In this document: positions 1-64,000 of the stretch, one piece after another | How positions within the stretch are numbered: position 1 is the first letter of the stretch | Layout: each line of letters opens with the position of its first letter | DNA from: Mycobacterium sp. | GTDB lineage: Bacteria > Actinomycetota > Actinomycetes > Mycobacteriales > Mycobacteriaceae | Reading direction: 5' to 3' | NCBI GenBank assembly: GCA_016197405.1 | Contig: JACPVR010000026.1 | Location: forward strand, 1-64,000 | Length of the DNA: 64,000 nucleotides | The notes under the pieces: model-generated | The model's input: the letters and a program-made list of their open reading frames with translations, nothing else | Database searches by the model: none | What the model was told of the DNA's origin: nothing | Position numbers and translations under genes: made by a program

Positions 1-168
<168 letters not shown>

Positions 169-195
169 TCATGCCGACTCGGCATTGGGTGATGT

Positions 196-1338
196 TCAGG
201 GCTTCGAGAGGCTGCGGCTGATCACCAGGCGTTGGATCTGGTTGGTGCCCTCGAAGATCTGGGTGATCTTCGCCTCCCGCATATAGCGTTCGACGCGGTA
301 GTCGCGGGTGTAGCCGACTCCGCCGAGAACCTGCACGGCGTCGGTGGTGACCTTCATGGCGGCGTCGGTCGCGATGAGTTTGGCGACCGAGGCGTGGCGC
401 GAGTAGTCCAGTCCGGCGTCGCGGCGGCGCGCTGCGTCGAGATAGGTGGCGCGGGCCGAATCGACCGCGGCGGCCATATCGGCCAGTAGGAAGCCGAGCC
501 CTTGGTGGTCGATGATCTTGCGGCCGAACGTTGTCCGCTGCTGGCTATAGGCGACGGCCTCGTCGAGTGCGGCCTGGGCGAGCCCGACGGCGCACGCGGC
601 GATACCCAGGCGCCCGGAGTCCAGCGCACTGAACGCGATCTGAAGCCCTTGACCGGCAGTGCCGATACGGTGCTCGGTGGACACATCGACACCGTCGTAG
701 TGCGCCGACGTCGTCGGTACGGCGTGCAGGCCCATCTTGTCCTCGGGCTTGCCGAAGGACAATCCAGCGCTGTCGGCGGGGATGTGGAAGCACGAGATCC
801 CTTGGGAGCCTTCTCCGGTACGGGCGAACAGGGTGTAGAAGTCGGCGACGCCACCGTGGGTTATCCAGGCCTTCTCGCCGGTGATGCGGTATCCGTCGTC
901 GGTAGCCACGGCTTTGCACGCCAGTGCGGCGGCATCGGAGCCGGCCTGCGGTTCGGACAGGCTGTATGCGCCGATGAGGCTGCCGCCCAGCATATCTGGG
1001 AGCCAGCGCTGTTGCTGTTCGGTCGTGCCGAACGCCATCAGGGGGTGACAGGAGAGGCTGTGCACGCTGACTGCGACGGCCACGGCGGCCCATCGTGACG
1101 CGATCTCCTCCAGTGCCTGCAGATACACCTCGTAGGGCTGGCCGCCGCCGCCCCACTCCTGCGGGTAAGGCAGGCTCAGCAGCCCTGCCGCGCCCAACGT
1201 GGCGAAGATGCCTTCGGGATAGGTCTGGGCGCGCTCGTGCTGGTCGACGACGGGGGCCAGGGTCTTGTCGGCGACTTGACGGACGAGGTCGATCAGATCG
1301 TGTGCTTCGGAGGTCGGCAGAAGGCGATCGACAGGCAC
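196..1338 (-). CDS. Acyl-CoA dehydrogenase
   Basis: Motifs YSLSEPQAGSD, GEKAWITHGG, R(T)TFGRKIIDHQGL, QVLGGVGYTRDYRVERYMREAKITQIFEGTNQIQRLVI; likely GTG start VPVDRLLPTSEAHDL inside the 196..1452 ORF. Confidence 0.93.
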   Translation of the reverse strand: MPVDRLLPTSEAHDLIDLVRQVADKTLAPVVDQHERAQTYPEGIFATLGAAGLLSLPYPQEWGGGGQPYEVYLQALEEIASRWAAVAVAVSVHSLSCHPLMAFGTTEQQQRWLPDMLGGSLIGAYSLSEPQAGSDAAALACKAVATDDGYRITGEKAWITHGGVADFYTLFARTGEGSQGISCFHIPADSAGLSFGKPEDKMGLHAVPTTSAHYDGVDVSTEHRIGTAGQGLQIAFSALDSGRLGIAACAVGLAQAALDEAVAYSQQRTTFGRKIIDHQGLGFLLADMAAAVDSARATYLDAARRRDAGLDYSRHASVAKLIATDAAMKVTTDAVQVLGGVGYTRDYRVERYMREAKITQIFEGTNQIQRLVISRSLSKP

Positions 1339-1372
1339 GGACTCTCCTCGGGCTACACGGGGATATACAAGC

Positions 1373-1431
1373 AGTACTGAAGTACACTTGAAAGTACTAT
1401 AAAACAGTACTGAGTGTCCATGCGCAGTACT
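1373..1431. promoter_or_regulatory. Putative TetR operator array: four AGTACT hexamers
   Basis: AGTACT at 1373, 1393, 1406 and 1426 (spacing 20/13/20) between divergent acyl-CoA dehydrogenase and TetR genes. Confidence 0.6.
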
Positions 1432-1439
1432 ATTGCGTC

Positions 1440-2024
1440 GTGAGTGAGACACCGGTCGCGACGTTTGGCACCCGACGGCGTACCGAACTCTTCGATGCCC
1501 TGATCAGGTTGTTTCTCGCCGAGGGTTTCGCGCATCTGACGCTGGACGATATCGCCGCCCGGTTGCGCTGCTCGAAATCGACGCTCTACACGCTGACCGG
1601 TAGCAAGGAGCAGCTGGTACGTACCGCGACGGTGCACTTCTTCCGCGGCGCGACATCGGACGTGGAACGCGAGGTCGCCACCGTCACGGGTGCGCGGGCA
1701 CAGATCACGGCCTATCTGTCGGCGGTGGGAGCCGCCCTGGACCTGGCGTCGGATCAGTTCATGGCCGACCTCGATGCATTCGCGCCGGCGCGTGAGGTCT
1801 ACGAGAAGAACACCCGAATCGCGGCCCGCCGTGTACAGGAGATGATCGCCGCCGGCGTGGCCACCGGGGAATTCCGGGACGTGCATGCGGCTTTCGCCGC
1901 TGACCTGGTGGCGACGATGATGGTGCGCATCCAGCAGCGCACCGTGCGGGTCAACACCGGCCTCGACGATGCCAGCGCCTACCGTGAATTGGCCGCCATC
2001 CTGACCGCGGGCATCAGCGCCTGA
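1440..2024 (+). CDS. TetR/AcrR family transcriptional regulator
   Basis: N-terminal HTH: ALIRLFLAEGFAHLTLDDIAARLRCSKSTLYTLTGSKEQLV. Confidence 0.9.
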   Translation: MSETPVATFGTRRRTELFDALIRLFLAEGFAHLTLDDIAARLRCSKSTLYTLTGSKEQLVRTATVHFFRGATSDVEREVATVTGARAQITAYLSAVGAALDLASDQFMADLDAFAPAREVYEKNTRIAARRVQEMIAAGVATGEFRDVHAAFAADLVATMMVRIQQRTVRVNTGLDDASAYRELAAILTAGISA

Positions 2025-2033
2025 AGCGGCCCG

Positions 2034-3320
2034 CTAGGACGCCAGGATAGGTGGATTGCCGGGAGCGGTCGTGGGACCACCCTGCACCGCGGTCAACCGC
2101 ATGTAGCGGAAGACGGCTTCGGCGCGGTTGGAGGCCTTGAGTTTTCGCAGGATGTGCTTGACGTGAGTCTTGACGGTGCCTTCGGAGATCACCAGACGGG
2201 TCGCGATGGCGCCGTTGCTCTTCCCCTCGGCCATCAGGGCCACGACCTCGACCTCGCGTCGGGACAGCAGAGAGTGGATATCGGTGTTCGCGGCAAGGGA
2301 TGCCGCCACCGGAGCCGGTGGTGCCGCCGTTCCCTCGGGTGACCAGGACCGGCCGACGACGGTGTGAGCGGTGCACAGATCGTCTGCGGCAGCGGCGATT
2401 CCGCGCGCCATCCGTTGCACCTCGTCACGCGCCTCGCGCAGCCGTTCGCTCAACGCGGTGCGCTGGAATGCAAAACCGAAGGCTTCGGCGAAGATCCACA
2501 GCACCGCGAGATCGTCCTCGTCGACATGTCGGCTGCTTTGATAGCAATCCGCGTGCAGGAAACCGATGATGCGCCCTTCGGGCATGATCGGCGCGGCGAC
2601 ATAGGACCTCGACAGCGACGCCCGCGCGATGGCGGCGTTGATGCGTGGATCATCTTGGGCGTCCTGAACCAGGACCGGGGCGCGCCGGCGCATGATCTCG
2701 CTCTCGATGAGCATGTGATCGATATGCGTCGGTTGGGTGCCTCCGACGCGGGCGATCTCACTGGCCCAGTCCGGGTCGGCGGTGACGTGCACGCTTTCCA
2801 CCCACCACATGGATTCCTCCACCCGGGAGACGAAGGCGCGGTCGAACCCGCAGCGGCACAGCTCAGCAGGGGCGCGTTCGAGCATCTGGTCGATCGAGTC
2901 GATGCCGTGCAGCCGCGACAATGCCGACCGGGTCGCGGCGTAGCGCCGGGTGTTCTGCTCGGTCCGGGCACGTTCGACGGCGACCTGCACACGTCCGACC
3001 TCGATGAGCATGTCGAGCAGTCGTGGGTCGTGGTGCCGGTCGGCACAACCCGCCAGCCGATCGTGCGCCGAGGTGAGTGCGGCCCGGATCCGGGGGAAGC
3101 TGCGGGCGTCGTCCAACGTCTCGACATCGTGGAAACCGGGCAGGCCGGCCACACGTTCCAGCGTGCCGATAATCGTCTCGCGCAGGCCGACATCGCGCAG
3201 CGGTTCGCCCACCACGGTCCATTCGCGCGGATCGGCGGTGCGGATGTACCGGCCCGGAGGGAAGTCCACCAGTCCGGCTGGGTCGGCAAGCTCAAAAGTG
3301 GCGCTAGTCACATATTTCAC
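2034..3320 (-). CDS. GAF-domain LuxR-type transcriptional regulator
   Basis: C-terminal LuxR HTH LLSRREVEVVALMAEGKSNGAIATRLVISEGTVKTHVKHILRKLKASNRAEAVFRYM; central GAF-like region. Confidence 0.88.
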   Translation of the reverse strand: MKYVTSATFELADPAGLVDFPPGRYIRTADPREWTVVGEPLRDVGLRETIIGTLERVAGLPGFHDVETLDDARSFPRIRAALTSAHDRLAGCADRHHDPRLLDMLIEVGRVQVAVERARTEQNTRRYAATRSALSRLHGIDSIDQMLERAPAELCRCGFDRAFVSRVEESMWWVESVHVTADPDWASEIARVGGTQPTHIDHMLIESEIMRRRAPVLVQDAQDDPRINAAIARASLSRSYVAAPIMPEGRIIGFLHADCYQSSRHVDEDDLAVLWIFAEAFGFAFQRTALSERLREARDEVQRMARGIAAAADDLCTAHTVVGRSWSPEGTAAPPAPVAASLAANTDIHSLLSRREVEVVALMAEGKSNGAIATRLVISEGTVKTHVKHILRKLKASNRAEAVFRYMRLTAVQGGPTTAPGNPPILAS

Positions 3321-3327
3321 GCTACTG

Positions 3328-3347
3328 AGGGGTGGGTCACCCGAACA
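3328..3347 (-). promoter_or_regulatory. Candidate regulator motif copy 1 (TGTTCGGGTGACCCACCCCT)
   Basis: Similar to copies at 8871 and 12458; just upstream of the LuxR gene. Confidence 0.35.
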
Positions 3348-3389
3348 TGGAAGCGCATTCCAGAGTTTGTGGTCGGCCTTGGAGTCCGG

Positions 3390-4691
3390 CTACAAGACCG
3401 CTGTCGACGACCTGTCGCCCGGTGCGTCGAGGGCATCGGCGCCGATCGGCAGATTGTCACCGGCTTCGGCGAGCCGCAAGGCCACCTCAAGCTCGAGGCG
3501 GCGGTCGGTCAGCGGTCGGCCGAGCAGATCCTTTGCCTGCGCAACGCGGTATTGAACGGTGTTCTGGTGCACGCCGAGCCGCTCGGCCGTCTTCGACCAG
3601 CTCATACCCTCCTCGAAGAAGGCGATCAGCGTGGTGCGCAGCCGTCTGCTGCGTTCACTGGGTGAACTCAACTCGCCGAGTTCACCGGTCACGAACTGTC
3701 CGACCGCGGCCAGGTCGCGGGTCAACAGCGCATCGAGTGCGATATCGCGAAACCGCACCACCGATCCGGCGGGATATCCGAAAACGCTTGCGGTCCGGCG
3801 GGCGTCGCGGGCCTGGCCGTGCGACTGGATGAAACCGTGGACCCCGTCGGCCAGGCTGCCGACTGCCGCCGACATGGCGGGGTCGAGGCTCGGTGACTGC
3901 GCGGGTTGGTCGGTGACGGCGGGCCCGGTCGCCCACGCCCACACCATCGATGACGTGGCGGGCACGACGAGAACATCGGTGCCGCCCAGTGCGTGCGCGA
4001 CGGTCTGGGCGCCTTGTTTCAACGCCCCCGTCGGCGGCGCCTGCCTGCCGCGGGCGTCACCCCACACCACCACCGCGACGTGGCGTCGGGAGAGGTCGTA
4101 GTTGAGGGTGCTCCTGGCCGCGTTGGCGTCGAAGTGCCGGCCTTCCAGGATGTTGCGCACCGTCTCGGTTCGCACCGAGTCCGGATCGCGGACCCATAGT
4201 TCGCGTTCTTTCTCGTAGTGCTCGACGAGGTCGCCGGCGATCTTCTCGGTGAAGCCGAACAGGTATCGCGACGCGGCGTTGACCAATTGCCAGCGGACGG
4301 TGTCGGCAAGGTCCGCGGGCAGGTTGAGCTTGAGGACGGCCTCCCGCAATGCCAGATCGCACAGCCCTTGGCCGATGACGTAGCACTGGGGGATCGCAGC
4401 CGCGCTGATACCGCGTCGCGCCAGTCCGGACACCCAGTTGAGGGTGGCGTCCGAGGCCTGCGCGGCGCCGGGCAGGCCTTGCTCGGCGAAACCGCGCAGG
4501 ACGGCTTCGACATTGCTCATCGCGGCCCGGATGGTTGCCTGCTGCAGATCGTCGTCGAAGCGGTCGCGAAGTTCGGAGACCACCTCACATGCCCGTAGCC
4601 CGATGCGCTCGCCGAGTTCGGTGGCGTCGATCGAGGCCGCCGCTCGGGCAGCCTGCTGCGCCGCTGCGTTGTCGTGGTCGTCCTGTGGCAC
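3390..4691 (-). CDS. PucR/CdaR family helix-turn-helix regulator
   Basis: C-terminal LRTTLIAFFEEGMSWSKTAERLGVHQNTVQYRVAQAKDLLGRPLTDRRLELEVALRL is typical of PucR HTH. Confidence 0.85.
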   Translation of the reverse strand: MPQDDHDNAAAQQAARAAASIDATELGERIGLRACEVVSELRDRFDDDLQQATIRAAMSNVEAVLRGFAEQGLPGAAQASDATLNWVSGLARRGISAAAIPQCYVIGQGLCDLALREAVLKLNLPADLADTVRWQLVNAASRYLFGFTEKIAGDLVEHYEKERELWVRDPDSVRTETVRNILEGRHFDANAARSTLNYDLSRRHVAVVVWGDARGRQAPPTGALKQGAQTVAHALGGTDVLVVPATSSMVWAWATGPAVTDQPAQSPSLDPAMSAAVGSLADGVHGFIQSHGQARDARRTASVFGYPAGSVVRFRDIALDALLTRDLAAVGQFVTGELGELSSPSERSRRLRTTLIAFFEEGMSWSKTAERLGVHQNTVQYRVAQAKDLLGRPLTDRRLELEVALRLAEAGDNLPIGADALDAPGDRSSTAVL

Positions 4692-4767
4692 CTTGGCTCC
4701 TTGCGGGTGGTCCCGCGAAAGGCGACGGTAACACCGGTGCGACGGTCAGGAGGCCGGGTCCGCAGGC

Positions 4768-5922
4768 TCAGTCGAACACCACGACGGGTTTGATGACGTC
4801 GCCGCGGGTGGACGCGGCGATCGCCTCGTTGATCTGGCTGAGCGGGAACGTCTTGATCAGGCGGTCGAAGGGGAACTTGCCCTGCTTGTACAAGTCGATG
4901 AGCGTCGGCACGAAGGTCTGGGGATCGGCATCGCCCTCGATGACGCCCGACAGGCGCCGGCCGAGCAGCAGATGGCCCTGATCGACGGTGATGGGGTGCT
5001 CCAAACCCTGGAATCCGACGGTGACGCAGTGTCCGGGGGAGCGCAGCACGGCCAGGGCCTGCCCGATGACCGCCTCGTGCCCGACAGCGTCGAGGCTGCA
5101 GTGCACACCGTTGTCCACCAGCGCCATCACATCCCAGACCACGTCATCGCTTTCGGCGGCGTTCACCGTGTGCGTCGCGCCGAGCTCCCTGGCGATGTCC
5201 AGGCGTGCCGGGTTGACGTCGATCGCGATGATCGGATCGCAGCCGGCGGCCTTGGCGGCCATCACGCCGGCGAGCCCGACCGCCCCCATGCCGAAAACCG
5301 CCATGCTGTCTCCCGGCCGCGGCGTGAGAACGTTCAGGACGCTGCCCGCTCCGGTCTGGAATCCGCAGCCGAGCGGGCCGAGCAGCGGCAGCGGCAGGTC
5401 GGTGTCGACCTTGACGGCATTGCGTTCGTTGGCGATGGCTCTTGTGGCAAAAGAGGATTGGCCGAACCAGTTGCCGTGGACCTCCTCGTGCCCGGCGTGC
5501 ATGGTGACCGAACCGTCGAGGCGTTCCCCGAAGTAGTTCAACGGTGCGAACAAGTCACAGTAGGCCGGGGTCTGGGTGGTGCAGGTCGCGCACTCGCCGC
5601 AGTAGTCGTAGCTCAGCACCACGTGGTCACCAGGGGCCAGCGTGGTCACTTCCGGTCCGACGGCTTCCACGATGCCCGCCCCCTCATGGCCCAGCACTGC
5701 CGGCAGCGGCAGCGGAACCAGCCCCTCTGCTGCGCTGATATCGGTGTGACAGACGCCCACGCCCGCCATCCGCACCAGCACCTCGTCCGCGATGAGGTCG
5801 CCGAGGACGACCTCCTCCACGCTCAGGATCGGGCTGCCCTCGCGCAACACGGCCGCGGTGGCGGTCACCGCAGCGCGGGCCGGCGCGGACGCGGTTTCGA
5901 TGGTGGGTGCGGTGTCGGTCAC
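4768..5922 (-). CDS. Zinc-dependent NAD(P) alcohol dehydrogenase
   Basis: GVGVCHTDISAAEGLVPLPLPAVLGHEGAGIVEAVGPEV, GDHVVLSYDYCGECATC, VFGMGAVGLAGVMAAKAAG. Confidence 0.92.
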   Translation of the reverse strand: MTDTAPTIETASAPARAAVTATAAVLREGSPILSVEEVVLGDLIADEVLVRMAGVGVCHTDISAAEGLVPLPLPAVLGHEGAGIVEAVGPEVTTLAPGDHVVLSYDYCGECATCTTQTPAYCDLFAPLNYFGERLDGSVTMHAGHEEVHGNWFGQSSFATRAIANERNAVKVDTDLPLPLLGPLGCGFQTGAGSVLNVLTPRPGDSMAVFGMGAVGLAGVMAAKAAGCDPIIAIDVNPARLDIARELGATHTVNAAESDDVVWDVMALVDNGVHCSLDAVGHEAVIGQALAVLRSPGHCVTVGFQGLEHPITVDQGHLLLGRRLSGVIEGDADPQTFVPTLIDLYKQGKFPFDRLIKTFPLSQINEAIAASTRGDVIKPVVVFD

Positions 5923-5966
5923 CGATATTCTCCTCTTGTGTTGTCGGGCAGGGTTTTACCGGTGGG

Positions 5967-6362
5967 TCAGACGGCGTCTTTCTCGGCCACCAGATCGCGG
6001 TAGATCGGGAACAGCGGCTTGGTCAGTGGAACCAGTTTGAGGATCTTGTTGACCGGGCCCTTGGCCTTGACCTGGCCCTTGGCCAGCCCGACCCCGAGGT
6101 TGTACTCACCGCGCCAGAACTTGTCACCGATATCGGCGGGCATGTAGAGCTTCACGTCAGCGTCGGGGTTGTCGGCACCGGCGGAAACCTCGATCGACGG
6201 TTCCCGCAGCCGGATCGTCATCGCCGCGTCGGGCTCGGTGTAGTACACCTGCAGGTCGATGTCGGCGCCCTTGAGCTTGGGTCCGACCTCGGTGTCGTTG
6301 GCGGCGAGGAACACTCCGCCGAGGTACTTGTAGATCTCTTCTGCGTTGTCGTAGTAGGACAT
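5967..6362 (-). CDS. SCP2 sterol-binding domain protein
   Basis: MSYYDNAEEIYKYLGGVFLAANDTEVGPKLKGADIDLQVYYTEPDAAMTIRL...VKLYMPADIGDKFWRGEYNLGVGLAKGQVKAKGP. Confidence 0.75.
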   Translation of the reverse strand: MSYYDNAEEIYKYLGGVFLAANDTEVGPKLKGADIDLQVYYTEPDAAMTIRLREPSIEVSAGADNPDADVKLYMPADIGDKFWRGEYNLGVGLAKGQVKAKGPVNKILKLVPLTKPLFPIYRDLVAEKDAV

Positions 6363-6400
6363 TGATGTCGCCTTTCGATGGGGTGGATCGGGTGGGTCGG

Positions 6401-7690
6401 TCAGCGGGCGGTGGGTGGAGTCCACCGCACGGGCAGTGCGTGCACGCCGTGGATGAAGTTGTTGACCTGGAAGTCGGGCTCCGCGGTCAGCGTGATGTCA
6501 GGGATGCGGGTGTAGATCTCGGTGAGCACCGAGCGCAGCATCTGGCGGCCCATGGCGTTGCCGAGGCAGAAATGCGGTCCGCCGGCGCCGAAGCCGAGGT
6601 GGTCGTTGGGGCTGCGCAGGATGTTGAATTTCGCAGGATCGTCGAACTTTTCGGCGTCCCGGTTGCCCGAGCAGTACCACAGGACGACGTGTTCGCCTTC
6701 CTTGATCTCGGTGTCGCGGATCAGCACGTCCTGGGTGGCGGTGCGGCGGAAGTGCATGACCGGGCTGGCGTGCCGGACGACCTCCTCGGCGGCCATGCCG
6801 ACGCGGCCCTCGACATCCTCCAACAACAGCGCACGCTGTTCGGGATGCTGTGAGAACAGCCGTACGGCGTGGGCGATCGAATGCCGGGTGGTGTCGTTGG
6901 CCGCCGAGCCCAGCAGCGAGAAGAACGACGCGATCTCCCACTCCTCGAGCTTCTCGCCTTCGAATTCGGCGTTGACGACCCAGCTGATGAGATCATCGGC
7001 GGGCTCCTTGCGCCGCTTCTCGGCCATCATCAGCGCGATGTCCTGGATGCGCTCGGCTTCCTCGGCGTGTGTGGTGATGGCATCGCGGCCCAGCGCCATC
7101 CGAGGGTCGTCCCAGGCCAGCATCCGTTCGGCTGCCTCCATGACGATGGCCTGCTCTTCGCTGTCGCGATCGAGGCCGAAGAAGTGCGCGAAGATGCGGC
7201 CCGGCACGTACTTGGCGTAATCCTCGGAGAAGTCGCCCTCGCCGCGATCGATGATTTCGTCGAGTCGATCGCGGGCATGCTGGGTGACCCACTCCGACAT
7301 CTTGCGCACATTGCGGGGGGTGAAGGCCTGCTCGATGATGCCCCGCATCTTGCGGTGCTGCTCGCCGTCGAGGACAAGAAAGGATGCCGTTGCGGCCAGC
7401 ACGATTTCGGGCATGTCCTCCATGAGGACGCCCTTGTTCGAGCAGAACAGTTTGGGGTTGCGTGAGACGAAGCGGCAGTCCTCGTGCCGGGTCACCGACC
7501 AGAAGCCCGGCGTGTTCTCGTCGGGTGGCAGCAGAGTCGACTCGTACGGCCGGTGGTAGGGGATCGGGTTCTCGGTGCGGAAGTGGGCGAACGCCTTGTC
7601 GCGTTCCTCGAAGTCTTGGCTCCAGAACGCCCGGGTCGACAGGTCCAGGGCGGGGTCGGTGATCAGGGGGTGGTCGGCGAGGCTGCTCAT
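6401..7690 (-). CDS. Cytochrome P450
   Basis: I-helix GSAANDTTRHSIAH, heme loop HLGFGAGGPHFCLGNAMGRQML. Confidence 0.95.
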   Translation of the reverse strand: MSSLADHPLITDPALDLSTRAFWSQDFEERDKAFAHFRTENPIPYHRPYESTLLPPDENTPGFWSVTRHEDCRFVSRNPKLFCSNKGVLMEDMPEIVLAATASFLVLDGEQHRKMRGIIEQAFTPRNVRKMSEWVTQHARDRLDEIIDRGEGDFSEDYAKYVPGRIFAHFFGLDRDSEEQAIVMEAAERMLAWDDPRMALGRDAITTHAEEAERIQDIALMMAEKRRKEPADDLISWVVNAEFEGEKLEEWEIASFFSLLGSAANDTTRHSIAHAVRLFSQHPEQRALLLEDVEGRVGMAAEEVVRHASPVMHFRRTATQDVLIRDTEIKEGEHVVLWYCSGNRDAEKFDDPAKFNILRSPNDHLGFGAGGPHFCLGNAMGRQMLRSVLTEIYTRIPDITLTAEPDFQVNNFIHGVHALPVRWTPPTAR

Positions 7691-7781
7691 GGGAGACGAC
7701 GTTTCCACCGGCGCAATCGGCGGGGAATCCGGCGGTCAGGGGAGAGGCATCCCTCGTTGGGGGTGGCGCGCGCTGGTCCGA

Positions 7782-8753
7782 TCACAGGTCCAGCACCAGC
7801 CGCGCAGACAGCGAGCGCGAGACGCACAGCATCATGGCGTCGTTCGCGGCATGTTCCTCCTCATCGAGGACCGAATCGCGGTGGTCGGGAATGCCTTCCA
7901 GGACAGGTGTCTCGCAGGTGCCGCAGATGCCCTCCATACAGGACGACAACATGTCGATACCCCGAGAGCGCACGGCGTCGAGGATTGTCTCGTCGGGACC
8001 GACCTCCACACTGAAACCCGAGCGTTGACAGACGACTTCGAAGCGCTCCAGGGCGTCGCTGGGTGGGGGCTCGGCGGGTTTGGCCGCGAAGCGCTCGACA
8101 TGCAACGCCGATGCGGGCCAGTGCGCGCTGGCCCGCTCCACGGCGCCGAGCAGTCCTTCGGGTCCGCAGCAGTAGATCAGGGTGTCCTCGGCTACCTCGC
8201 CGAGGGCTTCGTCCAGGTTGGGCAGACCCCGCTCGTCCTGCGGCCAGATGCTCACGCGATCAGGGTGTTCCGACAGCTGGTCGAGGAATGACATCGAGGA
8301 ACGGCGGCGCCCACCGTAGAGCAGGCTCCAGTCGGCCCCCGCCGCTTCGGCGGCTTCGATCATCGGCAGTATCGGCGTGATACCGATACCGCCGGCGATG
8401 AACCGGTAACCCGGGGACGGTCGCAACTCGAAGTGGTTGCGTGGACCGCGCAGCTCGACATGGCTGCCGGGCCGCAACTCGTCGTGCACACGCCTGGATC
8501 CACCGCGACCATCCGGCTCGAGCAGGACGCCGATACGCCATCGGTACGGGTCGGCGGGGCTCGAGCACAGCGAATACTGGCGTACCAGGGTGGAATCCAG
8601 GATCACGTCGACGTGCGCGCCGGGACTCCAACGCGGCAGCGGGGCGCCCGTCGGGTCTTCGAACTGCAGGCCTATGACGTCGTCGGCGAGCTGTTCGCGG
8701 GCCGTGACGATGACCTTGAGGGTCGGATCGTGCTCTCGGGCAGCTTGACTCAC
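7782..8753 (-). CDS. PDR/VanB-type oxidoreductase with C-terminal [2Fe-2S] ferredoxin
   Basis: FAD/NAD domains (RQYSLCSSP, GGIGITPILPMI) and Cys cluster SSCMEGICGTCETPVLEG...MMLCVSRS. Confidence 0.92.
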   Translation of the reverse strand: MSQAAREHDPTLKVIVTAREQLADDVIGLQFEDPTGAPLPRWSPGAHVDVILDSTLVRQYSLCSSPADPYRWRIGVLLEPDGRGGSRRVHDELRPGSHVELRGPRNHFELRPSPGYRFIAGGIGITPILPMIEAAEAAGADWSLLYGGRRRSSMSFLDQLSEHPDRVSIWPQDERGLPNLDEALGEVAEDTLIYCCGPEGLLGAVERASAHWPASALHVERFAAKPAEPPPSDALERFEVVCQRSGFSVEVGPDETILDAVRSRGIDMLSSCMEGICGTCETPVLEGIPDHRDSVLDEEEHAANDAMMLCVSRSLSARLVLDL

Positions 8754-8870
8754 GCTGCCCCCTTGGTCGCAACCATCGAAAATCGCATGTAACGAGGGTC
8801 GTCGGCACGGGGTGGGCCCGACAAGCCGCCGTACGGTGGAGCGCCATACCTCGAATGAGCGGTATTGCAC

Positions 8871-8890
8871 CATTCGGGGGACCCCTTTCC
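8871..8890 (+). promoter_or_regulatory. Candidate regulator motif copy 2 (CATTCGGGGGACCCCTTTCC)
   Basis: 17/20 identical to 12458..12477; between divergent reductase and fadD genes. Confidence 0.45.
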
Positions 8891-8978
8891 CGCCAACGGG
8901 TGCTCGTCAACGGTGGCATGCCCTCAATAACGTGAACAGGTACACGGCCGTCGATCGTCCGCCCGACGAGGAGAACAC

Positions 8979-10631
8979 ATGCTGGAATCATTGGTCCAGA
9001 ACGATTTCGAGATCACCATCCAGCATGTGATGCGCCGGATGCGGACCATGAATGCGCATGTCGAGGTGACCACGTTGCGTGATGCCGACGGTTCGGTCAC
9101 CCGCAGCACCTTCGGTGAGGTGATCGGGCGTGCCGACAAGCTGGCCAACGCACTGAGCCGGCTGGGGATCGGACCGGGTGACCGCGTCGCGACATTGTGC
9201 TGGAACACCGCCGAACACCTCGAGGCCTACCTGGCAGTGCCGTGTATGGGCGCTGTGCTGCACACCCTGAACCTTCGCCTGGCCGCTGACCAGCTGGCCT
9301 ACATCATCAACCACGCCCGCGATCGGGTGGTGATAGTGGACGACTCGCTGGTGCCGCTGCTGGAGCAGGTGCTGCCCGACGTCGCCGGGGTCGAACATTT
9401 CATCGTCGTCGGTGCCGGCGACACCGGGGCACTGCCCAAAGTCCTTCGCTACGAAGACCTTCTGGCCGAGCAGCCCGACGGATTCGACTATCCCGCCCTC
9501 GACGGGCGGGCCGCGGCGTGCCTGTGCTACACCAGCGGTACCACCGGATCACCGCGCGGCGTGCTGTACGGGCACCGATCGGTAGCCCTGCATGCTTTGG
9601 CCGAATGCCTCAACGACACACTCGACGTGCGATCGTCGGACCGGGTGCTGCCGGTGGTGCCGATGTTTCACGCCAACGCCTGGGGGTTGCCCTATACCTG
9701 CGCCATGATGGGCGCGCCTCTGGTGTTGCCCAACCGCTTCCTGCAGGCGCAACCGCTGCTGAACCTGATCGAGGCCGAACGGGTCACTTTCGCCGCGGCG
9801 GTCCCCACCATCTGGATGGATGTGTTGCGCAACGGTGCCGCCAATCCACGGGCGGCGGCGACGCTGCGCCGGGTGGTCTGCGGTGGGGCGGCAGTCCCGC
9901 GATCACTGATGCAGCGTTTCGAGGAGCAGTTCGGGGTGCCGCTGGTGCAGGGCTTCGGTATGACCGAGACCAGTCCGCTGGTGGCGATCGCCGAGGCTCC
10001 TGCGGGCTGCACCGGCGAGCAGGCCTGGCATTACCGATCCAAGACCGGACGCATCAGTCCGCTCGTGGAGGCGCGCATCGTCGACGAGCACGGTGCCGAG
10101 TTGGCTTGGGATGGAGCCACTCCCGGTGAACTCGAGCTCAGGGGACCCTGGATTGCGTCGGGCTACTATCGGGACCCGTCGGCTGACCGGGAGAAGTTCC
10201 ACGACGGCTGGCTGCGCACGGGTGATATCGCGACGATAGATGCCTTGGGTTATCTGCAGATCACCGATCGCGCCAAGGATGTCATCAAGTCCGGCGGTGA
10301 ATGGATTTCCTCGGTCGAGATGGAGAATGCGCTGATGTCGCATCCCGCGGTGTTGGAGGCCGCGGTGATCGCCAAACCGGACGAGCGCTGGACGGAGCGG
10401 CCGCTGCCGTGTGTGGTGGTGGGCTCACATACGGCGACCCCGGTGGAGCTCAACGAACATCTCGAGGCCCACTTCGCCAAGTGGCAGTTGCCCGACGAGT
10501 ACGCGTTCATCGACGAGGTACCCAAGACCAGCGTCGGGAAGTTCGACAAGAAGGTCCTGCGCGAACGGTTGTCAGCGGGACGACTCGCCGGGCGGCAACC
10601 GCTGGATCGGCTGCGCACACCCGAGAAGTGA
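8979..10631 (+). CDS. Long-chain fatty acid--CoA ligase (AMP-binding, FadD-like)
   Basis: CYTSGTTGSPRGVLYGHR, GFGMTETSP, DGWLRTGDIATID, KDVIKSGGEWISSVEMENALMSHPAVLEAAVI. Confidence 0.93.
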   Translation: MLESLVQNDFEITIQHVMRRMRTMNAHVEVTTLRDADGSVTRSTFGEVIGRADKLANALSRLGIGPGDRVATLCWNTAEHLEAYLAVPCMGAVLHTLNLRLAADQLAYIINHARDRVVIVDDSLVPLLEQVLPDVAGVEHFIVVGAGDTGALPKVLRYEDLLAEQPDGFDYPALDGRAAACLCYTSGTTGSPRGVLYGHRSVALHALAECLNDTLDVRSSDRVLPVVPMFHANAWGLPYTCAMMGAPLVLPNRFLQAQPLLNLIEAERVTFAAAVPTIWMDVLRNGAANPRAAATLRRVVCGGAAVPRSLMQRFEEQFGVPLVQGFGMTETSPLVAIAEAPAGCTGEQAWHYRSKTGRISPLVEARIVDEHGAELAWDGATPGELELRGPWIASGYYRDPSADREKFHDGWLRTGDIATIDALGYLQITDRAKDVIKSGGEWISSVEMENALMSHPAVLEAAVIAKPDERWTERPLPCVVVGSHTATPVELNEHLEAHFAKWQLPDEYAFIDEVPKTSVGKFDKKVLRERLSAGRLAGRQPLDRLRTPEK

Positions 10632-10701
10632 CATCGAGTGTGCGCAGCCGACAGTCAGCGCAATACCTTCCGGGTGCCGGGGATCCGGCGGCGGTCGAGG
10701 C

Positions 10702-12219
10702 TCACGTGCGCGGCTGGGACAGCAGCGCGTCGAAGATGTGCCGCTCCACCTTCTGGGTGAGATCGATGTGCACGTGCTTGGACTCGGTGTATTCGTCAAG
10801 AGCCCCCGGGCCCAGCTCGCGCCCGAGACCACTCTGCTTGTAGCCGCCGAACGGTAGCGCGGCGTCGATCTGGTGCCAGTTGTTGATCCACACCGTGCCG
10901 GCGCGCAATTGCGTTGCGACCTCGAGGGCGCGTTCGTAGTCGGTGCTCCACACGCCGGCGCTCAAGCCGTAGGGCGAGTCATTGGCCTGGGCCACGGCGT
11001 CGGCGACGTCGGTGTAGCGAAGCACGCTGAGTACCGGGCCGAAGATCTCCTCGCGTGCGACATCCATGTCGTTGGTGACTTCGGTGATGATGGTGGGTTC
11101 GATCCAGTACCCGTTCGCGAACTGCGCACCGGGCGGTGTGCCGCCGCCGAGAACCACCGTGGCCCCGGCCTGGCGGGCACCGTCGATGAATGTCAGCACC
11201 CGGTCGCGCTGTTTGGCCGAGATGACGGGCCCGATGTCGGTGTCGAAGTCATTGGTGTCGCCTATTTTCAGCGATGAAGCACGGTCGACGAGGCGGTCGA
11301 CGACGAGGTCGTACATGCTGTCGGGTACCAACAACCGGGTCCCCGATTCGCAGATCTGTCCGGAATAGAGCATGCAGGCGAACAGCGCGCCGTCGACGGC
11401 GACGTCCAGGTCGGCGTCGTCGAGCAGGATCTGGGCGCCTTTGCCGCCGAGTTCGAGTGACACCTTCTTCACGGTTCCCGCGGCGAGCCGCATGATCTCG
11501 CGACCTACCGGGGTGGAGCCGGTGAAGGCCACCTTGTCGACGTCGGGGTGCTCGGCGAGCCGAGCGCCGACCACCGGGCCCGCTCCGGTGACCAGGTTGA
11601 TCACGCCTTCGGGCACGCCGCACTCATGGGCGATCTCGCACAGCCGCAGCAGCGTCAGGGGTGTCTTCTCATCGGGCTTGATGATCACCGAATTGCCGGC
11701 GGCAAGTGCCGGTGCGATCTTCCAGATGCCCAGCAGCAGAGGGAAGTTCCACGGCACGATGGCGGCGCAGACACCGAGTGGCTCGCGACGGATGACATTG
11801 GTCGACAACGTCGGGTACGCCTGTGTCGGCACCTGCTCCTCCCACTGATAGGTGGCGGCCAGCTCGGCGAAGTGCAAGAAGTGCGGGGCGGCATAACCGA
11901 CATGGAAACCCGTCGCCTGGCGCACCGTCGCGCCGTTGGCGTGGATCTCCAGGTCCACGAGCTCTTCGAGCTCCTGGCCGAGGCGATCGCCGATCTTGGT
12001 CAGCACCGCTGATCGTTCGGCGGGGGAGCGGCGCGACCAGGAACCGGAATCGAAGGCGGCGCGCGCGGCGCTGACAGCGGCGTCCACGTGTTCGGCCGAG
12101 CCGCGAGCCATCGTCGCGTACACCGCTTCGGTTGCGGGGTCGCGAATCTCGTCGGACTCTGCCGAGTCCACGGGTTTGCCGTTGATGAACATCTGATAGT
12201 GCGGTGTATCGGTAGTCAC
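10702..12219 (-). CDS. Aldehyde dehydrogenase
   Basis: VPWNFPLLLGIWKIAPALAAGN, FTGSTPVGREI, SLELGGKGAQILLDDAD, SGQICESGTR (active-site Cys), EEIFGPVLSV. Confidence 0.95.
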   Translation of the reverse strand: MTTDTPHYQMFINGKPVDSAESDEIRDPATEAVYATMARGSAEHVDAAVSAARAAFDSGSWSRRSPAERSAVLTKIGDRLGQELEELVDLEIHANGATVRQATGFHVGYAAPHFLHFAELAATYQWEEQVPTQAYPTLSTNVIRREPLGVCAAIVPWNFPLLLGIWKIAPALAAGNSVIIKPDEKTPLTLLRLCEIAHECGVPEGVINLVTGAGPVVGARLAEHPDVDKVAFTGSTPVGREIMRLAAGTVKKVSLELGGKGAQILLDDADLDVAVDGALFACMLYSGQICESGTRLLVPDSMYDLVVDRLVDRASSLKIGDTNDFDTDIGPVISAKQRDRVLTFIDGARQAGATVVLGGGTPPGAQFANGYWIEPTIITEVTNDMDVAREEIFGPVLSVLRYTDVADAVAQANDSPYGLSAGVWSTDYERALEVATQLRAGTVWINNWHQIDAALPFGGYKQSGLGRELGPGALDEYTESKHVHIDLTQKVERHIFDALLSQPRT

Positions 12220-12353
12220 GCCGGTGCCTCCATTTCGGGTCGGCTCCAGTCAACCGCCGGCCGGCGCGGCGCACCATCATCCGAAAGGAGGGTTCGGATC
12301 GCTCAGCTGCGGCGATCATGTTCGATCCCGGAACTCGACAGCGCCTCGCGGGG

Positions 12354-12366
12354 ACCTGTAACAGGT
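12354..12366. promoter_or_regulatory. Perfect inverted repeat ACCTGT-A-ACAGGT
   Basis: Dyad in the ALDH/mce intergenic region; putative operator. Confidence 0.4.
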
Positions 12367-12457
12367 TTGCAGGCAAGCGATGTCAGCTATTGACGTCGCC
12401 GTAAACCGCGGTATCGTTGCCGATCATCGGGTTTCTGCGCCCGTGGGGTTGTTCCTC

Positions 12458-12477
12458 CGTTCGGGGTACCCCTCTCC
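12458..12477 (+). promoter_or_regulatory. Candidate regulator motif copy 3 (CGTTCGGGGTACCCCTCTCC)
   Basis: 17/20 identical to the 8871 copy; upstream of the yrbE/mce operon. Confidence 0.45.
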
Positions 12478-12600
12478 TCCCTTTGAGGGCTGACATTCGT
12501 TCTCGACGTGGTGGTTACATGAGTCGCTGTTGCCCAACGAAATTCGTCGGCTGAGATCCATGGCAGTCGGCAATGTGCACCCGAAACGTCAGGAGCGTCC

Positions 12601-12699
12601 GTGACATCTGTGCCGGCTGGTCCCGACGGCCTGTGGACCGCCGTTCGGGATGTCGCCGGCCGATGCTGGGCCACAACATATTCGGATCGGCCGTGTTGA
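12601..12699 (+). CDS. 32-aa leader ORF or out-of-frame N-terminal part of YrbEA (VTSVPAGPDGLWTAVRDVAGRCWATTYSDRPC)
   Basis: GTG start with AGGAG 5 nt upstream (12591-12595); stop TGA overlaps the in-frame GTG (12693) of YrbEA. Confidence 0.45.
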   Translation: MTSVPAGPDGLWTAVRDVAGRCWATTYSDRPC

Positions 12700-13466
12700 T
12701 CTCCGCGCAGCCGGTGGTCAAGCCGGTGCGCGTCGTCGGCGAGTTCTTCGGATTCACACTCGATGTCCTGATCGGACTGTGCACCAACCCGTTGGCGTGG
12801 CGCGAATACCTGGCGCAGGCGTGGTTCGTCGCGCGGGTCTCACTACTACCTGCGGTGATGATGATCATCCCGTACGCGATCATCAACACCTTCATCTTCA
12901 ACATCCTGCTCAGCGAGTTCGGCGCTGCGGACTTCTCCGGTGCCGGAGCAGCCTTCTTCAATGTGAACCAGATCGGTCCACTCGTGACCGTTCTGGTGAC
13001 CGCCGGGGCCAGTGCGACCGCGATGTGCGCGGATCTGGGTGCGCGCACCATCAGGGAGGAACTCGACGCGCAGCGGGTGATGGGGATCGATCCCATTCAG
13101 GCGCTGGTCATCCCGCGCGTGCTCGCCGCGACCACCGTGTCAATGGCGCTGATGGGGGTCGTGGTCTTCGTCGGAATGGTCGCTTCCTTTTTCTTTTGTG
13201 TTTTCGCCCTGGATGTTTCGGCGGGTGTGTTCGTCTCGGGGATGACGGTGGTCACTGGTCTCGGCGATGTCGTGGTCTCGCTCGTCAAGGCATTTCTCTT
13301 CGGCCTGGCAGCCGGATTGATCGCCTGCTACAAGGGCGTTTCGGTAGGGGGTGGACCCGCCGGCGTCGGCAACGCCGTCAACGAGACAGTGGTGTTCTCG
13401 TTCATGGTGCTGTTCACCGTCAACATCATCGTGACCGCAGTCGGTGTGCAGTTCACCCTGAAGTGA
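12663..13466 (+). CDS. YrbEA-type MlaE/ABC permease of mce operon (start ATG 12663 or GTG 12693)
   Basis: FVARVSLLPAVMMIIPYAI..NILLSEFGAADFSGAGAAFF..TAMCADLGARTIREELDAQRVMGIDPIQALVIPRVLAAT..GGGPAGVGNAVNETVVFSF. Confidence 0.92.
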   Translation: MLGHNIFGSAVLISAQPVVKPVRVVGEFFGFTLDVLIGLCTNPLAWREYLAQAWFVARVSLLPAVMMIIPYAIINTFIFNILLSEFGAADFSGAGAAFFNVNQIGPLVTVLVTAGASATAMCADLGARTIREELDAQRVMGIDPIQALVIPRVLAATTVSMALMGVVVFVGMVASFFFCVFALDVSAGVFVSGMTVVTGLGDVVVSLVKAFLFGLAAGLIACYKGVSVGGGPAGVGNAVNETVVFSFMVLFTVNIIVTAVGVQFTLK

Positions 13467-13473
13467 GGCAGCC

Positions 13474-14340
13474 ATGACCCAGTCGATCTCGCGTGCGGTT
13501 CCCGCCCGCCACCATCAGAGGTTTTCACGTGTGAAGGCCAAAGCGGTGGGCGAATGGGACCGCATCGGCGCGCAGACGTACTTCTACTTCCGGACACTGG
13601 CCTCGATACCCGGTGCGGTCATCTACTACCGCCCGGAATTGCTGCGGTTGATCGCTCAGATGGGTTTGGGTTCCGGGGCGCTCGCGGCTGTCGGCGGGAC
13701 GATCGTGATCGTCGGTTTCATGACGATGACCACCGGTGCCGTGGTCGCCGCGCAGGGCTTCACCCAATTCCAGTCCGTCGGCGTGGACGCGTTCACCGGC
13801 TTCGCGTCGGCGTTCTTCATCCCTCGGCTCATCGTTCCGGGCACGGCACAGGTCACGCTCACGGCCACCATCGGAGCGGGCGCCACAGCGCAGATGGGAG
13901 CGATGCGGATCAACGAGGAAGTCGACGCGCTGGAGGTCATCGGCATCCGAAGCGTCACCTACCTCGCAGCCACGCGCGTCCTGGCCGGCACGATCGTGGT
14001 CATTCCGTTGTACGCGGTGGCGCTCATGACCGGGTTCCTCGCCGCACGTTTCGGGACGACGGCGATCTACGGCCAGGCCTCAGGTGTCTACGACCACTAC
14101 TTCGACACCTTTCTCAACACCAGCGATCTCGTCTGGTCGTTCCTGCAGACGATCGTGATGATCGTCGTGGTGATGCTGGTCTGCACCTACTACGGATACA
14201 CCGCAAGTGGCGGCCCGGCTGGCGTCGGCGAGGCCGTCGGCCGCGCGGTACGTGCATCCATGGTGATCGGCGGGATAGTCCTGATGGCCGTCACCCTGGC
14301 CGTGTACGGCACCTCCGGCAACTTCCACCTGGCGGGTTAG
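13474..14340 (+). CDS. YrbEB-type MlaE/ABC permease of mce operon
   Basis: TATIGAGATAQMGAMRINEEVDALEVIGIRSVTYLAATRVLAGTIVVIPLY..YYGYTASGGPAGVGEAVGRAVRASMV. Confidence 0.94.
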   Translation: MTQSISRAVPARHHQRFSRVKAKAVGEWDRIGAQTYFYFRTLASIPGAVIYYRPELLRLIAQMGLGSGALAAVGGTIVIVGFMTMTTGAVVAAQGFTQFQSVGVDAFTGFASAFFIPRLIVPGTAQVTLTATIGAGATAQMGAMRINEEVDALEVIGIRSVTYLAATRVLAGTIVVIPLYAVALMTGFLAARFGTTAIYGQASGVYDHYFDTFLNTSDLVWSFLQTIVMIVVVMLVCTYYGYTASGGPAGVGEAVGRAVRASMVIGGIVLMAVTLAVYGTSGNFHLAG

Positions 14341-14343
14341 CGG

Positions 14344-15612
14344 ATGGCCGGCAGAGCGGGAGAGCAACGGCTCGCGAACAGGTGGTGGACGCTGATCCTG
14401 CTCGCCACGGTCGGTGTCCTGGGTTTCGTGACCACGACCGCCTTTCTGGGGACCTTCCGGTCCTCGGTCCCTGTCACCGTCACCTCGGACCGGTCGGGAT
14501 TGGTTCTGGAGACCGGCGCCAAGGTGAAGTTGCGTGGGGTAGATGTCGGCCGCGTGGCCGCGATCGGCCACGCCGATCGGGCAGCGCGCCTCACGCTCGA
14601 GATCGATACCGACCAGATTCGCCACATCCCCGCCAACGTCGAGCCGAGGATCAACGTGACCACGATCTTCGGCGCGAAGTTCGTCGATCTGGTGTATCCG
14701 CGGTTCCCCAGTGCCCAGCGCCTGGCTGCCGGTGCGGTGCTTCGGTCGACCAACGTCACGACCGAGGTCAACACGGTCTTCGAGAACATCGTCGACCTGC
14801 TCAAGATGGTCGATCCGTTGAAGCTCAACGCCGTGCTGTCCGCGGTCGCCGAAGCGGTCCGTGGACGTGGCGAGCAGATCGGCGCGGCGACCACGGACCT
14901 CAACGAGGTCCTGACGGCACTCAACGCACGCAATGACACAATCCACCAGGATCTGCTGTCGCTGAAGAACTTCGGCGATACCTACGGCGCCGCGGCCAAC
15001 GACATCGTGGCCATCCTGAACTCCGCGGCCACCACCAGCACCACTATCACCGAGCATGAGAAATCACTGGATGGACTGCTGCTCAGTGCAATCGGCATCA
15101 GCGACGCCGGAACGAATCTACTCGCCGCGAGCAAGGACAATCTCGTCACCGCGGTGAACACTTTGGCGCCGACGGTGAATCTGTTGAACATGTACAGCCC
15201 CGAATACGCGTGCACGCTGCAGGGCGCCAAGTGGATCGTCGACAATTCGGGCCCGGTCTTCGGCGGCGACGGCCGCAGCTTCGTCGTCGACGTGGCGCTG
15301 CTACCGGGCAACGACCCCTACGTCTACCCCGACAACCTGCCGGTCGTCGCCGCAAAGGGGGGCCCCGGCGGCCTGCCGTCATGCGGGTCGTTGCCCGATG
15401 CGACGAAGAACTTCCCCGTGCGTCAGCTCGTCACGAACACCGGCTGGGGAACCGGACTCGATATCCGGCCCAACCCCGGAATCGGGCACCCCTGCTATGC
15501 CGACTACCTGCCGGCCACCCGGGCGATCCCGCAGCCGCCGAGCATCCGCCAATGCCTACCGGGGCCGGCGCCAGGCCCCGAGCCGACCGGCGGCGGACAG
15601 GGCACACCATGA
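14344..15612 (+). CDS. MCE family protein (MceA position)
   Basis: N-terminal TM, MlaD/MCE domain (GLVLETGAKVKLRGVDVGRVAAI..ATIFGAKFVDL), first mce gene after yrbEB. Confidence 0.92.
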   Translation: MAGRAGEQRLANRWWTLILLATVGVLGFVTTTAFLGTFRSSVPVTVTSDRSGLVLETGAKVKLRGVDVGRVAAIGHADRAARLTLEIDTDQIRHIPANVEPRINVTTIFGAKFVDLVYPRFPSAQRLAAGAVLRSTNVTTEVNTVFENIVDLLKMVDPLKLNAVLSAVAEAVRGRGEQIGAATTDLNEVLTALNARNDTIHQDLLSLKNFGDTYGAAANDIVAILNSAATTSTTITEHEKSLDGLLLSAIGISDAGTNLLAASKDNLVTAVNTLAPTVNLLNMYSPEYACTLQGAKWIVDNSGPVFGGDGRSFVVDVALLPGNDPYVYPDNLPVVAAKGGPGGLPSCGSLPDATKNFPVRQLVTNTGWGTGLDIRPNPGIGHPCYADYLPATRAIPQPPSIRQCLPGPAPGPEPTGGGQGTP

Positions 15613-15643
15613 CACCGTTCGGCCCAACAGACCCAGGAGCGAA

Positions 15644-16678
15644 GTGGTGACCGATAACTCCAGAGGGCTGATCTGGCGTCTCGCACTCTTCGGGATCGTC
15701 TGCGCGCTGGCACTATTCGCCACGGTGGTGGTCTTCGGGCAGTTCCGCTTCAGCGGCGACCGGAAAACCTACGGGGCGATCTTCAGCAATGTCTCCGGGT
15801 TGCGAACCGGCAACCTGGTCCGAGCCGCAGGGGTCGAGGTCGGCAAAGTGACCGACATCGTGGTCAACCCCGATGCCACCGTCCACGTCGAGTTCAACGC
15901 CGACCCGTCGGCAGTTCTGACCGAGGCCACCAGGGCCGAGATTCGCTACGACGACCTCATCGGCGGGCGCTACCTGGCACTCGTCGACGTCGCCGCCGGA
16001 CCTCGCATCCTGGCCGCGGGACAGACCATTCCCGTCGAGCGAACCCAACCGGCGCTGGATCTGGACTCGGTGACCGCGGGCTTCCGGCCGCTGTTCCGCG
16101 CGTTGGACCCGCAGCAGGTCAACGACCTCAGCGGCCAATTGATGCACGCTTTGCAAGGCGAAGGCCCCACCATCGCCTCGTTCCTCCAACAAGCCGCGGC
16201 GGTGACCAGCACCTTGGCCGACCGCGATCAGCTGATCGGACAGACTGTCGACAATCTCAACGTGGTGCTCGCGACGCTGGGCCCGCAGACCGGACAATTG
16301 GACAAGGCGGTGACGTCACTGTCGGACCTGATTCACGGTCTGGCGCAACGTAAGACCGACATCGCCAACGCCGTCGCGTACACCGATGCGGCAACGGCCT
16401 CGATCGCCGACCTGCTCGGGCAATCCCGGCAGCCGATTGCGCGGGTGGTTAGCGAGACCGATCGCCTGGCGGGCACGGCGCTCGACGACCGCGACTACCT
16501 CGACGAGATCCTCGACACCCTGCCCGACAAGTATCAGATGCTCAACCGCCAAGGCATCTACGGCGACTACTTCAGCTTCTACTTCTGTGATGTCGTGCTC
16601 AAGCTCAACGGCAAAGGAGGTCAACCGGTGTTCGTCAAGGTCGCCGGCCAGACCACGGGTCGGTGTGCGCCACGATGA
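15644..16678 (+). CDS. MCE family protein (MceB position)
   Basis: YGAIFSNVSGLRTGNLVRAAGVEVGKVTDIVVNPDATVHVEF..RYDDLIGGRYLALVD; GTG start within larger 15398..16678 ORF, CAGGAGC upstream. Confidence 0.92.
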   Translation: MVTDNSRGLIWRLALFGIVCALALFATVVVFGQFRFSGDRKTYGAIFSNVSGLRTGNLVRAAGVEVGKVTDIVVNPDATVHVEFNADPSAVLTEATRAEIRYDDLIGGRYLALVDVAAGPRILAAGQTIPVERTQPALDLDSVTAGFRPLFRALDPQQVNDLSGQLMHALQGEGPTIASFLQQAAAVTSTLADRDQLIGQTVDNLNVVLATLGPQTGQLDKAVTSLSDLIHGLAQRKTDIANAVAYTDAATASIADLLGQSRQPIARVVSETDRLAGTALDDRDYLDEILDTLPDKYQMLNRQGIYGDYFSFYFCDVVLKLNGKGGQPVFVKVAGQTTGRCAPR

Positions 16679-17997
16679 GGATGAACCGATCCTTCTCCCA
16701 ACGCAATCCGCTCGTGCTCGGCGCGGCGGGCATCACCATCGTGGCCCTCGTCGTGGCTGGTGCCCTCGGCAATCGCTACCTGCCGTTCGTGAACCAGGCC
16801 AAGAGCTATACGGCATATTTCACCGATGCAGGCGGTCTGTTCACCGGAGCGATCGTGCAGGTCTCGGGATACCCGGTGGGCAAGGTCTCCGATATCACCC
16901 TGGAAGACGCCGGTGTGCTCGTCACGTTCGACGTCGCAAAGGACATCCATCTCGGCCAGGACACCGAGGCGGCGATCAGGACGAAGGGCCTGCTGGGAAC
17001 CAAGGAACTCGACGTCACCCCGCGCGGCGCGGGCCAACTGGCCGGCGCCATCCCGATGGACCGCACCACCTCGCCGTACCAACTTCCCGATGCCCTCGGC
17101 GATCTGGCGACCACGATCAACGGGGTCGACACCGACATGGTGTCGGATTCCCTTGCCACGCTGGCACAGACGTTCGCAGACACACCGCCGCACCTGAAGA
17201 ATGCGGTGCAGGGGGTTTCCCGGTTCGCCGAGACCCTGAGTACGCGCGACGCGCAATTGCGCACACTGCTCGACGACGCGGCGAAGGCCACCGGCGTGCT
17301 GGCCAACCGCACCGACCAGATCGTCGGGTTGGTGCGTGACACCAATGCGCTTCTGGCCCAATTGCAGACGCAGAGCAATGCGCTGGATCAGATCGCGTCG
17401 AACATCTCGGCGGTATCCGGTCAACTCAAGGCGTTCATCGCCGAGAATCGCCGAGAGCTCAAACCGGCTCTGGACAAGCTCAATGGTGTGTTGGCCATCG
17501 TCGACAATCGCAAGGAGCGAATCCAGCAGGCGGTCAAGGGCCTCAACACCTACGCGATGGCCGTGGGCGAGACCGTCTCCTCGGGCCCGTTCTTCAAGGC
17601 TTACGTGTCGAATCTGTTGCCCGGCCAGTTCATTCAGCCGTTCGTCGATGCGGCATTCTCCGATCTGGGAACAGACCCCGCCACCAAGCTGCCCTCCCAG
17701 CTCAATGACCCGCAGACCGGTCAGCCGGGCACACCAGCCCTGCCCGTGCCCTATCCGCGGACCGGTCAAGGGGGAGACCCGCGGCTCAGTGTGCCCGACG
17801 CCATCACCGGGAACCTCGATCCCGCGCTGCCTGCCCAGTCCCCGGGTCGCTACCCGTACCGACCCGAGCCGTCGGCGCCTGCTCCCGGCGGGCCGCCGCC
17901 GGGACCCCCTGCTCCACCGCCGGCCGGCATGGAGTCCGCGCCCGAGCCGACACCGGCACCTGTCTACCTGCCCGCACCCGGCGAGGAGTCGCCATGA
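16675..17997 (+). CDS. MCE family protein (MceC position), Pro-rich C-terminus
   Basis: SYTAYFTDAGGLFTGAIVQVSGYPVGKVSDITLED..RTKGLLGTKELDVTP; ATGA overlap with preceding gene. Confidence 0.92.
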   Translation: MRMNRSFSQRNPLVLGAAGITIVALVVAGALGNRYLPFVNQAKSYTAYFTDAGGLFTGAIVQVSGYPVGKVSDITLEDAGVLVTFDVAKDIHLGQDTEAAIRTKGLLGTKELDVTPRGAGQLAGAIPMDRTTSPYQLPDALGDLATTINGVDTDMVSDSLATLAQTFADTPPHLKNAVQGVSRFAETLSTRDAQLRTLLDDAAKATGVLANRTDQIVGLVRDTNALLAQLQTQSNALDQIASNISAVSGQLKAFIAENRRELKPALDKLNGVLAIVDNRKERIQQAVKGLNTYAMAVGETVSSGPFFKAYVSNLLPGQFIQPFVDAAFSDLGTDPATKLPSQLNDPQTGQPGTPALPVPYPRTGQGGDPRLSVPDAITGNLDPALPAQSPGRYPYRPEPSAPAPGGPPPGPPAPPPAGMESAPEPTPAPVYLPAPGEESP

Positions 17998-19295
17998 GAA
18001 GGCCGGCACCGAATCCTCGATCGCTGCTCGCCGCCGTTTTGACCGTGACGCTCGTTGCCGGGTGTCTGGTCGCAATGAGATTCCATGACAACGTCGGCAA
18101 GGTCGTGGTCGTCGGATATTTCGACAATAGCACCGGATTGTTTCCCGGAGACGATGTGCGCATCAGGGGCGTCAACGTCGGCAAGGTCGAGTCCATCGAA
18201 CCGCAACCGTTGCGCACGAAGATCACCTTCTGGTTCGACCGCAGATACAAGGTGCCCGCCGATGCGACGGCGGTGATCCTTTCGCCGCAGTTGGTCACCG
18301 GCCGGGCGATACAGCTGACCCCGCCGTTCACCGGTGGCCCTGTGATGGCCGACGGGGCCGTCATCGGTCCGGACCGCACCGCGGTACCGGTGGAGTGGGA
18401 CGAGGTGCGCGCGCAATTGGAGCGTCTGACCGACATGCTCCAACCCAGCAAACCGGGGGGAGTGAGCTCGCTGGGGGCGATCATCAACACGGCCGCAGAC
18501 AACCTGAGGGGCCAGGGCACCTCGATCCGAGACACCATCATGAAGCTGTCGACGACGATGTCGACGCTCGACGACCACAGCGACGACGTGTTCGGCACCA
18601 TCAAGAGTTTGTCGCTGCTGGTCTCGGCATTGCGCGACAGCAGCGATCTGCTGGTGCAGCTCAACGGCAATCTGTCCTCGGTGTCCGGGCTGCTCGCCGA
18701 CGACCCCCACGAGGTCGGCCGGGCCGTCGAGGACCTCAACGGCGTCGTCGACGACGTGCGGACCTTCGTCGCCGAGAACCGCGAGCCCATCGGCATCGCC
18801 TCGGACAAGCTGGCCTCGATCAGCAATGCGGTGACCGCCAGTCTCGACGATCTCAAACAAACACTGCATCTGGCCCCCACGGTGATGGCGAACTTCAACA
18901 ACATCTACGAGCCCGCCAACGGTTCGCTGACCGGCGAACTCATGATCAACAACTTCGCCAACCCGCTGTCGTTCGTCTGCGGTGCCATCCAGGCGGCCTC
19001 CCGACTGGGTTCGGAGGAGGCAGCCAAGCTGTGTGTGCAATACCTGGCTCCCATCGTGAAGAACCGGCAGTACAACTTCCTGCCTTTCGGCGAGAACCTC
19101 GTCGTCGGCGCCCAGGCCCGTCCCAACGAGGTGACCTACAGCGAGGACTGGCTCAGGCCCGACTCGGTCCCGCCGGCTCCGGCCGGCACCGCCGAGCCGC
19201 CGTCACCCGCGGAGGCGCCGGGCCCGATTCCGGTATCCACCGATCCGGGCGCCGGACTGTCCGGCCTGATGTCGCCGCAGGGAGGTGGCTCATGA
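17994..19295 (+). CDS. MCE family protein (MceD position)
   Basis: VVVVGYFDNSTGLFPGDDVRIRGVNVGKVESIEPQP..LSPQLVTGRAIQLTP; ATGA overlap. Confidence 0.92.
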   Translation: MRRPAPNPRSLLAAVLTVTLVAGCLVAMRFHDNVGKVVVVGYFDNSTGLFPGDDVRIRGVNVGKVESIEPQPLRTKITFWFDRRYKVPADATAVILSPQLVTGRAIQLTPPFTGGPVMADGAVIGPDRTAVPVEWDEVRAQLERLTDMLQPSKPGGVSSLGAIINTAADNLRGQGTSIRDTIMKLSTTMSTLDDHSDDVFGTIKSLSLLVSALRDSSDLLVQLNGNLSSVSGLLADDPHEVGRAVEDLNGVVDDVRTFVAENREPIGIASDKLASISNAVTASLDDLKQTLHLAPTVMANFNNIYEPANGSLTGELMINNFANPLSFVCGAIQAASRLGSEEAAKLCVQYLAPIVKNRQYNFLPFGENLVVGAQARPNEVTYSEDWLRPDSVPPAPAGTAEPPSPAEAPGPIPVSTDPGAGLSGLMSPQGGGS

Positions 19296-20449
19296 CGATC
19301 ACGCTGATCCGCCGAATCCGTTGCACGCTGGCGGGATTGGTCCTCATCGCAGTGGCGTCGGGCTGCGGCTGGCAGGGCGTCAATTCCCTGCCGCTGCCCG
19401 GCACCGCGGGTAATGGCCCGGGCTCATTCGTCGTCCAGGCGCAGATGGCCGATGTCAACAACATCACCGCCAACTCCCGTGTCCGGGTGGCCGACGTGAC
19501 GGTCGGCCACGTCACCAAGGTCGAACTGCAGGGTGGGCACGCATTGGTGACGATGCGGCTGGACGGCAATGTCGACCTGCCCGCCAACTCCACTGTCAAG
19601 ATCGGCACGACGACGATCTTCGGCTCGTTGCACATCGAGTTGGCGCCGCCGACAAGCGAAGCGCCGCAAGGAAAACTGCGGAACGGGTCGTTGATCGCAC
19701 TGTCCCGCTCGGGTGCCTACCCCAGCCCGGAGCAGACGCTGGCCGCTTTGTCGATGGTGCTCAACGGCGGCGGTCTGGCTCAAGCCGGTGACATCACCGA
19801 GGCGCTGAGCACTGCGTTCCGCGGACGTGAACACGATCTCCGAAATCTGCTCGAACAGCTCGACACCTTTGCCACGAACCTCAATGGTCAGAGCACCGAC
19901 ATCATCGCGGCCACCGACAGCCTCAACGCCCTGGTCGGCACGTTCGCGGCGCAACAACCGGTGCTCGACCGTGCGGTGAAGACCATTCCCGATGCGTTGG
20001 CGGTGCTCGACGGCGAACGGGACAATCTGGTGGAAGCCGCCGACAAGCTGGGCAAGTTCAGCGCCCTGACCACCGACACCATCAACCAGAGCAAGCAGAA
20101 CCTGGTCGCCGAACTGCGCGATGTCGGACCGGTGCTGGAGTCGTTGGCCGATGCCGGCCCCGCGCTGACTCGCTCGCTCGGGTTGTTGCCGACCTATCCG
20201 TTCCCCAACGCGACCATCGACAAGTGGCAGCGCGGCGATTCGGCCAACCTGACGGCCGTCATCGACCTGACGTTGAGCCGCATCGATGCCGGCCTGTTCA
20301 CCGGCACCCGGTGGGAATGCGACCTGACGAATCTGGAGCTGCAGTGGGGGCGCACGATCGGCCAATTCCCCAGCCCCTGCATGGCCGGTGGACCGAACAA
20401 CGGGGGTAATCCGCTGACCGCCCCGTATCGCTTCGACCAAGGGCGCTGA
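19292..20449 (+). CDS. MCE family lipoprotein (MceE position)
   Basis: Signal peptide with lipobox VASGC; FVVQAQMADVNNITANSRVRVADVTVGHVTKVEL; ATGA overlap with MceD. Confidence 0.92.
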   Translation: MTITLIRRIRCTLAGLVLIAVASGCGWQGVNSLPLPGTAGNGPGSFVVQAQMADVNNITANSRVRVADVTVGHVTKVELQGGHALVTMRLDGNVDLPANSTVKIGTTTIFGSLHIELAPPTSEAPQGKLRNGSLIALSRSGAYPSPEQTLAALSMVLNGGGLAQAGDITEALSTAFRGREHDLRNLLEQLDTFATNLNGQSTDIIAATDSLNALVGTFAAQQPVLDRAVKTIPDALAVLDGERDNLVEAADKLGKFSALTTDTINQSKQNLVAELRDVGPVLESLADAGPALTRSLGLLPTYPFPNATIDKWQRGDSANLTAVIDLTLSRIDAGLFTGTRWECDLTNLELQWGRTIGQFPSPCMAGGPNNGGNPLTAPYRFDQGR

Positions 20450-20451
20450 AC

Positions 20452-21906
20452 ATGCATTTGAATCGGCAGGCCCGCATTCAGCTGGCGATCTTCACGGTGC
20501 TGGCCATGGTGGCGTTGACGTTGATGACGGTGAACTACATGAAGTTGCCCGCCAAGCTTTTCGGGGTGGGGCATTACACCGTGACGATGGAGCTGCCCCG
20601 CACCGGTGGGCTCTACGTCAGCGGCAACGTCACCTACCGGGGCAGCACCGTCGGACGGGTGGAATCGGTTCACCTGACCGACAACGGGGTGGCGGCCGAA
20701 CTGTCGCTGCGGTCCGGCATCGACATCCCGCGAGACCTCAAGGCCGCCGTGCACAGCCAGTCGGCGATCGGCGAACAGTACGTCGACCTGCGGCCGACCG
20801 ACGCCACGGCACCGCCACTGCGCCAAGGCGATGTGATCGCACTGCAGGACACCTCGGTGCCGACCGACATCAATCGCGTACTCGATGCCGTCAAGACCGG
20901 CCTGGAGGCGGTGCCGCGCGACAACCTCAAGACCGTCATCGACGAGTCCTACACTGCCGTAGGCGGTTTGGGTCCACAGCTGTCCGCAATAGTCAAGGGC
21001 ACCGTCTATCTGTCGACCGAGGCTCGCAAGAATCTGGACCCGATTCTCACCCTCATCGACGATGCCGGACCGGTTCTCGATTCGCAGAACGACTCCGCCG
21101 AGGCCATCGCGAGCTGGGCGTCGCACCTGGCCACCGTCACCGGCGAACTGCAGACACACGACGCCGCCGTCGCCGGAGTCGTCGACAAGGGCGGGCCTGC
21201 CCTGGACGAGGCACGCCTGCTCGTCGACCGTCTGCAGCCCACCATCCCCGTTCTGATGGCCAATCTGGTCGGCGTCGGCCAGGTCGGGCTGACCTACCGA
21301 AGCGACCTCGAACAAATCCTGGTCATGCTGCCCCAGCTCGTCGCCATCGAGCAGGGGGCGTTGATCGCCAATGTCAACACCGATCAGGCATACAAAGGTG
21401 CCTACCTGAGCTTCAATCTGAATCTCAACATGCCGCCACCGTGCACCACCGGATACCTGCCGGCGCAGCAGACGCGCAGCGCCGCACTGCAGGACTACCC
21501 GGACCGGGCGCCCGGCGAGTATTACTGCCGGATACCGCAGGACTCCGAGTTCAACGTGCGTGGTGCGCGCAATACTCCATGCGAGACGCGTCCGGGCAAG
21601 CGCGCGGCCACGGTGCAGTTATGTGAGAGCGACGAGCCGTACGTGCCACTCAACGACGGGTTCAACTGGAAAGGCGATCCCAACGCGACGACCACCGGAC
21701 AAGCGGTACCCCAGCCCCCGCCCGGCCCGATCGGGGCGGATCTACCCGATCGCGCGGCCGTACCACCGCTGGCCGCCGCCTACTACGACCCGGCAACGGG
21801 CAGCTACACCGGGCCGGACGGGCGCCGGTATACCCAGTCTGATCTCGCCGGGACCGCGCTGAAAGACAAGAGCTGGCAGGCGATGTTGCTGCCGCCGGGA
21901 CACTGA
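20452..21906 (+). CDS. MCE family protein (MceF position)
   Basis: HYTVTMELPRTGGLYVSGNVTYRGSTVGRVESVHL..AIGEQYVDLRP; last gene of operon. Confidence 0.92.
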   Translation: MHLNRQARIQLAIFTVLAMVALTLMTVNYMKLPAKLFGVGHYTVTMELPRTGGLYVSGNVTYRGSTVGRVESVHLTDNGVAAELSLRSGIDIPRDLKAAVHSQSAIGEQYVDLRPTDATAPPLRQGDVIALQDTSVPTDINRVLDAVKTGLEAVPRDNLKTVIDESYTAVGGLGPQLSAIVKGTVYLSTEARKNLDPILTLIDDAGPVLDSQNDSAEAIASWASHLATVTGELQTHDAAVAGVVDKGGPALDEARLLVDRLQPTIPVLMANLVGVGQVGLTYRSDLEQILVMLPQLVAIEQGALIANVNTDQAYKGAYLSFNLNLNMPPPCTTGYLPAQQTRSAALQDYPDRAPGEYYCRIPQDSEFNVRGARNTPCETRPGKRAATVQLCESDEPYVPLNDGFNWKGDPNATTTGQAVPQPPPGPIGADLPDRAAVPPLAAAYYDPATGSYTGPDGRRYTQSDLAGTALKDKSWQAMLLPPGH

Positions 21907-21912
21907 CGGGCC

Positions 21913-22590
21913 TCACTGGCCGCGGGTATCGAGCACTCGTTGCGCGACGTCGCTCAACTTGGTGTTGCTCGACTGCGACAGCTCACGTAGCAGCGCGAAC
22001 GCCTGGACCGCGTCGATGTTGAAGCGTTCCATGATCACACCCTTGGCCTGACCGATGACGTCACGGCTCAGCAATGCCGATTGCAGCTGCTCGCCGCGTC
22101 GGCTCGCGATGATCGCCGCCGCGGCTTGCGCGGCCAGCACCGAACCGATCGCCTCGGATTCGCTGTCGAAAACACCGGGCTCGAAGGCGAACAGGTTCAG
22201 GGCACCCGCTGTTCTGTCGGCGGTGTAGAGCTTGAAAGAAAGCCCTCCACGCACGCCGAGCGCCAGCGCGTCGCGGGTGTAGTGCGGCCACCGTGTCTCG
22301 GTCTCGAAGTCGTCGGACCGCACGACCAGCTCGTCGACCGCTGCTTGCAGACAGGGGCCTTCCTTGTGCTTCATCTGTAGTTCGTCGAGCTCATGGGGTA
22401 ACCCGGAGGTGCCGGCCAGTGAGTCGAAGGTGCCGCCTTTGCCGATGAGAAGCACACCGGCGGCATCAGCGCCGGGGATCAGTTCGATTGCCGCCTCGGT
22501 GACCTCCGACAACACCTGTTCGACGCCGATCGGTCCGGCCATCGAACGTGCCAGCTCGGCCATTTTCACCGCCAGATCATGGTTGGGCAT
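21913..22590 (-). CDS. GAF and ANTAR domain-containing protein
   Basis: GAF region (GADAAGVLLIGKGGTFDSLAGTS) and C-terminal ANTAR (SRDVIGQAKGVIMERFNIDAVQAFALLRELSQSSNTKLSDVAQRVLD). Confidence 0.88.
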   Translation of the reverse strand: MPNHDLAVKMAELARSMAGPIGVEQVLSEVTEAAIELIPGADAAGVLLIGKGGTFDSLAGTSGLPHELDELQMKHKEGPCLQAAVDELVVRSDDFETETRWPHYTRDALALGVRGGLSFKLYTADRTAGALNLFAFEPGVFDSESEAIGSVLAAQAAAAIIASRRGEQLQSALLSRDVIGQAKGVIMERFNIDAVQAFALLRELSQSSNTKLSDVAQRVLDTRGQ

Positions 22591-22690
22591 GTGTGAGGGT
22601 GCCCATTCGGCGGGCACTCGACCCACCGTGGCGATGCGATCGCCCGAAGCTGACCGTTCGGGGCGCCGCTACCAGGTACTTTGTTGGGGC

Positions 22691-24316
22691 ATGTCCCCTC
22701 CATCGACCCCACCTGCCGGCGCGGCTCTGCCACGTTCGTCGGGTCCGGGTGTCGCCGGTGAGGGCTGGTACCGCAGGTTGGTGGAACAGAGCCCCGACGG
22801 CATCTGCGTGTACTCCGAGCGCGCCGTGGTCTTCGTGAACACCGCGGGCGTCCGAATGATGGGAGCCGATTCCAGCGCCGACATCATCGGCCGCCCCGTC
22901 ACCGACTTCGTCACGGCAGAGTCGATCTCCTCGATGCTGCCCCATCTGCTCGAACTCAGGAATCCCGGCGACGCCACACCACACCTGGCGGCCGAAATGA
23001 TCCGCGCAGACGGCAGCTTGCTCGCTGTCGAGGTGATGGCGGTGAAGCTGAGCTGGGAGGGTGGTGACGCGCTGCAGGTCATCACCCGCGACGTGAGCGC
23101 ACGCGCCGAGGCCGAAGCCGCCCTGCGATATCAGGCCGCCCTGGTCAATCACGTCACCGACGCGATCATCGGGATCACCGCCGATGGGGTGGTGACCAGC
23201 TGGAACCCCGCCGCAGAGGTCATCTACGGACGAGCCGCGGTCGACGCCGTCGGGATGCCCGTCGCCATCGCCGTCGGTGCGGATCTGCGCCCGCCCGCGA
23301 TCATCGCCACGGGCGGGATCGTGCAGGCTCAGCACCGGTCCGCCGACGGGCACTCGCTCGACGTCCGCGTGTCCGTCGCGGCGATGGACGACGGTTATGT
23401 CCTGGTTTGCAGCGATCTGACGGCCCTGCGACGTGCCGAGCAACACTTCGAGGCGGTCGTCACATCGATGATCGAAGGTCTGATCGTCACCGACAAGGAC
23501 GGACGTATCAAGTCCACCAACCCCGCCGTATCGCGGATCCTGGGCCTGGTCGAAGGCACCGATCTGATCGGTCTCGACTTCTTCGAGGTCACCGACGGAC
23601 ATCCGTTCTACGACGAGGACGGGGTGAACATCCCACCGCAAGACCGGCCGGCGCGGCTGGTGCTTCGCACCGGTTCGTCATTCGACAACTTCGTATTCGG
23701 CTGGGACAGCGCGGACGGACGAGGCTGGCTGATGTCCAGTTGCCGGCTGCTAAATCCCGGAAGACCCGGGCATTCGGACATGTTGATCACCTTCATCGAC
23801 ATCACCGCGCAGCGCGCCGACGCCCTGGAGATGAAGTTCCTGGCCACCCATGACGGCCTGACGTCGCTACCCAATCGCGCTGCCGTGCTGAGACGAATCG
23901 ACGACGCGTTGCAGAACACCACGACCGGCGTCCGGTTGCACGCCGTGCTGTTCATCGATGTCGACCACCTCAAGATCACCAACGACACTCACGGTCACCA
24001 GGCGGGCGATGACGTACTGCGCATCACCGCCGAACGGCTGCGGCGCACCGTCGAGACCGACGATGTCGTCGGACGCTGGGGCGGCGACGAATTCGTGATC
24101 CTCATCTGCCGCAACATCTCCGCTGCAGATGTCGACGAGTTGGTCGCTCGACTGCACTCGGCGCTCGCCGCCCCGGCGGTCATCGCGACCACGTCGGTGC
24201 CGATCGGTGCGAGCATCGGCGTCGTCGAGGTCGGTCCGTCGGATCGGCGGACGGCTGATGAGATCCTGCGCGACGCGGATCGCGCCATGTACGAGGCCAA
24301 ACGCGCGCGCCGCTGA
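22691..24316 (+). CDS. Multi-PAS diguanylate cyclase (GGDEF)
   Basis: Three PAS-like repeats; HDGLTSLPNRAAVLRRI, DVDHLKITNDTHGHQAGDDVL, GRWGGDEFVIL. Confidence 0.93.
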   Translation: MSPPSTPPAGAALPRSSGPGVAGEGWYRRLVEQSPDGICVYSERAVVFVNTAGVRMMGADSSADIIGRPVTDFVTAESISSMLPHLLELRNPGDATPHLAAEMIRADGSLLAVEVMAVKLSWEGGDALQVITRDVSARAEAEAALRYQAALVNHVTDAIIGITADGVVTSWNPAAEVIYGRAAVDAVGMPVAIAVGADLRPPAIIATGGIVQAQHRSADGHSLDVRVSVAAMDDGYVLVCSDLTALRRAEQHFEAVVTSMIEGLIVTDKDGRIKSTNPAVSRILGLVEGTDLIGLDFFEVTDGHPFYDEDGVNIPPQDRPARLVLRTGSSFDNFVFGWDSADGRGWLMSSCRLLNPGRPGHSDMLITFIDITAQRADALEMKFLATHDGLTSLPNRAAVLRRIDDALQNTTTGVRLHAVLFIDVDHLKITNDTHGHQAGDDVLRITAERLRRTVETDDVVGRWGGDEFVILICRNISAADVDELVARLHSALAAPAVIATTSVPIGASIGVVEVGPSDRRTADEILRDADRAMYEAKRARR

Positions 24317-24402
24317 GGCTTGCGGTGCCCAGCAGGCATCGCGAGTAACCTCGCGGTATTCCCCTCACCGATAGCCGCGACACCGCCCCCATCCGAATAG
24401 CC

Positions 24403-25404
24403 GTGCTGGCACCGATCGCATGGCGTACCCCGCCTCGTCACTACGGTCCGTGGGAACAGTTCGCCTCACTGCTCACCGAAGGGCTGGTCGGGGCCGGCCA
24501 CGACGTCACATTGTTCGCCACTGCCGATTCGGTCACCTCGGCCCGGTTGCGGGCGACGGCACCACGGGGCTGGTCGGAAGACGCCGAGATCGACGCGAAG
24601 GTCGCCGAGTGTCTGCACATCGCCTCGGTATTCGAAAGCGCCGACGAATTCGACATCATTCACAACGGATTCGATTTTCTGCCACTGACATACAGCGCCT
24701 TGGTCGATACGCCGGTGGTCACCACCATCCACGGGTTCTCTTCGGAGCGCATCGTCCCGGTCTACCAGCGCTACGACGGTGACACGGCGTACGTGTCTAT
24801 CAGCGACGCCGACCGGCACCCCGCTCTGCACTACGCGGCCACCATCCATCACGGTATCGACTGCACGGCATTCGCCGTACATCCGAATCCCGGCGCGCAC
24901 CTGCTGTTCTTCGGCCGGATACATCCCGACAAGGGCACCGCGCACGCCATCGAGGTCGCCCGCCGGTGCGGGCGGCGCCTCGACATCGCCGGAATCATCC
25001 AGGACGAGAACTATTTTCGTGACTCCGTCGCACCGCATATCGACGGGCAGCAGGTGCGCTATCTCGGCCCCGTGGACGCCTCGGCGCGAGCCGAGGTGTT
25101 GGGAGGCGCACACGCCCTGTTGCACCTCATCGATTTCGACGAGCCGTTCGGCTACAGCGTCGCCGAGGCGATGGCCTGCGGTACACCCGTGATCGCCTAT
25201 GCCAGAGGCTCGATGGCAGAGCTGATCACACCCGGTGTCAGTGGCTACCTGGTCGGCGATATCGACTCGGCGGTCACCGCCGTGGCCGCGGCCGGCGAGC
25301 TCGACCGAGAGGTGATCGCCGAGCTCGCCGCCGAGAAGTTCGCCGTCGCACGAATGATCGACAGCTATGTGGACATCTACCGTGACCTGATGGCTCGGGT
25401 ATGA
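24403..25404 (+). CDS. Glycosyltransferase family 4 (GT4)
   Basis: LLFFGRIHPDKGTAHAIEVARRCGRRLDIAG..DEPFGYSVAEAMACGTPVIAYARGSMAELI; true start may be a few codons upstream (IRIAVLAPIAWR). Confidence 0.88.
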   Translation: MLAPIAWRTPPRHYGPWEQFASLLTEGLVGAGHDVTLFATADSVTSARLRATAPRGWSEDAEIDAKVAECLHIASVFESADEFDIIHNGFDFLPLTYSALVDTPVVTTIHGFSSERIVPVYQRYDGDTAYVSISDADRHPALHYAATIHHGIDCTAFAVHPNPGAHLLFFGRIHPDKGTAHAIEVARRCGRRLDIAGIIQDENYFRDSVAPHIDGQQVRYLGPVDASARAEVLGGAHALLHLIDFDEPFGYSVAEAMACGTPVIAYARGSMAELITPGVSGYLVGDIDSAVTAVAAAGELDREVIAELAAEKFAVARMIDSYVDIYRDLMARV

Positions 25405-25410
25405 CAGCCG

Positions 25411-25857
25411 CTATTCGAACGCCTCGGGGCCCTGCCGCTCGGCGATCATCGCCAGCCGCCACAGACATTCGCGATTGCGGGGCGCCACCCCGGTCAGCTG
25501 CACGGCATCCGGTACCCACCGCAGCGGTGCCGAAACCGCCACCTCGGTCATCTGGACCCGGCAACCATCGGCAGTATCGGCCAATTCCAAGGTGATTCGC
25601 GCTTCGGCTGCCGGTCGGATCTTGGCCAGCAACACCAGTCGCTCCTCGGGTACGCAGCTCTGGACGACGGTCTCGTCGTCGATCACCGTGGGCCAGACAC
25701 CGATGGAGTGCAGGATGCGCGAACCGGTGGCGGGCCACGCCGCACTGACCGCGCGTATGCGGCTGTTCCCGACGACCCAACCGGAGTACGTCCAGCCGTC
25801 GGCCAGCACCGCCCATACCCGTTGACGGGTCGCTGCGATGTCACGCGTGACCGTCAT
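25411..25857 (-). CDS. SRPBCC family protein
   Basis: MTVTRDIAATRQRVWAVLADGWTYSGWVVGNSRIRAVSAAWPATGSRILHSIGVWP. Confidence 0.85.
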   Translation of the reverse strand: MTVTRDIAATRQRVWAVLADGWTYSGWVVGNSRIRAVSAAWPATGSRILHSIGVWPTVIDDETVVQSCVPEERLVLLAKIRPAAEARITLELADTADGCRVQMTEVAVSAPLRWVPDAVQLTGVAPRNRECLWRLAMIAERQGPEAFE

Positions 25858-25858
25858 G

Positions 25859-27970
25859 TCAGCTTGCCGGCGGGACTGCCGAGGCCATCACCTTGGGCGC
25901 ACGTTCCCATGCCCGGTGCAGCCCCAGCGCGGTCGCCAGGGTGGCCGTGAAGGTCTTGTCGACTTCGTCTGCCAGCGCGATTCCCGGTCCCTTGACCGGG
26001 ATCTTGGCGGCCTTGAGAACCGATACCCCGTTACCCCAGGCGGCCAGCGCCTTGCAGTGCCGGAATGCCTCTTGCAGAAGCACGACGAGTTTGATATCGG
26101 CGGTGGGTGCGGTGCCCGACGCGACGACGAGAGCGTCGAACTCGATCGAACGCGCCGTCGCCAACGTGCGGTCCACGGTGACCTGCCGGCGGCCGGCCTT
26201 CAGCACCCCGCCGACCGGTGCCACGACCAGGGCGGTGACACCCAGTGCCGCAGTGGCTTTCACCAGTCTCGCGATGCCGGCGAGATCGGAGCCGGCATCC
26301 GCGATGATGCCGATCTTGCGTCCGTCGATACGTCCGGGCTCGGCAAGCAGTTGCACCAGGGCCGGAGATACGACGATGTCGGTGGCCGGACTGCCCTTCG
26401 GTGCCGGCAGACCCAGTCCCGCCGCGACCAGCGCGCACAGCTCGGTGTCGACGTTGGCCAGCACCGCCAGCTCGCGTTCCTTGATCGCCTGCTCGTAGAC
26501 CTTGCCGAGTTCGAAGGTGAAAGCCTCGGCGACATGGGCCTGCTCGATCGGACTCAGGCTGCGATAGAACATCGTCGCCTGCGAGAAATGATCATCGAAC
26601 GATGCCGGCTGGGCCCGGACCGCGGTGCCGTCGATGACGCGGGTGGTCTGCACGTAGCCGCCGTGCTTGTCGTCGGCCGGCGCGGGTTCGTTTCCGTCGA
26701 TGCTGTTCGGATGGTAAGGCGCCACACCGGTGTGGATCGCGGTCTGATGCATCCCGTCGCGCAACATGTCATTGACCGGGCAGTGCGGCCTGTTGATCGG
26801 AAGCTGGGTGAAGTTCGGTCCGCCCAGCCGGGTGAGCTGGGTGTCGAGGTAGGAGAACAACCGCGCCTGCATCAGCGGGTCGTTGGTGACCTCGATTCCC
26901 GGTACCAGATTGCCGGTGTGGAAGGCCACCTGCTCGGTCTCGGCGAAATAGTTGGTGGGATTGCGGTTCAGCGTCATCTTGCCGACCAGCTGTACCGGGC
27001 ACAGCTCCTCGGGCACCAGCTTGGTGGGGTCGAGCAGATCGATCCCCTCGAAGCTGTCGGTGCCGTCGTCGGGCATCACCTGAAGGCCGAGTTCGTATTC
27101 CAAGAAGGCGCCGGCTTCGATACCGTCGGCCATATCGCGTCGGTGAAAGTCGGGGTCACAGCCCGCGGCGATCTGCGCTTCCTCCCACACCAGCGAATGC
27201 ACCCCGGCGACCGGCTTCCAGTGGAACTTCACCAGGCTCGACTTGCCGGACGCGTTGACCAGCCGGAAGGTGTGGACGCCGAAGCCCTCCATGGTCCGGT
27301 AGGACCGCGGGATGCCACGGTCGCTCATATTCCAGAACACGTGGTGGGTGGCTTCGGTGTGCAGCGAGACGAAGTCCCAGAAGGTGTCGTGTGCGGACTG
27401 GGCTTGCGGGATCTCGCGGTCCGGATGCGGTTTGGCCGCGTGAATGATGTCCGGGAACTTGATGCCGTCCTGGATGAAGAACACCGGCATGTTGTTGCCG
27501 ACCAGATCGAAGGTGCCTTCCGCGGTGTAGAACTTCACCGCGAAACCGCGGGTGTCGCGGACGGTGTCGGCCGATCCGCGCGAACCCAGAACGGTCGAGA
27601 ATCGGGTGAAGACTTCGGTTTTCGTGCCCTTCTTGCCCAGGAATCCGGCCTTGGTGACCGAGCCGGCCGTGCCGTAGGACTCGAACACCCCATGTGCGGC
27701 CGCGCCGCGGGCATGCACGACGCGTTCCGGGATGCGCTCGTGATCGAAGTGGGTGATCTTCTCGCGCAGGTGAAAATCCTCCAGCAGCGTCGGACCACGG
27801 GACCCGGCCTTGAGGGAATGGTCGGTATCCGGCAACCGCAAGCCCTGCGCGGTCGTGAGGTATTCGCCTGCTTGGGCGCGCGGCTCCGAGTCCGGGGTCT
27901 GGCCGTTGCCGGCTCCGGTGGGCCCGGCGATCGCGGGGGCTGCTTGATCGCGTTTGCGTGCGGGGGGCAT
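25859..27970 (-). CDS. katE: Large-subunit catalase (HPII/KatE type) with C-terminal flavodoxin-like domain
   Basis: [71 protein letters not shown]-terminal [15 protein letters not shown]. Confidence 0.96.
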
Positions 27971-28057
27971 GAGGTCTCCTGAAGACGTGTTCACTGGCGT
28001 GACCGGTAACTACACGGCCGCCTGTTTCGCCGCACTTCACCGCCTGACCCGAGGCGG

Positions 28058-28082
28058 ATACCCCGTTTGCGAAATCGCAAGC
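28058..28082 (-). promoter_or_regulatory. SigF-like promoter GCTT-N15-GGGTAT upstream of katE
   Basis: Minus-strand GCTT-GCGATTTCGCAAACG-GGGTAT. Confidence 0.5.
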
Positions 28083-28100
28083 AGCCGAAATGCGTGGGCC

Positions 28101-28126
28101 GGTTTGCAGTCCGTCCGTGCGGGATA
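28101..28126 (+). promoter_or_regulatory. SigF-like promoter GGTTT-N15-GGGATA upstream of GT2 gene
   Basis: GGTTT-GCAGTCCGTCCGTGC-GGGATA, divergent from the katE box. Confidence 0.45.
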
Positions 28127-28193
28127 TACCCACAGTCAATACCGCTCCAGCCACGGGCGCCATCCGCGAAACACCCAGTCCGGCGAGGAGCCC

Positions 28194-28937
28194 ATGTCAA
28201 GCGAGTCACGCGCTCGCGGCTTTCCAGCTGCGAGCCCGCCTGATCTGCACGAGATCGTCATCGTCGTCCCCGCGCACAATGAGCGTGACCGATTGCCGGA
28301 TTGTCTGGACAGCATCGGCGTGGCCGCGCGGAGCGTGACGGTATCGGTGCGGGTCGTCGTCGTGCTGGATACCTGCACCGACGGGTCGGAGAGCGTGTTG
28401 CCGCCCTGGGTCTCCGCGATCCGGATGTCGGCACGCAATGTGGGCGCGGCCCGCGCCGCCGGATTCGTCAGCGCCGCACCGAATGCCGATCACCGGGTGT
28501 GGCTGGCCACCACCGATGCCGACTCCGTGGTCCCGACGACGTGGCTGGCGGACCAGATTCGCCATCATCGTGCCCGGATGCACGGGGTAGTCGGGACGGT
28601 GGCGGTGGATTGGCGAGAGCATGCCACGAGCACTCGGCGCCGCTACGAAGGTCTGTACCTCACGAGCGAAGCCGACCACCACGGGCATGTGCACGGCGCC
28701 AATTTGGGTGTGCGCGCCGATGCGTACTGGCGGGTGGGCGGCTTTCGGCCCCTGAGCGTCGGCGAGGACGTCGACCTGGTCGAGCGGCTCGTCAGTGCGC
28801 GGACGCCGTTGGTGTGGGATGCCGACAATGCCGTGCTGACCTCGGACCGGCGTGACTCCCGTGCGCGTGGGGGATTCGGCGACTACGTGCGTGCCCTGGC
28901 CGATGACGATATCGGCGCGTCCGCCGAGAGCGCCTGA
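28194..28937 (+). CDS. Glycosyltransferase family 2
   Basis: EIVIVVPAHNERDRLPDCLDSIGVAA..TDADSVVPTTWLADQIRHH..GANLGVRADAYWRVGGFRPLSVGEDVDLVERL. Confidence 0.88.
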   Translation: MSSESRARGFPAASPPDLHEIVIVVPAHNERDRLPDCLDSIGVAARSVTVSVRVVVVLDTCTDGSESVLPPWVSAIRMSARNVGAARAAGFVSAAPNADHRVWLATTDADSVVPTTWLADQIRHHRARMHGVVGTVAVDWREHATSTRRRYEGLYLTSEADHHGHVHGANLGVRADAYWRVGGFRPLSVGEDVDLVERLVSARTPLVWDADNAVLTSDRRDSRARGGFGDYVRALADDDIGASAESA

Positions 28938-29016
28938 GAACGCGCAGCGAATCGTTCGATCGAGAGTCCGGGCATCCGACCCGGACCCGAAATGCAGTAG
29001 ACAAGAGGAGTTCTCC

Positions 29017-29580
29017 ATGGCGACGTTCACGATTCCCGGAATCACCAAGGCCGACGGCAAAGCGCTGGCCGAATTGTTGCAAAAGCAACTCAGCACCTAT
29101 AACGACCTGCATTTGACGTTGAAGCATGTGCACTGGAATGTGGTGGGCCCCAGCTTCATCGGAGTCCACGAGATGATCGATCCGCAGGTCATTCTGGTCC
29201 GTGAGTACGCCGATGAGGTTGCCGAGCGGATCGCCGCACTGGGCGCCTCCCCGCAGGGCACCCCGGGAGTCATTGTCCGGGACCGCACGTGGGACGACTA
29301 CTCGCTGGGTCGTGACAGCGTCATGGCGCACCTCGGCGCACTCGATCTGGTCTACAGCGGCGTCATCGAGGACATCCGGGACAGGATCGAAAAGACCGAG
29401 AAGCTCGATCTCGTCACGCAGGACATGCTGGTCGGTCATGCCGGCGCACTGGAGCAGTTCCAGTGGTTCGTCCGCGCGCATCTGGAGAACAGCAGTGGGA
29501 CCCTGGCGAACGCCGGCGCCGGTTCGGAGAAGAGTGCCGCGCGCAAATCGACTCGCGTCACCAAGTCGCGGCAACGTTGA
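29017..29580 (+). CDS. dps: Dps family DNA-protecting ferritin-like protein with basic C-terminal tail
   Basis: LLQKQLSTYNDLHLTLKHVHWNVVGPSFIGVHEMIDPQV...YADEVAERIAALG; tail KSAARKSTRVTKSRQR. Confidence 0.94.
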   Translation: MATFTIPGITKADGKALAELLQKQLSTYNDLHLTLKHVHWNVVGPSFIGVHEMIDPQVILVREYADEVAERIAALGASPQGTPGVIVRDRTWDDYSLGRDSVMAHLGALDLVYSGVIEDIRDRIEKTEKLDLVTQDMLVGHAGALEQFQWFVRAHLENSSGTLANAGAGSEKSAARKSTRVTKSRQR

Positions 29581-29776
29581 GCCGTAGCGCTGCGGACCGC
29601 GTAGCCGACCATCGTCGACGGGGTCCTGCGCAGGCTTGATGCCCGCGGCGCCCAGCCCGAGTAGCAGCGAGCCATACGGGGTATTCCCGTCGATCCAAGC
29701 AGCAGTGCCCTTCGCCGGACCGATCGGTCCCATCGCTGAGGCACGACGGTCATTGGATGACCTGAGGAGAGAACAC

Positions 29777-30958
29777 ATGAAGGCAGTCACCTGGCACGGC
29801 AAGCGCGACGTCCGAGTCGTCACCGTGCCCGACCCGACCATCCAGGAACCCACCGACGCGATCATCGAGATCACGTCCACCAACATCTGCGGATCGGACC
29901 TGCATCTCTACGAGGTGCTGGGCCCCTTCATGAAACCCGGTGACATCCTGGGCCATGAGCCGATGGGGATCGTGCGTGAGGTGGGCCGCGAAGTCACCAA
30001 CCTCACGGTCGGCGACCGCGTGGTGATTCCATTCCAGATATCTTGCGGCAGTTGCTATATGTGCGATCAGCAGCTCTACACGCAGTGCGAGACCACCCAG
30101 GTTCGTGACCAGGGGATGGGCGCCGCATTGTTCGGATTCTCCGAACTCTACGGGGAGGTTCCCGGCGGGCAGGCTGAGTTGCTTCGGGTACCGCAGGCCC
30201 AGTTCACCCATATCAAAGTCCCGCTGGGCCCGCCGGACTCGCGCTACGTCTACCTGTCCGATGTGCTGCCGACCGCTTGGCAGGCCGTCGCCTACGCCGG
30301 AATCCCCGACGGCGGTTCGGTCACGGTGCTCGGTCTCGGGCCGATCGGCGACATGGCAACCCGCATCGCAGCGCACCGCGGCTACGACGTCATCGCAGTC
30401 GACCGTGTCCCGGAACGCTTGGCCCGGGCCCAATCTCGCGGTGTTCGCACCATCGACTTCGACGAAGCCGGTGACAAACTCGGGGATATGATCCGGGACC
30501 TCACCGACGGCCGCGGAACGGACTCCGTCATCGATGCCGTCGGTATGGAGGCGCATGGTTCGCCGGTGGCGAAGCTGGCCGAGCAGGTGACCGGCCTACT
30601 GCCCGACGCGCTGGCCAAACCCTTGATGCAGAAGGCCGGCGTCGATCGGCTGGGCGCTCTGTACTCCGCGATCGACATCGTTCGCCGTGGCGGCACCATC
30701 TCGTTGATCGGGGTGTACGGCGGTATGGCTGATCCGATGCCGATGCTCACGCTGTTCGACAAGCAGGTCCAGCTCAGGATGGGCCAGGCGAATGTCAAGA
30801 AGTGGGTCGACGACATCATGCCGTTGCTGACCGACGAAGATCCGCTGGGTGTCGATAGTTTCGCCACCCATACCGTGCCGCTGAGCGAGGCGCCGCACGC
30901 CTATGAGATCTTCCAGAAGAAGCAGGACGGCGCGGTCAAGATCATCCTCAAACCCTAG
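29777..30958 (+). CDS. Zinc-dependent alcohol dehydrogenase (glutathione-independent formaldehyde-DH-like)
   Basis: MKAVTWHGKRDVRVVTVPDPTIQEPTDAIIEITSTNICGSDLHLYEV..GHEPMGIVREVG; C-terminal FQKKQDGAVKIILKP. Confidence 0.93.
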   Translation: MKAVTWHGKRDVRVVTVPDPTIQEPTDAIIEITSTNICGSDLHLYEVLGPFMKPGDILGHEPMGIVREVGREVTNLTVGDRVVIPFQISCGSCYMCDQQLYTQCETTQVRDQGMGAALFGFSELYGEVPGGQAELLRVPQAQFTHIKVPLGPPDSRYVYLSDVLPTAWQAVAYAGIPDGGSVTVLGLGPIGDMATRIAAHRGYDVIAVDRVPERLARAQSRGVRTIDFDEAGDKLGDMIRDLTDGRGTDSVIDAVGMEAHGSPVAKLAEQVTGLLPDALAKPLMQKAGVDRLGALYSAIDIVRRGGTISLIGVYGGMADPMPMLTLFDKQVQLRMGQANVKKWVDDIMPLLTDEDPLGVDSFATHTVPLSEAPHAYEIFQKKQDGAVKIILKP

Positions 30959-30976
30959 GGTCTCGCGCGCAGGCGG

Positions 30977-31801
30977 CTACCGCAGACACGGCCGGCCGCC
31001 TGCGCCACGGGTTATCAGGCCTTGAGCCTCGAAGGCGTCGAGCCACCCCTGCATCGGCCACCACCCCCACCGACGGTGGAAGACAGCGGCGTTGGTGACG
31101 ATGTCATGCAGATGCTCGATCGGTGGATCCGAAACCGGATGGTATTGGTGGAAGGCGTGGGCGCCGCCGACCCAGCGCATGGTGATACCCAGTGCCGCCG
31201 CCGCCTGCGCGAAGTCGGTGTCCTCGGCTCCGTATCCGATGTACTGCGTGCAGAAGCCTCCGATCCGTAGCCAGGTCGGTGTGGTCACCGCGAAAGACAA
31301 CGACCAGAACAGCGAATACGCAGTGCTGAAAAGGATCTCGCTGTCAGCGGGCGCCGGGCGGGCCGGATGCGGGTCGATGTCATCGGGCAATGCCGCGAGA
31401 TCGTATCCGGCTGCCCCGGCGGGCGGCAGGTAGGTCACCGGTCCGCACAGCAGCGCCTGCCGGTGCTCGGCACGTTCGGCAGCGTTGCGGTAGGCGACGA
31501 CCATGTCGGGGGCTGGAATGCAGTCGACATCGAGGAAGATCAACAGTTCGGCTCCGCCCTCGATGGCAGCCTGAGCGCCGAGGTTGCGGGCCGCGGCCAT
31601 CGGCAGACCAGGTTCGGCGCAGTGGTAGGCGATGACATCGGTGCGCCGGTCGTGTGTTGGCACCGCACGGGCGACATCGTCATCATCGATCGCGACCACG
31701 ATATGCCGGTCGGGCGGAGTTGCGATCCGGGCCATTGCCGCCAACTGGTTGTGCAGGTGCGGTATTGGTCCACGTACGACGGTTACGACCGTGGTCCTCA
31801 T
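30977..31801 (-). CDS. Glycosyltransferase family 2 (galactosyltransferase-like C-terminus)
   Basis: MRTTVVTVVRGPIPHLHNQLAAMARI..LIFLDVDCIPAPDMVVAYRNA..FSLSFAVTTPTWLRIGGFCTQYIGYGAEDTDFAQAA. Confidence 0.87.
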   Translation of the reverse strand: MRTTVVTVVRGPIPHLHNQLAAMARIATPPDRHIVVAIDDDDVARAVPTHDRRTDVIAYHCAEPGLPMAAARNLGAQAAIEGGAELLIFLDVDCIPAPDMVVAYRNAAERAEHRQALLCGPVTYLPPAGAAGYDLAALPDDIDPHPARPAPADSEILFSTAYSLFWSLSFAVTTPTWLRIGGFCTQYIGYGAEDTDFAQAAAALGITMRWVGGAHAFHQYHPVSDPPIEHLHDIVTNAAVFHRRWGWWPMQGWLDAFEAQGLITRGAGGRPCLR

Positions 31802-32814
31802 GACGGCGACCTCTGCGCGTGGTGTGCGGCGACACGCGCTATTGCCGTCGCGGCGCGCGGCGCGGCACCCTTTGTGCGCCAACGGTTCCAGCCTTGGGCT
31901 CCGCACGCACGGGCTCGGTCGATGAGATCAGGCCACTCCGGTGGTTCGGGCCATCGGTGCCGGACGACAGCCAGCGCACCGCGCCGCAGAACGTCCGCCA
32001 TGGTGTGTTGCTCATCGAACGGACGCGGCGCGGCGACGATGATCGCGGGAACAGCGGCGGCGGCGATATCGGCAATCGAACCCTGACCGGCAGCCGAGAT
32101 CACGACGTCGGCTGCGCACAACGCGGGCCACGGATCCTCGACCCAGGTGCCGCCCGGCACGCCAAGCGACGACCAACGGAATTGCGGATGCGCCTGGGCG
32201 CACCGGGTTATCGATGTGGTGTCGATGCGAGCGCCGCCGGCACCGCTGAGCACCAGGACATCGGGGCGACCGTCCGATGCGGGCGGTGCTGCCGGGGCAG
32301 CTGGACGGCCGTCGAACCGGCTGATGCCTCCGGCATAGGTCGTCTTCGCGGAATGCTCGCGCAGCCAGCGGGGTTCGTACATTTCGCGTGGCCATGGCGC
32401 CACAATGTGTTCTGCCGTGCGGTACACCAGCTGATGTGGCGCGTCGATGCGCTCCCCGGGCATTGCCGCGACGACGATCGGCACGCCGAGCAATCGCACC
32501 AGCATCGCCACTTCCACGGACACGTCGATCACCATGACGTCGGGTCGCTCGACGGCCACCCATTCGGTGATGATCCGCATTCGCTCGCGTAATCCGCTGT
32601 CGTGCAGCGGAGCCCAATGCAGCACACCGTTGGCCGTGGGGTCCGCGCCGACGGGTTCCGAATCGTCGCGGGGTAGCCGAATCGTGCGGTATGCGTCGCT
32701 GTCGGCAATCGGCAACGACGACAACAGTGTCACCGGTTCACGCAGGTGTGCGCAGATGCTCAACGCTCTGTTGAGATGCCCGCGGCCGTGATGGTGTACG
32801 TAGTAACCGATCAT
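31798..32814 (-). CDS. MurG-like (GT1/GT28-type) glycosyltransferase
   Basis: MIGYYVHHHGRGHLNRALSICAHL; DVVISAAGQGSIADIAAAAVPAIIVAAPRPFDEQHTMADVL; ATGA overlap with downstream GT2. Confidence 0.83.
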   Translation of the reverse strand: MIGYYVHHHGRGHLNRALSICAHLREPVTLLSSLPIADSDAYRTIRLPRDDSEPVGADPTANGVLHWAPLHDSGLRERMRIITEWVAVERPDVMVIDVSVEVAMLVRLLGVPIVVAAMPGERIDAPHQLVYRTAEHIVAPWPREMYEPRWLREHSAKTTYAGGISRFDGRPAAPAAPPASDGRPDVLVLSGAGGARIDTTSITRCAQAHPQFRWSSLGVPGGTWVEDPWPALCAADVVISAAGQGSIADIAAAAVPAIIVAAPRPFDEQHTMADVLRRGALAVVRHRWPEPPEWPDLIDRARACGAQGWNRWRTKGAAPRAATAIARVAAHHAQRSPS

Positions 32815-33901
32815 CGTGGGTGATGTCCTGTTCTGCGATGACGTTGCGGTAGATGTCGAGGTAGCTCGCAACCATGGTGTGCGCGCAGCAGTTGGCAATG
32901 GCGCGGTCGCGCACCGCGGAACGCGAAAGTCCGACGACCTCGGTGACTGCTGCCGCCATTGCCGCCACATCCTGGTTCGGCACCACTCGACCGCTTCGGG
33001 CATCGACGACTTCGGGAATGCCTCCGCGTGCGAACGCGACCACCGGCGTGCCACACGCGAGTGCCTCGGCGACGACCAATCCGTATGGCTCGTCCCACAG
33101 CGGGGTCACCAGGGCTGCGGCCGAATGACCGACCAGGGCCGCCAACTGCCGCTGATCCAGGTGACCGGCGTACGTCGCCGCCTTACCGAGGCGGGGTCGG
33201 ATCGCATCCCGGAAGTAGTCCTGATTTCCGATCGGCCCGGCAAGGACCAGGTGCCGGCCGCATCGGCGAGCGGCTTCTATGGCGAAGTGAGGGCCCTTCT
33301 CCGGCGTGATGCGGCCGAACCACACCAACTCCTGGCCTCCAGGCCCCATGGGCCATCCCCGGAGATCGATACCGTTGGGCACCACCGATACCTCGCCGAT
33401 GACACGCGCCCAGGCGGCGCCGGTGTGACGGCTCACCGTGGCGAATGTTCCGCCACGCCCGCCGGAGGCGGCGATGGCGGCCTCCAGCCAGGTGAACGGG
33501 GGAGTGTGCAATGTGGTCACCATGGGCGTGCGTAGCCGTGCCGCGAGCGCTATCGGGATCTGGTGCAGGCTGTGGTTGTGGATGACGTCGAACCGGGCGG
33601 CACCGTGTTGGGCCAGTTCGGCCATCAAGGTGAGATAGGCGTGATGGTCCGACTCGATGACCGCCCCTGGTAACGGGAAACGTTGCGCCGCTGCGTTACT
33701 GCGTGTCAGGGCCTCGACGGCGAGACTCGGGTACTCCGGCCCCGGCTCTGAACCGGGCGCGGCGAACAGCGTCACCAGATGACCAAGCCGCGCCAAGGCG
33801 CGCGCAAGATGCCACACGTGCGCTTCGAGCCCGCCGGCGAACGGTTGACGGATCGGGAAGCGATTCGGGGCGATCAGTGCGATACGCAATGGCGCGGTCA
33901 T
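32738..33901 (-). CDS. Glycosyltransferase family 4
   Basis: IALIAPNRFPIRQPFAGGLEAHVWHLARAL; LVWFGRITPEKGPHFAIEAARR; EPYGLVVAEALACGTPVVAFARGGIPEVVD. Confidence 0.9.
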   Translation of the reverse strand: MTAPLRIALIAPNRFPIRQPFAGGLEAHVWHLARALARLGHLVTLFAAPGSEPGPEYPSLAVEALTRSNAAAQRFPLPGAVIESDHHAYLTLMAELAQHGAARFDVIHNHSLHQIPIALAARLRTPMVTTLHTPPFTWLEAAIAASGGRGGTFATVSRHTGAAWARVIGEVSVVPNGIDLRGWPMGPGGQELVWFGRITPEKGPHFAIEAARRCGRHLVLAGPIGNQDYFRDAIRPRLGKAATYAGHLDQRQLAALVGHSAAALVTPLWDEPYGLVVAEALACGTPVVAFARGGIPEVVDARSGRVVPNQDVAAMAAAVTEVVGLSRSAVRDRAIANCCAHTMVASYLDIYRNVIAEQDITHDDRLLRTPSRPRASQQSVEHLRTPA

Positions 33902-33921
33902 GGCCGGTGTCTGCCCGCCGA

Positions 33922-34059
33922 TCAGCCGGGCGGATCGTTGGCGATGTTCTCCGCCGCCTGTTTCTCACCCGTGGGGTGATCGGTGTCGCGCGGGTTTATC
34001 TTCGCATCAGTGCTCGACTTGTCCTGTGGGTCCACATCGGTGGGATGTTGGTCGGTCAT
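33922..34059 (-). CDS. 45-aa small hypothetical protein
   Basis: Reads MTDQHPTDVDPQDKSSTDAKINPRDTDHPTGEKQAAENIANDPPG*; 20 bp upstream of GT4; starts in ATGA overlap with preceding small ORF; below ORF-track size cutoff. Confidence 0.6.
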   Translation of the reverse strand: MTDQHPTDVDPQDKSSTDAKINPRDTDHPTGEKQAAENIANDPPG

Positions 34060-34181
34060 GACTGCAGTCCTGCTGTCGCGATCTCGACCTCGGCGGCCGC
34101 GTGAGCCACCAGAAAAGTACTGGCGCCAGCAGGATCAGGCTTGCCGACCACAGGCGCGTTGGAAGAATGTGACGACGTCAT
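34056..34181 (-). CDS. 41-aa small ORF
   Basis: MTSSHSSNAPVVGKPDPAGASTFLVAHAAAEVEIATAGLQS*; AAAGG 7 nt upstream of ATG; ATGA overlap with next small ORF. Confidence 0.4.
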   Translation of the reverse strand: MTSSHSSNAPVVGKPDPAGASTFLVAHAAAEVEIATAGLQS

Positions 34182-34251
34182 ATGACTGCCTTTATTTGCG
34201 GGTGATGCCGAGAATGCTCAACGGGGCTGGCGAAGCATCGGCTGTCCAGTT

Positions 34252-34276
34252 GTACCCGTAACGGGCCAGGTCAAAC
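34252..34276 (-). promoter_or_regulatory. SigF-like promoter GTTT-N15-GGGTAC
   Basis: Minus-strand CGTTT-GACCTGGCCCGTTAC-GGGTAC, about 70 nt upstream of the smORF-GT operon. Confidence 0.65.
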
Positions 34277-34390
34277 GTCACGTGCACGCGCCGATCACGA
34301 TGCGGCACCGTGAATCGTCCCGCGGGCCTACTGTAGGAGTCGGCGGTTATTGGAGAACGAACACTCTGGTTCGCCCTCCTGGAGGTCGCA

Positions 34391-35302
34391 ATGCAATCGG
34401 ATCAATCAACCGACACATCAATCGCCGAACAGCGCATCGAGTTGTCCGGCGGTGCCATCGCCTACTCGGTCGCCGGCAGCGGTCCGGCGTTGCTGCTCAT
34501 CCACGGACTGGGTGGTACCCGCCAGACGTGGCGGCACCTGATCGGGCCACTGGCCCGTGACTACACGGTCATCTCGCCTGATCTGCCCGGGCACGGCCAG
34601 TCCGATCCGCCCGCGGGCGACTACTCACTGGGTGCCCATGCCTGCGCCTTGCGGGATCTCCTGCTGGCGGTGGGGCAGCATCGGGCGACTCTCGTCGGAC
34701 ACAGCCTCGGCGGTGGCGTCGCCTTGCAGACCGCCTATCAGTTTCCAGAGCGGACCGAACGCATTGTGTTGATCAGCAGCGGGGGCCTGGGTGCGGAGGT
34801 CACTCCGATACTGCGTGCGGCAACGCTGCCCGGAGCCGAAACCGTTGTCGCCGGGCTCAGTTCGATTCCGGCCGGCCTGACCCGGTCATTGTTCGGTGCA
34901 GTCCCGGCACTGGTCGGTCGGTCCGACGGGCGGGTACTTGCCGATGTGCTGCGGGGCCTTTCCGGCCAACAACAACGGCAGGCGTTCCTGCGAACAGCCC
35001 GCACCGTCATCGACTGGCGCGGTCAGACCGTCAGTGCCACGCGACAGCTGGGTCTGCTCAGCGACGTCCCGCTGCTGGTGGCTTGGGGAGCCGACGACAA
35101 GACGATTCCACCGCACCACCACCATGCACTGGCCCAGCGTGTTCCGCACGCGGTGACCGCGGAGATCGCCGGTGCGGGGCACTACCCGCATGAAACGGCA
35201 CCTGCGCCGGTACTGGCGGCCGTGCAGGCGTTTTTGGCCGGCTCCACGCCGTTTCAGTACAGCGACGCCCGCTGGCTGGAATTGTTGACCCAAGTCACCT
35301 GA
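34391..35302 (+). CDS. Alpha/beta hydrolase
   Basis: LLIHGLGGTRQTWRHLIGPLARDYTVISPDLPGHGQSD, VGHSLGGGVALQ, GAGHYPHETAP. Confidence 0.93.
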   Translation: MQSDQSTDTSIAEQRIELSGGAIAYSVAGSGPALLLIHGLGGTRQTWRHLIGPLARDYTVISPDLPGHGQSDPPAGDYSLGAHACALRDLLLAVGQHRATLVGHSLGGGVALQTAYQFPERTERIVLISSGGLGAEVTPILRAATLPGAETVVAGLSSIPAGLTRSLFGAVPALVGRSDGRVLADVLRGLSGQQQRQAFLRTARTVIDWRGQTVSATRQLGLLSDVPLLVAWGADDKTIPPHHHHALAQRVPHAVTAEIAGAGHYPHETAPAPVLAAVQAFLAGSTPFQYSDARWLELLTQVT

Positions 35303-35370
35303 GAGCGCCGCGTTCCGGCGACATCTGCGCCGACTGTGTCGCACGACTCCGCCTCGGTAGCAGCCGAAAG

Positions 35371-35397
35371 GGTTTGCGCCGGCCCGCGTCGGTGTAT
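35371..35397 (+). promoter_or_regulatory. SigF-like promoter GGTTT-N16-GTGTAT upstream of CsbD-like gene
   Basis: GGTTT-GCGCCGGCCCGCGTCG-GTGTAT. Confidence 0.4.
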
Positions 35398-35579
35398 CCC
35401 AGGGCTCATGGGCGTCAGCGCCCATCCATGTCGCGTCTAAACCTGGCGCTTCGCCAGCACAACCGGGATGGCCGTTCGGCGCTCCCGATCGCGTCTTCAA
35501 CGGGCCGCCGCACCGAATGCTGACTACGTGAAACGCCCAGCGCATCAAGATTTTTTACGACCCAACGATCAGGAGAAGC

Positions 35580-36137
35580 ATGAGCGAGAACAACAAGGCT
35601 GACCAGGCCCGGAAGGGTTTGATCGACTCGGTCAAAGGCAAGGCGAAGGAAGTATTCGGCGCCGTCACCGGCAACGAGTCGTTGACGGCGGAGGGTCAGC
35701 TCGAGCAGACCCAGGCCCAGGAGCGTAAAGAGGCCAACAGCGTCGAAGCCGTCGCCGATGCCGAGGCGACCCAGGCCCGCAAGGAAGCCGCAGAAGCCAA
35801 GCTCGAAGGCGCCAGTGAGCGCGCGGTCGTGAATGCCAAGGCAGCGGTTGTCGAGAACGACGTGCGCACACAGCAGGCTGTACAGCATCAGGCCGTCGAG
35901 CGAGCCGGGCAACAGGATGCGGCCAAGGCGAAGGCGCAGGCCGAGGCCGACGCCCAGCGCGAGGTTGCGCAGGCGAAGGCCGAAGAGCAGGCAAAAGTGC
36001 AGGCCGCAGGAGCTGAACTGTCCGACGCCGTCGAGGAGCACCGCACTGCCGAGCAGGTCACTGCCGGTGCGCAGGCCGAGGCGGATCGCATCAGGGAGCG
36101 CGCCGACCGTTTGACCGCCGAAGCCGACCTGCCCTGA
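35580..36137 (+). CDS. CsbD-like N-terminal domain with long Ala/Glu/Gln coiled-coil extension
   Basis: KGLIDSVKGKAKEVFGAVTGNESLTAEGQLEQTQ (CsbD-like) followed by charged low-complexity helix. Confidence 0.72.
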   Translation: MSENNKADQARKGLIDSVKGKAKEVFGAVTGNESLTAEGQLEQTQAQERKEANSVEAVADAEATQARKEAAEAKLEGASERAVVNAKAAVVENDVRTQQAVQHQAVERAGQQDAAKAKAQAEADAQREVAQAKAEEQAKVQAAGAELSDAVEEHRTAEQVTAGAQAEADRIRERADRLTAEADLP

Positions 36138-36163
36138 ACACCGAAAACATCAAGGAGCCAACA

Positions 36164-36844
36164 ATGAGTGTCACATCAGTTCCATTCGCAGTTCTACGTT
36201 TCCAGTACCAGGTCGTGCGGCTTCCGCTGCAGCTGATCGAGGAGCGGCTTTTCGCTCGATTGGATTCCGAAGCCCCGGCCCGGTTGTTCTTCGAGCGTTC
36301 CCTCGGCAAGTTGGACGAGACTGTCGGCAGCGCTCTGGGTGATCAGCGGCTGCAGCGTCGCGGTGCTGCGCTCGCCGAGCGCAGCGATGCACTCGCTCGT
36401 GCGGCCAGGCTGGAGAATGCCGCATCGCAGAAGCGTGAACACGCCGAGGCGGACCTCGAAGCCAAACAGGACAAGGTGATCGAGGATATCGGTCAGGTCA
36501 GGCAATCCAAGGAAAGCGCAGTGCAGGACGCGAAAACCGCAGCGGCGGAACGCAAACGCGCAGCAGAGCAGGATGCCCAGAAGCGCACCGCCGAGGCGAA
36601 GAAGCGCGTCGACGATGCAGCCGCGCGACGCACGGATTCGGTGGAGTCGGCCAAGCGCCAGCAGCAGGAGAAGATCGAGGCTGCCGAGCGGCGGGCCAGT
36701 GCGGCGGCGAAAGCCAAACTCGATGATGCCAACGAGAAGCGCTCCGCAGCAGCGACGAAGCGGGCGCAGGCCGACCGGATCGAAGAACTCGCCGACGTGG
36801 AGAAGGCAAAGCGTCAGGCCGAGCGGGCACACAACAACGCGTGA
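36164..36844 (+). CDS. Mycobacterial Ala/Lys/Glu-rich coiled-coil protein (often auto-annotated 'IF2 family')
   Basis: MSVTSVPFAVLRFQYQVVRLPLQLIEERLFARLDSEAPARLFFERSLGKLDETVG followed by long charged helix. Confidence 0.75.
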   Translation: MSVTSVPFAVLRFQYQVVRLPLQLIEERLFARLDSEAPARLFFERSLGKLDETVGSALGDQRLQRRGAALAERSDALARAARLENAASQKREHAEADLEAKQDKVIEDIGQVRQSKESAVQDAKTAAAERKRAAEQDAQKRTAEAKKRVDDAAARRTDSVESAKRQQQEKIEAAERRASAAAKAKLDDANEKRSAAATKRAQADRIEELADVEKAKRQAERAHNNA

Positions 36845-36858
36845 CGTTCGGCAAAACG

Positions 36859-36892
36859 ATCACCGCGCCCGGCATGTGCCGGGCGCGGTGAT
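36859..36892. terminator. Perfect 16-bp-stem hairpin, terminator-like
   Basis: ATCACCGCGCCCGGCA-TG-TGCCGGGCGCGGTGAT then TGTTTGTG, 15 nt after the 36844 stop. Confidence 0.65.
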
Positions 36893-36943
36893 TGTTTGTG
36901 TGCGAACGCTGATTTCAGCCGTACCGCTTGTCAACCGCGCAGA

Positions 36944-37222
36944 TCAGCGGGTCACATGCTTGCGGCGACCGGTGACGCCGAGGTATGCACCGATGAGCAG
37001 TACCGCGACGATGATGCCGACCAGGAACGGGATGATCTCGAACCCGCCGTTGGCGTTGGAATAGCCCAGCTTGTAGGTGACCCACGTTCCGAGGAACGAT
37101 CCCAGCGCGCCGAGCAGTACCGTCATGATGAGCCCGATGTTCTGCTTACCGGGCATGACCAGCCTGGCGAGTACTCCGACGATGAGGCCGACGACGATTG
37201 CGCCGATGATGGTTCCGATCAT
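36944..37222 (-). CDS. GlsB/YeaQ/YmgE family stress-response membrane protein
   Basis: MIGTIIGAIVVGLIVGVLARLVMPGKQNIGLIMTVLLGALGSFLGTWVTYKLG. Confidence 0.92.
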   Translation of the reverse strand: MIGTIIGAIVVGLIVGVLARLVMPGKQNIGLIMTVLLGALGSFLGTWVTYKLGYSNANGGFEIIPFLVGIIVAVLLIGAYLGVTGRRKHVTR

Positions 37223-37358
37223 GTTCAACTCCTGACGATCGCAACGCCCTGATGGCGCCAACGTTGCGTCGGTATGCCCGTTATTGTCGGCTTCTACTCG
37301 CCGAAGGGCTTTCGGTGTCTACCACGTGCTCGAAAAGCCTCGCGCGCAGCGACATTGA

Positions 37359-38618
37359 TCACTTCGGTGATCGCCAGGCGTGAGTGGACGCTCTTGCCGG
37401 GGCGAGGCGGATGAGCTGGGTGACGTGTCGGGGTGTCAGTTCTTCCAGACAGCTGACGCCGAGCAGTCGCATGGTCCTGGCCACCTGCTCGGACAGGATG
37501 GCGATGGTGCGGTCGACCCCGGCCTCACCGCCTGCCATCAGGCCGTAGAGGTAGGCGCGACCGATCAGGGTGAAGCGCGCCCCGAGTGCTATCGCGGCGA
37601 CGATATCGGCACCGGACATGATCCCGGTGTCCAGCAGGATCTCGGTGTCCTTGCCGACCTCCGCGACGACATCGGGCAGCAGGTGGAACGGGACCGGAGC
37701 ACGGTCCAGCTGACGTCCACCGTGATTGGACAGCACGATGCCGTCGACACCGAGATCGACGACCCTGCGAGCGTCGGCCAGCGTCTGGATGCCCTTGACG
37801 ACCACCTTGCCGGGCCACTGAGACGCGATCCAGGTCAGGTCTTCGAATGTGACCGTCGGATCGAACATGGTGTCGAGCAGTTCGGCGACGGTTCCCGACC
37901 AGCGGTCCAGTGACGCGAACGCCAATGGTTCGGTGGTCAGGAAATCGATCCACCACTGCGGACGCGGTAGCGCGTCGAGCACCGTTCTCAACGTCAGCGC
38001 CGGCGGTATCGACATGCCGTTACGTTTGTCCCGCAACCGGGCCCCGGCCACAGGAACGTCGACCGTCACCAGCAGCGTGTCGAACCCCGCTGCGGCGGCC
38101 CGATCGACAAGTGCCATCGAGCGGTCGCGGTCCTTCCACATGTAGAGCTGGAACCAGTTGCGTCCCCGTGGGTTGGCCAGCGCGACATCCTCGATCGACG
38201 CCGTGCCCATGGTGGACAGCGAGAACGGAATGCCGGCCCGGCCCGCGGCGTGCGCGCCGGCGATCTCGCCCTCGGTCTGCATCATCCGGGTGAATCCGGT
38301 GGGCGCGATCCCGAAAGGCTGGGCGACCGGCCCGCCGAGAACCTCCCAGCCGGTGTCGACCGTCGACACGTCGCGCAGGATCGCGGGCTGGAATTCGATG
38401 TCGGAGAACGCTTGTCGAGCCCGGGCGATGGACAGTTCGGCCTCGGCCGAACCGTCGGTGTAATCGAAGGCGGCCTTCGGGGTGCGTCGTTTGGCGATGC
38501 GACGCAGGTCGTCGATGGTGAGCGCATTTTCCAGCCGCCGTGTCTTCGCGTTGAGCTGCGGCTTCTTGAACTGCATCAGAGGCGCCAGGTCGGCGACCTT
38601 CGGCCTTCGGCGTTTCAT
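37359..38618 (-). CDS. lldD: FMN-dependent alpha-hydroxy-acid oxidase / L-lactate dehydrogenase
   Basis: [84 protein letters not shown]. Confidence 0.93.
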
Positions 38619-38696
38619 GATCGGACCTTCCTATCCCGGTGGAGCCTACCGATGGACTGTCGGAACGTGATCGCGATGGTGAACGAAGGGGCGTGG

Positions 38697-38740
38697 TTTA
38701 GTTATATGATGCATAATGATTGTTGTGACTACAACTAATT
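38697..38740. promoter_or_regulatory. Nested inverted repeats, candidate MarR operator
   Basis: TTTAGTTATATGATGCATAATGATTGTTGTGACTACAACTAATT: outer TTAGTT..AACTAA, inner GTTGT-GACT-ACAAC. Confidence 0.5.
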
Positions 38741-39447
38741 CTGGCGAGTCCCCAGGTCAGGGCGGGCGGGTTCTGCTGATCGGCGCGTCCCGCGGTTTGG
38801 GTCTCGCGCTGGCCGAACAATGGGCCCGCGGCGGTTGGCAGGTCGTGGCCACCGTCCGGGGTCCGGGACGGACACCACTGCACGACACGGCCGAGGTGTC
38901 GGGAGGGCGTATCGAGATCGAACATGTCGACGTGGTCGAGCCCGGGCAGGTCGTAGCGCTGCGCGAGCGGCTGGCTGGCAGGCGTTTTGATCTGCTTTTC
39001 GTCAATGCCGGTGTCACGAATCAGCCGGAGGGCACGGTCGCGGAGACCTCGACCGAGGAGTTCGTCCGCGTCATGGTTACCAATGCACTCAGTCCGCTGC
39101 GCGTCATCGAATCGCTGCAGGATCTCGTCGAACCGGCCGGCACCATCGGTGTGATGTCATCCGGGCAGGGCAGCGTGGCCAACAACGACAATGGTGGACA
39201 CGAGGTCTACCGCGGCAGCAAGGCCGCTCTCAACACGTTCATGCGCAGCTACGCCGCGCGGCACCGGGGTGAGGCCCGGACCCTGGTGCTGATGGCACCC
39301 GGCTGGGTGCGCACCGAACTCGGTGGCGACGACGCCCGGCTCGGCGTCGAGGACAGCATCCCCAATGTCGTCAAGACACTCGACGCGCTGCGGGGCAGCC
39401 CCGGTCTGCACTACGTCGACTACCTCGGAAGGACCGTCCCGTGGTGA
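38716..39447 (+). CDS. SDR family oxidoreductase
   Basis: VLLIGASRGLGLALAEQWARGGWQVVATVRG..LLFVNAGVTN..YRGSKAALNTFMR. Confidence 0.92.
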   Translation: MIVVTTTNSGESPGQGGRVLLIGASRGLGLALAEQWARGGWQVVATVRGPGRTPLHDTAEVSGGRIEIEHVDVVEPGQVVALRERLAGRRFDLLFVNAGVTNQPEGTVAETSTEEFVRVMVTNALSPLRVIESLQDLVEPAGTIGVMSSGQGSVANNDNGGHEVYRGSKAALNTFMRSYAARHRGEARTLVLMAPGWVRTELGGDDARLGVEDSIPNVVKTLDALRGSPGLHYVDYLGRTVPW

Positions 39448-39887
39448 GGTCGTCGTCAGGGCACGACGACTCCATGCGCCGCGCCTGGGCCCTCATGTAC
39501 CAGTTCGTCGAATCGCATAACCGCCGAGGCGAACTCGCCGAGGCACTCGGATTTCGTCTGGGCGGCGGTCGCGGAAAAATCCTCTTCCAGCTGCGCGACG
39601 GGCCGCTGACCCTGGGCCAACTCGCCGCCGCGCACGGTATGGACGCCCCCTATGTCACGCTGATCGTCGACAAGCTGGAATCGCACGGTCTGGTCGAACG
39701 CCGCCCGCACCCAGATGACAAGCGCCGCAAGCTCGTCGCGCTCACTGCGGCCGGACGCCGTGCCGTCGCCACCGCCGACGCGATCCTGTTCCGCCCACCC
39801 GCCGCAATTGGTAACCTTTCGCCCGAGGAGCGTGATCAACTCACCGGACTTCTCACGCGTCTCACCGACGCGACCGGGACCGGGTGA
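39441..39887 (+). CDS. MarR family transcriptional regulator
   Basis: LTLGQLAAAHGMDAPYVTLIVDKLESHGLVERRPHPDDKRRKLVALTAAGR; overlaps end of SDR gene. Confidence 0.92.
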   Translation: MVRSSSGHDDSMRRAWALMYQFVESHNRRGELAEALGFRLGGGRGKILFQLRDGPLTLGQLAAAHGMDAPYVTLIVDKLESHGLVERRPHPDDKRRKLVALTAAGRRAVATADAILFRPPAAIGNLSPEERDQLTGLLTRLTDATGTG

Positions 39888-39921
39888 CCGGTCCACCGCG
39901 GTAGCGTCGCAGAGGAGTGCC

Positions 39922-40596
39922 GTGACGACCTATCTGTTGATTCCCGGGGCGGGCTGCGATCCGATCTACTGGCGCCCGCTGATGGCCGAACTGACCGACC
40001 GCGGACACCGCGGGATAGCCGTCGACCTGCCCTGCGATGACGACTCGGCCGACCTGAACACCTACGTCGAGGTCGTCGCCTCGGCGTATCACGACGACGG
40101 CCAGCGACCTGTCGTGGTGGCGCATTCCTTCGGCGGTTTCACCGGTGCGCTTGCCTGCTCGCGGGTCGACGCGTCGGCGCTGATCTACCTCTCGGCGATG
40201 ATCCCGCGTCCCGGTGAGCGCCCGGCTGACTGGTGGAATGTCACCGGTTGCGCTGCGGCGCAACGTGAAGCTGCGGCGAAGGCCGGATACGACCCCGACG
40301 ATATGACGGCACTGTTCTACAACGGTGTCGAATCAGATTGGGCCACAGGAGAGCTCGAACGCGATCAATCGGAGACCCCGGGGCGCTCCGTCTGGCCGGC
40401 GGACGCGCTTCCACAACTTCCGACCCGATTCATCCTCTTCCGCGACGACCGCTTCTTCCCGGAACCGTTCATGCGCCGGATCGTCGCCGAGCGGCTGGGG
40501 ATCGAGCCGGAGGTCGTACCCGGTGGGCACATGGCGATGCTCTCGCATCCCGGCGTACTCGCCGACCAGCTCGTCGGCCCCGGTCCGCACACCTGA
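39922..40596 (+). CDS. Alpha/beta hydrolase
   Basis: VTTYLLIPGAGCDPIYWRPLMAELTDRGHRGIAVDLPCDDDSADL..VVVAHSFGGFTGAL; GAGGAG upstream of GTG. Confidence 0.9.
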   Translation: MTTYLLIPGAGCDPIYWRPLMAELTDRGHRGIAVDLPCDDDSADLNTYVEVVASAYHDDGQRPVVVAHSFGGFTGALACSRVDASALIYLSAMIPRPGERPADWWNVTGCAAAQREAAAKAGYDPDDMTALFYNGVESDWATGELERDQSETPGRSVWPADALPQLPTRFILFRDDRFFPEPFMRRIVAERLGIEPEVVPGGHMAMLSHPGVLADQLVGPGPHT

Positions 40597-40709
40597 CAGC
40601 AGGCCGGAATCGGCACGCGAAACGCCTGTGTACGCCACATGTGCTGCCTACACTCGTATCCGGACGAGGACTGCCAGATTTCCTCGATGGGGCGCGACAC
40701 GGAGACCGA

Positions 40710-41126
40710 ATGAGACGCTCGACTACCGGCATGGCCGCACTCGCCGTAGCGGCCGGTGCGCTCGCTCTCGCGGTGCCCGCCGCAGCGGACCTGGCTCCCG
40801 GCATATACCGCTACACCAGTGTCATGGCCGATGGCACGACCACCGACGTCATGATGCGAGTGGACAGCTGCGGCCCCGGTTGCATCAGCCTGTTCAACCT
40901 CACGGCGAACACCGACCAGGGACAGGCGCGGGTCGAAGGATCCCAGTACGTCCTGGACCAATTCGTCCCGCAGGGCGCCACGTGTGCCGATGGCCGGCCC
41001 GTCGACGTCGTGGCGCGCTATACGTTCGACCTCGACGGCAGCAACGGGGTGTACACGCTCAACGGTCCCAACCCGTGCGGTGGCGGGCCGGTCGGTTCGA
41101 CGTCTTTCAGCTTCGCACCCGCATAA
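40710..41126 (+). CDS. Secreted hypothetical protein
   Basis: Signal peptide MRRSTTGMAALAVAAGALALAVPAAADLAPGIYRYTS. Confidence 0.8.
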   Translation: MRRSTTGMAALAVAAGALALAVPAAADLAPGIYRYTSVMADGTTTDVMMRVDSCGPGCISLFNLTANTDQGQARVEGSQYVLDQFVPQGATCADGRPVDVVARYTFDLDGSNGVYTLNGPNPCGGGPVGSTSFSFAPA

Positions 41127-41328
41127 GCGCACGCGCCGCCGGACCCACCCCCCGGCGCAGCACCGCACCTGATATCGAGCCCAAGAAGAACCCCACCGCG
41201 AAGGACCGGCTTGCGCGCCGGTTGTTTCGCCGGGCGGCGATGGCGGAGCCCAGGTAACCGCATGCCGAAGCGGTGATGGAGACGGCGACCAGAAGCCAGA
41301 TCACAGCCGTGACTCCGAGCCCGCTCAT
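41107..41328 (-). CDS. Small membrane hypothetical protein
   Basis: MSGLGVTAVIWLLVAVSITASACGYLGSAIAARRNNRRASRSFAVGFFLGSISG. Confidence 0.65.
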   Translation of the reverse strand: MSGLGVTAVIWLLVAVSITASACGYLGSAIAARRNNRRASRSFAVGFFLGSISGAVLRRGVGPAARALMRVRS

Positions 41329-41470
41329 ATCGCATCCTCCCGGCCGTCGTCGTCAACGGCCGCGTGCCGATCCAACCACCGCCGAGGCCCGTTCGGCAGT
41401 CCGAGCCGACGTTCGTGACCAAAGCGCGTTCGAAACGTTAGGGCTGGTCTGCGAACCTTGCCGGCACGCT

Positions 41471-41496
41471 GTTTTCAGTTGACGCCCAGGGGGAAT
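41471..41496 (+). promoter_or_regulatory. SigF-like box GTTT-N16-GGGAAT upstream of HemK2-type methyltransferase
   Basis: GTTT-TCAGTTGACGCCCAGG-GGGAAT. Confidence 0.35.
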
Positions 41497-41544
41497 AGCT
41501 CTTTCGCGACACAATCCCCGTCGCCTCGCTGACGAAGGGCCGTT

Positions 41545-42234
41545 GTGACAATCGCTTTCTCGAATCCGGCTCTGGCCGTTGCCTCCGGTGTGTATCGCCC
41601 GCAGGAGGATTCCCGTCTGCTGGTGGACACCATGAGTGCAACGGGCGTCGCCCGTGGTCAACGGGTTGCCGACTTGTGCACCGGTAGTGGCATTGTGGCC
41701 GTCAACGCCGCTCTTCAGGGAGCCGGCAGTGTCACCGGGTTCGACGTGTCACCAGCGGCGGTTCGATGCGCACGCGCCAATGCCGCCCAGGCCGGGGTGG
41801 GCGTCGAGGTGCACCTGGGATCGTGGGCCCGGGCCATGGAGTTCGGGCCATTCGATGTGGTGCTGAGTAATCCGCCCTATGTCCCGCACGACCCCGCCGT
41901 CGCCGATGCCGACATCCCGCCGGCCTATGGAATGCCGGTCGCCTGGGACGCCGGTCCGGACGGTCGGTCGGTGCTCGACCCGTTGTGCGAGATCGCCGGT
42001 GATCTGCTGGCAGACCGCGGCACGCTGATGGTGGTGCACTCCGAGTTCGCCCGGCTCGATCGGACGGTGGATATGCTCCGGCGTGCCGGCTTGAACGCCG
42101 AAATCGTTGCCGAACAGTGGGTTCCATTCGGACCGGTGCTAGCGGCGCGGGCGGCGTGGCTCGAACGCATCGGCCTGCTCGAACCGGGCCGCCGAACCGA
42201 GCGGCTCGGCGTGGTCAGGGCGCAGAAGACATGA
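41545..42234 (+). CDS. HemK2/MTQ2-type class I SAM-dependent methyltransferase
   Basis: VADLCTGSGIVAVNAAL, VLSNPPYVPHDP (NPPY motif), GPDGRSVLDPL. Confidence 0.88.
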   Translation: MTIAFSNPALAVASGVYRPQEDSRLLVDTMSATGVARGQRVADLCTGSGIVAVNAALQGAGSVTGFDVSPAAVRCARANAAQAGVGVEVHLGSWARAMEFGPFDVVLSNPPYVPHDPAVADADIPPAYGMPVAWDAGPDGRSVLDPLCEIAGDLLADRGTLMVVHSEFARLDRTVDMLRRAGLNAEIVAEQWVPFGPVLAARAAWLERIGLLEPGRRTERLGVVRAQKT

Positions 42235-42440
42235 GCGCGGCGCAGGCGCGTCTGGTGCAGGTGGTTCCCGGTGGGCCGGTCATCGTCGAAGGCCCGGTAC
42301 GCATCGAGATGCCCGACGGTACGACGGTCGAGTCGGACCGTTTCATGGTCGCGATCTGCGCATGCCGGCGCAGCAAGACATTTCCGTTGTGCGACACCAG
42401 TCACCGGCGTCGCGAACGCACCACCGACAGTTCAGACTAG
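42231..42440 (+). CDS. CDGSH-type iron-sulfur domain protein
   Basis: FMVAICACRRSKTFPLCDTSHRRR matches CxC-x-S-x3-P-x-C-D-x2-H; ATGA overlap with methyltransferase. Confidence 0.9.
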   Translation: MSAAQARLVQVVPGGPVIVEGPVRIEMPDGTTVESDRFMVAICACRRSKTFPLCDTSHRRRERTTDSSD

Positions 42441-43451
42441 CGGCCGGTCCAGCGAGGACCTGCCGGCCTTCCAGCAGCCCATCAGGTGATCGGCCAGCAG
42501 GTCTTCGACCACGCCGAACGCCCGGATCCCGAAAACGACATCGGTGTCGAGCGCCGGCTCGCGAGCCACCATGTCGGCGACGACGCCGGTGCGCACCACC
42601 TGCTCGTGTACCGCATCGGCCTCGACATGCTCGTCGTAGAACGCAATACAGGCCGCAGGTGCCTGCAGCCGTCGTAGCGCCTGGGCCATCCGGCGCGACC
42701 CGGGTGGTGAGGTGATCTCGGTTGCCGCGAAATGGCCTACCGCCGCGCCGCGCAGGTCCCGATGTAGTCCGAACAACGACATCAGGTTCACCACCATGAG
42801 TGATTCGGCGGGAACGTGCTCAAGGTAGCCGAGATAGGACGACCGGAGACCGCAGGCGTCGAGCAGATCGGCGAACAACTGCTGGTGTAAGCGGTGGCCG
42901 CGGCCACCGCCGTACTCGTCGAACTCCACCGCCACGAAGGAGGCCTTGGCCTGCCCGATCAGCCGGGGGATGGCGAATGCGTGCGGATCGCCTTCTTTGA
43001 GGTGATAGATGGACCGGTGCACGAAGTACTCGAGCATCTGCTCCCAGGTGCCGGCGTCGCGTAGGTGGTAAGAGGGCCCCTCGCCGGTGACGGGCTCCCG
43101 GGAAAGCCGGTCCATTTCGTCGGCGGCGGTGGTGCCGGGGTCGATCGTGCCCACCATCCGGCGTATCTCGCTCAAGAACACGTCCTCGAGGCGGCCCCGC
43201 AGGTGCAGCAGACCCGGATCCCACTCCCATCGCGAATCCACCCCGGCGAAACCGCGGTAGTGCAGCTCGTAGCACACATAGAGAGCGAGCTGAAAGTCCA
43301 GTCCCAGCGGATCGGCCTCGGCCAGCGGCACCTCGATGCGGCGCAGATGTTGACGGGCCGCACGCTGCCCGAGCACTTCCAGCACCGCCGACGTCAGAGG
43401 TCCGCGGGCATTGGGGAGACGCGGCTCGACGCCCGCGAAAGCGATAGTCAC
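42432..43451 (-). CDS. Iron-containing redox enzyme family (heme-oxygenase-like diiron fold)
   Basis: ALYVCYELHYRGFAGVDSRWEWDPGLL..EQMLEYFVHRSIYHLKEGDPHAFAIPRL..FVAVEFDEYGGGRGHRLHQQLF..FYDEHVEADAVHEQ. Confidence 0.85.
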   Translation of the reverse strand: MTIAFAGVEPRLPNARGPLTSAVLEVLGQRAARQHLRRIEVPLAEADPLGLDFQLALYVCYELHYRGFAGVDSRWEWDPGLLHLRGRLEDVFLSEIRRMVGTIDPGTTAADEMDRLSREPVTGEGPSYHLRDAGTWEQMLEYFVHRSIYHLKEGDPHAFAIPRLIGQAKASFVAVEFDEYGGGRGHRLHQQLFADLLDACGLRSSYLGYLEHVPAESLMVVNLMSLFGLHRDLRGAAVGHFAATEITSPPGSRRMAQALRRLQAPAACIAFYDEHVEADAVHEQVVRTGVVADMVAREPALDTDVVFGIRAFGVVEDLLADHLMGCWKAGRSSLDRPLV

Positions 43452-43461
43452 GCTGCTAGCT

Positions 43462-43487
43462 ATACCCATCTCGGGGCGGACCAATCC
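43462..43487 (-). promoter_or_regulatory. SigF-like box GGATT-N15-GGGTAT upstream of diiron enzyme gene
   Basis: GGATT-GGTCCGCCCCGAGAT-GGGTAT, ~10 nt before the start codon (near-leaderless). Confidence 0.4.
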
Positions 43488-43525
43488 CACCTGGCCTGTG
43501 GCGCAGACCATTTGCGCGCAGGGGA

Positions 43526-43726
43526 TCAGACCGAGAGTTGATCACCGGTCTCGACTGACGGCTGCCGCGCCGCGACGGCAACGCGCCTGCGCCGCCGGAT
43601 CAACAACACCGCAGCGGTGACCGACAGCAGTCCCACTCCGACCACGGCGGGCCAGAAGACGGCTTGAGCCAAGACAATCCGGCGCTGCACGGTCGCGACC
43701 CGCGATACCGTCGTCCGTGCCGACAT
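43526..43726 (-). CDS. Small single-TM hypothetical protein
   Basis: MSARTTVSRVATVQRRIVLAQAVFWPAVVGVGLLSVTAAVLLIRRRRRVAVAARQPSVETGDQLSV. Confidence 0.55.
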   Translation of the reverse strand: MSARTTVSRVATVQRRIVLAQAVFWPAVVGVGLLSVTAAVLLIRRRRRVAVAARQPSVETGDQLSV

Positions 43727-43840
43727 GTCGAACTCCAATCCGTTGCGGCGAGCTGCCGCTGCGGGCGTACCCGACGGGCCGGAATCCAAACGCCAAGCGG
43801 GGGAGTTTGGTGCATCGGGTCACCGGGGTAAGCGCCGTGG

Positions 43841-44761
43841 ATGGTCAAAGCATTCGGATACCGCAGCAATGGCGGAGTGGAAGTCCAGGAATTTCTCGAT
43901 CTCGACATGCCCAGTCCGATGGCCGGTGAGTTGCTCGTCGAAGTCCGAACCGCCGGGGTCAACCCCGTCGATTGGAAGATCCGGTCGGGTCTGTACGGGC
44001 GCGACGGCGACAACAGCTTTCCCGCGGTCCTGGGGTCCGAGGTCTCCGGGGTGGTACGCGAGGTCGGCAAGGATGTCGAAGGGTTCGCGGTCAACGACGA
44101 GGTCTTCGGAAGTGTCGCCCCAGGGTCCGGCGGCTACGCGCAGTACACCCTGCTCACCGCGAACGCTGCAGCCGCCAAACCGCCGCAGGTCTCTTTCAAC
44201 GATGCCGCCACCCTGCCGGTGGCCGCCGCTACCGCTTATGACGGCGTCACCCAGCTCGGCCTGAAGGAGGGCCAAACCCTGCTGATCAACGGCATCAGCG
44301 GTGGGGTCGGGGTGGCCGCCGCGCAGCTGGCCCGCGATGTCAACATCAACGTCATCGGCACCGCGGCCGAGGACAAGCGCGAACTGGTGGAGTCCCTGGG
44401 CGCCACGTTGGTGCCCTACGGTGACGGGGTGGCCGACCGGATCCGGCAGTTGCTGCCCGACGGCGTCGACGCCATCTTCGATCTCGCCGGCGGTGACGGA
44501 CTGCGGGCCGTGGTCGAACTGCTCGCCGACCGTGACAAGCTCATCAGCGCCGGGGACCCGTCGGTGGCCGAGCTCGGCGGACACATGATCAAACGCGACC
44601 GCACCTATCGCGTCATGGAAATCGTGGCCCGACTGGTGGCGGACGGAAAGCTCGATCCGCACGTCGAGGACATCCGGCCCCTCGACGAGGCGGCTGAGGC
44701 GATCGCCGCGGTGGAAGCGGGACACGCCCGGGGCAAGGTCGTCATCGAAGTCAGTGCCTAG
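43841..44761 (+). CDS. NADP-dependent quinone-oxidoreductase-like protein
   Basis: AGVNPVDWKIRSGLYG..LGSEVSGVVREVGKDV..INGISGGVGVAAAQLARD; NADPH binding. Confidence 0.92.
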   Translation: MVKAFGYRSNGGVEVQEFLDLDMPSPMAGELLVEVRTAGVNPVDWKIRSGLYGRDGDNSFPAVLGSEVSGVVREVGKDVEGFAVNDEVFGSVAPGSGGYAQYTLLTANAAAAKPPQVSFNDAATLPVAAATAYDGVTQLGLKEGQTLLINGISGGVGVAAAQLARDVNINVIGTAAEDKRELVESLGATLVPYGDGVADRIRQLLPDGVDAIFDLAGGDGLRAVVELLADRDKLISAGDPSVAELGGHMIKRDRTYRVMEIVARLVADGKLDPHVEDIRPLDEAAEAIAAVEAGHARGKVVIEVSA

Positions 44762-44865
44762 GCTCTGACCTGGGCGAAACCCTGCCCGCCGATGCCCTGG
44801 TAAGCGATCTCTCAGCGGGCAGGGCAAGGTTGTGGGTAAGCGCGTGATGACCTGAGAGGTGATGT

Positions 44866-47106
44866 ATGTCGGAGTTGGAGGAGATCGGCGACGGGCAGGC
44901 TCCCGAGCCGGTCGAACCCACGTACGCCGAGCATCTCCACCCAGCTCGTCCGCGAACGCTGCGCTTCCGGCCCAGGGTGAAGGCCCCGTTCATCCGGCGG
45001 TCGGTCACCCAGGACGGGCCGGCGAACGGGAGCAACCCGGCATACGTGGAGTGGTTGCGCGCCCAATCGATGCTCGCCGACGCCAACGAGATCAGCCAGC
45101 AGTTCTCCGGCCAGGGCTCGATGTGGCAGAACCCGTTCGCGACGCCCAACCCGCGCGCCGCGGTCGACACCGCTTCGGTGTGGTTCACCGCCTATCCGCT
45201 GTCGCTCATCACCGGACCGGATGAGTCGTTCCTCAAGGCCATGGCCAGCGAGGAAATGTGGCAGGCCTTCGCCGAGATCGGCATCGAGGGTGTCCACACC
45301 GGCCCGGTGAAGCGCGCCGGCGGTATATCGGGATGGCAGTACACACCCAGTGTCGACGGGCACTTCGACCGGATCAGCACCGAGATCGATCCCGCGTTCG
45401 GCACCGAGGACGAATTCCGACAGATGTGTGCGACGGCGGGTTGGTACGGCGGCACCATCATCGACGACATCGTCCCCGGCCACACCGGGAAGGGCGCCGA
45501 CTTCCGGCTCGCCGAAATGAAATACGCCGATTACCCCGGTATCTATCACATGGTCGAGATCGATCCCCGGGACTGGCACGAGCTCCCGGAAGTGCCCGCG
45601 GGGATGGACTCGGTCAACATCGACGCCGCCACCGAAGAATGGCTCGACAAGGCCGGCTACATCATCGGTCGACTACAGCGCGTCATCTTCTACGCCGAGG
45701 GCGTCAAGGAGACGAACTGGAGCGTGACGCGCCCGGTCGCCGGTGTCGACGGAGTGTCGCGGCGCTGGGTCTATCTGCACTACTTCAAGGACGGTCAGCC
45801 GTCGATCAACTGGCTGGATCCGTCCTTCGCCGGCATGCGGATGGTGATCGGCGACGCGCTGCATTCACTGACCGATCTGGGCACCGGTGCGCTGCGGCTG
45901 GACGCCAACGGCTTCCTCGGTGTGGAAAAGGCTGCTGCGGAGGGTAATTCGGCGTGGTCGGAGGGTCACCCGTTGTCGGAGGCCGCCAATCATCTGATCG
46001 CCAGCATGGTGCGCAAAGTCGGTGGCTTCACCTTCCAGGAGCTCAACCTGACCATCGACGACATCCGCCAGATAGGTGACGCGGGTGCCGATCTGTCCTA
46101 CGACTTCATCAACCGGCCCGCCTACCACCATGCGCTGGCCACCGGTGACACCGAATTCCTGCGGCTGACCTTGCGCACCACCCGTGAGCTCGGCGTCGAC
46201 CCGGCGTCACTGGTACACGCACTGCAGAACCATGACGAGCTGACCTATGAACTCTTGCACTGGCAGTCCGGGCACCGCGACGACATCTTCACCTACAAGG
46301 GCGGCGAAGTCACCGGCGAGGAGATCGGTGACAGTGTCCGCCAGGATCTCACCGAACATCTGACCGGACCCGGCGCCCCGTACAACAAGGTCTTCACGAC
46401 GAACGGAATCGCCTGCACCACAGCGACAGTGGTCACGGCTGCGTTGGGCATCGAGAATCTCGACGATATCGAGGATGTCGACCTGGTTCGCCGCGCGCAT
46501 CTGCTGCTGGCGATGTTCAACGCGTTGCAACCGGGGGTGTTCGCGCTGTCCGGATGGGACCTGTGCGGCATGCTCACCCTGCCGGTGACCGATGTCGCCG
46601 AACTGGTCGCGGGTGGTGACACGCGCTGGATCAACCGTGCCGCACACGACCTCATGGGCGCCAATCCGAACGCGTCACGATCTGCTGCCGGAATGCCGCG
46701 CGGCCGAAGCCTTTACGGATCGATCCCCGAACAGCTGGCCGACGAGACGAGCTTCGTGCGGCAGCTGCAGGCCATCCTCAAAGTGCGCTCGCATTTCGGT
46801 GTCGCGACCAGCCGGCAGCTCGACACCCCCGAGGTCTCGCATCGCGGCATGCTCGTGATGGTGCATCAGCTCGACGAGCCCGACCGTCTGCAGCTCACGG
46901 TGCTCAACTTCGCCAACGAGCACATCGCGGGGACGGTGCGATCCGAGTTCCTGCCGCCGGGTGCGCACGTATCGGACATGTTCACCGGCCACCCGCTGGC
47001 CACGATCGATGATCTGCACAGCTTCGCCGTCGACATGCCGCCGTTGCACGGCATGTCCTTGTTGGTGGAAGTGCACGTCGACGCCGGAGAGTCCGACGCA
47101 CAGTAG
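44866..47106 (+). CDS. GH13 alpha-amylase/trehalose-synthase-like enzyme
   Basis: Conserved GH13 regions: [49 protein letters not shown]. Confidence 0.78.
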
Positions 47107-47112
47107 GCCTGA

Positions 47113-47571
47113 TCACCGGCCGTGATCGGCCCAGATCCGTGCCGTGTCCGAAGTCACCGAACGGTCGTGGATCCGCTGGAAGTTACGGCCACCGCGGGCG
47201 AACGTCGCGATCACCGCGTTCGGAGCTTTGTGCTCGACGACCGGAGATCTCGACCATCGGCACGGACGGATGTGAACCAGGTCTACGTCGGCAGCAGCTG
47301 AACTCGCGTCATATTTCCACGGGCCGGTGATCTGACCGAGCCAGAAGAGACCATCGGCATCCCGGGTCCAAACGAATGACCCGGCCGGCACGTCGGCGAA
47401 TCGAGCAATGCGGCGGGTGAGCCGGGAATCGTGCTGACGACCGGCGAGTCTCATCGCGTCGTCCAGGTTCTGCGGCGGTGGACTCAACGCACCGCCGAAA
47501 CCACAGGTCTGTTGTGCCAGCGCACGGGCGATGGCGAGGTTGTGGTCGATGTCATCGCGCCGCGACCGCAT
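47113..47571 (-). CDS. Hypothetical protein with PUA/EVE-like motif
   Basis: GSFVWTRDADGLFWLGQITGPWKYDASSAAADVDLVHIRPCRW; start MRSRRDDIDHNLAIARALAQQTCGFGGALSPPP (or 47622). Confidence 0.6.
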   Translation of the reverse strand: MRSRRDDIDHNLAIARALAQQTCGFGGALSPPPQNLDDAMRLAGRQHDSRLTRRIARFADVPAGSFVWTRDADGLFWLGQITGPWKYDASSAAADVDLVHIRPCRWSRSPVVEHKAPNAVIATFARGGRNFQRIHDRSVTSDTARIWADHGR

Positions 47572-47634
47572 CGGCGCCCGGTACACGCCGGCAGTTACGA
47601 CCTCCGCACTGCCGGCGCGCACCGGGAAGTGATC

Positions 47635-47934
47635 TCAGGCGCAGTCGACGCAGATCTGGCTGTCGCCGCGTTGGGTCGCCAGCCGGTGGGTGTGCTGCAC
47701 CAGGAAGCAGCTCGAGCAGGTGAACTCGTCGGCCTGCTTCGGGATGACCCGCACGGTGAACTCCTCACCGGACAGGTCGGCGCCGGGCAGTTCGAACCCT
47801 TCGAGGTCCTCACCGTCGTCGACATCGAGAACCGCGATGGCGGCGTCGTTACGGCGACCGGCCAGCTCTTCTAGCGAATCGTCAGGCGAATCTGAGGGGT
47901 CCTTCTGGCGGGGCGCATCGTAATCAGTGGCCAT
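47635..47934 (-). CDS. DUF4193 family zinc-ribbon-like protein
   Basis: MATDYDAPRQKDPSDSPDDSLEELAGRRNDA..VRVIPKQADEFTCSSCFLVQHTHRLA..ICVDCA. Confidence 0.92.
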   Translation of the reverse strand: MATDYDAPRQKDPSDSPDDSLEELAGRRNDAAIAVLDVDDGEDLEGFELPGADLSGEEFTVRVIPKQADEFTCSSCFLVQHTHRLATQRGDSQICVDCA

Positions 47935-48080
47935 TGGTGTCCTTTCGGGTCTGGAACCGGCGTCACGTCAACGTGAAAGATGCGCAGCTTGTTCCCAATT
48001 GCAGGCGGGGTGAAACGTGCACCTTAGCCGGTTATCGGGCCGGATCCAGCGGCGACACCGTTATTGCAGGTAACGGCCAT

Positions 48081-49049
48081 TTATTGACCGGTCTGACCGG
48101 CGTCGCGACGCGCTCGGGCCCGCCGTTTTCCCTCGTGCATGGCCGCCACCCGGGCCACCGGGATGGTGCGGCCGTGTTCGATGAGTTCAGCGGGCAACCG
48201 TTGCGGTTGGGGCATCTCCTCGGCCCACGGGTCGCGACCGCCGAGCAGCTCGACGGCGGTGTGCACGGTGAAGTCGGCCGGTGCGATGCGGTCCAGATCG
48301 GACCAGGCGACCGGGAACGACACCGGTACACCGGGCCGCAGTCGCGGACTGTAGGCCGCGGCGACCGTCGCGCCTCCAGAACGGGTGGCGTCGACGAAGA
48401 CCTTGTCTGCCCGGTCGGCCACGATGAAGGCGGTGGTGGCGATCGACGGGTCGAGTGCCTCGGTGCGCGCCGCCAATGCGCGGGTCGCGGCCGCGACATC
48501 GTCGACGGGAGCCGCGTCGTCGATGGGGACGAAGATGTGTACGCCCCGCGAGCCGCTGGTCTTGGCGGCGCCGGCCAGACCGCAGTCCGACAGCGCCTGC
48601 CGGGCCAGCTGCGCGACCGCGACGACGGCGCCGAAGTCCTCGGCGGTGGGCGGATCGAGATCGAGGATCAGATGCGTGGGTCGGTAGATGTCGCTGGCCA
48701 GCCCCAACGCGGGGTGATATTCCACAGCGCGCTGGTTGGCGAACCACAACAGTGTGCGCAGGTCGTCGCACAGCGCGTAGTGGATCTCGCGTTTGGAGGC
48801 CTGCGCCCAGATCGGTGTCTTGCGAACCCAGTCGGGGGTGTACTTGGGGACGTTCTTCTGCATGAACGGTGCCCGCCCGCGCAGGATCCGTAGAACCGTC
48901 AGCGGCCGACCGGCCAGCCCCGGCAGGATCCGGTCGGCGACGGCGTCCAGGTAGTCCACCAGATCGCGTTTGGTGGCACCGGCTTCCGGACCGAGCTGCT
49001 CGTCGAGATTGGTCAGCTCGACGCCGGCGCGCTGTTCACCGGTGCTCAC
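48081..49049 (-). CDS. Stand-alone LigD-type NHEJ polymerase domain (PolDom, AEP superfamily)
   Basis: TKRDLVDYLDAVADRILPGLAGRPLTVLRILRG..FMQKNVPKYTPDWV..HLILDLDPP..KTSGSRGVHIFVPI. Confidence 0.9.
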   Translation of the reverse strand: MSTGEQRAGVELTNLDEQLGPEAGATKRDLVDYLDAVADRILPGLAGRPLTVLRILRGRAPFMQKNVPKYTPDWVRKTPIWAQASKREIHYALCDDLRTLLWFANQRAVEYHPALGLASDIYRPTHLILDLDPPTAEDFGAVVAVAQLARQALSDCGLAGAAKTSGSRGVHIFVPIDDAAPVDDVAAATRALAARTEALDPSIATTAFIVADRADKVFVDATRSGGATVAAAYSPRLRPGVPVSFPVAWSDLDRIAPADFTVHTAVELLGGRDPWAEEMPQPQRLPAELIEHGRTIPVARVAAMHEGKRRARARRDAGQTGQ

Positions 49050-49669
49050 GGCGTCACCCGCCGAGCCGGTACCAGCGTGCCGACCAGGAATGCCACGCAA
49101 TGGCCCGTCGCGGTGAAATCGGCGCGTGAGCGCACCGCGACCGCGACCGCGGTGGCTGCCGCGAGCTGTGTGCCCACGCGCCACGATGTCGGCAGATAGC
49201 CACACAGCCCGCCGCCGACGCCGAGGGCGAAATAGCTGACTCCGATGTCGTGCGCGTGGGCCAATTTCCGCGGCTCGTCACCGCGCGCGATGGAACGGGC
49301 CAGCAGAGCCTGACTGGCCGCGGTACCGATGACGTGGGCTGCGATCCCGGTGCCGAGATAGCGCGGGCGGCCCTGCACCCGCTCGGCGGGACCGAGGACT
49401 GCGGCGAAAACCGGCACATAGGGCCACCATCGGCGCCCATCGAGCCATAACAAGCTGGTGAGCAGCGCGCGAAGTGGCCTGCGCCGCAGCTGGACGATAT
49501 TCGTCGACTGCTCACGCAACAGTTCGCGCCTCTTGCGGGCCGATGCCGACCGCTGGATCCGGGTGGTGCCGAACAGCAGGGCCAGCCAGCCGTAGGTCAG
49601 GGGAGCGGCGGCGACGGTCGGCCCGACCCTGCGGAGAACATCGCTTGTCGCGGCTTGTCCGGCACCCAT
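49046..49669 (-). CDS. Rhomboid-like polytopic membrane protein
   Basis: Several TM helices; HVIGTAASQALL, HDIGVSYFALGVGGGLCGYLP, GHCVAFLVG; 4-nt overlap with PolDom gene. Confidence 0.68.
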   Translation of the reverse strand: MGAGQAATSDVLRRVGPTVAAAPLTYGWLALLFGTTRIQRSASARKRRELLREQSTNIVQLRRRPLRALLTSLLWLDGRRWWPYVPVFAAVLGPAERVQGRPRYLGTGIAAHVIGTAASQALLARSIARGDEPRKLAHAHDIGVSYFALGVGGGLCGYLPTSWRVGTQLAAATAVAVAVRSRADFTATGHCVAFLVGTLVPARRVTP

Positions 49670-49698
49670 CTCCCGAGCCTATGCCCGCCGCGGCAGGA

Positions 49699-50589
49699 TC
49701 AATCCTGGATGGCTTTGGCCAGCGTCACGTACCTGGTCAGTGTGGCGGTGTCGGCGTGCGCACCGCGATCGAGTTCACGGGTCGCCTCGTGGACGACTCG
49801 CACAACGACCCATGCGCGTGCGCGGTGTTCGTCGAAGCCGGCGGCGTCGACGAGGCTGTAGAAACGCGCCCGGACACCGTTTCGCACATTGCCGGCCAGC
49901 TCGTCCCAGCGCTGCCACAACATCGGTGCGAGTTCGGAGTGTGGGTCGCCGTTGACCGGTTTCGGCGCGATGGTCAGCCACGGCTCGCGTTCGGCGGCGA
50001 CCACCCGCCGGTAGTGCAGGTCGCCGTGCAGCACTCGAGCGGTCCCGGGGTCGGCGATCAGTTCGCGGGCCAGCGTGACCGCGTGCTCGACCAGGCGCCG
50101 CGGGATGGGGGCGTCGGCGGGAAGATTCTCGAAGATCTTCAGCCAGTCGGCGACATCTGTTGTCAGCGAACGCAATTGCGGTATGGCAGGCACGTGGATG
50201 CGTCGGTAGATATCGGCGACCACCGCGCAGGCCTGCACATCGGACCGGACCACGAGGGTTGACGGCTGCAAGCGCTCCAAGAGCACTACGCGGTGGTGGG
50301 GATCGGCGGCGAGCAGCCGAACCGCACCGTGGCCACCCCAGCGGCGCAGGACCAGGTGTTCGTGTTCGGAGGACGCATCGGGGAAACCGATCTTCACGAC
50401 GGCGGGCACCCCCTCGGGGGTTCGCACCGGCACGATCAACGCCGCCGTCCCGTGGGTCGGGGGGCCGTCGGTGCGTAGCCCCCAGCGATGCAGTGCGTCA
50501 TCGGCGGTCCGCGCAAGACCGTCGACCCAGCGCTGCCAGTCCGGGCCGTGCGCGGCCAATTGCCGGACCCCGCTGGGAAGTTCGATCAC
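49699..50589 (-). CDS. APH(6)/hydroxyurea-type antibiotic phosphotransferase family (possibly degenerate active site)
   Basis: VLHGDLHYRRVVAAEREPWLTIAPKPVNGDPHSELAPMLWQRWDELAG. Confidence 0.82.
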   Translation of the reverse strand: MIELPSGVRQLAAHGPDWQRWVDGLARTADDALHRWGLRTDGPPTHGTAALIVPVRTPEGVPAVVKIGFPDASSEHEHLVLRRWGGHGAVRLLAADPHHRVVLLERLQPSTLVVRSDVQACAVVADIYRRIHVPAIPQLRSLTTDVADWLKIFENLPADAPIPRRLVEHAVTLARELIADPGTARVLHGDLHYRRVVAAEREPWLTIAPKPVNGDPHSELAPMLWQRWDELAGNVRNGVRARFYSLVDAAGFDEHRARAWVVVRVVHEATRELDRGAHADTATLTRYVTLAKAIQD

Positions 50590-50599
50590 CGCGGCAAGT

Positions 50600-50893
50600 C
50601 TATTTGGGACAGTCGATGGTGACGTAGACAGTGGGATCGGCGCCGGTGGCGTCCGCGGGGTTGATCGAGGTCACCGAGCACTGGGAAAGCGACACCGCGG
50701 GTTCGCCCTGCACCCAGTTGATCGACGTGTTGTAACCGGCCGCGGCGATATCGTCGAGCGTCGCGCTCGCCGACTCCGAGCCCGCCTCGGGCAGGCTGTT
50801 CTCGTCGGCGCTGGCCAGCGGTGCGTACAGGACGGCCGCGGCGGCGCCCGCGCCGACCAACATCAGTGTCGCCAGTTGCAGTGTCTTGGTCAT
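50600..50893 (-). CDS. Secreted hypothetical protein
   Basis: MTKTLQLATLMLVGAGAAAAVLYAPLASADENSLPEAG signal peptide. Confidence 0.8.
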   Translation of the reverse strand: MTKTLQLATLMLVGAGAAAAVLYAPLASADENSLPEAGSESASATLDDIAAAGYNTSINWVQGEPAVSLSQCSVTSINPADATGADPTVYVTIDCPK

Positions 50894-51008
50894 CGTGGTG
50901 CCTTTCGGGTGGTGTCGATTGCGTGACACCACGATCCCGCCACGGCGGCCACCCGGGCATCGACGCTGGCGCCCAACACCGCTACCGGCTAGCGCTACCC
51001 CCGAACGG

Positions 51009-51947
51009 CTAGTGCGCGGTCTTCTTGCCGAAGGGCAGTACGTGCACGACGGCGACCACGACGGCACCGACGACGAGCCCGATGATCGCCGACGCACCGG
51101 TGTTCACGAGCCAGGCCAGCACACCACCGACACCCTGGACGGCGTGGTGCACGCCCTCCTCGAGGTGGTGCACGAAGCCGTACGGTGTGTGCCACCCCAG
51201 CGTGTTGGTCCCGACCAGCAGGATGTGGCCACCGACCCAGAGCATCGCGACGGTGCCGATCGCCGACAGCGCGGCGAGCACCTTCGGCATCGCGGTCACC
51301 AGTCCGCGGCCGAATTTCTGCGAGAACGTCGAATTGCGTTGTGCCAGGCTCAGACCGATATCGTCCATCTTCACGATGAGCCCGACGACGCCGTAGACCG
51401 CCGCGGTGATGACCAGGGCGACGATGATCAGGATGATGAGTCGCGGCAGGAACGCCTGATCGGCGACCTCGTTGAGCGCGATGACCATGATCTCGGCCGA
51501 CAGGATGAAGTCGGTGCGAATGGCCCCGGCCGTCATCTGGCGTTCGGCGTCCTCGCCGACGACCGTGGTGGGTGCGGCATGGCTGTCGTGACCCCGGATC
51601 CGGCCCCACACCTTCTCGGCGCCCTCGAAGCACAGGTAGGTGGCGCCGACCATCAGGATCGGGGTCAGCAGCCACGGCAGGAACTGGCTCAGCAGCAGCG
51701 CCGCGGGCAGGATGAACACCAGCTTGTTGCGCAGCGAGCCGATCGCGATGCGCTTGATCATCGGCAGTTCCCGCTCGGCGGTGATGCCGTGGACGTACTG
51801 CGGTGTCACCGCGGTGTCGTCGATGACCACACCGGCAGCCTTGGCGGTCGCCCGCCCCGCGGCGGCACCGATATCGTCGACCGAGGCGGCGGCCAGGCGC
51901 GCCAACGCGGCGATATCGTCCAGCAGACCGAACAGACCGGCACTCAT
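51009..51947 (-). CDS. DUF808 (YedI-like) membrane protein
   Basis: MSAGLFGLLDDIAALARLAAASVDDIGAAAGRATAKAAGVVIDDTAVTPQYVHG..ERELPMIKRIAIGSLRNKLVFILPAALLLS. Confidence 0.92.
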   Translation of the reverse strand: MSAGLFGLLDDIAALARLAAASVDDIGAAAGRATAKAAGVVIDDTAVTPQYVHGITAERELPMIKRIAIGSLRNKLVFILPAALLLSQFLPWLLTPILMVGATYLCFEGAEKVWGRIRGHDSHAAPTTVVGEDAERQMTAGAIRTDFILSAEIMVIALNEVADQAFLPRLIILIIVALVITAAVYGVVGLIVKMDDIGLSLAQRNSTFSQKFGRGLVTAMPKVLAALSAIGTVAMLWVGGHILLVGTNTLGWHTPYGFVHHLEEGVHHAVQGVGGVLAWLVNTGASAIIGLVVGAVVVAVVHVLPFGKKTAH

Positions 51948-51999
51948 CGCGCTTTCTCCATGACAGGCAAGGTTAGTCGCCTCGAGGAGAAGGGTCTGC

Positions 52000-52788
52000 T
52001 CAGCTGCTGTGCGCCGCCTCGCGATCGGCTTTGCGGATCCGCGGTGCCAGGGCCACCACCTCCGGAACCACGGTCGGGTTCGCATGCGCCATGGTGACCA
52101 GGGAGACCAGGGTGTCGGCGACGTCACGCAGCGCCGACATCCGGGCCGGCAGCTGACCGTGCTCGACCCAGGACTCGAACAACTGCGCCAACAGGTCGCG
52201 GTCGGCGCCGCGCAGGATCTCGGTGTCCTCGGTCGGGCCCATCCCGACCCGGACGATGGACAGTTCCGGATGCTCACTGCGCCACGAGCGCAGGATCTCG
52301 TCCAAGGCGGCCTTACTGGCGTCGTAGGCGGCGACGCCGGCGCGCGGCCGGCCGACGTCATTGCTGGACGCGACCAGTACGACACCGTCGTCGGACAGGT
52401 GCGGCAGCGCGGCACGCAGCACGTTGTTCGCACCGATGGTGTTGACGCCGAACGCATGGATCCAGGTGGCGACGTCGGTGTCCTCGATATGGGCGAACGG
52501 GACCACGGTGCTGGTGAACACCACCGCGTCCAACCCGCCGAGGGCCTCGGCGGCGGCGTCGACGACGGGCTTGATGGACCGGGAGTCCTCGACGTCGAGT
52601 TCGAACGCCGATCCGCCGATGGTCGCGGCGAGCTCTGTCAGGACCGACATGCGACGGGCCGCGACGGCCACCGTGGCTCCGCGCTCGGCGGCGCGGAGCG
52701 CGACGGCATGCCCGATACCCGACGATGCGCCGACCACCAGCAGGCGTAGCCCCGCGGCATCGGCTTGTTGACCACTCACTGCGACCAC
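52000..52788 (-). CDS. SDR family oxidoreductase
   Basis: LLVVGASSGIGHAVALRAAERGATVAVAARR..VLVASSNDVGRPRAGVAAYDASKAALDEI. Confidence 0.9.
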   Translation of the reverse strand: MVAVSGQQADAAGLRLLVVGASSGIGHAVALRAAERGATVAVAARRMSVLTELAATIGGSAFELDVEDSRSIKPVVDAAAEALGGLDAVVFTSTVVPFAHIEDTDVATWIHAFGVNTIGANNVLRAALPHLSDDGVVLVASSNDVGRPRAGVAAYDASKAALDEILRSWRSEHPELSIVRVGMGPTEDTEILRGADRDLLAQLFESWVEHGQLPARMSALRDVADTLVSLVTMAHANPTVVPEVVALAPRIRKADREAAHSS

Positions 52789-52902
52789 CTCGATCGTTCA
52801 CTGCGGTTGTTTCCGACGTCACATTAGAGCGTCGACAAAGGATTGCCTAAGTTGGCTCGCTGATTTACACCCATCGTGGGTTTTGTCACCCCGTGGGCCA
52901 AG

Positions 52903-53532
52903 ATGGCAAGTGTGATCAGCATGCGCTCGGCGGCCGTCATCTGGCTGCTCGGCGCCACGGTCTACCTGGTGTGCGAGGCGGCGGCCGCCGCCTCGGTGCC
53001 CGGCTACAGCTATGCCGGCGATTTCATCAGCGACCTCGGCGTGCGCCCCGTGATGAACATCGGGGCGTTCGCGGTGCATGGCGTGCTGTTTTTGCTCGGC
53101 GCCGTCGTCATGGCGCTGTCCGTTCCGGCCGCCGGCCGGGCCAGGGTGGGTTTCGTGCTGGCCGCGGGCGCCAATGCGGTGGGCAACATCCTGCTGGCCG
53201 TGTTCCACGCCGGGGCGCCGGCATCGGCGTGGCATCAACAGTGGCATGTCGTCGGCGCCGCGCTGGCCATCCTCGGCGGCAACATCGCGGTGCTGATCGC
53301 GGGGTTCGCCGGCCGCCGCGCCGGTGCCAGCGGCTGCTACCGCCGGAGCAGTATCGCCATCGGGTCGTTCGGTATCGCCTGCCTGGTGGGGCTGACTGTC
53401 GACGGTCTGCACGGTGATCGGGTGCTGGCGGTCGGCCTGGTCGAGCGTGGTTCGGTCTACAGCATCATCGGCTGGGAGTTGCTGACGGCGTGGGCCATCC
53501 TTCGCCGTGGCCGCCGGTCGGAAACCCGATAA
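52903..53532 (+). CDS. DUF998 membrane protein
   Basis: MRSAAVIWLLGATVYLVCEAAAAASVPGYSYAGDFISDLGV..PVMNIGAFAVHGVLFLLGAVVM. Confidence 0.82.
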   Translation: MASVISMRSAAVIWLLGATVYLVCEAAAAASVPGYSYAGDFISDLGVRPVMNIGAFAVHGVLFLLGAVVMALSVPAAGRARVGFVLAAGANAVGNILLAVFHAGAPASAWHQQWHVVGAALAILGGNIAVLIAGFAGRRAGASGCYRRSSIAIGSFGIACLVGLTVDGLHGDRVLAVGLVERGSVYSIIGWELLTAWAILRRGRRSETR

Positions 53533-53604
53533 GGCCCGCACGTGCGGCGACCTCGTGGCAGGCTGTCGACACTCATGCCGCATCGAAGGAGACCGAGGAC
53601 CGTG

Positions 53605-53934
53605 ATGAGATCCGCAATGACGTTGAGCGCGCGGCGGTTGGCCGCGATCGCCGTTGCCGCGGCAGCCCTTCCGGCCGTGAGCATGATCGGTACCGCGGTG
53701 AGCCATGCCGATGAGGTCTGCCCGGTGGGGATGTACTGGGACGTCTATTCGATGCAGTGCCTGTACTACGACGTCGATGTGTACGTCAATCCGCCGAACC
53801 CGATCGTCGGTCCGGTCGGCCCGGTGGGAGTCGGGGGACTCGGTCCGGTCGCCGGGCCGGTGGGGCCTGTCGGAGTCGGTGGCGTCGGTCCCGTTGTCGG
53901 GCCGGTGGGTCCGGTCGGTATCGGCCGACGCTGA
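53605..53934 (+). CDS. Secreted hypothetical protein with GPVGPVGVG repeats
   Basis: Signal peptide ending VSHADEVCPVG; 15-aa imperfect repeats GPVGPVGVGGLGPVA / GPVGPVGVGGVGPVV / GPVGPVGIGRR. Confidence 0.75.
   Translation: MRSAMTLSARRLAAIAVAAAALPAVSMIGTAVSHADEVCPVGMYWDVYSMQCLYYDVDVYVNPPNPIVGPVGPVGVGGLGPVAGPVGPVGVGGVGPVVGPVGPVGIGRR
53809..53931 (+). repeat. 45-nt imperfect coding tandem repeat (~2.7 copies)
   Basis: Units start at 53809, 53854 and 53899. Confidence 0.7.
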
Positions 53935-54025
53935 GCGCAACGCTCACGTATCGGTTGAGGGACATCATGGTCGGTGACCCGGTTTCTTTCACCGGGTTCT
54001 TCGTGAGCTGTGCCATCATCGCCGG

Positions 54026-54898
54026 GTGGAGCTTGGTCTGCATGCCCTGGGCATCGGCACCGGGTCCCAGCGCGCCGTCATCGATGCCGTAGCCGGCGCT
54101 GCCGAGCAGGCCGGATTCGCCACGTTGTGGGCCGGCGAGCACGTCGTCATGGTCGACGAGTCGAAGTCGCCCTATCCGTATACCGACGACGGCCGGATAG
54201 CGGTCGACGCGGCCGCCGACTGGCTCGACCCGATGATCACGCTGAGCTTCGCCGCCGCGGCCACCCGCACAATCGAATTGGCCACCGGTGTACTGCTGTT
54301 GCCGGAGCACAATCCGGTGATAATCGCCAAGCAGGCCGCATCGCTGGACCGGCTCAGCGGCGGCAGGCTCACCCTCGGCGTCGGAATCGGTTGGTCGCGA
54401 GAGGAATTCGATGCCCTCGGGGTGCCGTTCGAGCGACGTGCCGCGCGCACCGCGGAGTATGTCGACGCGATGCGCACCCTGTGGCGCGACGAGATCGCCT
54501 CGTTCGACGGCGAATTCGTCGGCTTCGACGGGATCCGGGTCAACCCGAAACCGGTACGCGACGGGCGTCTTCCGGTGGTCTTCGGGGGCAACAGTGCCGC
54601 CGCGCTGCGCAGAGCGGCCACCACCGGCGACGGGTGGTACGGGTTCAACCTGCCCGACGTCGAGGAGGCGGCACACTGCGCGTCGACGATCCGGGCGCAC
54701 TGCCGAAGCGCCGGACGCGACCGCGGTGATCTACGGCTTTCGGTCGCGTTGCGTGAACCTCGACACCGCAACCTGGCGGCACTGTCCGATGCTGGGATCG
54801 ACGAACTCGTCCTGGTGGCCGCGCCACCGCAGGACGCCGCCCGGGCGGCTGAATGGGTGCACGAACTCGCCGCGGAGTGGCTGCCCCTACCGCGGTAG
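54026..54898 (+). CDS. LLM-class (F420-dependent type) oxidoreductase
   Basis: AGFATLWAGEHVVMVDE..IELATGVLLLPEHNPVIIAKQAASLDRLSGGRLTLGVGIGWSREEFDALG. Confidence 0.93.
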   Translation: MELGLHALGIGTGSQRAVIDAVAGAAEQAGFATLWAGEHVVMVDESKSPYPYTDDGRIAVDAAADWLDPMITLSFAAAATRTIELATGVLLLPEHNPVIIAKQAASLDRLSGGRLTLGVGIGWSREEFDALGVPFERRAARTAEYVDAMRTLWRDEIASFDGEFVGFDGIRVNPKPVRDGRLPVVFGGNSAAALRRAATTGDGWYGFNLPDVEEAAHCASTIRAHCRSAGRDRGDLRLSVALREPRHRNLAALSDAGIDELVLVAAPPQDAARAAEWVHELAAEWLPLPR

Positions 54899-54903
54899 CC
54901 GTC

Positions 54904-55404
54904 TCACCACAACGCCACCGTGGCATTGAGCCGCTTGGCCGCGTTGTGCACGTATTGCGCGTACTTGGTGATCTGCCGGGCGTCGACCCCCGGCTTGAAC
55001 GACTCACACATCACCGTGGCGGCCTGCATATCCTTGGCGGCGCCGGCGAACAGTTCGTCGACATCCGGTCTGGGAGCGGGTAGCGACTTCTGCAGGGCAT
55101 CGGCGAGTGCGGCGGTGAGCCGGCACTGCTGCGCGGCCTCGGCGAAGTCGGCGGACCGTACGGCGGTCGTCATATCGCCCAGCACCTGAGCCAGCGCGCC
55201 CTGGGCCCCCTGGGCGCGGGCGGTCCATTCCTGGGCAGCCGCTTCGTCGGGCGGATCCGGGACGAATGTCTGTGTCGGCGGTGCCGAGGTGACCGACGTC
55301 GACGTGACCGTCGTGACGGCATCTGGTGCGGCTGGCTGATCCGCGCACGCGGACAACGCCGCGGCCAACGCAGGCGCGGCCAACACCATCCGCACCGGCT
55401 TCAT
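54904..55404 (-). CDS. Putative lipoprotein
   Basis: MKPVRMVLAAPALAAALSACADQPAAPDAVTTVTS (lipobox LSAC). Confidence 0.75.
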   Translation of the reverse strand: MKPVRMVLAAPALAAALSACADQPAAPDAVTTVTSTSVTSAPPTQTFVPDPPDEAAAQEWTARAQGAQGALAQVLGDMTTAVRSADFAEAAQQCRLTAALADALQKSLPAPRPDVDELFAGAAKDMQAATVMCESFKPGVDARQITKYAQYVHNAAKRLNATVALW

Positions 55405-55446
55405 GTGCGCGAAGCGTACACCAGCGTCTCGTGGCGTCCGCGCAGG

Positions 55447-55638
55447 TCATGCCAGGTTGTCGCGCCGGTCGCCGAGGAAATCGATGAGTCGTTGATCGGC
55501 GGACCGGAACTCGTCGAGCTGTTCGCCGCCGTCGCACCGGAACAGTCCCACGACCACATGATCGGCGCGTCGATCCAGCACCCGCCACAGGCCGCCGGCG
55601 TCCTCCCACCGCTGCAGCGTCTCGACGAGATCGGTCAT
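55447..55638 (-). CDS. 63-aa hypothetical protein
   Basis: MTDLVETLQRWEDAGGLWRVLDRRADHVVVGLFRCDGGEQLDEFRSADQRLIDFLGDR; protein-like composition. Confidence 0.7.
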   Translation of the reverse strand: MTDLVETLQRWEDAGGLWRVLDRRADHVVVGLFRCDGGEQLDEFRSADQRLIDFLGDRRDNLA

Positions 55639-55728
55639 CTCGCCATTGTGCGATGCCAGGGACCGAAGTCACCGGTGCCGGGGCGGGGGGGCCTTGCCGG
55701 GATCGGCAAGCAATGTTGGACTGAGCCG

Positions 55729-56163
55729 GTGAACGCAGCCTGGGCAGTTGCCGTCGCCGCGGTCTTTACCTGGCTCGGCATGGTCGCCGCGATCTCGTTC
55801 CTGGAGGCGCCGCTGAAGTTCCTGGCGCCGGGAGTCACGTTGCAGGTCGGGCTGGGCATCGGGCGGCTGGTGTTCCGGGCGCTCAACATCTGCGAATCGG
55901 TGCTCGGCCTGGTGATCATCGCCGCGTTGTTCGTCGACGCGCCGTCGACGGCGGTGGTGATCGCCTTCCTGACCGCGGTGGTGGCGTTGTTGGTCCAGGT
56001 GGTCGCGGTGCGCCCGGTACTGGCCGTGCGCTCGAATGCGGTGTTGGCCGGTACCGCCGAATCCGGGAGCCGCCGATCGCGCGCGCACTACGTTTACGTC
56101 GGTCTGGAAGTGGTCAAAGTGATCGCTCTGGTGATCACTGGCGTCCTGCTGCTGACCGCGTGA
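55729..56163 (+). CDS. Four-TM hypothetical membrane protein
   Basis: AWAVAVAAVFTWLGMVAAISFLEAPLKFLAPGVTLQVGLGIGRLVFRALN. Confidence 0.78.
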   Translation: MNAAWAVAVAAVFTWLGMVAAISFLEAPLKFLAPGVTLQVGLGIGRLVFRALNICESVLGLVIIAALFVDAPSTAVVIAFLTAVVALLVQVVAVRPVLAVRSNAVLAGTAESGSRRSRAHYVYVGLEVVKVIALVITGVLLLTA

Positions 56164-56176
56164 CCCGAACGGAGCA

Positions 56177-56512
56177 ATGATGCAAGCACTTGCCCTGCCC
56201 GACCTGGTGGACCAGCAGTTGGCGGCTGCCCGCGCCGCCCACAGCGGCCGAGCCGCCCACACCGTGTACGGCGGTCACGGCCACTTCCTGCGGCAGACGC
56301 TCATCGCGTTGGCCGCCGGAAACGGGCTCGGTGAACATGACAGTCCCGGCGAGGCGACCCTGCAGGTGCTGCGCGGGCACGTCATCCTGCGGGTCGGCCA
56401 GGACAGCTGTGAGGGCTCTGCCGGTGACTATCTGGTGATCCCGCTGGCTCGGCATTCGCTGGACGCAGTGCAGGATTCCGCGGTGCTGCTCACGGTCCTG
56501 GCGGACCGCTAG
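56177..56512 (+). CDS. Cupin-domain protein
   Basis: GNGLGEHDSPGEATLQVLRGHVILRVGQDSCEGSAGDYLVIPLARHSLDAVQDSAVLLTV. Confidence 0.88.
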   Translation: MMQALALPDLVDQQLAAARAAHSGRAAHTVYGGHGHFLRQTLIALAAGNGLGEHDSPGEATLQVLRGHVILRVGQDSCEGSAGDYLVIPLARHSLDAVQDSAVLLTVLADR

Positions 56513-56569
56513 CGGCCCAAAGGAAGCCAAGCCCAGGCCGCCTCTGCTCCGGTAGGCTACCGGCTCACG

Positions 56570-57169
56570 ATGACTGACGTGCTGCCGATCCTGCCACGCG
56601 AGCTGACCGCGTTATCCGATTCGGTTCGTGCCGTCCCGCCGCCCCCGATCCCGACGCTGGAGGAGCCGTACAGCGTCCGCGTCGTCGACCCCGACAGCGA
56701 CGCCGAGACCATCTCGGAGTGGATGAACCGACCCCATCTGGCGCAGGCGTGGGAGTACGCCTGGCCGCCGAACCGTTGGCGCAGTTATCTTTTGGCGCAA
56801 CTGAGCGGGACGTATTCGCGACCTTTGATCGGGAGTCTGCACGGCGAGGCGCACGGCTATGTCGAGGTCTACCGCGCGGCAAAAGACTCCATCGCTCCCA
56901 GATATGACGCCGATCCCCACGATCTGGGCGTGCACGCCGCCATCGCCGAGGTCGAGCTGCTCAACCGCGGTATCGGACCGATGCTGTTGCCGCAGCTGAC
57001 CGCGAGCCTGTTCACGATCGAACCCCGTTGCCGCCGAATAATGTTCGACCCGGACGTCCGAAACGTGGTCGCGCGAAGGCTCTGTGAGCTGGGCGGCTGT
57101 GAGTTCCTCGGCGAACACGATATGGCCAACCGCAGGATGGCGCTGTACGCGCTGCACCGTCCCGCCTGA
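56570..57169 (+). CDS. GNAT N-acyltransferase, IucB/MbtK-like (siderophore lysine acyltransferase family)
   Basis: [113 protein letters not shown]. Confidence 0.85.
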
Positions 57170-57174
57170 GTGCC

Positions 57175-58188
57175 TCAGCGATGGGGTAGCGGGAGCATCA
57201 GCGGCACCCTCTCGACGGTGACCAAGCCGTGCTCGGTGGTCAGTTCGTCGACGATGTCGAAGCTGCGTGCGATCGCGGCGACGGTGTCGACGACGACGGT
57301 CGCCACCGGCACATGGCGACCCAGTGTCAGCAGCCGGTCACCGTGTGGTTCTTCGGTCCCGCGAAAACCCCACAGGCCGCGCAGCACGGTGGCGCCGGTG
57401 ACCTGCCGGGATTCCCGAAGCCGGTGGATCAGGGCACGGTGAATGGGCACGCCGTCGTGGAGGTTGTCCTCGGCGGTGTACACCGTGAGCTTGGCGAACC
57501 GGGATTCGTCATCGGACATCGGTTCGGCCGGCCGGGTGAGCAGCACGCCGGCGCGTTTGCACAGCCGGACGCGTTCGGCGGTCATCAGCGGCTCGGCGAA
57601 CATGCCGGCCAGTTCAGCGGCCGCCGCGCCGGCCTGGGCCGGGGTGCCCACCCCGACGACCTGAACCGGGACGTCGACGTTCCGGCTGAAGAACTTGGCT
57701 TTGTGACGCTGCCCGCCGACGGTACCGTCCACGCCGAGAAACACTGTGGCACCGGCGAATCCGAGACGGTACAGAACCGCACAGGCAGCCTGGTGGGCAG
57801 GTAGGCCGGCGGTGCGCCGACTACGGCCCAGATACAGGGTGAACAGGACGTGCTCGTCATCGGAAGCCGCCGGTGCGGCGTCGAACGCCCGGGCCCGCTC
57901 GGTGGTGACCAGCCCGCGGCTGACCATCGATGTCACCTCGGGGATCAACCGCTCGATCACCGGTGTGCCGTCGACGGCGGTTATCACCACCGGGGGGTCC
58001 TCGGACAGTGTCAGCGAGGTATCGGAGCGCACAATATGGCTGGGGCCGAAGCTGCCGATCCCGCGAAACAGCACACTGGTCGCCACACCGCGCTCGGCCA
58101 ACAGGGCCAGCACCGCCTCGGCGAGGAACGCGTCCCCATATCGGCTGCGCTCGGCGAAGTAGACGGTCAGTTTGGACAATTCCGGCAT
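57175..58188 (-). CDS. Three tandem DUF190 (PII-like) domains
   Basis: KLTVYFAERSRYGDAFLAEAVLALLAERGVATSVLFRGIGSFG.. / LFTLYLGRSRRTAGLPAHQAACAVLYRLGFAGATVFLGVDGTVG.. / KLTVYTAEDNLHDGVPIHRALIHRLRESRQVTGATVLRGLWGFRG.. Confidence 0.87.
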   Translation of the reverse strand: MPELSKLTVYFAERSRYGDAFLAEAVLALLAERGVATSVLFRGIGSFGPSHIVRSDTSLTLSEDPPVVITAVDGTPVIERLIPEVTSMVSRGLVTTERARAFDAAPAASDDEHVLFTLYLGRSRRTAGLPAHQAACAVLYRLGFAGATVFLGVDGTVGGQRHKAKFFSRNVDVPVQVVGVGTPAQAGAAAAELAGMFAEPLMTAERVRLCKRAGVLLTRPAEPMSDDESRFAKLTVYTAEDNLHDGVPIHRALIHRLRESRQVTGATVLRGLWGFRGTEEPHGDRLLTLGRHVPVATVVVDTVAAIARSFDIVDELTTEHGLVTVERVPLMLPLPHR

Positions 58189-58553
58189 CACAGCAACCCC
58201 GCGATCTGCTGGCCCAGCCAGGCCGCCGCGATACCGCACACGACACTGACGCCGATATTGGCCACCGCGGGCCAGTACTGGCGTTCCTCGGCCAGCCGGT
58301 GCGTCTCCAGCATCCAGGTGGAGAACGTCGTGTAGGCACCGACGAACGCGGTGCCGGCGAGCAGCGCCGCGTCGTGGGTCAGCGTCAGCCCGCCGACGAA
58401 GCCCAGCAGGACCGCGCCGGTCAGGTTGACGGTGAGGGTGCCGAACGGAAACGGGCGCTTGACGCGCCGGGCCACCGAACGGTCGACCATGAAACGGGCG
58501 ACCGATCCCAGGCCGCCGATCAGCGCGACGGCCGTCCACACCGCGACGGTCAT
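58188..58553 (-). CDS. crcB: CrcB/FEX fluoride channel subunit
   Basis: [61 protein letters not shown]. Confidence 0.94.
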
Positions 58554-58948
58554 CCGCGCACCCGGGCCCGTCGCACCAGCCCGGTTGCCAGGTGTACCGC
58601 CAGCAATCCGCCGACAATGCTGGCCACGGTGTAACCGATCGCCAGCAAGTAGTGGTGGTGCTCGATCATCCGCACCGTCTCGACCTGCATGGTGGAGAAC
58701 GTCGTCAGACCACCGCAGAACCCGGTACCGAGCAGGGGGCGACGGTAGGCCGATACCGGCAGTCGTTCCAGCAGCCGGGTGGTGAAGTAACCCAGCGCGA
58801 ACGCACCGATGATGTTGACGATGAACGTCGGCCACGGCCAATGCGTGGCGTCGGGTGCCAGCACCACAGCCAGGCCGGCACGGGCCAGCGTGCCGACCGC
58901 ACCACCGGCGAACACAGCCGCCAGTTCACGGTTTTCATAACCGAACAC
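58550..58948 (-). CDS. crcB: CrcB/FEX fluoride channel subunit (second copy)
   Basis: [60 protein letters not shown]. Confidence 0.93.
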
Positions 58949-59015
58949 GTCGAAAGTATGACGGTCAGCCCCGTCCAGCAGACACCGGCCGTCGAACATG
59001 GGCAGAATCGACGTC

Positions 59016-60646
<1,631 letters not shown>

Positions 60647-60650
<4 letters not shown>

Positions 60651-61888
60651 CCGAATCCGCCAAACCCAGACTTCCCTCCGAGGTTTGGGTACTGGTCACG
60701 GCGAATGCGGTGGTGGCGCTGGGCTACGGCGTGGTGGCGCCGGTGTTGCCGCAGTACGCCAGGCATTTCGGTGTCAGCATCAGCGCCGCGACGTTCGTCA
60801 TCACCGCCTTCGCGGTGATGCGCCTGGTCGGTGCCCCACCCGCAGGCATCCTGGTGCAGCGGGTGGGGGAGCGGCGCGTCTATATCGGCGGCCTGCTGAT
60901 CGTCGCGTTGTCCACCGGGGCCTGCGCGTTCGCGCAGACCTACTGGCAGCTGCTGTTGTTCCGGTCCCTCGGCGGGCTGGGCTCGGCGATGTTCACCGTG
61001 TCCTCGCTGGGACTGATGATCCGCATCTCGCCGCCGGATGCCCGCGGGCGGGTCGCCGGGCTGTTCTCCTCGGGCTTCCTGGTGGGTTCGGTCGGCGGAC
61101 CGGTGCTGGGCAGCGTCACCGTCGGGCTGGGCCTGTCGGCGCCGTTCATGATCTACGGGGTGACGCTGCTGGTCGCGGCGGCGGTGGTGTTCTTCAGCCT
61201 GCGCCGATCGCCCATCGGCGCGGTCGAGCTGAGCACCGAACCGCCGGTGTCGGTGCGCACCGTGCTGCGCAACCGGGCCTATCGGGCCGCGCTGTTCTCC
61301 AACTTCGCGACCGGATGGTCGGCCTTCGGGCTGCGGGTCGCGCTGGTGCCGATCTTCGTCGTCGAGGTGCTGGACCGCGGCGCGGGTATCGCGGGCCTGG
61401 CGCTGGCGACCTTCGCTATCGGCAATGTCTCGGCGGTGATTCCCAGCGGCTACCTCTCCGACCGGATGGGCCGGCGCAAACTACTGATCGTCGGCCTGAC
61501 GGTGTCGGCGCTGACCACCGCGCTGGTGGGTCTGACGACCTCGCTGCCGGTGTTCCTGGCCGCCGCCTACGTGACGGGTGCGGCGACCGGCATCTTCGTC
61601 TCACCGCAACAGGCCGCGGTTGCCGACATCGTCGGCAACAAGGCGCGCGGCGGCACCGCGGTGGCGACCTTCCAGATGATGTCGGATTTCGGCGCCATCC
61701 TCGGCTCCCTGGCCGTGGGCCAGATCGCCCAGCATCTGTCCTTCAACACCGCCTTCCTCATCAGCGGGGTCATCCTGCTGGCAGCGGCAATCGGCTGGGT
61801 ATTCGCCCCGGAAACGCGTGTCGAACCCGTCGCGGAGCCCACACCGATGCACCCATTGGGCCCAGAGGCCGCCGGCGAGCAGCCCTGA
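60647..61888 (+). CDS. MFS transporter
   Basis: 12-TM pattern; [43 protein letters not shown]-type overlap (GTGA) with pgm. Confidence 0.93.
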
Positions 61889-61943
61889 GCAGCGGTTTTG
61901 AGGCGGGTGGGGTAGTGGTGTAACTTCGGTGAGCACGACTTCA

Positions 61944-62016
61944 GGGGCTATGGCGCAGTTGGTAGCGCACCACACTGGCAGTGTGGGGGTCAGGGGTTCG
62001 AATCCCCTTAGCTCCA
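61944..62016 (+). tRNA. tRNA-Ala (anticodon GGC)
   Basis: GGGGCTA..GCGCAGTTGGTAGCGC..CCACACTGGCAGTGTGG..AGGGGTTCGAATCCCCT TAGCTCCA folds as cloverleaf; no encoded CCA. Confidence 0.95.
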
Positions 62017-62216
62017 CTGAAATCAGGCCGACCACGTGCAGGAGAGGCCGGCACTGGCGCGGTTCCTTCGGCTGTCGCGTGGGTCGACACCCGGGCGGTG
62101 GCCAACTTCTATCCGCGTACATGGGCGCGGATGATGTCGTGTACGTGGGTGTGGCTGCCGCCTTCACCCAGGCCTGGGCCGTTATCTGACAGTTGGCATG
62201 CACTGATGAAACACGT

Positions 62217-62242
62217 ACCGCCCCGGCTTCGGCCGGGGCGGT
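62217..62242. terminator. Hairpin ACCGCCCCGGC-TTCG-GCCGGGGCGGT
   Basis: Perfect 11-bp stem with TTCG loop, 20 nt beyond HicB-like stop. Confidence 0.6.
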
Positions 62243-62261
62243 GTCGTCGTGTGCGTCGGTT

Positions 62262-62675
62262 CTAGCTGGCGATCAGTTGCTGTGCTCGTTGGAATGAGAC
62301 GCCGAGAACCTCGCCGACATCGCGCACCGCGATACCGCGCGCGGCGAGGTCGCGGGCCAACTTGCGTGCTTCTGTCTGAGCGGCGGTCGCATACTGCTCT
62401 GCGAGCGCGCGATCGCGAAATACCTTCGCGGCGCGGCCGGTCACATCGACGCCGTCGATCTCAACGGTGATGTTCATGTCCACTTCGGATGGCGCTGTAT
62501 CGGTGACGCTGCAAATGAAATCGCTTGCCTGTGTGGTGATCTCGACGAACCTGCGGGCTTGGGTGGTGTCGCCGAGGTTGATAGAACCGTCTGCGGTCTT
62601 GTACCCATCGAGCTCGGGAACGGTGATCATCCACCATCGGTCGTCTCGGGTGACGTGAACCGGGTAGGTGTGCAT
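62262..62675 (-). CDS. HicB-like protein with C-terminal HTH-like segment
   Basis: MHTYPVHVTRDDRWWMITVPELDGYKTADGSINLGDTTQARRFVEITTQASDF; C-term RDVGEVLGVSFQRAQQLI. Confidence 0.75.
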   Translation of the reverse strand: MHTYPVHVTRDDRWWMITVPELDGYKTADGSINLGDTTQARRFVEITTQASDFICSVTDTAPSEVDMNITVEIDGVDVTGRAAKVFRDRALAEQYATAAQTEARKLARDLAARGIAVRDVGEVLGVSFQRAQQLIAS

Positions 62676-62773
62676 CAGTCCTCCTCGCATTCGGTCTCGC
62701 ATTTTTCGATCGCGGTGTCGACCTGACGGCGGACGCCGGGACTGATCGTGCGGTGGTCAGTGTCCACTGCCAC
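62675..62773 (-). CDS. Possible 32-aa small ORF coupled to HicB-like gene
   Basis: VAVDTDHRTISPGVRRQVDTAIEKCETECEED*, TGATG overlap with HicB-like start; GAGGAGG near its end serves as SD of hicB. Confidence 0.35.
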   Translation of the reverse strand: MAVDTDHRTISPGVRRQVDTAIEKCETECEED

Positions 62774-62864
62774 GCTGTTGCGGTCGTGCGTGCAGGTCCA
62801 CGCTGTGTCGCTGCCTTTGCCGTCGCGCTAGCGTCATAGCGACCGCGCCGAACAGGAAGGGCCA

Positions 62865-62939
62865 TCAGCCGAACACGTACGACATCATGAGCACCGTGGC
62901 CGCCACCCGCACCTGCATCCCATTCATCAGAACATCCAT
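62865..62939 (-). CDS. Possible 24-aa hydrophobic small ORF
   Basis: MDVLMNGMQVRVAATVLMMSYVFG*, TGATG overlap with following ATG (MALPVRRGRYDA..). Confidence 0.3.
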   Translation of the reverse strand: MDVLMNGMQVRVAATVLMMSYVFG

Positions 62940-62954
62940 TCTTATGTCGGCTTG

Positions 62955-63992
62955 TCAGGTGCCCTTGACGTTCATCACCTGGCGCAGCTCGTGCACGATG
63001 TCGACAAGTTCGGCCGCATCAGCCATCACGAAGTCGATGTCCTTGTAGGCGTCCGGAATCTCGTCGATCCACTCATCACCGTGCCGGTACTCGATGCCCT
63101 GCATCCGATCAGCCAGGTCGTCGGCGGTGTACCGCCTCCGGGCCTCGGTGCGCGAGAATCGGCGGCCGGCTCCGTGGGGTGCCGAGCAGAGCCCGGCTAC
63201 ACTGCCCTTGCCGCGCACGATGTACGAGCGGGTACCCATCGACCCGGGGATGATTCCTAGCTTGCCTTCATGGGCGTCGATCGCACCCTTTCGGGTCAGC
63301 CACACATCACGGCCGCCGTGCTGTTCCTTGGTCGTGTAGTTGTGGTGGGTGTTAACCACGGTCTCGATAAAGTCACTCACGTCATCGTGAGGTGCCTCCA
63401 TCCAGTTGGCGAACACCCGCGCGAATCGGTCCATCATTTCGGCGCGGTTCTCCATCGCGAATCGCTGCGCCCAGTTCAGCTCCCGCAGGTACGCGGAGAA
63501 CTCCAGTGTGCCCTGCACGAGGTAGGCCAGGTCTGGGTTGGGTAGGTCGATCCACCAACGTTTGCAAAGTTTTTGGGCGACCTTGATGTGCTTCTGCGCG
63601 ATCTTGTTGCCCACGCCTCGGGAACCGGAATGCAGGAACAGCCACACCCGATCGGCCTCATCGAGACACAACTCAATGAAGTGATTGCCGCCGCCCAACG
63701 AGCCGAGCTGCTCGCGCCACTTCGGCGAATGCGACAGGTCGACGTTGAGGGATTTCTTATCCTCGTCGTCGTCACCAGGCCACGCCAGGTTTTGCAGGGT
63801 GACAATGCGAGCCGCAGTGAACGGGAACCGGTCCAGGTCGTGGTTGTAGTTGCCCGGGGAAAGTGGGATTACGGCCTCGATGCCTTCGCGCAGCTTGGCC
63901 AGATCCCGGCCAGCGATGTCTGCTGCGGTGAACGTGGTCCGCCCGGCGATCATGCCGCAGCCGATGTCGACACCGACTGCCGCAGGGATCAC
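62955..63992 (-). CDS. rtcB: RtcB family RNA ligase (N-terminus beyond window end)
   Basis: VGVDIGCGMIAGRTTF, GSLGGGNHFIELCLDE, LHSGSRGVGNKIAQKH, GKLGIIPGSMGTRSYIVRGKG, SAPHGAGRRFSRTEARR. Confidence 0.95.
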   Translation of the reverse strand: MIPAAVGVDIGCGMIAGRTTFTAADIAGRDLAKLREGIEAVIPLSPGNYNHDLDRFPFTAARIVTLQNLAWPGDDDEDKKSLNVDLSHSPKWREQLGSLGGGNHFIELCLDEADRVWLFLHSGSRGVGNKIAQKHIKVAQKLCKRWWIDLPNPDLAYLVQGTLEFSAYLRELNWAQRFAMENRAEMMDRFARVFANWMEAPHDDVSDFIETVVNTHHNYTTKEQHGGRDVWLTRKGAIDAHEGKLGIIPGSMGTRSYIVRGKGSVAGLCSAPHGAGRRFSRTEARRRYTADDLADRMQGIEYRHGDEWIDEIPDAYKDIDFVMADAAELVDIVHELRQVMNVKGT

Positions 63993-64000
63993 CGCGTCGA

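Follow-up and report, generated by a model that had tools for sequence, protein, structure and literature searches.

In mycobacteria, SigF governs adaptation to stationary phase and oxidative stress. According to passages of PMC4694148, its regulon in Mycobacterium smegmatis includes the manganese catalase MSMEG_6213, KatA, a Dps-type protein, hydroxymethylglutathione-type dehydrogenases and a glycosyltransferase family 2 (GT2) gene, MSMEG_1097; MSMEG_6213 is SigF-dependent and carries the promoter sequence GTTT-N15-GGGTA. The locus described here resembles this SigF/SigB general stress regulon in its promoter consensus and in kinds of neighbour (catalase, Dps and hydroxymethylglutathione-type dehydrogenase). 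It differs in that MSMEG_1097 is the one glycosyltransferase shown in those passages, where no cassette of GT4, MurG-like and GT2 genes appears. A search of the open-access literature found no glycan branch of the SigF regulon, and nothing relevant on a SigF glycosyltransferase cassette or on a PIG-L/NodS combination.

The window (the whole 64-kb stretch of mycobacterial DNA that we analysed) contains a minus-strand locus in which a first-pass annotation had described a SigF box, two small open reading frames (smORF1 and smORF2) coupled through ATGA, and GT4, MurG-like and GT2 genes. All of these are present, and the locus and its neighbours are laid out as follows.

34253-34276, minus strand: SigF-type promoter box GTTT-N15-GGGTA (from sequence; similar boxes stand at Mn-catalase genes and stand-alone smORF2 homologues)
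34056-34181, minus strand: smORF1, 41 codons/41 aa, most likely a manganese-catalase deletion scar (ordered end matches; no coding signal)
33922-34059, minus strand: smORF2, 45 aa, small hydrophilic protein (homologues; purifying selection)
32738-33901, minus strand: GT4 glycosyltransferase, cassette gene 2, P0003 (Pfam; 43-63% orthologues in syntenic cassettes)
31798-32814, minus strand: MurG-like GT-B glycosyltransferase with a GT28 C-terminal domain, cassette gene 3, P0004 (Pfam; model)
30977-31801, minus strand: GT2/galactosyltransferase-like GT-A glycosyltransferase, cassette gene 4, P0005 (Pfam; DVD and ED motifs)
35580-36137, plus strand: CsbD-related gene (PF05532 just below cut-off; marks the intact Mn-catalase slot of relatives)
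36215-36844, plus strand: gene without a Pfam family, a conserved neighbour of the CsbD-related gene
28194-28937, plus strand: GT2-family glycosyltransferase (relative in a sphingomonad operon; 32% to the Novosphingobium operon gene)

The two small frames overlap in ATGA, 20 nt separate smORF2 from the GT4 gene, the GT4 and MurG-like genes overlap by 77 nt, and the MurG-like and GT2 genes meet in another ATGA overlap; all three glycosyltransferase frames are open. The box fits the SigF consensus GTTT-N15-17-GGGTA with an N15 spacer (34276-34253). The window has four strict boxes where shuffles give 0.21; genome-wide there are 40, compared with 19 for the reversed pattern. Because this genomic excess is only about twofold, the box alone is weak evidence and leans on comparison. 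Two further strict boxes stand back to back at 43768-43830 (43791-43768 on the minus strand, 43805-43830 on the plus strand), directly before a gene at 43841. The window also carries a plus-strand gene run (12663-21906) whose gene starts, judged by eye, resemble an mce operon (YrbE-like, Mce-like).

The glycosyltransferase cassette and its link to SigF

Pfam assigns Glyco_transf_4 and Glycos_transf_1 domains to P0003, which has the EX7E motif of retaining GT4 enzymes as EPYGLVVAE; its nearest solved structures are 7fg9 and a tetrahydrobiopterin glucosyltransferase. P0005 has Glyco_tranf_2_2 and Glyco_transf_7C domains and resembles galactosyltransferase and chondroitin synthase domains. P0004 shares with MurG (GT28) a GT-B fold (model pLDDT 91.6; TM score of 0.69 to Escherichia coli MurG 1nlm, the best length-normalised fit among the matches listed) and a C-terminal domain above the Pfam cut-off (Glyco_tran_28_C, 26.1 bits; cut-off 22). 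We rejected its identification as MurG itself, as it scores far under the cut-off of the TIGR01133 equivalog (22.8 against 250.25 bits), and no peptidoglycan gene cluster surrounds it.

The cassette is conserved in Actinobacteria, where we compared 60 loci (Mycobacterium, Gordonia, Williamsia, Rhodococcus, Streptomyces, Nocardioides and others), and it has relatives in Proteobacteria. The order GT4, MurG-like, GT2 is kept in most of the 60 and in the window; in Burkholderia the plain triad stands alone. Most loci begin with a fourth, GT-B gene that overlaps the GT4 start. This leading glycosyltransferase (e.g., locus L027, 11055-12071, and its orthologues) matches no Pfam or NCBIfam family, and its orthologues are modelled with confidence as a GT-B enzyme, near GlgM and a methylmannose-polysaccharide mannosyltransferase. 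It is absent from the window and from a sister clade (M. hodleri, M. yunnanensis and three further strains), and our tree makes the window the sister of the clade without the first gene, with support of 1.0. The leading glycosyltransferase has been lost in the window's clade. Two records deserve separate mention. In Okibacterium fritillariae (L098, 6001-11061), a Mn catalase lies about 3 kb from MurG-like and GT2 genes. A record titled Kitasatospora arboriphila (L059) is syntenic with the Williamsia muralis loci L055 and L064, and may be mislabelled or contaminated.

At 12 of 21 mycobacterial loci, the first cassette gene is preceded by a strict SigF box at a distance of 113-250 nt, against a shuffled mean of 0.017. 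Five more boxes are near matches, the five sister loci sharing GTTA-N15-GGGTA, one base off GTTT; boxes about 110-250 nt upstream are found in most mycobacterial loci. Elsewhere, strict boxes precede the cassette at 7 of 22 loci (Gordonia, Williamsia and one doubtful record), against a shuffled mean of 0.013. Stress or SigF-type genes (SigF, STAS, ANTAR, catalase or similar) lie near the cassette at 30 of 51 loci compared with 3 of 40 random regions (P = 2 × 10−7, a generous value in which related species are counted and some reference families were picked after the loci had been seen). Strict boxes average 1.61 per 13 kb around the cassette and 0.07 in random regions. The first-pass annotation had proposed an uncharacterized glycosyltransferase pathway linked to SigF, and this comparison supports it: the promoter pattern and neighbourhoods support a SigF-linked pathway that is wider than the window. 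With a conserved SigF-boxed cassette near stress genes in many Actinobacteria, one of whose enzymes belongs to no Pfam family, a stress-induced sugar product becomes directly testable.

The two small open reading frames

smORF1 has no match in Pfam or NCBIfam. We searched the 64-kb window, over which the E values below are calculated, with nhmmer DNA profiles built from the ends of 18 Mn-catalase genes, and the top hit of each fell within smORF1.

34107-34161, minus strand: 5' end of Mn-catalase genes (VVGKPDPAGAS against IVVDEPDPAAAN; E = 0.0021)
34073-34104, minus strand: 3' end of Mn-catalase genes (AAAEVEIAT against ATAEVEIAT; E = 0.0035)

The two matches are 3 nt apart, on the same strand and in their original order: where the catalase reads ...NEIVVDEPDPAAAN...ATAEVEIAT..., smORF1 reads NAPVVGKPDPAGAS...AAAEVEIAT. 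Each end is weak singly, since scores of 13-15 bits, including a few chance N-end matches, also arise in a 1.47-Mb DNA scan. As an ordered pair of N-end and C-end, smORF1 was the best in that scan, one true catalase excepted. The scan supersedes an earlier test with random protein segments, which was loose (11 of 20,000) and whose pool held Mn catalases. Against a scar, the opening residues of smORF1 are unlike those of catalase.

Gene order points the same way. A Mn catalase lies close to the CsbD-related gene in seven related loci (L126, L132, L208, L210, L215, L217 and L219), and SigF-type boxes stand upstream of 12 of the 18 intact mycobacterial Mn-catalase genes. No Mn catalase was found elsewhere in the window's genome. 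The gene past the slot in the window (34391-35302), however, differs from the gene that relatives have there. Given the ordered pair, the lack of another Mn catalase in the genome and the syntenic slot of relatives, smORF1 is most likely the deletion scar of a Mn-catalase gene, its two ends standing in order, in frame and on one strand. The locus thus shares with Mn catalases of PF05067 (e.g., MSMEG_6213) an upstream SigF-type box, a CsbD-related neighbour and both recognisable gene ends; it differs in lacking about 270 internal codons, the catalytic body among them. With some 18 + 11 codons of the catalase ends kept and no full ferritin-like catalytic domain, smORF1 is, by its content, a remnant and not a member of the Mn-catalase family. 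The box at 34276-34253 probably once served the Mn-catalase operon as its promoter. The coding signature of smORF1 is negative (-3.9), and for this reason the frame, although open, is probably not a gene. We rejected smORF1 as a real small protein: it has no homologue, it lacks a coding signal, and both of its halves match catalase ends.

smORF2 is of a different kind. Its coding signature is +10.7, and over its last 24 codons pS is 0.56 against a pN of 0.15. It has no Pfam hit, and its C terminus bears the family motif PRDTDHPTGxxQAxENxANxxP. When 298 genomes of the genus were searched with a profile, eight gave strong matches, the window's included. Of the two frames first annotated, smORF2 is conserved, in seven other genomes of the 298, and smORF1 has no homologue save catalase ends. 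Substitution pattern and homologues mark smORF2 as a genuine, rare family of small proteins on which purifying selection acts. In three genomes (G115, G171 and G292), a homologue lies directly behind a Mn catalase (PF05067); in G115 and G292 the catalase stop overlaps the homologue's start (ATGA/GTGA), as smORF1 does smORF2 in the window. Four homologues stand alone, each with a SigF-like box shortly upstream. At another locus (L130, 7073-8554), a SigF-boxed homologue and a copy, 80% identical, of the second GT4 gene of the window (24403-25404) are arranged divergently.

Proposed history of the locus

The reading that we favour, and consider fairly probable, is that of a remodelled SigF operon in which a catalase scar, smORF2 and the cassette now stand behind a former catalase promoter. 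The ancestral order would have been SigF promoter, manganese catalase, smORF2. The catalase would then have lost about 270 codons through an in-frame deletion, leaving smORF1. Separately, the cassette, which in this clade had already shed its first gene, would have arrived 20 bp downstream of smORF2 and lost its own SigF promoter, to be read from that of the former catalase. With a gap of only 20 nt between smORF2 and the GT4 gene, the cassette's own promoter is gone, and the promoter of the former catalase takes its position; SigF control appears to have been kept through the change. Under stress, we infer, SigF RNA polymerase would make a single transcript of the locus, from which smORF2 and the three enzymes would be translated, in part through coupling at the overlapping junctions. 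We found no genome with the intact intermediate of promoter, catalase, smORF2 and cassette. The nearest relatives through the CsbD-related gene (G398 and G289) have neither catalase nor smORF2 beside that gene and no close cassette, and so supply no intermediate. On the favoured reading, the window would document an operon from which the enzyme has gone while the promoter and the small gene persist, and which has come to carry other stress genes.

Three other readings were weighed. It is unlikely, if still worth serious attention, that smORF2 and the cassette are chance neighbours, with the SigF promoter driving smORF2 only and the glycosyltransferases otherwise transcribed or decaying leftovers. 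The frequency with which smORF2 homologues stand alone behind a SigF box would suit such an arrangement, as would the weaker codon signal in the MurG-like and GT2 genes and the prior loss of one cassette gene. However, the gap before the GT4 gene is just 20 nt, and no sigma-70-like site lies between smORF2 and GT4 on the coding strand. The three frames are open, are about 61-66% identical to the sister clade and retain the family-invariant residues. SigF boxes also precede the cassette in other species, with which SigF control in the window fits.

We give a rather low probability to the idea that smORF1 has become a leader peptide with a new function, the control of translation of smORF2, and that its catalase likeness reflects only origin or chance. 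smORF1 does keep a start codon, an AAGG before it and the ATGA overlap with smORF2, but it has no coding signature and no homologue on which selection could be tested.

The first-pass annotation had cast both small frames as dedicated small hydrophilic partners of the glycosyltransferases in one stress operon, a proposal that we consider very improbable despite the tight coupling, the common promoter and the reality of smORF2 as a coding gene, given that smORF1 looks like a catalase scar without other homologues, that smORF2 homologues lie behind Mn catalase or alone, and that no smORFs were found upstream of orthologous cassettes. The adjacency that this proposal predicted elsewhere is also missing: of four genomes seen to have both smORF2 and a close cassette GT4 (at least 50% identical), only the window's has them adjoining, and in G107, G137 and G292 they are on separate contigs or over 1.4 Mb distant from each other. 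With the linkage seen only in the window, smORF2 was rejected as a glycosyltransferase partner.

A sphingomonad operon and the possible product

Returning to the remodelled operon, the three enzymes would add sugars in succession to a cytoplasmic acceptor, and the result would be a short glycoside or the head group of a glycolipid. Beside the window's glycosyltransferases there is no gene for export or for a polymerase, which points to a short cytoplasmic glycan.

An operon that carries such enzymes lies on Sphingobium and Novosphingobium plasmids (L233, 2725-11211; L225, 3452-12223), where a heme catalase stands beside genes in the order GT4, GT2, MurG-like, acyl-CoA dehydrogenase, PIG-L, NodS and GT2. 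It resembles the window in its orthologues of all three glycosyltransferases (38-47% in Novosphingobium), with the heme catalase adjoining. Unlike the window, it unites seven genes as one operon, whereas the modifying genes of the window's genome are on another contig. By analogy, the sphingomonad operon suggests a deacetylated, N-methylated oligosaccharide as product.

The separate contig, C6 (L230, 9020-13279), carries acyl-CoA-dehydrogenase-like, PIG-L deacetylase and NodS-like methyltransferase genes; a short distance upstream of them is a SigF-like box, GGTT-N16-GGGTA. This locus may modify the product of the window's enzymes, and we hypothesize that the cassette and the contig C6 module act in one pathway. 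A broader proposal, which we put forward only tentatively, is that the cassette and the PIG-L/NodS/acyl-CoA-dehydrogenase-like module form a general-stress pathway common to Actinobacteria and sphingomonads, making a novel deacetylated, N-methylated oligosaccharide or glycolipid protectant, and that in the window SigF control survived the exchange of one SigF promoter for another when the catalase was lost. Contig C6 also holds a divergent pair of hemerythrin-type and GT2 genes behind another box.
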